IMG/VR virus record: IMGVR_UViG_3300036795_000289 | Location: 1 to 31,046 of that record | Strand: one strand, 5' to 3' | Source of the DNA: a virus | DNA length: 31,046 bases | Shown: positions 1 to 31,046 of the stretch, piece by piece | Position numbering within the stretch: position 1 is the first letter of the stretch | How the letters are laid out: each line of letters begins with the position of its first letter | Translations under genes and position numbers: made by a program | The notes under the pieces: model-generated | Told to the model about the DNA's origin: nothing | The model's database searches: none | The model's input: the letters and a program-made list of their open reading frames with translations, nothing else

Positions 1-1
1 C

Positions 2-583
2 ATCTGCCAGGCCGAGGGGTTCGCGGCCGAGCCCGCCCTGCTGACCGCCATCGCCGAGGCGGCCCGGGGCGGCATGCGCGACGCCGTGGTCCGGCTCGAC
101 CAGGTGGCCTCGGTCGGCATCGGCAGCCTGGAGATGTGGCGCGAGCTGACCGGGGAGACCGACTTCGCGCCCGCCCTGCTGACCGCGGCGGCCGACGGCG
201 ACCCGGCGGCCATGTACGCCGCGATGAGCAGCGCCCTGGCGTCGTACGGCGACCCGGGGCAGGTCGCCCGCGAGCTTGTCCTCTGCCTGCGCGACCTGCT
301 GGTGCTGTCGTGCGGTGCGGGCATCAGCGCGCAGGGCGGGGCACTGACAGTCCGGAGGGAACTCACCGGCCGCCTCGGTGCCCCCCGCGTGCACGCCGCC
401 ATGGCCGTGCTGTGGGACCTGCACGCCAGGGTCCGGGTCGACGACCGCGAGACCGCCCTGGTGCTCGCCCTGGCCATGGTCTCCAGGAAGCTCGCCCCGC
501 CTGAGCAGGCTGCGCCGATTGCCGCTGCCGGAGGCCAGCGGGCCTCCTACAGCGAGGTAAGGGACATCCTGGGGGCACTGTGA
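2..583 (+). CDS. DnaX-like DNA polymerase III clamp-loader subunit, C-terminal part
   Basis: Partial gene, open at the left edge; the frame is read from base 2. The first residues include a segment of the type IAEAARGGMRDAVVRLDQV, which matches the sensor-2/lid region of gamma/tau clamp-loader ATPases (family pattern: A-G-S-x-R-D-A-L-x-L-L-D-Q). The rest is an alpha-helical region with an RELVLCLRDLLVL stretch like the oligomerisation domain III of DnaX. The family loads the sliding clamp in replication. The ATP site would lie upstream of the window, so activity cannot be judged. Its stop overlaps the next GTG by four bases (GTGA). The family call is inference from these motifs; a RuvB-like or other AAA+ protein is less likely. 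Confidence 0.6.
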   Translation: MCQAEGFAAEPALLTAIAEAARGGMRDAVVRLDQVASVGIGSLEMWRELTGETDFAPALLTAAADGDPAAMYAAMSSALASYGDPGQVARELVLCLRDLLVLSCGAGISAQGGALTVRRELTGRLGAPRVHAAMAVLWDLHARVRVDDRETALVLALAMVSRKLAPPEQAAPIAAAGGQRASYSEVRDILGAL

Positions 584-813
584 GCACTGGCTGGGAGACC
601 CGCCACCCGTCCGTTCGCGAGAAGTGCCGCTGGCTTGAGCCGAATCCCGGCCTTCCGGCAGGCGTTCCCGCTACGGTGGCTGCCATGTTCCGTGACATGA
701 GGGACCAGCTGCTGAGGGTGCTCGAAGACGGCCCCCAGCTCTTGCTCGGGCTGCAGCACCTGGTCGACGCCAAGGACTGCCTGGTGCGCCAGGCCATCGC
801 GGACACCGATTAG
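580..813 (+). CDS. Small hypothetical protein (77 aa)
   Basis: I do not recognise this gene. It starts at a GTG sharing four bases with the upstream stop; an internal ATG at 685 would give a 42-residue, mainly helical protein and is an alternative start, because the first 35 residues look unstructured. The C-terminal half is amphipathic (LLRVLEDGPQLLLGLQHLV). The last codon and stop are GAT TAG, which create a CCGATTA motif just before the next gene. It is co-directional with the clamp-loader and methyltransferase-like genes and probably co-transcribed. Confidence 0.5.
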   Translation: MSTGWETRHPSVREKCRWLEPNPGLPAGVPATVAAMFRDMRDQLLRVLEDGPQLLLGLQHLVDAKDCLVRQAIADTD

Positions 814-1368
814 GTGGCGCTCCAGTTCACCGAAGAGTGGATGAGCCAGGGCCAGCTCGACGTGCTGGCGGCCCTGGCCCAGTCCACCGGCTACCTGGAC
901 GGCGCGGCCATCGAGATCGGCACCTGGCAGGGCCGCTCGGCCATCCCGATCGCCAATGCCATCCGCCCGCGGGTCCTGCACGTGGTGGACCACTGGCAGG
1001 GCGACGACCCGGAGGGGCTCGCCCAGGGCCTGGGCATCGACCCTGAGCTGGTCAAGCGTGATAACTACGGGATCTTCAAGGCGAACATTGCCGAGGGCAC
1101 CGACGGCAACGTCCAGGTCTGGAAGATGGACTGGCGCGAGTTCGCCGCTAAGTGGGATCAGCCGATCCGGTTCCTGCACCTGGACGCCTCGCACACCAGG
1201 CAGGAGGTGGCCGACAACATTACCGCGCTGCTGCCGTACGCCGTGCCCGGGGCGATCTTCGCCGGCGACGACTGGAACTGGCCGACGGTGGAGGCCGGGG
1301 TACGGCAGGCTTTCCCCGGCCGGGCGATCTCTGAGCAGTTCAATAAGCTCTGGTGGGTAGTCCTGTGA
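814..1368 (+). CDS. Class I SAM-dependent methyltransferase-like protein (Methyltransf_24/TylF type)
   Basis: 184 residues. Near residue 31 it has AIEIGTWQGRSA, the glycine-containing motif I that binds S-adenosylmethionine in class I methyltransferases. An acidic VVDHWQGDD follows at the end of the second strand, and RFLHLDASHTRQEVADNI matches the metal- and substrate-binding D-x-x-H region of the macrocin/TylF-like group. These enzymes methylate sugars or small hydroxyl groups. The GTG start directly follows the upstream TAG. Its stop overlaps the GT17-like glycosyltransferase start, and three glycan genes in a row suggest a role in modifying a glycan on phage DNA, virions or host surface. 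That role is inference. Confidence 0.72.
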   Translation: MALQFTEEWMSQGQLDVLAALAQSTGYLDGAAIEIGTWQGRSAIPIANAIRPRVLHVVDHWQGDDPEGLAQGLGIDPELVKRDNYGIFKANIAEGTDGNVQVWKMDWREFAAKWDQPIRFLHLDASHTRQEVADNITALLPYAVPGAIFAGDDWNWPTVEAGVRQAFPGRAISEQFNKLWWVVL

Positions 1369-2219
1369 CCAGGGTCTTCGATACCTGCCTCTATTCAGGC
1401 ATCGGCACCGAGCCGGACCTGCTGGAGTGCCGACTGCGTGAGCTGGAGACCATCGGCGTGCACCACGTCATCGTGGAGGGCGGGCTGACCTTCCAGGGCC
1501 GGCCCAAGCCGTTCACCCTCGAGGAGCAGCGCGAGCGGTTCGCGCCCTGGGCCCGGCGCATCACCTACGTCAGGCACCACCCGTCGACCAACCACGTGGG
1601 CAAGGAAGCGGGCGACGCCTGGGCGCGCGAGCACAGCTCCCGTCAGGCGGTGCACGTCGGCCTTGAACGGGCGGGCGCACGGCACGGCGACCTCATCCTG
1701 CACGGCGACGCGGACGAGATCCCCTCGCGTGAGGCAATTCTGTCGCTGGGGATCAACCGCAGGTCGGTTACCCCGTGCAAGCTGCAGCTGCGGTTCTTCA
1801 TGTTCGCGGTCGACTGGGAGGTGCCCTGGCCCTGGCACGCCCCGTCGGTGATGCGCTACGGCCAGTTGAGCAGTTTCACTCAGTTGCGCGAGGCCGGCTG
1901 GCCGGCCTACGAGGACGTGCGGCCAGCCGGCTGGCACATGACCTGGCTGGGCGGCGAGCAGGCTGCCCGGGACAAGGTGCACGCCTTCAGCCATGCCGAG
2001 GCCATCCCCGAGACCGAGGCCGGGCTGGCGGCCGGCCGGTACTACCGCGAGGGCCTGTGGTGGCCGGGCAGCGGCCGGCCGGGCGAGACCCAATTCAGGG
2101 CCGCCGAAGTTGACGAGACCTGGCCGCAGTGGATCGCCGAGAGCTGGGACCCTGAGCTGCAGAAGCCTAGGGGCCCAGCCCCTGACATCTGGTTCCGCCC
2201 GAGGGAGAGCGCATGCTGA
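1365..2219 (+). CDS. Glycosyltransferase family 17-like protein
   Basis: 284 residues from the GTG that overlaps the upstream stop (GTGA). The N-terminus reads VFDTCLYSGIGTEPDLLECRL, then HHVIVEGGLTFQGRPKPF, the typical start of GT17 proteins (beta-1,4 N-acetylglucosaminyltransferase III family). A DLILHGDADEIPSREA segment near residue 107 supplies the DxD metal and nucleotide-sugar site. These enzymes transfer a sugar to a glycan chain. The downstream glycosyltransferase overlaps by seven bases, so the two are translationally coupled. A GTG at 1353 is a possible but less economical start. Confidence 0.75.
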   Translation: MTRVFDTCLYSGIGTEPDLLECRLRELETIGVHHVIVEGGLTFQGRPKPFTLEEQRERFAPWARRITYVRHHPSTNHVGKEAGDAWAREHSSRQAVHVGLERAGARHGDLILHGDADEIPSREAILSLGINRRSVTPCKLQLRFFMFAVDWEVPWPWHAPSVMRYGQLSSFTQLREAGWPAYEDVRPAGWHMTWLGGEQAARDKVHAFSHAEAIPETEAGLAAGRYYREGLWWPGSGRPGETQFRAAEVDETWPQWIAESWDPELQKPRGPAPDIWFRPRESAC

Positions 2220-2992
2220 ACGACACCGCCCTGCTCATCACCGCCTGGAAGCGGCCCGAGTACCTGCGCCGCACTCTTGCGTCGTGGGCTGCTGCCGAGG
2301 ACGTCGGCGAGCTGCGCATGGTCGCTGTCGCCCTTGGCTGGTCGGTCCGGATGGACGACCAGATGGACGTCATCGCCGAGGCCGAGCAGGCGCTGGGCCG
2401 CAAGATCGCCGTGCTGAAGGACAGCACGGAGGCCGCGCACGGCCCCGGCATGCACCGCGCTCTCGGCGAGGCCATTGACCGGGTGCTCGACGGCTTTCGC
2501 CCTGAGTGGGTGCTGTGCGGCGAGGAGGACGTCATCGTCTCCAGCGACGTGCTGCGCTACATGGCCTGGGGGCAGGCGCAGTACAGGGATGGCACGCTGT
2601 GCATCTGCGCGCACAACCAGGGCGGGGCCGGCTGGGACGGCCTGTCCGCGCCGCGCGAGGACGATGACGCCGACCAGGCCGCGGTGCGGCTGCTGCCGTA
2701 CTTCAACCCCTGGGTGTGGTGCACCAAAAAGCACACCTGGCGGGCTACGATCCGCCCGGTGTGGGACTGGGACTGCGACAGCGGCGCGGCGTTCAACGAG
2801 TCCGGCTACGACTGGAACATGCAGCGGCTGTCCGGCACCGGGCCATGGCGGAACCTGGTGCCGGACGCCGCGCGCAGTCAGACTATCGGCGAGCTGGCCG
2901 GGGTGTACTCGACGCCGGGCATCTTCCCGCTGCAGCAGGCGCGCTCGTTCCGCGACCACCGTGAGAACGTGCGGTACCGGATGGAGGGCTGA
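2213..2992 (+). CDS. GT-A fold glycosyltransferase-like protein
   Basis: 259 residues. The start ATG has a GAGGGAGAG ribosome site just upstream. The opening TALLITAWKRPEYLRRTLAS is the first strand and nucleotide-sugar loop of GT-A (GT2-like) enzymes, and WVLCGEEDVIVSSDVLRYM near residue 100 supplies the acidic cluster where the DxD motif lies. C-terminal aromatic segments (WDWDCDSGAAFNESGYDWN) probably shape the acceptor site. It forms a cassette with the GT17-like and methyltransferase-like genes. The donor and acceptor are not visible. Confidence 0.65.
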   Translation: MLNDTALLITAWKRPEYLRRTLASWAAAEDVGELRMVAVALGWSVRMDDQMDVIAEAEQALGRKIAVLKDSTEAAHGPGMHRALGEAIDRVLDGFRPEWVLCGEEDVIVSSDVLRYMAWGQAQYRDGTLCICAHNQGGAGWDGLSAPREDDDADQAAVRLLPYFNPWVWCTKKHTWRATIRPVWDWDCDSGAAFNESGYDWNMQRLSGTGPWRNLVPDAARSQTIGELAGVYSTPGIFPLQQARSFRDHRENVRYRMEG

Positions 2993-2993
2993 G

Positions 2994-3248
2994 GTGGCAG
3001 GGTCCTGGAAGCACATGACGACCGGCGCGGGGCGTCTGCGCAGTAACGGCAGCTTCACCGGCATGATCGAGAATCTGGGCGACGCCTACGAGGCGGCCGA
3101 GGACTGCTACGGGATGGTGCAGGTGCTGGCTGACCGGCTGGCTGAGCTGAATACCGGCATGAGTCGCGCGGAGTGGGTCCGGTGGGCTGCCGAGCACGAG
3201 AACGTGCAGCGCGGCATCCGGCTGGGCGGTCGGCAGCGGGAGCGGTAG
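2994..3248 (+). CDS. Hypothetical protein (84 aa)
   Basis: Not recognised. The GTG start lies one base after the upstream TGA, with GGAGG overlapping the end of that gene. The N-terminus is basic and glycine/serine rich; the middle is an acidic amphipathic helix (NLGDAYEAAEDCYGMVQVLADRLAEL), then a short basic tail. It could be a small helical adaptor. It lies in the same transcription unit as the glycosyltransferases. Confidence 0.55.
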   Translation: MAGSWKHMTTGAGRLRSNGSFTGMIENLGDAYEAAEDCYGMVQVLADRLAELNTGMSRAEWVRWAAEHENVQRGIRLGGRQRER

Positions 3249-3252
3249 GCCG

Positions 3253-3450
3253 GTGCTGGTTCGTGCGGACGAGGGCCTGCGGCGGTGGATCTTGTACGTC
3301 GACAAAGACGACAAGTGCACGTGCGAGTACGCGTACAAGAGCCTGGGCCTCCTGTACGGCGTCAGCATGGGCGCGGGCTGGGTGCGCCTGACGACGGAAC
3401 CCGGCTGCCCTCACCACGGGTCCGCCCGATTAGCAGGGCATGGCGAGTGA
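3253..3450 (+). CDS. Small hypothetical protein (65 aa) with spaced cysteines
   Basis: Not recognised. GTG start four bases after the upstream stop. Three cysteines (CTCEY and EPGCPHH) with paired histidines could hold a metal ion. The body (RRWILYVDKDDKC, then YGVSMGAGWVRLTTEPGC) looks like a small beta-rich fold. It overlaps the first eleven bases of the next gene in a different frame, so the CCGATTA motif for that gene lies inside this coding region. Confidence 0.5.
   Translation: MLVRADEGLRRWILYVDKDDKCTCEYAYKSLGLLYGVSMGAGWVRLTTEPGCPHHGSARLAGHGE
3426..3432 (+). promoter_or_regulatory. CCGATTA motif seven bases before a start
   Basis: CCGATTA followed by seven bases and the ATG at 3440; one of nine such placements in the window. 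No Shine-Dalgarno sequence lies between. Confidence 0.45.
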
Positions 3451-3880
3451 CTGGGACAAGTTCGACGGGCTGTTCACCTGCCCGAAGAGCGTAGAGGACG
3501 GCGACCTGCGCACCTCTTACGAGGAGTTCTACTCGACCGCGCGCGGCGAGTGCGAGGGCCTGGACATGTCGTCGGCGCAGATCATGCGCACCTCGGTGAT
3601 GCTGAACTGGTTCTTCAAGCACCAGCAGACCTCCCGGCGCGGTTACGGCACCGACGACGGCTACCAGCACCCGGGCCAGGAGAAGGACGCGATCCTGGCC
3701 TGGGAGCAGATCGCCAAGACCTGGGACGACGTGCGGCTCAAGAGCCGCCGCGCCGACCCCGGCGGCCTCGCCCCGGAGAAGGTCCGCGACGTCTTCCTGA
3801 CCGTGCTGGCCGCGGTGGACGAGCCGGGCCTGCGCGCGCTGCTGCAGGACAAGTTCGTCGAGGCGCTGAGCGGGGCCTGA
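3440..3880 (+). CDS. Hypothetical protein (146 aa)
   Basis: Not recognised. The start is set by the CCGATTA-N7-ATG arrangement and overlaps the upstream gene by eleven bases. The protein is helical and charged, with an aromatic N-terminus (DWDKFDGLFTCPKSVEDGD) and a leucine-rich acidic C-terminus (VRDVFLTVLAAVDEPGLRALLQDKFVEAL). Its position shortly before head genes and the terminase would suit a small packaging or head protein, but no motif proves that. Confidence 0.6.
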   Translation: MASDWDKFDGLFTCPKSVEDGDLRTSYEEFYSTARGECEGLDMSSAQIMRTSVMLNWFFKHQQTSRRGYGTDDGYQHPGQEKDAILAWEQIAKTWDDVRLKSRRADPGGLAPEKVRDVFLTVLAAVDEPGLRALLQDKFVEALSGA

Positions 3881-3882
3881 CA

Positions 3883-5439
3883 ATGGCGGGAGCCCTGGAG
3901 CTGCTAGAGGCAGCGCACGAGGAGCGCGAGGCCCATGACCACCTCATGCGCGAGTGCCCGTGGTACCGACACGTGGACAAGGGCGGCCGGGACCACCCTG
4001 ACCTGCACTGCAGGCCCGCAACAGGCCAGGACGAGGGCGGCGCTCTGGTCAAGTTCACCCCGCGCACGCCGGAGGCCTCCACGGTCGTCAAGCCGACCGT
4101 GCCGCCCGGCGGCCCCGGCCTGTTCCACATGAAGGGCCGCCACCTGCCGCCGTACATCGAGCACCTGTACCCGCACCTGGTCGCCCGGTACGGCAAGCGC
4201 GAGGCCTACCGGGTGGCGGTCGGCGTGGTCAAGAAGTGGGCGGCCGGCGTCAACCCGGGCGGCTGGAAGACCAGGAGCGGCAAGGGCAAGCGCACTCACC
4301 CGGACGTCCGGGCCGCCGCGCAGCGGAACGTGGCCGAGTGGGAGAAGGACAAGGCCGACGCGCACGAGCACGCCGCGGCCTCGGCCGTAGGGCTGGCGGC
4401 GGCGACGGCTCCCGGTGCGCGCCCGTTCCTTCTGCCGTCGCCGCCTGGCGGACGGTATTCCCAGTACGGCATGTACCAGAACCCGGTGCAGGCCGTCAGC
4501 CCGAGCCCGCCGCTGCCGCCCGCCGTGGCGCTGCCGACCGCGGCCGAGGTGAAGGCGGTCATCCCGCTGGTCCCCGAGTGCAGCCAGAGGGACCTGAGCG
4601 ACACGGCTAAGAAGTTCCTGGAGCAGGCCGCCTGGAAGCTGACCAAGGACAACCCGCTCGAAGCCCTGAGCGTGATGCGCAGTGCCCAGGCGGCCATGTA
4701 CGCGGCGCACAAGGCCGACCTGGGGAACATGCTGCCGAGCGCCTACACCGCCAACGTGTTCACCCGCGTCCCGCCCGCCGGGCAGTCCTCGGCGACAACG
4801 GCGATGAAGCAGGGGACCGTCAAGGCGCAGCAGTGGCGCAAGGCGGAGATGGCGCTGGCCGCGCTGAGCGACCGCATCCGCAAGCGGTTCTTTCACGGGG
4901 TTTTCTCGGGCCCGTCGCAGCTGGGCCGGTTCACGGAGGATGATGACATGAGCGCACTGGACAAGCTCGCGCTGGCGGTGGTGACGGGCGAGGACGTGTC
5001 GGAGCCAACGGAGTCCGACACCTCGGGCGCGACCCCGCTCATCCAGCCGCCCGAGGGCCTGCTGAGCATCACCGAGGCACGTGCCTCGGCCGAGCTGGCG
5101 GCGCTGCCCGCGCTCGACAAGGAGCGGGTGAACGCCTACCTGGCCAGGGCCCGGGAGATGCTCCGTACCAGCCCGGCCGGGGGAGCGCAGTCGGCGATGC
5201 GCGCCGTCATGATTGCGAAGGAGTCGGGGGCGCACCACCTGGCCCGGCACATCCTGGCGCACGTGCGGGCCCTGGCCGACATGGGCAACATGACGCACCA
5301 GGCGGACACGGCGGGCCGGATGCAGGCGGGCGGGAAGGCCGTCAGCCCGGTGACCGGCCGCACCCTCGGCACCGACAACCCGAACGGCCCGGCGAGGCTG
5401 AGCGCGGTGGACCGCCTGACGGCAGCGGCGTCCCGGTAG
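3883..5439 (+). CDS. Phage protein with LPPYI...WAAG...VRAAAQ motif region, probably head-related (518 aa)
   Basis: The ATG lies two bases after the upstream TGA. Residues about 80-150 contain HLPPYIEHLYPHLVARYG, then VGVVKKWAAGVNPGGW and HPDVRAAAQRNVAEWE. This combination recurs, as far as I know, in actinophage proteins encoded near capsid and terminase genes. The central part is proline- and alanine-rich and disordered. The C-terminal half is helical with repeated ALSVMRSAQAAMYAAH-like and AQSAMRAVMIAKESGAHHLARH segments. Its place before the DUF6582 gene and the terminase suggests head assembly, scaffold or internal protein. No protease motif is evident. Confidence 0.55.
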   Translation: MAGALELLEAAHEEREAHDHLMRECPWYRHVDKGGRDHPDLHCRPATGQDEGGALVKFTPRTPEASTVVKPTVPPGGPGLFHMKGRHLPPYIEHLYPHLVARYGKREAYRVAVGVVKKWAAGVNPGGWKTRSGKGKRTHPDVRAAAQRNVAEWEKDKADAHEHAAASAVGLAAATAPGARPFLLPSPPGGRYSQYGMYQNPVQAVSPSPPLPPAVALPTAAEVKAVIPLVPECSQRDLSDTAKKFLEQAAWKLTKDNPLEALSVMRSAQAAMYAAHKADLGNMLPSAYTANVFTRVPPAGQSSATTAMKQGTVKAQQWRKAEMALAALSDRIRKRFFHGVFSGPSQLGRFTEDDDMSALDKLALAVVTGEDVSEPTESDTSGATPLIQPPEGLLSITEARASAELAALPALDKERVNAYLARAREMLRTSPAGGAQSAMRAVMIAKESGAHHLARHILAHVRALADMGNMTHQADTAGRMQAGGKAVSPVTGRTLGTDNPNGPARLSAVDRLTAAASR

Positions 5440-5481
5440 TCCGATTACCCGGGCGGAATCCGCTCGCCCCCGGGAGGCTCG

Positions 5482-6270
5482 GTGTCACTGGATAAGCTCT
5501 TGCGGCTGTCGGAGGGAAGCGACGGGCCCCCGGACCCGGACGCCGACCTGCTGCTGGCCGTCCAGGCCGCCTCCCGGGAGCTGGCCCTCCTGCTGGCCAG
5601 CGACGACGCGGACGACGGCAAGAAGGGCCCCGGCGGTGACGACGAGGGCGGCGGGCACGCCAGTCACGCGACGTTCAAGGCGCTGCGCAAGCGCAACGTC
5701 CCGCCCGACCGCGCCTCGGCCATGTGCGCCAAGAGCGACAAGAACGTGAAGGCCTCCCAGTTGGCCCGCGCGCTGGACGTCATGCTGTCCGGCCGCCCTG
5801 GCATTGACACCGCCCTGGTGACGCTGACACCGGAGAGCGAGACCGCCGAGGGCCGCAAGAAGGCCGCCAAGAGCAACCACGCGCTTCCCGACGGGTCCTA
5901 TCCCATCGAGGACAAGAAGCACCTGCACTCCGCCGCGGTGCTGGCCGCCTCCGGGAAGGGCAACGCCTCGGCGGCCAAGGCCCTGATCCGCAGGCGGGCA
6001 CGTGAGCTGGGAGTTGACGTCAACTCGCTGCCCGGCTTCGGCGGCAGCGACGACGACCACGAGAAGGCCGCTGCCTCCATGGTCGCGCTGGCTAAGCAGG
6101 CGGTCGGCGACGGCGGGGTGGCGATGCACCACGCGCCGTTCACCGGCACGCACGCCCACGGCCACCCGCTGACCGCGGCGCACGACCACCCGCACCAGCA
6201 CTTCGGAGACAACAACCACGAGGGCGGCCCGCTGCACCGCCCTGGCTCTGAGCCGAAAAGGGGATGGTAG
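5482..6270 (+). CDS. DUF6582-like phage protein with histidine-rich tail (262 aa)
   Basis: GTG start with GGGAGG six bases upstream. Residues about 135-175 read NHALPDGSYPIEDKKHLHSA and later AKALIRRRARELGV, the pattern of the DUF6582 domain found in phage capsid-associated and XkdF-like proteins. An upstream segment (HATFKALRKRNVPPDRASAMCAKSD) may be a second small helical module. The C-terminal 45 residues are very rich in histidine (HHAPFTGTHAHGH, HDHPHQHF), which could bind metal. The gene lies 42 bases after the 518-residue gene. The exact head role is unknown. Confidence 0.6.
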   Translation: MSLDKLLRLSEGSDGPPDPDADLLLAVQAASRELALLLASDDADDGKKGPGGDDEGGGHASHATFKALRKRNVPPDRASAMCAKSDKNVKASQLARALDVMLSGRPGIDTALVTLTPESETAEGRKKAAKSNHALPDGSYPIEDKKHLHSAAVLAASGKGNASAAKALIRRRARELGVDVNSLPGFGGSDDDHEKAAASMVALAKQAVGDGGVAMHHAPFTGTHAHGHPLTAAHDHPHQHFGDNNHEGGPLHRPGSEPKRGW

Positions 6271-6458
6271 CCGTGTTCGCTGCCCTGGCCGCGCTGCTCT
6301 ACCTGATCTCGTTCATCTTGCTCTGGGTGGGCAAGGGAACGGTCCCGTTCAACTACGTCGGCGTGTTCCTGCTCGGCTGCATCAGCCTGGCTTACCACCT
6401 GTACCGCATCTACCCGTGGTGGCCGGGCCGGCCTACGCCGGGCCCGCCCGTCGCGTGA
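6264..6458 (+). CDS. Small two-helix membrane protein (64 aa)
   Basis: Overlaps the upstream gene by seven bases; ATG with AAAAGGGG upstream, or GTG at 6273. Two hydrophobic segments are visible: residues 1-21 (AVFAALAALLYLISFILLW) and 29-47 (FNYVGVFLLGCISLAYHLY), then a proline-rich basic tail. Function unknown; small membrane proteins next to packaging genes can be lysis or superinfection factors, but nothing here shows that. Its last codon shares bases with the terminase GTG start. Confidence 0.6.
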   Translation: MVAVFAALAALLYLISFILLWVGKGTVPFNYVGVFLLGCISLAYHLYRIYPWWPGRPTPGPPVA

Positions 6459-8422
6459 CCTCTGCCGGCGCAGCCGCCGCGGCCCTGCTCGGGGTAACCG
6501 GCGGCACGGGCACGTCCGTCAGCGGGACCGGTCTCTTCGAGGAGGAGCCGGTCCCGCTCGACGTGTTCGTGCGGGACCGCGGCTACCTGGCCAACCCGCC
6601 GCTGAGCGAGGTGCAGTACGAGGCGGTCCGGCACGCCGAGCGGGTCTACTACCTGGCAACCTACGAGCTGCTCGCGGCCAGCGCGGACAGGCAGGTCCGC
6701 GACTACTGGTCGCAGCCGACGCGCATGGTCAACTTCCTGGAGCTGGAGTGGGGCAAGGGCGGCGGCAAGGACCACACCTGCCGGATGATCGCCATGCGGG
6801 TCTGCTACCTGCTGCTGTGCCTGAAGTCCCCGCAGGCTTACTACCAGATGCCCGAGCAGGACTCGATTCACGTCCTGAACGTCGCGTCCTCCTCCAAGCA
6901 GGCCCAGCGCGCGTTCTTCGCCCCCATGCGCCGCGCGGTGCAGCGGCCGGGCTGCTGGTTCCAGCGCAAGGCCGGCGTCGACATCCTGGACGCGGCCGAG
7001 CGGCAGCGCCGCGGCGCGCGCGGCGAGCGCACGGTCACCCTGCTGGACACCATCAGGTTCGAGCACAACATCGAGGCCGTGTCCGGGCACTCCGACGCCG
7101 ACAGCCAGGAGGGCCTCAACCTGATTCTCGGCATCGCCGACGAGATTGACGCGTTCCGCTCGGCGGCGGAGCTGGCCAGGAACACCGGGGCCAAGCAGCG
7201 CGAGTCGTCCTCCTCGGCCGAGGCCATCCTCGACATGATCCGGACCTCGGCCACCACCCGGTTCCCCGAGACCTTCAAGAACGTGCACATCAGCTACCCG
7301 CGCTACCTGGGCAGCACGATCCAGCAGCTGGTCGCCAAGGGCAAGGCCGACAACGAGGCGAAGGGCGGGGCGAGCCGGTACTACGTGTCCGGCCCGCTGG
7401 CCACCTGGGAGGCCAACCCCCGCATCAAGGGCAAGGAGTCCTTCGCCGAGGACTACGAGCGCGACCCGGCGATGGCGGAGGCCAAGTACGAGTGCAAGCC
7501 GCGGCGCGCGATCAACCCGTACTTCGCCAACGAGCAGGCGCTGCGCGAGTGCTTCTTCGAGGTCGCCCAGCCCCCGGTGGACGTGGCGTACATCCGCGAG
7601 GGCGCGACCTGGAGGCCGCTCTACACTTTCGCCCCGGACTTCTTCCCGGTGAAGGGCGCGCTCTACGCGATGCACGCCGACCTGGCGGCTACCGGCGACC
7701 GGGCCGGCGTGAGCATGGCGCACGTCAAGCGCTGGCAGGACCACGTTCTGACCGGCAACGACGAAGAGGGCCTGGAGATCAAGGTCAGCGAGCGCCGCCC
7801 GGTGGTGAAGGTCGACTTCACGATCTCGTACGAGTCCGACGCCGGCGCGAGGCCGCCGATGGAGATCCAGATCCGGTGGGCCCGGATGCTCTGCCTTGAG
7901 CTGCGCCGGATGGGCTTCCCCGTCGTCTTCTTTAGCTTTGATCAGTGGCAGTCGAAAGACAGCATGCAGATCCTGGAGAGCCACGGCATCGAGACCGACC
8001 GCTTCTCCACCGACGTCAGCGAGGAAGGCTGGCGGACGCTGCGGGACGTCATGTACGAGGGCCGCCTTGAGGCCCCGCTGCGCGAGCTGACCATCGTCGA
8101 GCTGCTCGGGCTGTCCCGGCTGCCGAACGGCAAGATCGACCACTTGGGCGACAGTTCCAAGGACGAGGCCGACTCCCTCGCCGGCGCGGTCTCCGGGGCG
8201 CTGGGGGTCGGCGGCATGGAGGACGCGAGCGGCAAGCGCGCCTACCCCGGGCAGGTCCAGTTCTACGGCCCGGCCGCCGAGATCCCCGCGCCCGCCGGCA
8301 TGCCGGCCGCGATGTCGGTGCTCGGCCCGGACAACTTCATGCCCGCCGACCGGCCCGGGATGGAGTACGGCAGCAGCTACCTGGACGACTGGGGCTCGGT
8401 CAGCGGGGACTACCTGCAGTAG
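6455..8422 (+). CDS. Terminase large subunit (DNA-packaging ATPase/nuclease)
   Basis: 655 residues from a GTG overlapping the upstream stop by four bases. The ATPase domain has a Walker A-like GKGGGKDH near residue 103 and Walker B LILGIADEID near residue 230. The C-terminal nuclease region begins at about residue 410 (ALYAMHADLAATGDRAGVSM), where the first catalytic aspartate of the RNase H-like fold lies, with a further acidic site around HLGDSSKDEADSLAGA near residue 570. The enzyme translocates and cuts genome concatemers at the portal. The small subunit is not obvious; one of the unknown upstream proteins may serve. Confidence 0.9.
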   Translation: MTSAGAAAAALLGVTGGTGTSVSGTGLFEEEPVPLDVFVRDRGYLANPPLSEVQYEAVRHAERVYYLATYELLAASADRQVRDYWSQPTRMVNFLELEWGKGGGKDHTCRMIAMRVCYLLLCLKSPQAYYQMPEQDSIHVLNVASSSKQAQRAFFAPMRRAVQRPGCWFQRKAGVDILDAAERQRRGARGERTVTLLDTIRFEHNIEAVSGHSDADSQEGLNLILGIADEIDAFRSAAELARNTGAKQRESSSSAEAILDMIRTSATTRFPETFKNVHISYPRYLGSTIQQLVAKGKADNEAKGGASRYYVSGPLATWEANPRIKGKESFAEDYERDPAMAEAKYECKPRRAINPYFANEQALRECFFEVAQPPVDVAYIREGATWRPLYTFAPDFFPVKGALYAMHADLAATGDRAGVSMAHVKRWQDHVLTGNDEEGLEIKVSERRPVVKVDFTISYESDAGARPPMEIQIRWARMLCLELRRMGFPVVFFSFDQWQSKDSMQILESHGIETDRFSTDVSEEGWRTLRDVMYEGRLEAPLRELTIVELLGLSRLPNGKIDHLGDSSKDEADSLAGAVSGALGVGGMEDASGKRAYPGQVQFYGPAAEIPAPAGMPAAMSVLGPDNFMPADRPGMEYGSSYLDDWGSVSGDYLQ

Positions 8423-8432
8423 GTTCTCTGGC

Positions 8433-8630
8433 GTGTGGTTCCGCCGCAAGCCGTTCCGGCTGCTCTGCCCGTACTGCGGCAGCGCGTTCTTCCTGGTGAA
8501 CGCCGGGCTGATGCGGCACCGCGACAAGCTGCCGTTCATTACGTCCATGAACCCGGGGCTGGAGTGCGCCGATTGCGGTCTCGTGACCGACTACCAGGAC
8601 TTCGTGGAGCAGCACCGGGGCTGGCTGTGA
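8433..8630 (+). CDS. Small zinc-ribbon-like protein (65 aa)
   Basis: Contains CPYCG near residue 12 and CADCG near residue 48, two CxxC knuckles suited to one zinc ion. The GTG lies seven bases after TAGGTT, a -10-like hexamer overlapping the terminase stop, so a leaderless transcript is possible. The next gene overlaps by four bases. It may bind nucleic acid; the partner is unknown. Confidence 0.6.
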   Translation: MWFRRKPFRLLCPYCGSAFFLVNAGLMRHRDKLPFITSMNPGLECADCGLVTDYQDFVEQHRGWL

Positions 8631-8896
8631 GCATCCCGTTCGAGGTGCTGATGGCGTACGCGGCCAGCCTCACCGAGGAGGACCTGCGGGAGCCCATGGG
8701 GCAGCTCGCCGCCCGTGCCGGGACCATGCCCGAGCGCCTGGCCGACGCCATGGTGGCCGCGCGGGTGGCTCAGGCCACGCCGCTGGAGGTCCGCGCGCAG
8801 ATGCACCCGGTGGTGCGCCAGGCCGTGGACGCCGACCGCGGCGGGGTGGCGAGCGGCTCGCTGACCAGCCTCTTTGACGAGGAGGGGAATCTCTGA
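8627..8896 (+). CDS. Hypothetical protein (89 aa)
   Basis: GTG start overlapping the upstream stop (GTGA). Helical, with LTEEDLREPMGQLAARAG and an acidic end (LTSLFDEEGNL). Not recognised. It ends the packaging unit: the next bases hold a promoter with an operator-like inverted repeat. Confidence 0.6.
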   Translation: MSIPFEVLMAYAASLTEEDLREPMGQLAARAGTMPERLADAMVAARVAQATPLEVRAQMHPVVRQAVDADRGGVASGSLTSLFDEEGNL

Positions 8897-8903
8897 AAAT
8901 GTA

Positions 8904-8934
8904 GCTTGACACCAGTCAAGCAGGGTAGTACCTT
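8904..8934 (+). promoter_or_regulatory. Sigma-70-type promoter with operator overlapping the -35
   Basis: TTGACA at 8906-8911, exactly 17 bases, then TACCTT at 8929-8934. The -35 lies inside a perfect inverted repeat GCTTGAC-N4-GTCAAGC (8904-8921), so a repressor could block it. It points towards the small ORF and the tRNA array. Confidence 0.7.
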
Positions 8935-9027
8935 AGGAGTTACCCGGGGTGCGACCCAACAAGCCGCCCCCGGGGTTCACCGCAAAGAACTGGCGCGGGT
9001 AGGTCCCGCTCCGCTACCGTAAGGATC

Positions 9028-9138
9028 ATGATGCACAGGTCAGCGAGTAAGCAGTGGCAGCGAGGGCACGAGCCCTTCGCAGCCGCCATGCTGCCCGAAG
9101 ACAACTGCATCCCGGCGAACAAGGCGGTCGTTGTGTAG
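9028..9138 (+). CDS. Small ORF upstream of the tRNA array (36 aa)
   Basis: ATG seven bases after TACCGT (9015-9020), which fits a leaderless start, with the stronger 8906 promoter also upstream. The peptide starts MMHRSASKQWQRG and ends CIPANKAVVV; no family is recognised. It is followed directly by a strong terminator, so the ORF plus hairpin could act as a leader that controls entry into the array. Coding status is uncertain. Confidence 0.4.
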   Translation: MMHRSASKQWQRGHEPFAAAMLPEDNCIPANKAVVV

Positions 9139-9158
9139 CGGCCAACCTGCACCAGGAG

Positions 9159-9192
9159 CCGCCCCCGGAGAGAAATCCGGCGGGCGGTTTTT
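9159..9192 (+). terminator. Rho-independent terminator before the tRNA array
   Basis: Eleven-pair stem with one bulge (9159-9169 with 9176-9187), six-base loop, then TTTTT at 9188-9192. It lies 19 bases before the first tRNA, so transcription into the array must pass it or start after it. Confidence 0.8.
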
Positions 9193-9210
9193 AGTTGGAC
9201 AACTCAACAT

Positions 9211-9284
9211 AGGGGTGTAGCTCAGTAGGTCAGAGCAGCGGTCTCCAAAACCGTGTGCCGCGGGTTCGAATCCCTCCTCCCCTG
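9211..9284 (+). tRNA. tRNA-Trp (CCA)
   Basis: Cloverleaf with CTCCAAA loop, GCTC/GAGC D-stem and TTCGAAT T-loop. The acceptor has a T-T mismatch at 6:67 and the T-stem a C-T mismatch, so it is slightly degenerate. Confidence 0.85.
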
Positions 9285-9481
9285 CGACCGTCACCTGCGG
9301 CGAAAGCCAACGGGGCGCATGTCAACTGCATCTTGCCAAGTCCACAGCGTGAGCATCATCGCGGCGAGCGCCATCTCGCCGCACGCGACTCCCCGGTGCC
9401 CTGGTGCGGAGTACTTCCGCCAGGGCCACGGGAGCGCAGGCCGGCTCCTGCCCGTTCACACCGGGCGGGGCCGGCCTCAAT
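9285..9481 (+). other. Structured spacer in the tRNA array
   Basis: No tRNA folds here. Three hairpins are visible: 9361-9368 with 9375-9382 (8 pairs); 9399-9410 with 9416-9425 (10 pairs around a GT bulge); and 9438-9445 with 9470-9477 (8 pairs), enclosing a T-arm-like GCCCG-TTCACAC-CGGGC at 9450-9466. Confidence 0.5.
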
Positions 9482-9554
9482 GGGGCCTTAGCTCAGTCGG
9501 TAGAGCAGTTGCTCGGCAGACAACAGGTCGCGGGTTCAAATCCCGCAGGCTCCA
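9482..9554 (+). tRNA. tRNA-Ala (GGC)
   Basis: Anticodon at 9515-9517. G3-U70 in the acceptor is the alanine identity pair. Position 33 is C instead of U, and pair 31:39 is C-A. Confidence 0.82.
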
Positions 9555-9680
9555 CGGCGGAAGATGCGGGTTCGAATCCTGCCCGGGCTCTTGAGAGGCC
9601 GGCACTCATGCGAGTACGCGTTGCGGAAAGCCTGTGCCGGCCGAGCCCGGTAGCTCAAGTGGCAGAGCACCGCGTTAACT
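9555..9680 (+). other. Candidate circularly permuted tRNA gene 1
   Basis: A 3' half comes first: anticodon-stem strand 9556-9560, T-arm with TTCGAAT at 9571-9577, and acceptor strand 9583-9590. A 5' half follows: acceptor strand 9643-9650, TA, D-arm 9653-9668 with GG, and anticodon-stem strand 9670-9674. The two acceptor strands pair perfectly over 8 bases. A second 9-pair helix (9597-9605 with 9634-9642) closes the linker between them. The 3' half starts right after the tRNA-Ala discriminator. The right boundary is uncertain; a hairpin of two GGTGCACC copies (9686-9693, 9707-9714) follows. The anticodon cannot be fixed. Confidence 0.5.
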
Positions 9681-9756
9681 CGGGTGGTGCACCTCGGCGT
9701 ACGCAAGGTGCACCTGGCTCGCGGAGGCCACTGCCGTGACCCGGAAGTGTGGCTCT

Positions 9757-9830
9757 GGGGACGTAGCTCAGTCCGGTAGAGCAGCCGCCCCGCAAGCGGC
9801 GTGTCGCGGGTTCGAATCCCGCCTTCTCCA
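9757..9830 (+). tRNA. tRNA-Ala (CGC)
   Basis: Perfect GCCGC/GCGGC anticodon stem, anticodon 9791-9793, G3-U70 present. Position 33 is C. C-T mismatch at 6:67. Confidence 0.85.
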
Positions 9831-10026
9831 CAGACCTGGTGAGTAAGCCGGCAGCACGGCTGAGGGGCCAGGGGCAACGCGGGAACAACATGGCCGGTCT
9901 TTGCCCGCGGCGCTGTACGGCTGAGTCGCTGTTGCTGCAGCGGCGGTGCCCTTCGCCAGGAATGCAACCGCGGGTTCCACGGCGAGGGCGGCACAACCGT
10001 CCGGCGTCCCCGGATCGGAGCAACAA
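9831..10026 (+). other. Spacer in the tRNA array
   Basis: About 196 bases without a tRNA or convincing ORF. The right half has a long imperfect hairpin, roughly 9947-9958 with 9979-9992. Nothing else is recognisable. Confidence 0.4.
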
Positions 10027-10100
10027 CTGGCTATGGCGCAGCTTGGTAGCGCACTGCGTTCGGGACGCAGGGGCCGCAGGTTCGAATCCTGCTAGCCAGA
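10027..10100 (+). tRNA. tRNA-Pro (CGG)
   Basis: Perfect CTGGCTA/TAGCCAG acceptor, anticodon 10061-10063 in TTCGGGA, TTCGAAT T-loop. Confidence 0.92.
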
Positions 10101-10174
10101 CGCAAGCAGGAAATCCCGGTTCAACTCCGGGCGAGGGCTCCGGCCTGGTAGTTCAGCGGTCTGAACGCCTGTGA
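10101..10174 (+). other. Candidate circularly permuted tRNA gene 2 (exactly 74 nt)
   Basis: Fills the whole interval between tRNA-Pro(CGG) and tRNA-Pro(TGG), so tRNA end processing on both sides would release a 74-base RNA. Order: anticodon-stem strand GCAGG 10106-10110, T-arm CCCGG-TTCAACT-CCGGG 10115-10131, acceptor strand 10132-10138, three-base linker, acceptor strand 10142-10148, TA, D-arm GTTC/GAAC 10151-10166 with GG, anticodon-stem strand CCTGT 10168-10172. Joining the ends gives a 7-base loop. The acceptor has five pairs and two G-G mismatches, and position 33 would be A, so charging is doubtful. Confidence 0.5.
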
Positions 10175-10247
10175 CGGGAATGAGGGAGACGGCTAACCCG
10201 CCTGCTTTGGGAGCAGGACAAACTCGGTTCGATTCCGAGATTCCCGA
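10175..10247 (+). tRNA. tRNA-Pro (TGG)
   Basis: Perfect CGGGAAT/ATTCCCG acceptor, anticodon 10208-10210 in TTTGGGA. G rather than U at position 8. Confidence 0.88.
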
Positions 10248-10307
10248 CCGGCCCTTCGGGGCTACCCGGGCAACAGGCCACGCCGCAAGGCGGCTGTCCC
10301 GGGCTTT
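10248..10307 (+). other. Structured spacer
   Basis: CCCGGG at 10265-10270 pairs with CCCGGG at 10298-10303, enclosing CAG/CTG and a CGCC-GCAA-GGCG tetraloop hairpin. A small GCCC-TTCG-GGGC hairpin precedes it. Confidence 0.45.
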
Positions 10308-10381
10308 GGCCGCTTAGCTCAGCTGGTACGAGCGCTCGTTTGAAAAGCGAGAGGTCTCCCGTTCGACTCGGGGAGTGGCTA
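10308..10381 (+). tRNA. tRNA-Phe (GAA)
   Basis: CTCGT/GCGAG anticodon stem with loop TTGAAAA; TTCGACT T-loop; A73. Acceptor closes with G-U pairs at 1:72 and 5:68. Confidence 0.88.
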
Positions 10382-10461
10382 CGTGCCTCCGGTAATAGGG
10401 ACGCCGGCGCGGACGCGCGCCGGCGGCCGGTGAAACCCCGTTGCGAGCCCGGAGGCATTCT
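10382..10461 (+). other. Structured spacer with nested hairpins
   Basis: Outer helix GCCTCCGG (10385-10392) with CCGGAGGC (10449-10456); inner 9-pair hairpin 10403-10411 with 10416-10424. No ORF. Confidence 0.5.
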
Positions 10462-10534
10462 GGGGATGTGGCCGAATGGCTACAGGCATCTGCCCTCCAA
10501 GCAGACGACGCGGGTTCGATTCCCGTCATCCCCT
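10462..10534 (+). tRNA. tRNA-Gly (TCC)
   Basis: GGGGATG/CATCCCC acceptor and TCTGC/GCAGA anticodon stem are perfect. The loop CCTCCAA has C at 33 instead of U. Confidence 0.87.
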
Positions 10535-10661
10535 CGGGTACGGACAAGGACTCATAATCCGGTTACGTGCAAGTAACTCTCTTGCGGCTGCCGGGCTGCA
10601 CCGGAGTTGCGCCTGGGCGGGCGGCAGTGGCCGGCACTGCTGCCGTTCGCGCCAGTCCCTT
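10535..10661 (+). other. Spacer with a tRNA-Met-like anticodon arm
   Basis: Contains GGACTCATAATCC at about 10548-10560, the same as an elongator tRNA-Met anticodon arm, then a 5-pair GCAAG/CTTGC hairpin. No acceptor or D-arm is found, so I read it as a remnant. A strong GCAGTG/CACTGC hairpin lies near 10624-10640. Confidence 0.35.
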
Positions 10662-10733
10662 GCCCCGTTAGCTCAACGGCAGAGCAGGTCGCTCTTAACG
10701 ATCGAGGTCAGGGTTCAAATCCCTGGCGGGGTA
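10662..10733 (+). tRNA. tRNA-Lys (CTT)
   Basis: Acceptor GCCCCGT/GCGGGGT with end wobble pairs; loop CTCTTAA; TTCAAAT T-loop. Followed by a 7-pair hairpin CTCTACC/GGTAGAG at 10738-10758. Confidence 0.9.
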
Positions 10734-10760
10734 CTTCTCTACCGGACTTAGGTAGAGCCC

Positions 10761-10837
10761 GGGCGAGTAGCAGAACCGGTATATGCGGCGGATTCAAACC
10801 CCGTGCCTTCCTGCGGGTTCGAGTCCCGCCTCGCCTA
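10761..10837 (+). tRNA. tRNA-Leu (CAA)
   Basis: GGGCGAG/CTCGCCT acceptor, leucine-like D-arm, anticodon 10795-10797, A-C mismatch at 31:39. The variable arm is only about 8 bases, short for leucine. Confidence 0.75.
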
Positions 10838-10936
10838 CAAACGGCTGGCAAGGCCGTCCTGCGAATCCTTGCCCGGCCCCCTCTGCGGGAGGAACAGGTC
10901 CGTCAATCCGGGGCCAGCAAAGAGCCCCGGCAACAA
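10838..10936 (+). other. Structured spacer
   Basis: Holds a GGCAAGG/CCTTGCC pairing and a 7-pair hairpin CCGGGGC/GCCCCGG just before the next tRNA. No ORF or tRNA. Confidence 0.4.
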
Positions 10937-11009
10937 TGCGGTATGGCGCAATTGGCAGCGCAGGTGCGTCTGGTGCACAAGGTTCTAGGTTCGAGTCCTG
11001 GTACCGCAG
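10937..11009 (+). tRNA. tRNA-Gln (CTG)
   Basis: Perfect TGCGGTA/TACCGCA acceptor, anticodon 10970-10972, discriminator G73 as in glutamine tRNAs, G-A mismatch at 27:43. Confidence 0.82.
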
Positions 11010-11092
11010 CGGCGGAAGGTCGCGGGTTCGAGTCCCGCCTGGCCTCCCCGGAAGGGGCGTCCGGTAGCTCAGCGGCCAGAGCACCCGCAACC
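11010..11092 (+). other. Candidate circularly permuted tRNA gene 3
   Basis: Same order as the other two: 3' half (anticodon-stem strand 11011-11015, T-arm GCGGG-TTCGAGT-CCCGC 11022-11038, acceptor strand 11039-11045) directly after the tRNA-Gln discriminator, a CCCC-GGAA-GGGG tetraloop (11046-11057), then the 5' half (acceptor strand 11058-11064, TA, D-arm 11067-11082, anticodon-stem strand near 11085-11088). The acceptor has five pairs and two mismatches. It is followed by nested hairpins: 11091-11097 with 11137-11143, and 11110-11125. Weaker than candidates 1 and 2. Confidence 0.4.
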
Positions 11093-11147
11093 CCCGGTGC
11101 CTGAAAGCCCCGCAAGCGCTTGCGGCGGCCGAACGCCCGGGGGCCTG

Positions 11148-11218
11148 CCCTCTTAGCTCAATGGCGGAGCGCCGCACCCGTAATGCGGAGGCTGCAGGAT
11201 CGGTACCTGCAGAGGGCT
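11148..11218 (+). tRNA. tRNA-Thr (CGT)
   Basis: Perfect acceptor and CCGCA/TGCGG anticodon stem. C at 33. The T-loop is ATCGGTA, lacking the usual TTC start and A58. Confidence 0.82.
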
Positions 11219-11231
11219 CTGAGGTCGCAAA

Positions 11232-11310
11232 GAGGATGGGAGTGCCCACCAGACGGTGAGGATTCATTTCCGAACTGAGCGGACCAGGTGATCGACCCCT
11301 GGCATCCTCG
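11232..11310 (+). other. Non-standard tRNA-like element A
   Basis: Perfect 7-pair closing helix GAGGATG/CATCCTC and a CCAGG/CCTGG arm with a 9-base loop in the T-arm position. The D-arm position holds a bare GGG/CCC hairpin. The middle arm (CGGT..GGA/TCC..ACTG with a GA/GA internal loop) shows TTCATT in its loop. No standard cloverleaf; identity unknown, possibly a decayed or novel tRNA-like RNA. Confidence 0.35.
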
Positions 11311-11348
11311 CTGTGTGCAGCGGTGAGAGTCCGTGCCGGCCTCTTCAC

Positions 11349-11433
11349 GTCCAGATGGTGTAATGGCAGCCACGCCAGGTTGAGGGCCTGGTGCCCCGGA
11401 AGGGGCGTGCGGGTTCAAGTCCCGCTCTGGATA
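11349..11433 (+). tRNA. tRNA-Leu (GAG)
   Basis: CCAGG/CCTGG anticodon stem, loop TTGAGGG, long variable arm GCCCC-GGAA-GGGGC typical of type II tRNAs, A73. Confidence 0.88.
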
Positions 11434-11444
11434 CCTGAGGGAGA

Positions 11445-11465
11445 GCCGCCGTGGCGCACCGGCAG
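11445..11465 (+). repeat. Duplicated tRNA 5' part before tRNA-Thr(TGT)
   Basis: GCCGCCG-TG-GCGC... repeats, with changes, at 11483. This copy has the D-loop GG that the second copy lacks, and either could pair with the acceptor 3' strand at 11543-11549. Confidence 0.5.
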
Positions 11466-11482
11466 AAAGAACACCCTCTCTA

Positions 11483-11550
11483 GCCGCCGCGCGCAACCGC
11501 GGCCTGGCCCTTGTAAGGCCGGAGGTCCGGGGTAGCACCGGACGGCGGCT
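11483..11550 (+). tRNA. tRNA-Thr (TGT), degenerate
   Basis: GCCGCCG/CGGCGGC acceptor, TGGCC/GGCCG anticodon stem, loop CTTGTAA. The D-arm is a short CGCG hairpin without GG and the T-loop is GGTAGCA instead of TTCNANN, so the D-loop/T-loop contact is lost on both sides. Using the upstream duplicate (11445) would give a 106-base tRNA with an enlarged D-loop. Confidence 0.5.
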
Positions 11551-11555
11551 CCCGG

Positions 11556-11629
11556 TCCGGGACGGGTTGTTTGGCATCCCGCCTCGACTTTGGATCGAGG
11601 GCACGCTGGTTCGAGTCCAGCTCCCGGAA
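11556..11629 (+). tRNA. tRNA-Gln (TTG)
   Basis: Perfect TCCGGGA/TCCCGGA acceptor, CTCGA/TCGAG anticodon stem, anticodon 11590-11592. Position 8 is C instead of U; discriminator A. Confidence 0.83.
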
Positions 11630-11633
11630 CTGT

Positions 11634-11705
11634 GCCTGTTTAGTGGTAACGGCAGCACACGCCCCCGGTACGGGCGTAGTCGGAGTTCAATTCTCCGAAC
11701 AGGCT
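11634..11705 (+). tRNA. tRNA-Thr (GGT)
   Basis: Perfect GCCTGTT/AACAGGC acceptor and CGCCC/GGGCG anticodon stem; anticodon 11667-11669. C at 33. Confidence 0.87.
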
Positions 11706-11709
11706 CCAT

Positions 11710-11783
11710 GTCGACGTAGCGCAGCTGGCTAGCGCGCAACCTTGCCAAGGTTGAGGTCGCGGGTTCAAATCCCGTCGTCGGCT
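11710..11783 (+). tRNA. tRNA-Gly (GCC)
   Basis: CAACC/GGTTG anticodon stem, loop TTGCCAA, TTCAAAT T-loop, acceptor GTCGACG/CGTCGGC. Confidence 0.92.
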
Positions 11784-11803
11784 CTGAGGCTCCGGCCTCT
11801 CAC

Positions 11804-11887
11804 GGGCGAGTGGTGTAACTGGCAGCCACGCTGGCCTCAGGAGTCAGTGTCCGCAAGGACGTGAGGGTTCAACTCCCTTCTCGCCTA
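11804..11887 (+). tRNA. tRNA-Leu (CAG)
   Basis: Loop CTCAGGA, long variable arm GTCC-GCAA-GGAC, acceptor GGGCGAG/CTCGCCT, A73. Confidence 0.9.
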
Positions 11888-11917
11888 CGACCCCTGCCGC
11901 TTCGCCGACAGGGACGC

Positions 11918-11939
11918 GGGGCTGCCTTCGGGCAGCCCC
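11918..11939 (+). terminator. GC hairpin with TTCG loop
   Basis: Nine-pair stem with a TTCG tetraloop and no T-tract; a processing or pausing hairpin rather than a clear terminator. Confidence 0.4.
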
Positions 11940-11944
11940 GGCAT

Positions 11945-12028
11945 GGAGAGTGACCCGGCCAGGGTGCCGGGACCCGTTGCTAGCGGGATCGCGGCCCCGG
12001 CCGTGGCGTTCGAGTCGTCCGCTCTCTG
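11945..12028 (+). tRNA. tRNA-Ser (GCT)
   Basis: GGAGAGT/GCTCTCT acceptor, CCCG/CGGG anticodon stem, anticodon 11979-11981, long variable arm, TTCGAGT T-loop, G73. G at position 8 is unusual. Confidence 0.8.
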
Positions 12029-12047
12029 CTTGAACGTAGTAGTTAGT

Positions 12048-12524
12048 ATGCCTTCCGAAACTTCTTGTGCCTGGGCCGCCGGGATTCTAGACGCCGACGG
12101 GTGCGTTACTATGCGTCCGCCATCAGGCGGTAAGTTCCGGTCCCCGTACCTTGTCGTGGACTCTACGGATATAGAGATACTTGACGAGCTGGTTGCTAGC
12201 TTTGGCGGGCGCATCTACCCGAAGAAGACTCGCAACGAGCGCTGGCGTCAGCAGTGGTCCTGGCGCATGCACGGAACCGTAGGCATCTTGGAGTTTCTGC
12301 GCCTGGTCGTCCCGTACATGCGGTGTCCAACCAAGGTGGCTCGTGCTCGGATGTTGCTTGACGAGTACCCGGTCCTGACCCAGCGCAACGGCTGGTACAC
12401 ACCTGAGCAGCGGGCGGCAAAGTTCGACATGGAGGACCGCTTCATGGCCATTGGCTACGGCCGGGGAGCCAGCCTGCGAGCCCTCCGACGAGAACCTGGA
12501 AGTGTGAGCCGAGCTTCGGCCTAA
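12048..12524 (+). CDS. Single-motif LAGLIDADG homing endonuclease
   Basis: 158 residues from the ATG at 12048. Near the N-terminus lies WAAGILDADGCVTM, the LAGLIDADG dimer-interface helix with its catalytic acidic end; only one copy is visible, so the enzyme would act as a homodimer. TDIEILDELVASFGGRIYPKK and WSWRMHGTVGILEFLRLVVPYM follow the family's beta-alpha pattern. Such enzymes cut long, partly conserved sites and spread by repair. The gene stands free between tRNA-Ser(GCT) and tRNA-Ser(AGA), and its stop lies inside the latter. T-rich codon use differs from the neighbours, suggesting recent transfer. No ribosome site is seen; TTGAAC and GTAGTAGTTAG lie just upstream. Confidence 0.82.
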   Translation: MPSETSCAWAAGILDADGCVTMRPPSGGKFRSPYLVVDSTDIEILDELVASFGGRIYPKKTRNERWRQQWSWRMHGTVGILEFLRLVVPYMRCPTKVARARMLLDEYPVLTQRNGWYTPEQRAAKFDMEDRFMAIGYGRGASLRALRREPGSVSRASA

Positions 12525-12587
12525 CGGCAGCTGTCTAGAAAACAGTCAGGGGTAACTCCCGTGTGGGTTCGAGACCCACCACTTCCT
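12498..12587 (+). tRNA. tRNA-Ser (AGA)
   Basis: GGAAGTG/CACTTCC acceptor, loop CTAGAAA, long variable arm, TTCGAGA T-loop. The first 27 bases also encode the end of the LAGLIDADG protein. Anticodon A34 for serine is rare in bacteria, and 73 is T rather than G. Confidence 0.8.
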
Positions 12588-12683
12588 CTTCGCATGACTG
12601 AGGCGGCACCCGCGGGCCGCTGCAGGTACCGCCTCCGTAATCAGCCAGGCTGGTGATCCGGTCCAGAAGGAGGAGAGAACCAC
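12588..12683 (+). other. Spacer with hairpin and strong ribosome site
   Basis: GAGGCGG/CCGCCTC pairing across about 35 bases, then an imperfect ATCAGCC/GGTGAT hairpin, then AAGGAGG at 12667-12673 ten bases before a GTG. Confidence 0.4.
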
Positions 12684-12794
12684 GTGCCGTTACGAGCAGC
12701 CTATTTACTGCTCGCGTCCGTAAGCATACTCACAGTCACTGGTGCTGTCGAGTCCCATGGGCCTGTAGCTCAGTCGGTTAGAGCGTTTGCCTGA
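12684..12794 (+). CDS. Small ORF with hydrophobic N-terminus (36 aa)
   Basis: GTG ten bases after AAGGAGG. The peptide starts MPLRAAYLLLASVSILTVTG, which looks like a signal or single-pass membrane segment, then runs into tRNA-Ile, where the stop lies in the anticodon region. It could be a real small membrane peptide or a chance ORF; the strong ribosome site among tRNA genes is the main support. Confidence 0.35.
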   Translation: MPLRAAYLLLASVSILTVTGAVESHGPVAQSVRAFA

Positions 12795-12832
12795 TAAGCA
12801 AGAGGTCGCTGGTTCAAGTCCAACCAGGCCCA
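12759..12832 (+). tRNA. tRNA-Ile (GAT)
   Basis: Perfect GGGCCTG/CAGGCCC acceptor, loop CTGATAA. C-A mismatch in the T-stem. Confidence 0.9.
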
Positions 12833-12833
12833 C

Positions 12834-12907
12834 GGCGGCATAGCTCAGTCGGTCAGAGCGCCGAACTCATAATTCGGGGGTCGGCGGTTCGAGCCCGCCT
12901 GCCGCTA
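12834..12907 (+). tRNA. tRNA-Met (CAT), elongator type
   Basis: CCGAA/TTCGG anticodon stem, loop CTCATAA, GGCGGCA/TGCCGCT acceptor. An isoleucine (lysidine) reading of CAT cannot be excluded by eye. Confidence 0.85.
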
Positions 12908-12911
12908 CCAA

Positions 12912-12983
12912 GCCTCTCTGGTGCAATGGCAGCATCCGGGCCTTTTAAGCCATGGGATGAGGGTTCGACCCCTTCGGGAGGCA
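12912..12983 (+). tRNA. tRNA-Lys (TTT)
   Basis: Anticodon 12944-12946 in CTTTTAA; the anticodon stem pairs fully only with a bulged A. Acceptor GCCTCTC/GGGAGGC. Confidence 0.8.
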
Positions 12984-12987
12984 CCGA

Positions 12988-13060
12988 GCGCCGGTAGCTC
13001 AGTGGACAGAGCAACCACCTTCTAAGTGGCAGGTCGCGGGTTCGAGCCCTGCCCGGCGCG
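12988..13060 (+). tRNA. tRNA-Arg (TCT)
   Basis: Perfect GCGCCGG/CCGGCGC acceptor, loop CTTCTAA, A-C mismatch at 27:43. Confidence 0.88.
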
Positions 13061-13071
13061 CGCAAGTACAT

Positions 13072-13146
13072 GGTCCTGTCGTCTAGTCAGGCTCAGGACG
13101 GTTGGTTCTCAACCAACTGACACGGGTTCGAATCCCGTCGGGACCA
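13072..13146 (+). tRNA. tRNA-Glu (CTC)
   Basis: GGTCCTG/CGGGACC acceptor, GTTGG/CCAAC anticodon stem, loop TTCTCAA. Confidence 0.9.
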
Positions 13147-13158
13147 CGCAGGACATAC

Positions 13159-13231
13159 GCCCCTATCGACTAGTGGCCCAGGTCGCCGTCCTTTCAAGGC
13201 GAGAGCACGGGTTCGAATCCCGTTGGGGGAG
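13159..13231 (+). tRNA. tRNA-Glu (TTC)
   Basis: Loop CTTTCAA, TTCGAAT T-loop, acceptor GCCCCTA/TGGGGGA with a G-A mismatch at 1:72 and C-A at 27:43. Confidence 0.83.
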
Positions 13232-13263
13232 CGAAGCCCTCCGGGGTAACCTGGGGGCAACGA

Positions 13264-13338
13264 CGCGGAGTGGGGGAGTTCGGTGTCCCCGCTGGGCTCA
13301 TAATCCAGAGATCGCGGGTTCAAATCCCGCCTCCGCAA
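13264..13338 (+). tRNA. Initiator tRNA-fMet (CAT)
   Basis: Acceptor CGCGGAG/CTCCGCA leaves a C1-A72 mismatch, the mark of bacterial initiator tRNAs; loop CTCATAA on a G-rich stem. An initiator tRNA in a phage array is noteworthy. Confidence 0.87.
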
Positions 13339-13432
13339 CGAGGTCCGGCACTGGCGGCCGGCGAAAGCCCCGGGGAACACGTGGCTGGCCCTGCTGAGTA
13401 AGGGCTAAACAACCGGGGGCCTCTCCGATCTA
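13339..13432 (+). other. Spacer in the tRNA array
   Basis: 94 bases with no gene or tRNA that I can support; GC-rich inverted segments only. Confidence 0.3.
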
Positions 13433-13505
13433 TCTCCGGTAGCTCAATTGGCAGAGCAACTGGCCGTTAACCAGCGGGTTCTAGGTTCGAGTCCTGGTCG
13501 GAGAG
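13433..13505 (+). tRNA. tRNA-Asn (GTT)
   Basis: Loop CCGTTAA with C at 33; acceptor TCTCCGG/TCGGAGA; A-C mismatch at 27:43. Confidence 0.85.
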
Positions 13506-13518
13506 CGCAGTACAGCAT

Positions 13519-13591
13519 GGTCTTGTAACTCAGTGGCCAGAGTGCCCGCCTGTCGAGCGGAGGGGCGCGGGTTCGACTCCCGTCAAGACCG
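13519..13591 (+). tRNA. tRNA-Asp (GTC)
   Basis: Perfect GGTCTTG/CAAGACC acceptor, loop CTGTCGA, G73 as in aspartate tRNAs. The end of a reverse-strand gene overlaps its last nine bases. Confidence 0.9.
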
Positions 13592-13747
13592 CTTACGCAG
13601 CCCGATGAGCGTCCCGGTGACGGCGGCCAGGGTGAGCAGGCCGACGGCCGGCCAGACCAGCCAGTGCAGCCCGGTTGCCTTCAGCAGGTCATCGAGGAGG
13701 ATGCCGACCGCGGCACCCAGGAGAACGTACATGGCCAGGCCTCTCAT
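13583..13747 (-). CDS. Small two-helix membrane protein (54 aa)
   Basis: ATG overlapping the upstream stop (ATGA), so translationally coupled to the partner gene. Hydrophobic segments at residues 5-15 (AMYVLLGAAVGILL) and 24-46 (LVWPAVGLLTLAAVTGTLIGL), then a basic tail RKRS. Its last codons and stop lie antisense to the 3' end of tRNA-Asp. Not recognised. Confidence 0.65.
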   Translation of the reverse strand: MRGLAMYVLLGAAVGILLDDLLKATGLHWLVWPAVGLLTLAAVTGTLIGLRKRS

Positions 13748-13881
13748 TGCAGCCCGGCGCGGCGGGTCCGCTCGTTGTACTCGGTGCGGCCGATCCGGCG
13801 GAGCGCGCGCCGGCCGCCGTACTGCACTCCGGCCCACAGGCCGAGGCTGGCACCGACGGCCAGGACGACAAGGTAACTCAC
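13744..13881 (-). CDS. Small single-helix membrane protein (45 aa)
   Basis: GTG start. One N-terminal membrane helix (VSYLVVLAVGASLGLWAGVQY), then a basic cytoplasmic tail (GGRRALRRIGRTEYNERTRR). A reverse-strand promoter lies directly upstream, with the -10 eight bases before the GTG, which suits a leaderless message. It forms a two-gene unit with the 54-residue membrane gene inside the tRNA array. Paired small membrane proteins could act in lysis, exclusion or membrane sensing; that is speculation. Confidence 0.65.
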   Translation of the reverse strand: MSYLVVLAVGASLGLWAGVQYGGRRALRRIGRTEYNERTRRAGLQ

Positions 13882-13889
13882 GTCTTCAA

Positions 13890-13917
13890 ACGGTACCCGT
13901 TTCTTTACTTCTGGCAA
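13890..13917 (-). promoter_or_regulatory. Promoter of the reverse membrane gene pair
   Basis: On the minus strand: TTGCCA (13917-13912), 16 bases, TACCGT (13895-13890), then the GTG at 13881. Confidence 0.65.
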
Positions 13918-13922
13918 GACAT

Positions 13923-13995
13923 GGGCGTGTAGCGCAGCGGAACGCGCGCTTCCCTGACACGGAAGAGGTCCCTGGTTCAACTCCAGGTACGCCTA
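13923..13995 (+). tRNA. tRNA-Val (GAC)
   Basis: CTTCC/GGAAG anticodon stem, loop CTGACAC, acceptor GGGCGTG/TACGCCT with end wobbles. Confidence 0.9.
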
Positions 13996-14008
13996 CGCAA
14001 GGCACAAT

Positions 14009-14081
14009 GCCCCTCTAGCGCAACGGATAGAGCGTCCGGCTACGAACCGGGAGGGTGGGAGTTCGAGTCTCCCGGGGGGCA
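14009..14081 (+). tRNA. tRNA-Arg (ACG)
   Basis: Loop CTACGAA, acceptor GCCCCTC/GGGGGGC; a D-stem G-A mismatch. Confidence 0.9.
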
Positions 14082-14091
14082 CGCAGTACGA

Positions 14092-14163
14092 GGGCGCTTA
14101 GCTCAGCGGGAGAGCGCTGGTCTCACACACCAGTGGTCGGCGGTTCGAATCCGCCAGTGCCTA
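14092..14163 (+). tRNA. tRNA-Val (CAC)
   Basis: CTGGT/ACCAG anticodon stem, loop CTCACAC, TTCGAAT T-loop. Confidence 0.92.
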
Positions 14164-14165
14164 CG

Positions 14166-14236
14166 GTCGGTATAGCTCAATGGCAGAGCGCTGGACTGTG
14201 GCTCCAGACATGCGAGTTCGATCCTCGCTACCAACC
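14166..14236 (+). tRNA. tRNA-His (GTG)
   Basis: Loop CTGTGGC; G at 14165 can serve as the G-1 that pairs with C73. C-A mismatch at 3:70. Confidence 0.88.
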
Positions 14237-14240
14237 CCAT

Positions 14241-14322
14241 GGCGGCAGTGAGCGGCGGCACGCTCAGTTGCCTGTAAAGCAACCGTCTCCGGACAGACCA
14301 GGCTCGACACCTGGTGTCGCCT
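14241..14322 (+). tRNA. tRNA-Tyr (GTA)
   Basis: GTTGC/GCAAC anticodon stem, loop CTGTAAA, long variable arm. The T-loop CTCGACA has C at 54; G at position 8. Confidence 0.85.
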
Positions 14323-14326
14323 CCAA

Positions 14327-14399
14327 GCGCCCATAGCTCAGTGGATGAGAGCTGCGGCTTCCGAAGCCGCGCGCGCAGGTTCGAGTCCTGCTGGGCGTA
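14327..14399 (+). tRNA. tRNA-Arg (CCG)
   Basis: GCGGC/GCCGC anticodon stem, loop TTCCGAA, acceptor GCGCCCA/TGGGCGT. Confidence 0.92.
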
Positions 14400-14400
14400 C

Positions 14401-14567
14401 TGGGAAGTGGTGTAAGGGCCAAGCCGGGCCAGCTCGTGCGCACGAGCGAAGCCCGGGGAGGATTCCCCCTCCTGAGGGGCGCGGAACCCATGGATAACCG
14501 ACGCCCTGAAACAGCACGCCCCGGGTCCAACCGGGGCGGTCCTGGTGCCAATCCAGGCTTCCCAGCC
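14401..14567 (+). other. Non-standard tRNA-like element B with large insertion
   Basis: TGGGAAG (14401-14407) pairs perfectly with CTTCCCA (14558-14564), followed by G. TG and a short D-arm-like stretch follow the 5' strand; a T-arm-like CCTGG-TGCCAAT-CCAGG precedes the 3' strand. About 120 bases lie between: a palindromic hairpin (CTCGTG/CACGAG within CCGGGC/GCCCGG), a GGAGG/CCTCC hairpin, and a second T-arm-like CCCCGG-N6-CCGGGG. It could be a tRNA with an insertion, two fused tRNA parts or another structured RNA. No tag-peptide reading frame was found, so a tmRNA is unlikely. Confidence 0.4.
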
Positions 14568-14570
14568 AAC

Positions 14571-14644
14571 GGCGGTATGGCCGAGTGGTGTAGGCGCACG
14601 CCTGCAAAGCGTGCATGACCCGGGTCCGATTCCCGGTGCCGCCT
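14571..14644 (+). tRNA. tRNA-Cys (GCA)
   Basis: Perfect GGCGGTA/TGCCGCC acceptor and CACGC/GCGTG stem, loop CTGCAAA. The T-loop TCCGATT has C at 55. Confidence 0.88.
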
Positions 14645-14679
14645 CGGGGACCTGGCCTGCTGCAGCGGCGCAGGTCCTA

Positions 14680-14752
14680 AGCCCGGTAGCTCAGGGGACA
14701 GAGCTGCCGCTTCCTAAGCGGAAGGTCGGGGGTTCGAATCCCTCCCGGGCCG
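14680..14752 (+). tRNA. tRNA-Arg (CCT)
   Basis: Anticodon loop TTCCTAA on a GCCGC/GCGGA stem, TTCGAAT T-loop. A-C mismatch at 1:72. Confidence 0.87.
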
Positions 14753-14891
14753 CCTTGCACGATGCTCGCGCTGTGGCAGTCTGGGGGCAGGAGGCCGGGT
14801 ACGGTGCTCGGCTTCGCGGGCATGAGATCGATCCGGCCTCCTGTCACACCAGGGTACATCCGTCACATCGTGCTACAGTGCTGGCAATGCT
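14753..14891 (+). ncRNA. Structured region after the tRNA array
   Basis: An 11-pair perfect helix (CAGGAGGCCGG with CCGGCCTCCTG, about 14790-14846) encloses a 35-base loop. TACAGT at 14876-14881, seven bases before an ATG at 14889-14891, looks like a leaderless promoter, but the reading frame runs straight through the following terminator. Confidence 0.35.
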
Positions 14892-14923
14892 CCCCGCCGT
14901 CCCCCGGGACTGGCGGGGTTTTT
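14892..14923 (+). terminator. Terminator closing the tRNA array
   Basis: CCCCGCC (14892-14898) pairs with GGCGGGG (14912-14918), followed by TTTTT. Confidence 0.85.
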
Positions 14924-14930
14924 GCGTTGT

Positions 14931-14937
14931 CCGATTG
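14931..14937 (+). promoter_or_regulatory. CCGATTG motif seven bases before a start
   Basis: CCGATTG-N7-ATG; the ATG is at 14945. It directly follows a terminator, so here it must supply either transcription or translation initiation. Confidence 0.5.
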
Positions 14938-14944
14938 CCCTGGC

Positions 14945-15241
14945 ATGCGCCTTCAGACTTACTGGCACGGCTTCATGGCTGAGTCCGGCAACGCGCCCGG
15001 CGACCAGAAGGGCGATGTCGTCGTCACCCTCATCCAGCCGGTCGGCGGGGTCAGCGAGGTCACCGTCCCGAGCAGCGAGGTCATCCTCGCGGCCGAGGCC
15101 GGCAACCTCATCGGCGTGCAGGTGATGCTCCCTGACGGCCGGCACCTGTTCGTCAACAACGCGAACCTGGCCGGGATGGTCGACGCGCCGGGCGAGGAGC
15201 CCGGGGGAGACAAGCCCGCCCGGAGGCAGCCCGGCAAGTAG
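14945..15241 (+). CDS. Hypothetical protein (98 aa)
   Basis: Not recognised. Start chosen from CCGATTG-N7-ATG just after the array terminator. The middle is beta-rich (GDVVVTLIQPVGGVSEVTVPSSEV, then LIGVQVMLPDGRHLFVNNANLAGM); the C-terminus is a charged, disordered tail. It could be a small regulator or structural protein. An ATG at 14975 is an alternative. Confidence 0.6.
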   Translation: MRLQTYWHGFMAESGNAPGDQKGDVVVTLIQPVGGVSEVTVPSSEVILAAEAGNLIGVQVMLPDGRHLFVNNANLAGMVDAPGEEPGGDKPARRQPGK

Positions 15242-15248
15242 CTAACGT

Positions 15249-15274
15249 GTGGTCATCGTGTGTATGATGACCAC
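15249..15274 (+). promoter_or_regulatory. RHH operator and leaderless promoter
   Basis: Perfect inverted repeat GTGGTCATC-N8-GATGACCAC (15249-15274) ending at the ATG. It contains TATGAT (15263-15268), a -10 six bases before the start. Confidence 0.75.
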
Positions 15275-15490
15275 ATGGCAAACGACCTGACCCGTCTTTC
15301 GGTCAACCTCACCGCCCGCTCTGATCGTGCACTGCAGCTAGCTGTGGACCTCGGCGGGGACTCGAAGACCGACACGGTTAACCGGGCGCTGCAGTTCTAC
15401 GCCTACTTCCTCAGCATCAAGGACAAGGGCGGGACGGTCTACACGCGCGAGGGCCCGGAGGCTGAGCTGTACGCGATCGAGCTGCTGTAG
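15275..15490 (+). CDS. Ribbon-helix-helix (CopG/Arc-like) DNA-binding protein
   Basis: 71 residues from the ATG at 15275. LTRLSVNLTARSDRAL forms the beta-ribbon and first helix, and DSKTDTVNRALQFYAYFLS the second, the standard RHH layout; such dimers bind inverted repeats through the ribbon. The gene's own promoter sits inside a perfect 9-base inverted repeat, so autorepression is very likely. Its stop overlaps the HNH endonuclease start, so the repressor probably also limits the nuclease. An antitoxin-like role is possible but no toxin is seen. Confidence 0.82.
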   Translation: MANDLTRLSVNLTARSDRALQLAVDLGGDSKTDTVNRALQFYAYFLSIKDKGGTVYTREGPEAELYAIELL

Positions 15491-16281
15491 TGGCCCGTCC
15501 GTGGGCTGAGGCGGAACTGGCCCTGCTGCGGGACACGTCGCTGACGCTGGCCGAGGTGGCGGAGCGAACTGGCCGCACGCAGGCTGCAGGCGAACATAAG
15601 GCGGCCAAGCTGGGCGTGGACAGGTCTTTCCGGACGGGCTGCGGCCTGATACCGGGTGGCGGTGAGGCCTGGACTGAGGCGGAGCTTGCCGTCCTCCGGG
15701 ATACGTCCCTGCCGCTTGACGAGGTGGCCCGCCGTACGGGGCGCACCAGGGTAGCTGCACAGATCCGTGCGCGCACGGCGGGCATCCAGCGGTATGCGGA
15801 GTGGGCCGAGTGGGAACTGGCTCTAGTTGCTGATGTCACCCTGACGCTGCAGCAGGTGGCTGCGCAGACTGGCCGCGGCCTGGGTGCTGTGGCAGGCCAG
15901 GCACGTGCTGTCGGCGTTCAGCGGGGCATTCGGCATGGTAGTGACCACTACAACTGGGTGGGCGGCTACTCGGTTGAGCAGTCGTGGCGTGGCACGGACT
16001 GGCCGACTGTCCGGGTAGACGCGCTAGAGCGTGACGGCTACACCTGCCAGGACTGCGGGTTCGTTCGTTTCTCTGGCCTGGGCTTGCGCGTCCACCACGT
16101 CATCCCGTACAGGTTGCGCGGGGTGAACGACCTGGAGTGGCTCATCACGTTGTGCAAGCGGTGCCACATCAAACGCCCTGAGCACAGGTGGCAGGAAATC
16201 CCGGAAGACCTAGCGGTACTGCTCGTGCCGACCGATCAGAGAGGAGATGACGCGCCGCTTCGAGGCACTGCCTCCCGTTAG
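15490..16281 (+). CDS. HNH endonuclease with three N-terminal helix-turn-helix repeats
   Basis: 263 residues; GTG overlaps the upstream TAG by one base. Three repeats of the form W-x-EAEL-x-LLRDTSLTL-x-EVA-x-RTGRT (about residues 3-32, 57-86, 99-128) resemble SANT/Myb-like or intron-encoded nuclease repeats that read DNA. The HNH domain follows at about 170-235: DGYTCQDCG, then LRVHHVIPYRLRG and ITLCKRCHIKR, giving the catalytic histidine pair and four zinc cysteines. This is the layout of a mobile homing-type nuclease. It lies directly before the portal gene, and codon use here and in the next 500 bases is richer in T than the surroundings. Confidence 0.85.
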   Translation: MARPWAEAELALLRDTSLTLAEVAERTGRTQAAGEHKAAKLGVDRSFRTGCGLIPGGGEAWTEAELAVLRDTSLPLDEVARRTGRTRVAAQIRARTAGIQRYAEWAEWELALVADVTLTLQQVAAQTGRGLGAVAGQARAVGVQRGIRHGSDHYNWVGGYSVEQSWRGTDWPTVRVDALERDGYTCQDCGFVRFSGLGLRVHHVIPYRLRGVNDLEWLITLCKRCHIKRPEHRWQEIPEDLAVLLVPTDQRGDDAPLRGTASR

Positions 16282-16301
16282 CGGGAGGAGGTGATGCCAG
16301 G

Positions 16302-16475
16302 ATGACAACCCCGGGTTCCGGGCAGGGGTCTTATAACGCTTCCGTGCAGCCGCCAGGCGGCATGGGAGTGACTACGCAGGGTTACGGCCAGGAAGGCTAC
16401 GTACTCCAAGAAGACCAGGTACTGCCGAAGCCGCCTCCAGAGGCGGAGAACTTCGCGGTTGGTTTAGTTGCTTAG
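16302..16475 (+). CDS. Probable N-terminal part of the portal protein, separate ORF (57 aa)
   Basis: ATG ten bases after AGGAGGTG, the strongest ribosome site in the region. The peptide is Pro/Gly/Gln-rich (MTTPGSGQGSYNASVQPPGG) and ends PKPPPEAENFAVGLVA before TAG. Phage portals of the DUF935 type often begin with such a tail before a WP-x-S-type segment. Downstream, the portal frame is already open from 16544 (LNRDDPVSIRQLVT), in another frame and with no start codon. It may be the true portal start, joined by bypass, repair or a mutation, or a separate small protein. Confidence 0.5.
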   Translation: MTTPGSGQGSYNASVQPPGGMGVTTQGYGQEGYVLQEDQVLPKPPPEAENFAVGLVA

Positions 16476-16585
16476 GGTGTTCCTTATTTCTTGCCCTTCG
16501 CAACTCCGTACTTACCGCGATTCGTGGGAGGTCTTCCGATTAATTAAATCGAGATGACCCTGTTTCGATTCGTCAACTGGTCACC

Positions 16586-17935
16586 ATGCGCCGCCGTGAT
16601 GGCCAGGCTCGTGCTCTTTACCGTCTTCTGACTAAGCCGCTGTTGTCCGCTATGAAGAATGCGGACGTCGTTCCTGCTGACGGTGTGACAGGCGGGGTAG
16701 AGGAAGCGCGGTTCTGTAAGGATCTGCTGTTCGCGCCTAAAGCTTCGGGCGGCATGTCTCAGTCGTTCGACAAATTTGTGAAGCAGATGCTGCTCGCGCT
16801 GTTCAACGGGTTCAGCGCCTGGGAGATGGTCTACTGGGTCCCCAGGACGGGGCCCAACAAGGGCAAGTACACGCTGCGCAAGATGGACTGGCGTCCCTCG
16901 GAGACCCTGACGTTCCTGCTCGACGGCCAGGGCGAGTTCAACGGCTTCCGCCAGCGGACGTTCTTCCAGGGCCGCACCATTGACGTCAAGATCGCGAAAG
17001 AAACGGCGCTGTACTACGCGCACGAGGAAGCCGAACGCCCGTTCTACGGCGTGAGCATGTTCGAGTCGGCTTTCTACCACTACGACAAGAAAGAGAAGCT
17101 CTACTACATCGCCCACCTGGCCGCGCAGCGGGCCGCGGTCGGGCTGCGGGTGGGCACGATGGTGCCCAACGCCCCGGCCGAGGACAAGAACAACTTCGTC
17201 AGGGCGCTGGCCCAGCTCGGGCTCGCCCAGTACATCGCGCTGCCGACCGCCGACTGGACCGTGCAGACGCTGAACGAGTCAGCGTCGCGCTTTGACTTCC
17301 TGGGGCTGATCAACCACCACAACTCGCAGATGTCGAAGAGCGTTCTCGCTCAGTGGTTCGACAACGAGCAGGGTGGCGGCCAGGGGGATAGCACACTGGT
17401 CGACTTCGGCAAGCAGGATGACGTCACCTACTTCCTGATGCTGGAGGGCATCCTGGAGGAGATGGCCGGGATCATCACCGACCACATCTTCCCCCGGTTC
17501 GTGGACTGGAACTTCGGCTCCGGCAAGTACCCGCAGTTCAAGTGGGGCCCGCTGACCGAGGAGGCCAAGGCGGCCATCCAGGACACGTTCGACAAGCTTG
17601 CCGTCGCCGGGCAGCAGGCCAACGTCACGCCGGAGTTCATGCTGGACCTGGAGCAGCGGATGGCGACCGACTTCGGGTTTGACATCGACTACGACAAGAT
17701 CAAGGCGGACCGCGAGAGGCAGCAGAAGGACCTGGCGGCCCAGCAGAAGAAGATGGCCGCCCAGGCACAGGAGCAGGCGCAGAACCCGGTCCAGGCCGGG
17801 AAGGGCGGGTCGCCGCAGCAGCCGGTGGTGCACATCAAGGTGCCGGTCGGCTCCCAGACCTCGGCCACCGGCACGTCAGCCTCCGGCGGCAGCGGGGTGG
17901 GGGCCAACACCAAGGGCAACGGGCTGGGCGGGTGA
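16586..17935 (+). CDS. Portal protein (Mu gp29/DUF935-like)
   Basis: 449 residues from the first in-frame ATG, though no ribosome site precedes it and coding sense extends upstream to about 16544. MRRRDGQARALYRLLTKPLL matches the family start, where a multi-strand ring wall begins; FNGFSAWEMVYWV, KMDWRPSETL and FYGVSMFESAFYHYDKKEKLYYI match the body. The C-terminus is a Gln/Ala-rich coiled tail. Twelve portals form the DNA gate of the head vertex and dock the terminase. The first 60 codons are T-rich and then the usage turns GC-rich. The next gene overlaps by four bases. Confidence 0.82.
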   Translation: MRRRDGQARALYRLLTKPLLSAMKNADVVPADGVTGGVEEARFCKDLLFAPKASGGMSQSFDKFVKQMLLALFNGFSAWEMVYWVPRTGPNKGKYTLRKMDWRPSETLTFLLDGQGEFNGFRQRTFFQGRTIDVKIAKETALYYAHEEAERPFYGVSMFESAFYHYDKKEKLYYIAHLAAQRAAVGLRVGTMVPNAPAEDKNNFVRALAQLGLAQYIALPTADWTVQTLNESASRFDFLGLINHHNSQMSKSVLAQWFDNEQGGGQGDSTLVDFGKQDDVTYFLMLEGILEEMAGIITDHIFPRFVDWNFGSGKYPQFKWGPLTEEAKAAIQDTFDKLAVAGQQANVTPEFMLDLEQRMATDFGFDIDYDKIKADRERQQKDLAAQQKKMAAQAQEQAQNPVQAGKGGSPQQPVVHIKVPVGSQTSATGTSASGGSGVGANTKGNGLGG

Positions 17936-18234
17936 GCGCGCACGACGCCATGGCGGCGCTCGCCCGCGACCTGGTAACCGAGATCGCCTCGGGCATGGCG
18001 CTGGAGCTGGCCGCCCAGGCTCAGGGGCAGCCCCCGGCCGCGCCCGTGTCACCGGAGACGGTGCCCCCTGCGAAGACCGGGGCCGCTGCCGTCTACCCGC
18101 AGCTCGGGCAGAGCCTTGTCGTCCCGCCGGGCGACACCATCTCCGGGCTCGCCTACGCGCACCTGCAGCCGCCTCAGCCGCCGGGTCGGCCGGGCGCGCA
18201 GCCCGGTGCCCGGCCTCCGATTGCCGGTCAGTGA
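17932..18234 (+). CDS. Hypothetical protein (100 aa)
   Basis: GTG overlaps the portal stop by four bases (GTGA). An Ala-rich helix (DAMAALARDLVTEIASGMALELAAQ) is followed by a proline-rich tail. Not recognised; the place between portal and MuF-like genes suggests a head accessory role. Confidence 0.6.
   Translation: MSAHDAMAALARDLVTEIASGMALELAAQAQGQPPAAPVSPETVPPAKTGAAAVYPQLGQSLVVPPGDTISGLAYAHLQPPQPPGRPGAQPGARPPIAGQ
18217..18223 (+). promoter_or_regulatory. CCGATTG motif seven bases before a start
   Basis: CCGATTG-N7-GTG; the GTG is at 18231. It lies inside the upstream coding region. Confidence 0.45.
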
Positions 18235-18713
18235 CCGACGACTCGCAGGCGATGCACCAAACAGCCCCGTACCCCGTCATCCTCGCGGACCTGGTGTCCA
18301 GGCTCCGCTACCGGCGGGACCTCGGCTGGGAAGTGCAGCTTGAGGATGATCTCCAGCGGGACAAGCCCGGCCGCCACACGGGCGAGAGCCGGGGCCTGAC
18401 GCTGGTGGTGACCCGGTGCGGGCGCGACACCTATCACCCCGAGCGGGTCATGGCCGTCAACCACTACTTCCCGGTCCCGCCGGCCACCTACGACGAGCGG
18501 TCCTGGCAGAGGTGGCTGTTCGACCGGCTGGGCGACGTGGACACGCACGAGCGCATGGAGGACTTCGCGCTGGCTTACGGCGACGACCGTGCCGCGCTCG
18601 TGCGCCCGTACGCGCCGCAGCACGGGCCCGGAAACTCGCCATACACCGTCTGTGAGTACCGCGGTGACGTTGACCGCAGGACTTCATTTCGCGGGGACCT
18701 GAACCCGGAGTAG
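18231..18713 (+). CDS. Hypothetical protein (160 aa)
   Basis: Start set by CCGATTG-N7-GTG and the GTGA overlap. Compact mixed protein with LILADLVSRLRYRRDLGWEVQLED-like N-terminus and an aromatic MAVNHYFPVPPATYDERSWQRWLFDRLGDVDTH core. Not recognised. It lies within the portal-to-MuF unit and its stop overlaps the next GTG. Confidence 0.6.
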   Translation: MTDDSQAMHQTAPYPVILADLVSRLRYRRDLGWEVQLEDDLQRDKPGRHTGESRGLTLVVTRCGRDTYHPERVMAVNHYFPVPPATYDERSWQRWLFDRLGDVDTHERMEDFALAYGDDRAALVRPYAPQHGPGNSPYTVCEYRGDVDRRTSFRGDLNPE

Positions 18714-19720
18714 TGGCGGACCTCGGGCAGCAGGCCGCGGCAGCCGTGCGCCAGTCGGTGGCGGAGGCGGCCGGGTACCTCGCGCTCGTTACCCGCAACA
18801 ACCCGGCGGGCACGGCCGACGCCCTGCTGCGCCGCCCGGACACCGACGCGGTGCTGCGGCAGGCCCTGGACGAGGCACGCGAGGCAGCCGGGGAGCTGGT
18901 CCGCCAGGCGTGGTACTCCTCAGGCGGCGCGGGCGGCGAGGACGAGACGCTGGGTCACCTGCTGGACGACATCGGGAAGGTCTTCGGGGACCTGGCCCGC
19001 CTGCACGGGCTAGTCCGCCGCGCCCACGCCTCGGTCCCGCAGCGCCGCTTTACCCCCGGGGTGCACTCCCCGGGCGAGCACCCGGCCCAGAGAGCGGCGG
19101 AGGAGCGCGCGGGCGCGGTGCGGGACGCGCTGCTCGGCTGGGGCCGCAAGGCCGCCCTGCGGGCCCGCCTGGCCACGCACACGGCACAGGGAGCCGGCTT
19201 GTCGGCCGCGGTGCTCAGCGACGCCATGGCCCGCGAGGCGGCCGGGGAGAAGCTGAGCAAGCGGTGGAGGGCGCACGTGGAGAGCCCGTCGTGCTGCCAC
19301 TGGTGCCGGCGGCTCAACGGGGTGACGATCGGGCTGCGCGAGAGCTTCGCCCCCTACCTGGGCGGCCCGGCCGTGATGCCGCAGTCCCGTGAGCGGCACG
19401 TGGCCACGCCGGCGGGGGCACGGAGGTACGGGCTGCCCGCCGGCGCTAAGATCGTCTACACGCAGCCGCCGAGGCCGTACCGGGGCAGGCTCCAGGGGCC
19501 GCTGCTTCACCCGCTGTGCAGGTGCCGCCTGGAAATCGTCCCGGCCGGCCGTATTGCCGAAGTACCTCCGGACGGCGGGCACGCCTCCGGCGCGTTCGTC
19601 TCCGCAGACGGCATCCGGGACATGCCCGAGGACGAGTACCAGGCCGACCTCGCGTTCCTGCAGGCGGCTGCCCACGAGCTGGACCAAATGCTGAAGAGAC
19701 TGGCTGGGGGCGGTGGCTGA
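18713..19720 (+). CDS. Phage Mu F-like minor head protein
   Basis: 335 residues; GTG overlaps the upstream TAG by one base. The C-terminal half has SPSCCHWCRRLNGVTIGL near residue 195 and LLHPLCRCRLEIVP near residue 265: the CxWCxxLNG and HPxCRC signature of MuF/SPP1 gp7-like minor head proteins, probably a metal site. The N-terminal half is helical. These proteins bind the portal and enter the procapsid, and can affect DNA ejection. Gene order after the portal fits. Confidence 0.82.
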   Translation: MADLGQQAAAAVRQSVAEAAGYLALVTRNNPAGTADALLRRPDTDAVLRQALDEAREAAGELVRQAWYSSGGAGGEDETLGHLLDDIGKVFGDLARLHGLVRRAHASVPQRRFTPGVHSPGEHPAQRAAEERAGAVRDALLGWGRKAALRARLATHTAQGAGLSAAVLSDAMAREAAGEKLSKRWRAHVESPSCCHWCRRLNGVTIGLRESFAPYLGGPAVMPQSRERHVATPAGARRYGLPAGAKIVYTQPPRPYRGRLQGPLLHPLCRCRLEIVPAGRIAEVPPDGGHASGAFVSADGIRDMPEDEYQADLAFLQAAAHELDQMLKRLAGGGG

Positions 19721-19946
19721 CAAGACGCGCCGGTGGTTCGCGGACAGCAGTGTCTCCTACGCCCTCGGCGTGCTCGCGCTGTTCGAGCACGCCCGGGAGC
19801 ACCAGGTGAGGTACGTCTTCGGCCCGCTGGAGGTGGCCTCGATGACCGACGGGGGGCTCACCGTCTCCGGCACCGAGCGGGACCTGGACCAGGCCGCCTC
19901 GGTGCTGGCCGGGGTTCCCGGCCTCGTGGAGTACCAGCCCGATTAG
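19713..19946 (+). CDS. Small hypothetical protein (77 aa)
   Basis: GTG overlaps the MuF-like gene by eight bases. Starts MADKTRRWFADSSVSYALGVLALFEHARE; the rest is a small alpha/beta protein with VSGTERDLDQAASVLAGVPG, like a ferredoxin-like fold. Not recognised. Confidence 0.55.
   Translation: MADKTRRWFADSSVSYALGVLALFEHAREHQVRYVFGPLEVASMTDGGLTVSGTERDLDQAASVLAGVPGLVEYQPD
19939..19945 (+). promoter_or_regulatory. CCGATTA motif seven bases before a start
   Basis: CCGATTA-N7-GTG; the GTG is at 19953. The TAG of the motif region is also the upstream stop. Confidence 0.45.
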
Positions 19947-19952
19947 CCTCGC

Positions 19953-20450
19953 GTGGACAGTGAGTGGGTGACCCGCGAGGGTGACGTGCAGGAGGAGTGG
20001 GCGGTCCGGGAGGAGCCTGCGCCGGAGGCCCCCCCGGAAACGCAGGACGGCGCTCCCCCTGCTGAGGAAGCGCCGCCTGCTGGCGAGCCGGGGGAGTTAC
20101 CTCCCGAAGTCGTCGAACTCGCCGTTCTTCACCCCGCCGGTGAACGCCTCCCACTCCGCGCGGGTGAACTCCAGCATGGGGCCCTGCGGGTGGCGGGAGT
20201 TGCGGAGGGCCACGGTGCCGCCGGGCAGCGGCCTCGCCTCGATGCAGTTGCCGCCATCGAAGCTCAGCGAACTCTTGACCCAGGCAGGGCCTGTCATCTC
20301 AGTGCCTTCAGTGCTCATGCGGCCTCCTGTGCCGTCACTGGTTTTACGCCTGCACCGTCCACCTGGTCGTTTGCGGGTACTCCGCGAACTGCCAGTGCCT
20401 TCGCAGCCAGAGCGGGATGGCGTCCGAGTTGGCGAAGCTGTTGCCGCTGA
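19953..20450 (+). CDS. Acidic protein, probably truncated by a reverse-strand insertion
   Basis: The first 49 residues (VDSEWVTREGDVQEEWAVREE, then Pro/Glu-rich) look like a real acidic, disordered protein with a CCGATTA-N7-GTG start. From about base 20097 the frame runs antisense to the DUF397 and 45-residue genes and reads as a shadow of them. The true stop was probably lost when that cassette entered. Treat the end as unreliable. Confidence 0.35.
   Translation: MDSEWVTREGDVQEEWAVREEPAPEAPPETQDGAPPAEEAPPAGEPGELPPEVVELAVLHPAGERLPLRAGELQHGALRVAGVAEGHGAAGQRPRLDAVAAIEAQRTLDPGRACHLSAFSAHAASCAVTGFTPAPSTWSFAGTPRTASAFAARAGWRPSWRSCCR
20097..20318 (-). CDS. DUF397 domain protein
   Basis: 73 residues; ATG with AGGAGG five bases upstream. 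WVKSSLSFDGGNCIEARPLPGG, then VALRNSRHPQGPML and FTRAEWEAFTGGVKNGEFD is the full DUF397 pattern, a family almost confined to Streptomyces and relatives. Members often accompany XRE-type regulators and have been linked to development and antibiotic control or antitoxin-like roles. Here it lies on the reverse strand among head genes, so it is probably a host-derived moron. The upstream partner is not a recognisable XRE protein. Confidence 0.85.
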   Translation of the reverse strand: MSTEGTEMTGPAWVKSSLSFDGGNCIEARPLPGGTVALRNSRHPQGPMLEFTRAEWEAFTGGVKNGEFDDFGR

Positions 20451-20481
20451 CGCCGCTGTTACTGCCCTTGCCGTCCTGCAC
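20344..20481 (-). CDS. Small hypothetical protein (45 aa)
   Basis: GTG with AGGAG eight bases upstream. Peptide VQDGKGSNSGVSGNSFANSD, then IPLWLRRHWQFAEYPQTTRW; not recognised. An upstream ATG at 20538 in the same frame would lie within the promoter region. It forms a two-gene reverse unit with DUF397 and might be a small partner or toxin-like peptide; unproven. Confidence 0.5.
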   Translation of the reverse strand: MQDGKGSNSGVSGNSFANSDAIPLWLRRHWQFAEYPQTTRWTVQA

Positions 20482-20529
20482 TCGGTTCTCCTGCCGTAGA
20501 AACTTGCGCGGTATGCTGCAACGTCGTCC

Positions 20530-20559
20530 ATCATGCACGATCGTCTAGACTCAAGTCAA
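20530..20559 (-). promoter_or_regulatory. Reverse promoter of the DUF397 unit
   Basis: Minus strand: GCTTGACT with -35 TTGACT (20559-20554), 18 bases, CATGAT (20535-20530). The GCTTGAC-N4-GTC core resembles the operator at 8904-8921. Confidence 0.5.
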
Positions 20560-20573
20560 GCGGAGGAGTCGCC

Positions 20574-20783
20574 GTGAAACTCAGGGACGCCGACTCGGCC
20601 GCCGACGTGGCCGCCCGGGCTGCCGGGCTGGCCCGGCTGCTGGACGGCCTGCCGGGCATGGACGGCCCGGCGGCCCTGGTGCGGGAGGCGGCCGGGCTGG
20701 CCGCCGCTGACCCGGCTAAGGCGTCGGAGGCGCTCGCGGAGGCCGCCTCCCTGGTAGCGGCCCGTGCCCCGGAGGCCCGTTGA
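20574..20783 (+). CDS. Small Ala-rich helical protein (69 aa)
   Basis: GTG seven bases after GGAGGAG. Almost entirely Ala/Leu/Asp helix (AADVAARAAGLARLLDGLPG, EALAEAASLVAARAPEA). Not recognised. It precedes the prohead protease by 15 bases and might assist scaffold or protease function. Confidence 0.55.
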   Translation: MKLRDADSAADVAARAAGLARLLDGLPGMDGPAALVREAAGLAAADPAKASEALAEAASLVAARAPEAR

Positions 20784-20784
20784 T

Positions 20785-20791
20785 CCGATAA
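20785..20791 (+). promoter_or_regulatory. CCGATAA motif seven bases before a start
   Basis: CCGATAA-N7-ATG; the ATG is at 20799. This copy also matches the -10 of sigma-28/WhiG promoters (GCCGATAA), but no TAAA -35 is seen. Confidence 0.45.
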
Positions 20792-20798
20792 GAGGGGC

Positions 20799-21932
20799 AT
20801 GGGCGATGACCTGCGCTATATCGTGCCTGCCCCGGGCGGCGACACCTTCCGGCCGGTGGCTGACGTCCCGGTTGCCCTCGCGCGGTCGCGCCAGGTGCAG
20901 GGGAGGCTGTTCGAGAAGCACATCCTGAACAAGGGCGTGCTGCTGCACCCGAAGACCGGCGAGAAGATTCACGTCGATGACGCGTTCGTCGCCGCCATGC
21001 AGGAGAACTTCACCAAGGGCTACTGCGACATCGTGCAGGTCCCGCTCGCCAACGACAAGAACGAGCACGTCGAGAACCCCGGTGCCAACCTCGGCGAGGT
21101 CGTCGGCATCCGGTCTCGCGGGGACAAGGTGTACGCGCTTCTCGACGCCCGCCAGGACGCCGAGAAGTTCGGCAAGACCTACCTGGGCGCGTCGGCGTAC
21201 CTGAGCACGAATTACACCGACAGCAAGACCAACAACAAGGTCGGCCCCACCCTGCTGCACGTCGCGGTTACCAACCGGCCGTACGTCACCGGGCTTGAGG
21301 ACTACAAGGAGGTCCTCGCCGCGTCGGCCGATAGCACAGGCGAAGTTGTCGTCCTGACTCCCGCGCCGGAGGAACCTGTGCCTACCAGGGAAGAGCTGCT
21401 CGCCGCTCTGAAGACCGAGCACGGCATCGACGTGGCCGCGCTGCAGGCGTCCGCCGCTGCCCCGCCGGACACCGCCGCGCTGTCGGCCGGGTTCATGCAG
21501 GCACTGCCGGCGGCCATCGCGCAGGCACTCAAGGACTCGGGCGCGGTCCAGCTGTCCGCGGACCCCGGCCAGGTGAGCCTGTCCGACGTCACCGCCGCGG
21601 TGGTCGAGCTGGCCGACAGCAACAAGGGCCTGCGCGGCGAGGTGGACGAGCTGAAGCTGGCCGCCGCCACGACCGAGGTGGAGGGCTACATCGACGCCGG
21701 CCGCCTGCTGCCCAAGGCGAAGGACGTCGCCGTCGAGATGGCGCTGTCCAACCGCGCCGGGCTGGACGCGATCCTCGCCCCTGCGGACAAGCCCTACGTC
21801 GCCCTCGGCGCGCAGCAGGGCGTCGCCGGGCCGGACGGCGAGCAGCGCCAGCATCAGGACGTCGATGCCGAGCTGGCACGGCTGGCCGCGGAGCACAAGG
21901 AGTTCTTCACGCCGGACGGCACCCGGAACTGA
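20799..21932 (+). CDS. Prohead protease/scaffold (Mu protein I-like)
   Basis: 377 residues. The N-terminal 170 residues are a protease-like domain: KHILNKGVLLHPKTGEKIHVDD, then LGASAYLSTNY and HVAVTNRPYVTGLEDY, matching Mu I-like capsid proteases in which a strand before NRPYVTG closes the active site. The C-terminal 200 residues are a Glu/Ala-rich helical scaffold region that self-cleavage normally removes. The protein shapes the procapsid and trims head proteins. The decoration and capsid genes follow. Catalytic residues cannot be named with certainty by eye. Confidence 0.75.
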   Translation: MGDDLRYIVPAPGGDTFRPVADVPVALARSRQVQGRLFEKHILNKGVLLHPKTGEKIHVDDAFVAAMQENFTKGYCDIVQVPLANDKNEHVENPGANLGEVVGIRSRGDKVYALLDARQDAEKFGKTYLGASAYLSTNYTDSKTNNKVGPTLLHVAVTNRPYVTGLEDYKEVLAASADSTGEVVVLTPAPEEPVPTREELLAALKTEHGIDVAALQASAAAPPDTAALSAGFMQALPAAIAQALKDSGAVQLSADPGQVSLSDVTAAVVELADSNKGLRGEVDELKLAAATTEVEGYIDAGRLLPKAKDVAVEMALSNRAGLDAILAPADKPYVALGAQQGVAGPDGEQRQHQDVDAELARLAAEHKEFFTPDGTRN

Positions 21933-21960
21933 CCGGGCCTAGCGACGAGGAGCGCGCGAA

Positions 21961-22650
21961 ATGCCATCTAACGACAGCGTGGAGTTCGACTACGTACCGG
22001 GGTACGTCAAGCCGACGCACGAGTACGGCCAGGGCTTCGGCGACGAGTTCCACGCCGAGGCCGTCCAGGAGCTGCTTCTCAGCTACGCCGGCTTCACCCA
22101 GCGGGGCGTCACCCTCGCGGCCGGGCAGGGCGTGCTCCCGACCGGCTGCATCATCGCCCGGCACATCGCGTCCGGCAAGTACTTCTCCTACCAGGCGGGC
22201 GCGACCGACGGGCGGCAGATCCCGGTGGGCGTGCTGCGCGATGCCCGCGACACCGGCGGCCCCGGCGCGGCCAGCCTGGCCGCCTTCAACTCCGGCACCA
22301 ACGGCGTGAACCCGGACGGCATCACGCTGGTCGGCGGCGCGGTCGTCTTCCCGGCCAGCTCGGGCGGCAAGGTGGCGACCGACGCCCTGGGGAACATGGT
22401 GGTCCGCGGCATCCTGAACGCCAACGTGGTCTCCGGCACCGACACGACCAACATCATCAACGGGCGCGGCCTCGGCTCCGGGGTCGGCCAGGCGATGGTG
22501 CTGCTCGGCGCGCGTTACGTGCCCTACGGCGGCTCGGTCTCCGGTGCCTCCCAGGGTGCCCCGTTCCCCGGCGGCCCGATGGACGGCGTGCCGCCGAGCA
22601 ACGCGGGCGTGGTGCCGACCGGCGTCGGGGTCAACGCGTTCATCTTCTGA
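21961..22650 (+). CDS. Head decoration protein
   Basis: 229 residues; ATG six bases after GAGGAG. GVTLAAGQGVLPTGCIIARHIASGKYFSY and DGRQIPVGVLRDARDT match the beta-tulip head decoration family (lambda gpD-like: A-G-Q-x-L-x-x-G-x-V-L-G). Trimers cap capsid threefold sites and stabilise the full head. A low-complexity Gly/Pro tail is present. Placed between protease and capsid genes as in lambda. Confidence 0.78.
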   Translation: MPSNDSVEFDYVPGYVKPTHEYGQGFGDEFHAEAVQELLLSYAGFTQRGVTLAAGQGVLPTGCIIARHIASGKYFSYQAGATDGRQIPVGVLRDARDTGGPGAASLAAFNSGTNGVNPDGITLVGGAVVFPASSGGKVATDALGNMVVRGILNANVVSGTDTTNIINGRGLGSGVGQAMVLLGARYVPYGGSVSGASQGAPFPGGPMDGVPPSNAGVVPTGVGVNAFIF

Positions 22651-22892
22651 TGAGCTTCACCATCATGGCAGGCATCGCTACGGACGGTGCCGTTGAGCTG
22701 GTCTTCCAGTGCAACCGCTGCCAGGAGAACGTGCCCGCCGTCCGCAGCGGCCCTGGCGCGGCGCACCTGGTGAAACTGGGTGAGGGCCTGCACGTCGGCG
22801 GCGTGCGCCCTGAGAACGCGGTCGCTGCCGCCGGGTACCTGGCGCACGAGTGCGACCCGGCACGCGTGATCCTCTCGCTGGCCAGGACCTGA
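22650..22892 (+). CDS. Small hypothetical protein (80 aa)
   Basis: ATG shares one base with the upstream TGA. Starts MSFTIMAGIATDGAVELVFQCNRCQENV; the CxxC pair plus AHECD could form a zinc site. Not recognised. Confidence 0.55.
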   Translation: MSFTIMAGIATDGAVELVFQCNRCQENVPAVRSGPGAAHLVKLGEGLHVGGVRPENAVAAAGYLAHECDPARVILSLART

Positions 22893-22895
22893 CCG

Positions 22896-22902
22896 CCGAT
22901 AG
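22896..22902 (+). promoter_or_regulatory. CCGATAG motif seven bases before a start
   Basis: CCGATAG-N7-GTG; the GTG is at 22910. Confidence 0.45.
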
Positions 22903-22909
22903 CTCCGGC

Positions 22910-23251
22910 GTGTGGGTTCCGTGGAGGACTCTTCAGGCCGCGCTCCAGAGGATGGAGCAGCGGCTCGACCAGCGGCTGTCACAGATCGACAGCAGACTAG
23001 GAGCTGTAATGGCATCGCAGGATGACATCGACGCGGCAGTCGCGCAGATCAACACCACGATGGGCGACCTGCAGGCGCAGTCCGCCGCCATCGGTACCGA
23101 CGTGACCAACATCCAGGCGGCGCTCAGCGCCCTCCCGGCGAACGTGGACACCAGCGCGCTCAACGCCGCGGTGTCCTCGCTCGCGCAGAACCAGGCGAGC
23201 CTGGACACCTCGGTCGGCGGCCTGTCCGCCGTGGTGCCGCCGGCTCCCTGA
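22910..23251 (+). CDS. Coiled-coil protein (113 aa)
   Basis: Start set by CCGATAG-N7-GTG. Heptad-like helix from residue 6 on (LQAALQRMEQRLDQRLSQID) and a second Ala/Ser-rich coiled segment with TDVTNIQAALSALP. It resembles trimeric fibre or whisker-type coiled coils of phages but no known domain is seen. A strong terminator follows. Confidence 0.6.
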   Translation: MWVPWRTLQAALQRMEQRLDQRLSQIDSRLGAVMASQDDIDAAVAQINTTMGDLQAQSAAIGTDVTNIQAALSALPANVDTSALNAAVSSLAQNQASLDTSVGGLSAVVPPAP

Positions 23252-23281
23252 GATTGACGGTTACGCCGTACACCGCCACCG

Positions 23282-23317
23282 CCAGCCCCGGAGCCACCCC
23301 TCCGGGGCTGGTTCTTT
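23282..23317 (+). terminator. Rho-independent terminator
   Basis: Twelve-pair stem CCAGCCCCGGAG with CTCCGGGGCTGG, then TTCTTT. Confidence 0.85.
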
Positions 23318-23332
23318 GCTGTAGTAGGGGGC

Positions 23333-23683
23333 GTGAAGCATCACCGTTACGGGGACTGGCGGGCCGCGCACTACGGCAAGCGCCGGTACCGCAGCCGCCG
23401 CCGTGCCTGGCTGGTGATTTTCAGCATCTGGCTGCGCGAGAGGCACACGGACTCGCTGCAGCCCTACACCTGCCGCTGGGGGCCGGACTGGAACAAGGGC
23501 CGGGCCGGCGAGCCGCACATCCACATCGGGCACGGGAGGTACACGCCCGCCGACCGGGCGCGGCACTGGGTTAAGCGGGTGGTGGTGTGGCCGTTCTACC
23601 GGGCCAGGGCCCGCTGGCGGCGGCTCAGGAGGGCGCGGTCAGCCGCAGCTCGGCCAGCGCGCTCCAGCGGCCCACCTCGGTGA
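23333..23683 (+). CDS. Basic hypothetical protein (116 aa)
   Basis: GTG start after GTAGTAGGGGGC. Very Arg/Trp/His-rich (GDWRAAHYGKRRYRSRRRAW, WVKRVVVWPFYRARARWRRL). Not recognised; may bind nucleic acid or membrane. Its last 59 bases overlap, tail to tail, the reverse PadR-like gene. Confidence 0.5.
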   Translation: MKHHRYGDWRAAHYGKRRYRSRRRAWLVIFSIWLRERHTDSLQPYTCRWGPDWNKGRAGEPHIHIGHGRYTPADRARHWVKRVVVWPFYRARARWRRLRRARSAAARPARSSGPPR

Positions 23684-23930
23684 GGGAGTAGCAGTACAGC
23701 CACTGGTCCGAGACGAACCGCAGTTCCCGGGTGATCCACCCGGCGTGCTCCAGGTGGTCCAGGAACGGGTAGAGCGTGACTGACCCGACCTGGGCAGCCT
23801 GGCAGAGCCGCCAGCCGTACAGGTTGCCCGCGCCGGTGAGCAGGGCCAGCAGCATGCGCCGCCGCCCGCGGGTCAGGCGGACCCGGGTCAGCCCGAGGGC
23901 CCCCGGCCGCCGGTAACTCATCCACGGCAC
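23625..23930 (-). CDS. PadR-like winged-helix regulator
   Basis: 101 residues from the GTG that has GGAGG seven bases upstream; ATG at 23921 is the alternative. RRRMLLALLTGAGNLYGWRLCQAAQVGSVTLYPFLDHLEHAGWI is the PadR/MarR-like winged helix, with the wing around ITRELRFVSDQWLYCYSLTEVG. It would bind an operator as a dimer; the usual C-terminal dimer helix is short. It follows the cold-shock gene by two bases in a reverse unit. Confidence 0.72.
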   Translation of the reverse strand: MPWMSYRRPGALGLTRVRLTRGRRRMLLALLTGAGNLYGWRLCQAAQVGSVTLYPFLDHLEHAGWITRELRFVSDQWLYCYSLTEVGRWSALAELRLTAPS

Positions 23931-23932
23931 GG

Positions 23933-24205
23933 CTAGGCCTCCTTCGGGCGCGCGGCACGGGCCCGAAGGTGCCGCTTCCCCGGCTCGGGCGCGGCCCCGC
24001 TGGTGAAGGTGACGGCGGTCCCCACAGGCAGGTGCGTGTACCCCGTTGGCAGGTCGCTACTGGACAGGAAGTAGCTCTGGCCGTCGTCGCCGGTGATAAA
24101 GCCGAAGGTCTCGCCGTCGTTCCAGCGGGTGACCACGCCGGTGAGCCAGTCGGGCGTGCCAGCCTTGCGGAAGCTTTTCTTTGAGTTGTCAGGCACCTGG
24201 GCCAT
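23933..24205 (-). CDS. Cold-shock domain protein
   Basis: 90 residues; ATG with GAGGAG six bases upstream. GVVTRWNDGETFGFITGDDGQSYFLSSSDL is a cold-shock domain with RNP1-like GFITGDDG and RNP2-like YFLSSSDL; the usual GFGFI is TFGFI and the second motif (VFVHFS) is altered. Family members melt RNA or single-stranded DNA structures. N- and C-terminal extensions are charged. In this phage it might act on structured transcripts; that is inference. Confidence 0.78.
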   Translation of the reverse strand: MAQVPDNSKKSFRKAGTPDWLTGVVTRWNDGETFGFITGDDGQSYFLSSSDLPTGYTHLPVGTAVTFTSGAAPEPGKRHLRARAARPKEA

Positions 24206-24238
24206 GTCGTTCTCCTCTGCTCGCTTCTTCCTTGTTAC

Positions 24239-24263
24239 GCCTGTCCGATTAGACCGGGCAGGC
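24239..24263 (-). promoter_or_regulatory. Hairpin/inverted repeat upstream of the cold-shock gene
   Basis: GCCTG-T-CCG ... CGG-G-CAGGC around a CCGATTA copy, in the leader of the reverse unit. It could be an operator or a leader hairpin; no clear promoter hexamers. Confidence 0.35.
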
Positions 24264-24372
24264 GCGCAAGCGCTAGGCCAGCCATGTGGCCCCTTCCGGG
24301 GGCGGCGCAGGCCGGGCACCCCCGCTGGTGTCGCTGACTGACCGAGCGAACCCGGACATTGAGGGGCTAGCA

Positions 24373-25557
24373 GTGCCTGATATCAGCCTTCTTGAGCCAG
24401 TTGTGCTGCGCGGGGTTGTCGAGAAGTTCGTGACGCCCGAGACCCTCCTGCTGCTCAACCGCCTCGACCAGACCCCCTGGCCTTTCCCCAGCGCTACCTG
24501 GGATGTGGTGAAGGGCTCGCGCGCGGTCGCCAAGCCGAACGTGCCGAACTCCGAGGCGCACATCGTCTCCCGGCTCGGCCGCTCGCAGGAGAGCGCGAGC
24601 TTCATCTACCTCCGCGAGAAGAAGGTCTTCGAGCCGACGACGCTGCACTGGCTGCGGACGCCGGGCGAGATCGCGCGCATCAACGCCGAGCAGGCCGTTC
24701 TGAGGGAGATCAACGACCTCAACCAGCGGTTCGACAACTTCATGGAGTGGAGCGCCTGGCAGGCCCTGGGCGGGGGCATCCAGTACAACTACGCCGACGT
24801 CCAGGCCACGGTCGACTACAAGTTCCCGTCGAGCCACTTCGTCACCCCGGCCGTGCCGTGGGTCACCAACACCGCGCTGGCCTACTACACCACCGGCGGC
24901 GCGGGCTCGGGCTCGCCCGGCAGCGCGGCGACCCTCGGCCAGGCCAACACCGCGCTGAACGCGGGCGGCGGCACCATCACCTACGCCACGCCGGTGGGCA
25001 TGATCGAGGACGTCCGGTCCTGGAAGAGGCTCCTGCAGGTGCACGGCCGGGTGCCGGCCAAGGAAGTGTTCGCCACCTCGGTCACCATGGCCGGCCTGAT
25101 GGAGGCGTGGGTGTCCGCCACCCAGGCGTCCACCGTGTCCATCCCGGCGACGATGTTGAGCGACCGGATGAAGGACGAGTACTACTCCACCGGCATCATG
25201 ACCGGCTTCATGGGCCTGTCCTGGACCACGGTGGAGCAGGTCTTCGAGTCCGACCTCGGCAACCTGACGTTCTTCGTGCCTGACGGCATGATCTACATGG
25301 GCAACTACACCGACCAGCGGCCGATCGAGGTGCTGATCGGCCCGACCGCCGACGACGAGGCCCCGCAGGGCTTCACGGGCAAGTACGCGAAGACCTGGAA
25401 GGAAAAGGACCCGTCGGCCCGCCAGTACCTCCTGGAGCTTCACTTCCTGCCCATCGTCACCCGCCCCGAGCAGATGCTGGTCGCCACCAACGTCATCTCC
25501 AACGGAAGCGCCGCCCCCGCGGGCTACTACCCGGGCGGAGCGGGCACGATCGACTAG
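24373..25557 (+). CDS. Major capsid protein (lambda gpE family)
   Basis: 394 residues from the GTG seven bases after GAGGGG; a GTG at 24328 would add 15 residues. Features of the E-type capsid family: an N-terminal segment that fits VTPETLLLLNRLDQTPWPFPS, then VAKPNVPNSEAHIVSRLGRSQESASFIYLREKKVFEPTTL and a long E-loop/spine helix (INAEQAVLREINDLNQRFDNFMEW). The end has EVLIGPTADDEAPQGFTGKYAKTWKEKDPSARQYLLELHFLPIVTRPEQM, the typical A-domain close. It builds the head shell. A hairpin follows 35 bases downstream. Confidence 0.9.
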   Translation: MPDISLLEPVVLRGVVEKFVTPETLLLLNRLDQTPWPFPSATWDVVKGSRAVAKPNVPNSEAHIVSRLGRSQESASFIYLREKKVFEPTTLHWLRTPGEIARINAEQAVLREINDLNQRFDNFMEWSAWQALGGGIQYNYADVQATVDYKFPSSHFVTPAVPWVTNTALAYYTTGGAGSGSPGSAATLGQANTALNAGGGTITYATPVGMIEDVRSWKRLLQVHGRVPAKEVFATSVTMAGLMEAWVSATQASTVSIPATMLSDRMKDEYYSTGIMTGFMGLSWTTVEQVFESDLGNLTFFVPDGMIYMGNYTDQRPIEVLIGPTADDEAPQGFTGKYAKTWKEKDPSARQYLLELHFLPIVTRPEQMLVATNVISNGSAAPAGYYPGGAGTID

Positions 25558-25592
25558 CCTCAGGGCGAGGGCCCTGCCCCCTGCCGTGATCA

Positions 25593-25626
25593 GGAAGCCC
25601 CCGGAGGTGGAAGTCCGGGGGCTTCC
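25593..25626 (+). terminator. Strong hairpin after the capsid gene
   Basis: Thirteen perfect pairs (25593-25605 with 25614-25626), no T-tract. Probably a terminator or mRNA 3'-end stabiliser. Confidence 0.65.
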
Positions 25627-25843
25627 GGCGTCCGGGCGTAGTAGTTACCGTGCCGCGGCACGGGCCCACCCAGCCCGGACCCGGCACCGGGAATGAGGGA
25701 GGGGCGGACGCCGCCACCCGGGAGACCGAGTTCAGGCCACGACTCAGTACGAGCCTGCGGGACCGAAGCAGGGCCGTGAGCCGTCCCTCCCGATTTCGGG
25801 TAAGCTTTGAGCCAACCTCCTCGGAGGGATCTGCCTGTACCGC
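25627..25843 (+). other. Non-coding structured leader region
   Basis: No convincing ORF. CGTAGTAGTTA (25637-25647) is followed by a 16-base perfect palindrome at 25648-25663 (operator-like). A long-range helix, about 25695-25705 with 25781-25793, encloses roughly 80 bases. TAAGCT lies at 25801-25806. A regulatory RNA is possible; no known riboswitch could be assigned. Confidence 0.35.
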
Positions 25844-25870
25844 AAGGGGCCCGTCGGCGACGGGCCCCTT
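25844..25870 (+). terminator. GC hairpin before the 233-residue gene
   Basis: Twelve perfect pairs with a three-base loop (25844-25855, 25859-25870); attenuator-like position ten bases before the CCGATTG motif. Confidence 0.6.
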
Positions 25871-25879
25871 CGCGTTCCG

Positions 25880-25886
25880 CCGATTG
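25880..25886 (+). promoter_or_regulatory. CCGATTG motif seven bases before a start
   Basis: CCGATTG-N7-ATG; the ATG is at 25894, directly after a terminator-like hairpin. Confidence 0.5.
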
Positions 25887-25893
25887 CCTGCGC

Positions 25894-26595
25894 ATGGCAG
25901 GACTGAGCGGCGCGCAGGCCGTTATCGACGTGGTGGCCGTGTCCGAGCGGCTGCGCCCGAGCACGGCCCCGGAGGCCGCGGAGATGCCCGCCCCGGCCGG
26001 GGAGTTCGCGCGGTGCGCCCTGGGCCACGAGAACCACCGTGACTTCCGGTTCTGCGCGACCTGCGGCATGCCGATGGGCGCGGCGCTCCCGCCTGCCGGG
26101 GAGCCGATGCAGCGCCCGCGCCCGGCTGCTGAGCTGACGCCCGCGGAGCGGGCGGAACGCGAGCGCCAGCACGCCGAGGCTATCGCGGCAGCCGCGCAGT
26201 TCGAGAGCCAGCCGCAGAAGTTCGTGCCCGCCGAGGGCGAGGCTGTGCTGATTCACTTCATCGCCGACGGGCTGACCGCGTTCGGCCAGGTCTGGTACCG
26301 CGGCCAGGAGCTGTCGATCGGCCCGGGGCACCCGCGCTGGACCGAGGCACTCGGCTGGATCACCCTGAACCGCTGGCAGCAGATCGAGCGCTGGGGCGAG
26401 CAGAAGTTCGACCACGGGCCGTGGCCCGGCCGTCCCTCGTACACCGAGGCGGCCGGCAGCTTCGAGCAGTTGTTCAGCCGGGACGCGCAGGGCAACAAGG
26501 TCGCGCTCGCCGGGCCGTCCGAGGACCAGCTCCGCGCCGCGGACGAGGCCGAGCGGCGGCGCGGCCGGGCGGTGCCGGCCCCGGCGTTCGGGTGA
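25894..26595 (+). CDS. Hypothetical protein with zinc-ribbon motif (233 aa)
   Basis: Start set by CCGATTG-N7-ATG. Residues about 40-58 read CALGHENHRDFRFCATCG, a treble-clef-like C-x(2)-H..C-x(2)-C site. A charged linker with a helix (LTPAERAERERQHAEAIAAAAQ) leads to VLIHFIADGLTAFGQVWYRGQELSIG, a beta-rich part found in actinophage proteins encoded after the capsid gene. Possibly a head-completion or assembly factor. Confidence 0.6.
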   Translation: MAGLSGAQAVIDVVAVSERLRPSTAPEAAEMPAPAGEFARCALGHENHRDFRFCATCGMPMGAALPPAGEPMQRPRPAAELTPAERAERERQHAEAIAAAAQFESQPQKFVPAEGEAVLIHFIADGLTAFGQVWYRGQELSIGPGHPRWTEALGWITLNRWQQIERWGEQKFDHGPWPGRPSYTEAAGSFEQLFSRDAQGNKVALAGPSEDQLRAADEAERRRGRAVPAPAFG

Positions 26596-26599
26596 GGCC

Positions 26600-27178
26600 G
26601 TGACCTGGCCCGTGCCCACCCCGGCGGAGCTGGCTGACTACACCGGCCGGCCGCTGGCCAGCTACACCAGCTACGTGAACTCGGCGCTGCTGCAGGCCAC
26701 GATGATGTTCACTGTCCTGACCGAGCTGGGGGCGGACGACTACGCCGGGCTCAGCCCGGACTTCCAGCAGCTGGCCAACATGGGCGTCATGGAGATGGGC
26801 GACCACCTGTACCTGCGCTGGCCCTACCAGCAGGTGCTCGCCAGCCCGCTGGAGAGCGAGGCGATCGGGTCTTACTCCTACGCCAAGCCGGACCAGGAGA
26901 TCGCCCGCAACGCCCAGGCGATCGAGGTGAAGGGCGAGCAGACCGGCGTGCCGATGTTCGACCTGGCCGTGCGCCGCCTGGCCAGGCGGCAGGCGCTGGC
27001 CGGCCTTTTCTACGGCCAGGTCACGGGCTTCGAGAAGCGTGCCCGCAGTGACGAGACCTGGATTCACGTCGATGAGGAGACCGGCCGCCTGGAGCTGGTC
27101 GGGCCAGCGGACAGGGACCAGCTCGACATGAGCTTCTTCAGCATCAACGCGGAGATGTTCCCGGCCGACCCGTCTTAG
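26600..27178 (+). CDS. Head-tail adaptor (connector) protein
   Basis: 192 residues from GTG. Begins TWPVPTPAELADYTGRPLASY; carries SPLESEAIGSYSYAKPDQE near residue 90, the GSYSY-type segment typical of SPP1 gp15/HK97 gp6-like adaptors that line the neck under the portal. It also has a long C-terminal extension. Order after capsid gene and before stopper fits. Confidence 0.65.
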   Translation: MTWPVPTPAELADYTGRPLASYTSYVNSALLQATMMFTVLTELGADDYAGLSPDFQQLANMGVMEMGDHLYLRWPYQQVLASPLESEAIGSYSYAKPDQEIARNAQAIEVKGEQTGVPMFDLAVRRLARRQALAGLFYGQVTGFEKRARSDETWIHVDEETGRLELVGPADRDQLDMSFFSINAEMFPADPS

Positions 27179-27192
27179 GCGTATCAACGGGC

Positions 27193-27660
27193 GTGACGGA
27201 TACCTGCCCGGGGGCTGAGGCCCCGCGCCGCCGCCTGCTGGTCACCGGGTCGCAGGACTGGGACGACGCCCGCGTCATCTGGGCCGCGCTCAAGAAGGTG
27301 TGGCTCTACGACCCGGAGACGCTCCTGGTCAGCGGGGCCTGCCCGCGCGGGGCCGACCTGCTGTGCGAGACCTACTGGGACGAGTACCTGGGCGGCGGCA
27401 CCGAGCGGCACCCGGTGGACTGGTACGCGAGCGGCTCGTTCGACCGCGCGGCCGGCTTCCGGCGCAGCGAGGAGATGGTGCGCCTCGGCGCGTGGGGCTG
27501 CCTGGCCTTCGGGCTGCCCTGCGAGCGGAAGGACTGTGCCGGGCGCAAGCCGGATGACGGCTGGCCTTTCCACGTTACGCACGGGACCGGGCACTGCGCG
27601 CGCTACGCTGAGGCCGGTGGCATCCGGGTGAAGCGGTACACGCCGATCCCGGCTGCATGA
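27193..27660 (+). CDS. SLOG-family (YspA/cpYpsA-like) nucleotide-binding protein
   Basis: 155 residues from GTG. RLLVTGSQDWDDARVIWAAL, then TLLVSGACPRGADLLCETYW and HPVDW...AGFRRSEEMVRLGAWGCLAF is the DUF2493/SLOG pattern, a Rossmann-like fold for nucleotides or nucleic acid. Such proteins occur in many phages and in defence systems that sense nucleotides. The role here is unknown; it lies among neck genes with small membrane genes behind it. Confidence 0.78.
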   Translation: MTDTCPGAEAPRRRLLVTGSQDWDDARVIWAALKKVWLYDPETLLVSGACPRGADLLCETYWDEYLGGGTERHPVDWYASGSFDRAAGFRRSEEMVRLGAWGCLAFGLPCERKDCAGRKPDDGWPFHVTHGTGHCARYAEAGGIRVKRYTPIPAA

Positions 27661-27803
27661 GCAAGCTCCGCAACGACGGGTTCCTCGGCGGCCTGTGGGC
27701 CTTCTTCGCGCCGCCAGGCTGGGCGACGGACTGGTACTGGCCGGAGGGCGTGCACGGCAAGGTGTGGAACTTCTTCCACGGGTACGGCTGGCAGGTGATG
27801 TGA
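27657..27803 (+). CDS. Small Trp/Phe-rich peptide (48 aa)
   Basis: ATG overlaps the upstream stop (ATGA). Starts MSKLRNDGFLGGLWAFFAPPG, then DWYWPEGVHGKVWNFFHGYG; aromatic and amphipathic. Not recognised. Overlaps the next ATG by one base, so all three genes are coupled. Confidence 0.6.
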   Translation: MSKLRNDGFLGGLWAFFAPPGWATDWYWPEGVHGKVWNFFHGYGWQVM

Positions 27804-27943
27804 TGGTGCACCGCGGGTTGCCCGAGCACGGGCCCTGGTGGAAGCTCGGGCGCGACCTGCTGATGCTGGCAGCCCTGGCCGGGGTCTTCTCCGCGCTGTT
27901 CATCCTCGGCGACCTGGTTATCTACGGGCACGTGAACTGGTGA
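27803..27943 (+). CDS. Small single-span membrane protein (46 aa)
   Basis: ATG shares a base with the upstream TGA. One membrane helix (LLMLAALAGVFSALFILGDL) after a short N-terminus. With the aromatic 48-residue gene it may form a membrane-active pair; function unknown. Confidence 0.6.
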   Translation: MVHRGLPEHGPWWKLGRDLLMLAALAGVFSALFILGDLVIYGHVNW

Positions 27944-28245
27944 GCATCCTGAGGGGCCCGTTCCCGCACGGTGTTAAGCAGAAGGTAGCCAGGCTCACCC
28001 TGGCCGTGGAGTACCCGGACGGCCACGTGGTGGACGTCACCGGCGAGAGCCTCTACGCCGAAGTCTCCTTCCCGGCCCTTTACGGGCCGGACGTCGAGGC
28101 CCAGGAGCTGTTTCCGGTCGAGATCACGTACAGCCTGCGAAAGTTCGTCCTGGAGGTCGCGCTCATCCAGGACGACGTTCACGCCTTCCCCCGGCCGGTG
28201 CTCACCGCGCAGGTTCGTCGCCAGGAACCGCCCTCCGATCATTAG
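27940..28245 (+). CDS. Hypothetical protein (101 aa)
   Basis: GTGA overlap with the membrane gene. Beta-rich: VARLTLAVEYPDGHVVDVTGESLYAEVSF and FPVEITYSLRKFVLEVALI. Not recognised; a small neck or tail protein would fit. Confidence 0.6.
   Translation: MSILRGPFPHGVKQKVARLTLAVEYPDGHVVDVTGESLYAEVSFPALYGPDVEAQELFPVEITYSLRKFVLEVALIQDDVHAFPRPVLTAQVRRQEPPSDH
28235..28241 (+). promoter_or_regulatory. CCGATCA motif seven bases before a start
   Basis: CCGATCA-N7-ATG; the ATG is at 28249. Confidence 0.45.
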
Positions 28246-28248
28246 GTC

Positions 28249-28743
28249 ATGACCACGCCGCAGCCCTACCAGCCCTTCGCCCCCGGGCAGGGCATGCGGA
28301 TGTTCTACAGTTCCACCTGCCAGGTGCTGCGCCTCAACCCCTCGCTCGACTCCGGCGGCGGCATGTCGTTCGCCTGGGACCCGGTGACCGACGTGGTGGA
28401 CCCTTTCCTGGGGACCCCCGGCCTGCTGCAGTGCCGCCTTGACCTGACGTTCCTGCGCCCGGGCAAGGACCAGCCCGCCCCGGTGGTGGCCGGGCGCGCG
28501 CCGGACCGGACGGGCGTCTGCTACTTTGACCCGTCCCCTGACGCCAACGGCGCGTCGCTGGTGAAGGCGGGGGACCGGCTGCTGTGCGTGGAGGGACCGG
28601 TCTACGGCACATTTGAAATCAGGTTGATTCCGGATGTTGCACAAAGCTTGATTGGCGCACATCACATAGAAGTGCAGGTGGTAGAGGTCAGCCAGATGCT
28701 CAAGCCGGGCAGCCCGACGCCGTTCCCGGGGAGCCCGGAGTGA
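28249..28743 (+). CDS. Head-closure (stopper)-like protein
   Basis: 164 residues. A beta-barrel-like protein with VVDPFLGTPGLLQCRLDLTFLRPG and LVKAGDRLLCVEGPVYGTFEIRLIPD, like neck stoppers (SPP1 gp16/HK97 gp7-type) that seal the head after packaging; the match is by pattern and position only. Codons for residues about 119-147 (bases 28605-28690) are AT-rich and unlike the rest of the gene, a sharp patch suggesting local replacement by recombination. Confidence 0.55.
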   Translation: MTTPQPYQPFAPGQGMRMFYSSTCQVLRLNPSLDSGGGMSFAWDPVTDVVDPFLGTPGLLQCRLDLTFLRPGKDQPAPVVAGRAPDRTGVCYFDPSPDANGASLVKAGDRLLCVEGPVYGTFEIRLIPDVAQSLIGAHHIEVQVVEVSQMLKPGSPTPFPGSPE

Positions 28744-28979
28744 ACGGGCCCGTCCTGGTCGCCGCTCCCCGGTTCCGGGAGGCCGAGCTGTGGGCCCGTC
28801 GGCAGGGCCTGCAGCGCACGCAGTGGCGGTACGCCCGGCAGCCGGAGCAACTGCGCGGGCTGAGCCAGGGCACCGTTGTGATGGTCAATGCCCGCCGGCT
28901 GGACCAGCGGGCCGCCTGGGAGGCTGAGATGAGCGTACTGCGGCAGGTGGGGGTCGTCGGCGTAGAGGCCAGCGCCTGA
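28740..28979 (+). CDS. Hypothetical protein (79 aa)
   Basis: GTGA overlap. VLVAAPRFREAELWARRQGLQRTQWRYARQPEQLRGL is a pattern I associate with small unknown actinophage proteins. Compact alpha/beta; no function assigned. Confidence 0.6.
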   Translation: MNGPVLVAAPRFREAELWARRQGLQRTQWRYARQPEQLRGLSQGTVVMVNARRLDQRAAWEAEMSVLRQVGVVGVEASA

Positions 28980-29404
28980 TGGGTGAGTACTTCGCGGTCT
29001 ACCTGAACGGCGCGGGCGAGGAGCTGGACCGCCTCGCCCGCGGTCCCGGTACCCGGACCATCGCCGACATGGAGGCCGCCCTCCTGCTGGGGTTCAGCAT
29101 CACCGAGGGCCGGGTGCACTGGATCACCGGCGCGCTGCGCGCCTCCGGGCACCCGCAGTCGCACTTTGACAAGTTCACCTGGTCAGGGGAGATGGACTAC
29201 GACCGGGACCCGGGCATCTTCGAGCTGGCCCGCGGTGACCGGGCGACCAAGTACCACCCCTCTCCGGGACGCCATTACTTCTTTGACCCGGGCGGGCACT
29301 TCTTCGAGAAGGGCGTCCGGCAGGCATTCTGGGACTGGGTGACCGACTGGAAGGGCGGCGAGGCCCCCTCGGGCGGCCTGCCGTGGAAGAGCGGCGGCGA
29401 TTAG
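28979..29404 (+). CDS. Tail completion/neck protein-like (141 aa)
   Basis: ATG shares one base with the upstream stop. ITEGRVHWITGALRASG, then FTWSGEMDYDRDPGIFELARGD and HYFFDPGGHFFEKG resemble HK97 gp10-like tail completion proteins. Order between stopper and tail terminator fits. The end is GAT TAG. Confidence 0.55.
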   Translation: MGEYFAVYLNGAGEELDRLARGPGTRTIADMEAALLLGFSITEGRVHWITGALRASGHPQSHFDKFTWSGEMDYDRDPGIFELARGDRATKYHPSPGRHYFFDPGGHFFEKGVRQAFWDWVTDWKGGEAPSGGLPWKSGGD

Positions 29405-29628
29405 GGGCGGCGTGGCTGGTTGGGCACTCGTCGTGTACCCGTTTCCGGGTGGTCGAGGAAGTCATCGATCCGCTCGGCCTGGGCTGCAGGCATCACGACC
29501 GCCGGCGTCAGGACAATTACCCCGTCGTCCTGTTCTTCCGCGAAGTAGTAGTTGTGGCGAGCGAGCGCGCCGAGGCTGATGCGCCGCCGACCGTCTAGCT
29601 CCAAGAGCTTTGGCTGTTCCTGATTCAC
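29401..29628 (-). CDS. AbrB/SpoVT-like small DNA-binding protein
   Basis: 75 residues from a GTG six bases after a reverse -10 TACAGT (29640-29635), so probably leaderless. LLELDGRRRISLGALARHNYYFAEEQDDGVIVLTPAVVM is the swapped-hairpin barrel typical of AbrB-like regulators and antitoxins in actinobacteria. An inverted repeat between it and the divergent HNH gene is the obvious operator. Confidence 0.7.
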   Translation of the reverse strand: MNQEQPKLLELDGRRRISLGALARHNYYFAEEQDDGVIVLTPAVVMPAAQAERIDDFLDHPETGTRRVPNQPRRP

Positions 29629-29634
29629 AGGCAC

Positions 29635-29670
29635 ACTGTACCACCATGCCAACGGTACAGCGGGTACGAT
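29635..29670. promoter_or_regulatory. Divergent promoter with inverted repeat
   Basis: Reverse -10 TACAGT (29640-29635) and forward -10 TACGAT (29665-29670), each 6-7 bases from a GTG. CTGTACC (29636-29642) and GGTACAG (29654-29660) form a perfect inverted repeat with an 11-base spacer. Confidence 0.7.
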
Positions 29671-29677
29671 GGGTATC

Positions 29678-30265
29678 GTGACTACCGAGGAACTGTACGC
29701 TGCCTGGCTGGTTGTCGATCCGCTCCACACCACCTGGCGCATGATGCTCCGGCGCTGTGAAAACGAGGATGCGGCCGACTACCCGCGCTACGGCGGCCGG
29801 GGTATCAAAGTGCATGAGTCCTGGCATGACTTCCAGGTGTTCCTTGCGGATGTGGTGGCAGAGATCGGCTTGCGGCCGGAGGGCGTGTATGCCAGCGGGC
29901 GGCCTCTTTACTCACTTGACCGCATCAATAACAACGGGAATTACGAGCCGGGCAATGTGCGCTGGGCAGACTCTTTCGTACAAGTAGGAAATCGTCGGCC
30001 TGTGCGAACAGTTGAAGTCCCCTCAGGGCACCTTGGACGTGTCCGAATACTCGGGGAGGTGGAACCAGTAACAGCGGGTGTGCTGCCCAACGGAACTCCT
30101 CGGTTGCAGAGGGCAATCCTGGTTCGCTGCGAAGAGTGTGAATCGGAACGCCTCATCACCTTGAGCAACCTCAACAAGCTGAAGCAGAAGGTAGACCGCG
30201 GTTGGGTGCCGACCAAGAGGTGCTACTGCACTAGGTTCGGCACCCGATTGTCGGTGCATGCCTGA
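29678..30265 (+). CDS. HNH homing-type endonuclease
   Basis: 195 residues from the leaderless GTG at 29678. TTWRMMLRRCENEDAADYPRYGGRGIKVHESWHDF, then YSLDRINNNGNYEPGNVRWADS is the hallmark of phage HNH endonucleases with the R-C-x-N-x...YGGRGI pattern and D-R-I-x-N-x-G-x-Y-x-P-x-N-x-R-W. The C-terminal half has paired cysteines (CEECES, CYC) for a zinc site. Codon use is less GC-rich than neighbours, and the next gene's first 14 codons share that bias. Probably a recent mobile insertion. Confidence 0.85.
   Translation: MTTEELYAAWLVVDPLHTTWRMMLRRCENEDAADYPRYGGRGIKVHESWHDFQVFLADVVAEIGLRPEGVYASGRPLYSLDRINNNGNYEPGNVRWADSFVQVGNRRPVRTVEVPSGHLGRVRILGEVEPVTAGVLPNGTPRLQRAILVRCEECESERLITLSNLNKLKQKVDRGWVPTKRCYCTRFGTRLSVHA
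30244..30250 (+). promoter_or_regulatory. CCGATTG motif seven bases before a start
   Basis: CCGATTG-N7-ATG; the ATG is at 30258, inside the end of the HNH gene. Confidence 0.45.
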
Positions 30266-30782
30266 TGACGTAGCGACCGGGGCAGTTCGTTACTTGGCTG
30301 GCTTCGCCGACGTCACCGGCCTGCTCGGGGCCTACCCGCTGACCGACCCGCCCGGCTTCGCCGGCAAGCCGTGGCTGTTCAGCGACATGAGCCAGGGCGT
30401 GCTCAAGGTGATGGAGGGCACGTCGGCCGCGGCGCTCGTGTGCGGTGACTTCGGCGGCTGGGAGGTCCCGGTGCCGATGTCGACCGCCCGCTACCGGCGG
30501 CTGCGCGTGGACATCTGGATCGACCCGCAGCGCGACGCCGGCCAGAACGTCGCCGAGTCCTCCTCCGCCACCGGCAACCGCGGCATGGCGGTGTTCAACG
30601 CGGTCCAGTTCCGGCTGCAGCGCACCGACCCGGACACGGTGATGTGGGGCGACCTGTGCACGGTCGGCTGCCAGTTGCTGACCGAGCCCGTCTTCCAGCC
30701 GGTGAGCGACGGCGACTGGATGCTGCGCGGAACGGCCTACTTCGGAGTGGAGTTCTCGGGCTGGAGCGACGCGACCGAATAG
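30258..30782 (+). CDS. Tail terminator-like protein (174 aa)
   Basis: Start set by CCGATTG-N7-ATG, overlapping the HNH gene. VRYLAGFADVTGLLGAYPLTD, then YRRLRVDIWIDPQRDAGQNV and FQPVSDGDWMLRGTAYFGVEFSG resemble tail terminators that cap the tail tube. Position at the end of the neck block fits. First 14 codons are T-rich, then GC-rich. Confidence 0.5.
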   Translation: MPDDVATGAVRYLAGFADVTGLLGAYPLTDPPGFAGKPWLFSDMSQGVLKVMEGTSAAALVCGDFGGWEVPVPMSTARYRRLRVDIWIDPQRDAGQNVAESSSATGNRGMAVFNAVQFRLQRTDPDTVMWGDLCTVGCQLLTEPVFQPVSDGDWMLRGTAYFGVEFSGWSDATE

Positions 30783-30853
30783 TTACCTGTGGCCGCGTCA
30801 TCACCGCCGGCCCGCCGGGTGAAGTAACCGCAGTCGCGCGGAGGGGGAGACGG

Positions 30854-31046
30854 ATGCCAGCTGGCGAGCCCATCAAAATCTTGATCAAGAGCCCGTTCTC
30901 TGATTACAGCGGCTACGGCAGGGACGGCTGGGGGCTCGCCCGGGCGCTGCACCGCTGGGGCTGCGACGTCTACCTGCAGCCCACCTGGCTGGACGTCCCG
31001 GTGCCGCGCGACCTGCTGCCGCTGCTCGCCAAGGAGCTGCGCGCCC
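30854..31046 (+). CDS. Glycosyltransferase (GT4-like), N-terminal part
   Basis: Partial, runs off the right edge. ATG four bases after GAGGGGGAG. KILIKSPFSDYSGYGRDGWGLARALHRWGCDVYLQPTWLDVP is the N-terminal half of a GT-B glycosyltransferase: the glycine-rich SGYGR loop and ALHRWG helix. Third glycosyltransferase of the window; probably modifies a glycan on tail or head. Base identity after 31046 is unknown. Confidence 0.65.
   Translation, partial: MPAGEPIKILIKSPFSDYSGYGRDGWGLARALHRWGCDVYLQPTWLDVPVPRDLLPLLAKELRA

What the first reader, a model, noticed from the sequence alone, without database searches (positions are those of the whole stretch)
10101..10174. A 74-base circularly permuted tRNA-like gene exactly between two tRNA-Pro genes
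Seen: the interval between the discriminator of tRNA-Pro(CGG) and the first base of tRNA-Pro(TGG) is 74 bases, the length of a tRNA. It contains, in this order, anticodon-stem 3' strand, T-arm with TTCAACT, acceptor 3' strand, a 3-base linker, acceptor 5' strand, D-arm with GG and anticodon-stem 5' strand. Joining the ends would give a 7-base anticodon loop. Known: permuted tRNA genes exist in some archaea and algae and need end joining. Inference: maturation of the neighbours would free it; a phage or host RNA ligase could close it, or it may serve as a tRNA decoy. Two acceptor G-G mismatches and a non-U at 33 weaken a role in translation.
Basis: partly seen in the sequence, partly recalled or inferred. 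Interest (0 to 1): 0.85.

Follow-up and report, generated by a model that had tools for sequence, protein, structure and literature searches.

The report
Phage tRNA-mimic RNA between tRNA genes
Between two ordinary tRNA genes this phage carries a small RNA that folds like a tRNA with its ends moved to the anticodon and its amino-acid end sealed; it is one of a family of such tRNA look-alikes, built like the tRNA-mimic part of bacterial Y RNAs, and is probably not a working tRNA.

Summary
Bases 10101-10174 hold a 3' tRNA half, a short linker and a 5' tRNA half, flush between tRNA-Pro(CGG) and tRNA-Pro(TGG). By itself the pairing is only modestly unlikely (about 0.006), but the element is not alone. 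Over a dozen more permuted elements lie in tRNA gaps of this window and related phages, and others lie outside arrays. Their halves complement each other specifically: 91% of acceptor pairs form, all seven positions change on both sides, and non-cognate halves pair poorly. The order (closing stem, T-arm, sealed acceptor arm, D-arm) is that of the Rfam YrlA model, the tRNA-mimic Y RNA that partners Ro60. Cultured actinophages, including the nearest cultured relative Magritte, carry such elements beside Ro60 genes. The array-embedded elements lack the Ro-binding stem, and no Ro60 was found in twelve relatives. The acceptor arm is often capped by a stable tetraloop (UNCG here). End-joining gives loops of inconsistent length, and no RNA ligase was found. 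So the ligated permuted tRNA is unlikely. I favour a Y-RNA-type tRNA mimic released by tRNA processing, possibly a decoy for tRNA-directed enzymes; that function is untested.

The parts
10101..10174 (+). permuted tRNA-like (YrlA-type tRNA mimic) element, the finding
   Evidence: identical in L004 13819-13892 except the N of a UNCG loop
10106..10110 (+). anticodon-stem 3' strand GCAGG (closing stem, 5' side)
   Evidence: pairs 10168-10172, 5/5 incl. one G-U
10115..10131 (+). T-arm CCCGG-TTCAACT-CCGGG
   Evidence: 5/5 pairs, TTC.A loop
10132..10148 (+). acceptor-like region; native fold 4-bp hairpin 10135-10138/10143-10146 capped by UCCG
   Evidence: tRNA register 5/7
10149..10167 (+). T8-A9, D-arm GTTC-AGCGGTCT-GAAC, position 26
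10168..10172 (+). anticodon-stem 5' strand CCTGT (closing stem, 3' side)
10027..10100 (+). upstream tRNA-Pro(CGG), defines the 5' end of the element
10175..10248 (+). downstream tRNA-Pro(TGG), defines the 3' end of the element
9555..9674 (+). second permuted element, between tRNA-Ala(GGC) and tRNA-Ala(CGC); acceptor 7/7, 54-nt linker domain
   Evidence: (50.8 bits); Rfam YrlA 33.9 bits sub-threshold; homologs L004, L012, L132
11010..11088 (+). third permuted element, between tRNA-Gln(CTG) and tRNA-Thr(CGT); acceptor arm extended, CCCC-GGAA-GGGG cap
   Evidence: (58.5 bits); Rfam YrlA 29.7 bits sub-threshold; homologs L001 14761-14840, L004 15250-15329

Best explanation
10101-10174 is a tRNA-mimic RNA of the YrlA (bacterial Y RNA) topology. 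The chain enters and leaves through the anticodon stem; T-arm and D-arm can form the tRNA elbow; the acceptor arm is a sealed hairpin. It is transcribed within the phage tRNA array and released when RNase P cuts the 5' end of tRNA-Pro(TGG) and 3'-end processing trims tRNA-Pro(CGG). It is neither ligated nor charged. Having a tRNA body but no acceptor end and no anticodon loop, it most likely acts by occupying proteins that bind tRNA bodies: either nucleases or other defence enzymes aimed at tRNA (decoy), or host RNA-processing and decay factors, as proposed for YrlA. Shown here: the anatomy, the family, the co-variation, the YrlA topology, and the link to Ro60 genes in cultured relatives. Inferred: expression, release, elbow formation, decoy function. 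Identity as a selected YrlA-type mimic about 0.65; the specific decoy role about 0.3.
For: A model built only from in-silico rotated ordinary tRNAs ranks ten permuted elements first (69.8-50.8 bits), above every tandem tRNA junction (best 49.1); the finding scores 39.8. Seventeen elements: acceptor cells 90.8% paired, all 7 pairs changed on both sides, covariation 0.840 against 0.206 shuffled and 0.05-0.21 slid. Cognate halves pair better than re-paired ones (p<=1e-5); detection blind to pairing gives the same. Position-homologous Ala-Ala elements in window, L001, L004, L012, L132 have different but complementary acceptor strands. The RF02553 (YrlA) consensus has the same order and matches L002 20241-20339 over its full length at 37.9 bits, like Magritte's Ro-adjacent element at 36.6. 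Magritte, Pumpernickel, Quantum, Atuin and Tonenili encode Ro60/TROVE; permuted elements lie close to the Ro60 gene in Magritte, Quantum, Atuin and Tonenili and about 2.4 kb away in Pumpernickel. Tetraloop caps: UNCG (window and L004 Pro-Pro), GAGA (L001), GGAA (window, L004), GAAA (L002, L124), UUCG (Magritte). PMC7790460: YrlA's tRNA-like domain is not cut by the anticodon nuclease and may inhibit it.
Against: The finding itself lacks the Ro-binding stem and scores only 11.1 bits with RF02553. No Ro60 in twelve relatives by two searches. Its own pairing is modest (5/7) and its fold energy unremarkable. It has one near-identical homolog (L004) and none elsewhere in IMG/VR or 84,980 genomes. 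No expression data.
Confidence: 0.6

Rival explanations
1. Decayed remnants of tandem tRNA duplications: the outer halves of two copies were lost, leaving 3' half then 5' half of one tRNA, complementary by descent and without function.
For: Halves look tRNA-derived; gaps differ strongly between close relatives; the finding has two G-G mismatches.
Against: Homologous Ala-Ala elements differ in acceptor sequence yet remain complementary; covariation far above shuffles; sealed tetraloop caps recur; elements also sit outside arrays beside Ro60 genes.
Confidence: 0.15
2. Structured spacer: the element only insulates neighbouring tRNAs during folding or processing of the polycistronic transcript and has no role after release.
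For: Flush with both tRNAs; many other gaps hold unrelated structured sequences in the same position.
Against: Any hairpin would do, yet T-arm, D-arm and matched acceptor strands are kept; many neighbours need no spacer (gaps of 0-1 nt).
Confidence: 0.15
3. A true circularly permuted tRNA gene, closed by an RNA ligase and opened at the linker to give a translating tRNA.
For: Joined ends give a 7-nt loop GACGCAA with anticodon CGC; RNase P and tRNase Z would leave 5'-P/3'-OH ends (general knowledge). Pumpernickel and Weasels2 carry RtcB.
Against: A33 instead of U33; acceptor 5/7 with a UNCG cap; joined loops inconsistent across the family; no ligase found in the relatives; tRNA-Ala(CGC) already present.
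Confidence: 0.06

Closest known systems
YrlA bacterial Y RNA, tRNA-like domain (Rfam RF02553; Chen et al. 2014 RNA 20:1715, known to me from memory and as cited in PMC9569102; reviewed in PMC8394870)
   Same: Identical order: closing stem, T-arm, sealed acceptor arm, D-arm (consensus line); stable acceptor cap; phage carriers; such elements beside Ro60 genes in cultured relatives.
   Different: The array elements end at the anticodon stem, flush with tRNAs, with no Ro-binding stem; no Ro60 found in their phages; several per array; the finding itself does not score with RF02553.
Circularly permuted tRNA genes of algae and Thermofilum pendens (PMC3978253, PMC3218864)
   Same: 3' half upstream of 5' half with a short linker between the acceptor strands.
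   Different: The T. pendens and compared C. merolae cases are joined at position 59/60 through a BHB motif and mature via a circle; here the break is at the anticodon, end-joined loops are irregular and the acceptor is often capped.
GOLLD and ROOL phage RNAs (PMC12286853)
   Same: Structured phage RNAs of unknown function near tRNA islands.
   Different: Hundreds of nt and unrelated folds; no Rfam match here.
Permuted two-piece tmRNA
   Same: A permuted tRNA-like domain, opened at the acceptor.
   Different: tmRNA has a tag-coding part and a reduced D-arm; here a full D-arm and no tmRNA match.

Membership tests
YrlA / bacterial Y RNA | tRNA-like domain in the order closing stem, T-arm, sealed acceptor arm, D-arm | tested here: met
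   fold; RF02553 consensus structure
YrlA / bacterial Y RNA | Ro60-binding stem formed by the RNA's 5' and 3' ends | tested here: not met
   Only 5 and 2 nt outside the closing stem before the flanking tRNAs; no GGTTATC-type motif nearby
YrlA / bacterial Y RNA | Ro60 (TROVE) gene in the same genome or nearby | tested here: inconclusive
   Absent in 12 relatives, present in nearest cultured relative Magritte; the window is only a 31-kb fragment
YrlA / bacterial Y RNA | Rfam RF02553 score at or above the gathering cut-off (69 bits) | tested here: not met
   11.1 bits; but Magritte's Ro-adjacent elements also reach only 36.6 and 24.6
circularly permuted tRNA gene | Halves complementary and in reversed order | tested here: met
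   (family); 5/7 and 5/5 for the finding
circularly permuted tRNA gene | End joining restores a standard anticodon loop with U33 | tested here: not met
   7 nt but A33 for the finding; 6-11 nt between positions 30 and 40 in other flush elements
circularly permuted tRNA gene | Circular RNA intermediate and mature CCA-ended tRNA | not testable with these tools
   needs RNA from infected cells
functional phage tRNA | Standard cloverleaf in gene order, scored by tRNA finders | tested here: not met
   only the 3' half matches the tRNA model, 19.7 bits
tmRNA | tmRNA model or ARAGORN tmRNA match | tested here: not met
   (only a 17-nt T-arm piece of the neighbouring Ala-Ala element, 9.5 bits)

The most novel reading that the evidence does not exclude
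Phages with large tRNA arrays interleave real tRNAs with Ro-independent tRNA mimics (a tRNA body without acceptor end or anticodon) that are released by the same processing enzymes and shield the tRNA pool by occupying host tRNA-directed nucleases during infection.
Probability: 0.25. Interest if true: 0.78.

Novelty: new variant of a known kind. Interest (0 to 1): 0.52.

Why it matters
It explains an apparently impossible permuted tRNA in a bacterial phage without inventing a ligation pathway, by linking it to Y-RNA tRNA mimicry. If the array-embedded mimics are made and act without Ro60, tRNA mimicry is a broader phage strategy than the Ro60-Y RNA particle, and whether the tRNA-like domain alone blocks anticodon nucleases becomes directly testable. 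It also warns that orphan tRNA halves in phage arrays should not be annotated as pseudogenes or ligated tRNAs.

Tried and rejected
Megablast of the array against phages: no match. Nested parse (tRNA inserted in the anticodon loop of another tRNA, so the 5' half pairs with the next gap's 3' half): rejected by inspection of L002's three consecutive gaps, where cognate strands fit and neighbours do not. RNA ligases: PF09414 and PF01139 gave no hit in 8 records, PF09511 uninformative; Pumpernickel and Weasels2, which are annotated with RtcB, were not in that set. Rfam at gathering threshold: only tRNA. R1 hits below about 49 bits are dominated by ordinary tandem tRNA junctions, so the model cannot by itself call the finding. 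RF02553 also scores tandem junctions (27.8 bits at window 14126), so weak YrlA scores inside arrays are not proof. The 746-aa protein beside L002's Y-like cluster as a Ro60 homolog: hhalign probability 0.1%, no Pfam or PDB match, AlphaFold model poor (pLDDT 35.7), so not claimed. Selection caveat: L083, L004 Gln-Leu and the Magritte element in A8 were not chosen blind to pairing, and anticodon-stem registers were chosen by fit; the blind set is.

Full report
What was checked. The window is a 31,046-base virus record from IMG/VR with a terminase, Mu-like portal and phage capsid E proteins and about 33 tRNA genes between 9211 and 14754. The nearest cultured relative by terminase (46%) and capsid (48%) is Microbacterium phage Magritte. 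Seven syntenic relatives were found first and more later, most on contigs of 124-152 kb. The tRNA order is conserved but the gaps differ.

The finding. Acceptor pairing in tRNA register is 5/7 and the anticodon stem 5/5. Non-cognate halves of ordinary array tRNAs do as well in 0.6% of cases. The predicted fold is the rotated cloverleaf, but the acceptor arm is a 4-bp hairpin GGGC/GCCU with a UCCG loop. In L004 the same element, after tRNA-Pro(GGG), differs only by UUCG for UCCG, so the one change seen keeps a UNCG tetraloop. A pattern search found this element nowhere else in IMG/VR or in one genome per species of 84,980 prokaryotes.

A family. Orphan 3' halves followed by orphan 5' halves occur in other gaps: window 9555-9674 and 11010-11088, and gaps of L001, L002, L004, L007, L012, L014, L124, L132, L142. 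In L002 three consecutive gaps are each filled by one. Others lie outside arrays (L002 20249-20318, L017, L083). A scan choosing T-arm and D-arm without looking at acceptor pairing found 12 in the family with 5-7 of 7 acceptor pairs, against two hits with 2/7 pairs in 66 other relatives. Re-pairing halves at random never reached the observed pairing (p<=1e-5), and ordinary tandem junctions reached 7/7 in 0 of 116. On 17 aligned cores all seven acceptor pairs show changes on both sides, with 90.8% of cells paired and covariation 0.840 against 0.206 shuffled. A covariance model made only from rotated ordinary tRNAs puts ten of these elements above all tandem junctions; the finding itself scores 39.8 bits, inside the junction range.

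Not a ligated tRNA. If the flanking tRNAs are matured exactly and the ends joined, ten flush elements give 6 to 11 nt between positions 30 and 40, where a tRNA has 9; the finding gives 9 but with A33. The acceptor ends are often sealed: UNCG (finding, L004), GAGA on a 9-bp stem (L001 Gln-Thr), GGAA (window and L004), GAAA (L002 distal, L124), UUCG (Magritte). In the Ala-Ala gap of window, L004, L012, L132 and in L142 the loop is replaced by a longer domain with a shared motif GTACGCNTNGCGGAAMGCC. RtcB and PF09414 ligases were not found in the relatives tested. Known permuted tRNAs of algae and Thermofilum mature through a BHB motif and a circular intermediate (PMC3978253; PMC3218864).

What it is. 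The consensus structure of Rfam YrlA (RF02553), the tRNA-mimic Y RNA bound by Ro60, has the same order: outer stems, closing stem, T-arm, sealed acceptor arm, D-arm. Five cultured array phages, Magritte included, encode Ro60/TROVE proteins. Tandem permuted elements stand directly before Magritte's Ro60 gene, and others lie close to the Ro60 genes of Quantum, Atuin and Tonenili; Pumpernickel's lies about 2.4 kb from its Ro60 gene. RF02553 matches Magritte's at 36.6 bits and L002's distal element at 37.9 bits over the full model, both below the gathering score of 69. So the apparent permuted tRNA is the YrlA kind of tRNA mimic. The array-embedded members, the finding included, lack the Ro-binding stem, and Ro60 was not found in twelve relatives. 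They are therefore not filed as YrlA; they share its tRNA-like domain.

How it most likely works. Inference: the element is part of the tRNA transcript, is released when its neighbours are matured, and persists as a compact RNA with a tRNA elbow but no acceptor end and no anticodon. YrlA's domain is a substrate of tRNA modification enzymes and is reported to bind PNPase (PMC8394870); it is not cut by the Salmonella anticodon nuclease and was proposed as its competitive inhibitor (PMC7790460). A decoy for tRNA-directed enzymes is thus the most economical function, at about 0.3. A passive structured spacer and a decayed remnant remain possible. None of this is tested by expression data.

Noticed in passing
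L002 17867-20107 and 20100-20620; L014 17495-19864 and 19880-20290; L144 3383-5461 and 5462-5849; L145 3443-5530 and 2948-3442: A roughly 690-790-aa protein of unknown function (phrog_33734-like) recurs in four phages beside clusters of tandem Y-RNA-like hairpins (motif GGCCAN..CTTCCTTCT or TTACTTC); one or two units in L002 and Weasels2 carry a permuted tRNA. A possible Ro60 analogue without detectable TROVE homology.
   Followed up: partly
window 9590-9643; L004, L012, L132, L142: The loop of the Ala-Ala-gap permuted element holds a separate conserved RNA domain (GTACGCNTNGCGGAAMGCC).
   Followed up: partly
window 10839-10936 and homologous Leu(CAA)-Gln(CTG) gaps in L001, L002, L005, L006, L007: A conserved structured sequence of about 96 nt (GGCTGGCAAGGCCGTCCTGCGAATCCTTGCCCGG...) with no Rfam match; other gaps (Gly-Lys, Met-Asn, Pro/Phe-Gly) also hold conserved structured sequences.
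   Followed up: no
window 14401-14567 and 11442-11554: Two tRNA-like genes with correct outer acceptor pairing but large inserts (CTGGGAA/TTCCCAG; a Thr(TGT)-like gene at the place where relatives have intact tRNA-Thr(TGT)); not called by ARAGORN.
   Followed up: no
window 12498-12587: An additional long-variable-arm tRNA (36.1 bits, Ser-like) missed by ARAGORN.
   Followed up: no
window 11943-12524: ORF with a LAGLIDADG-like motif (GILDADG) inside the tRNA array, probably a homing endonuclease; no Pfam hit.
   Followed up: no
L090 2238-3476 and 9988-11655; L144 8618-9197: Pumpernickel carries RtcB-like ligase and Ro60 near its tRNAs; Weasels2 carries RtcB about 3 kb from its Y-like RNA cluster.
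   Followed up: no
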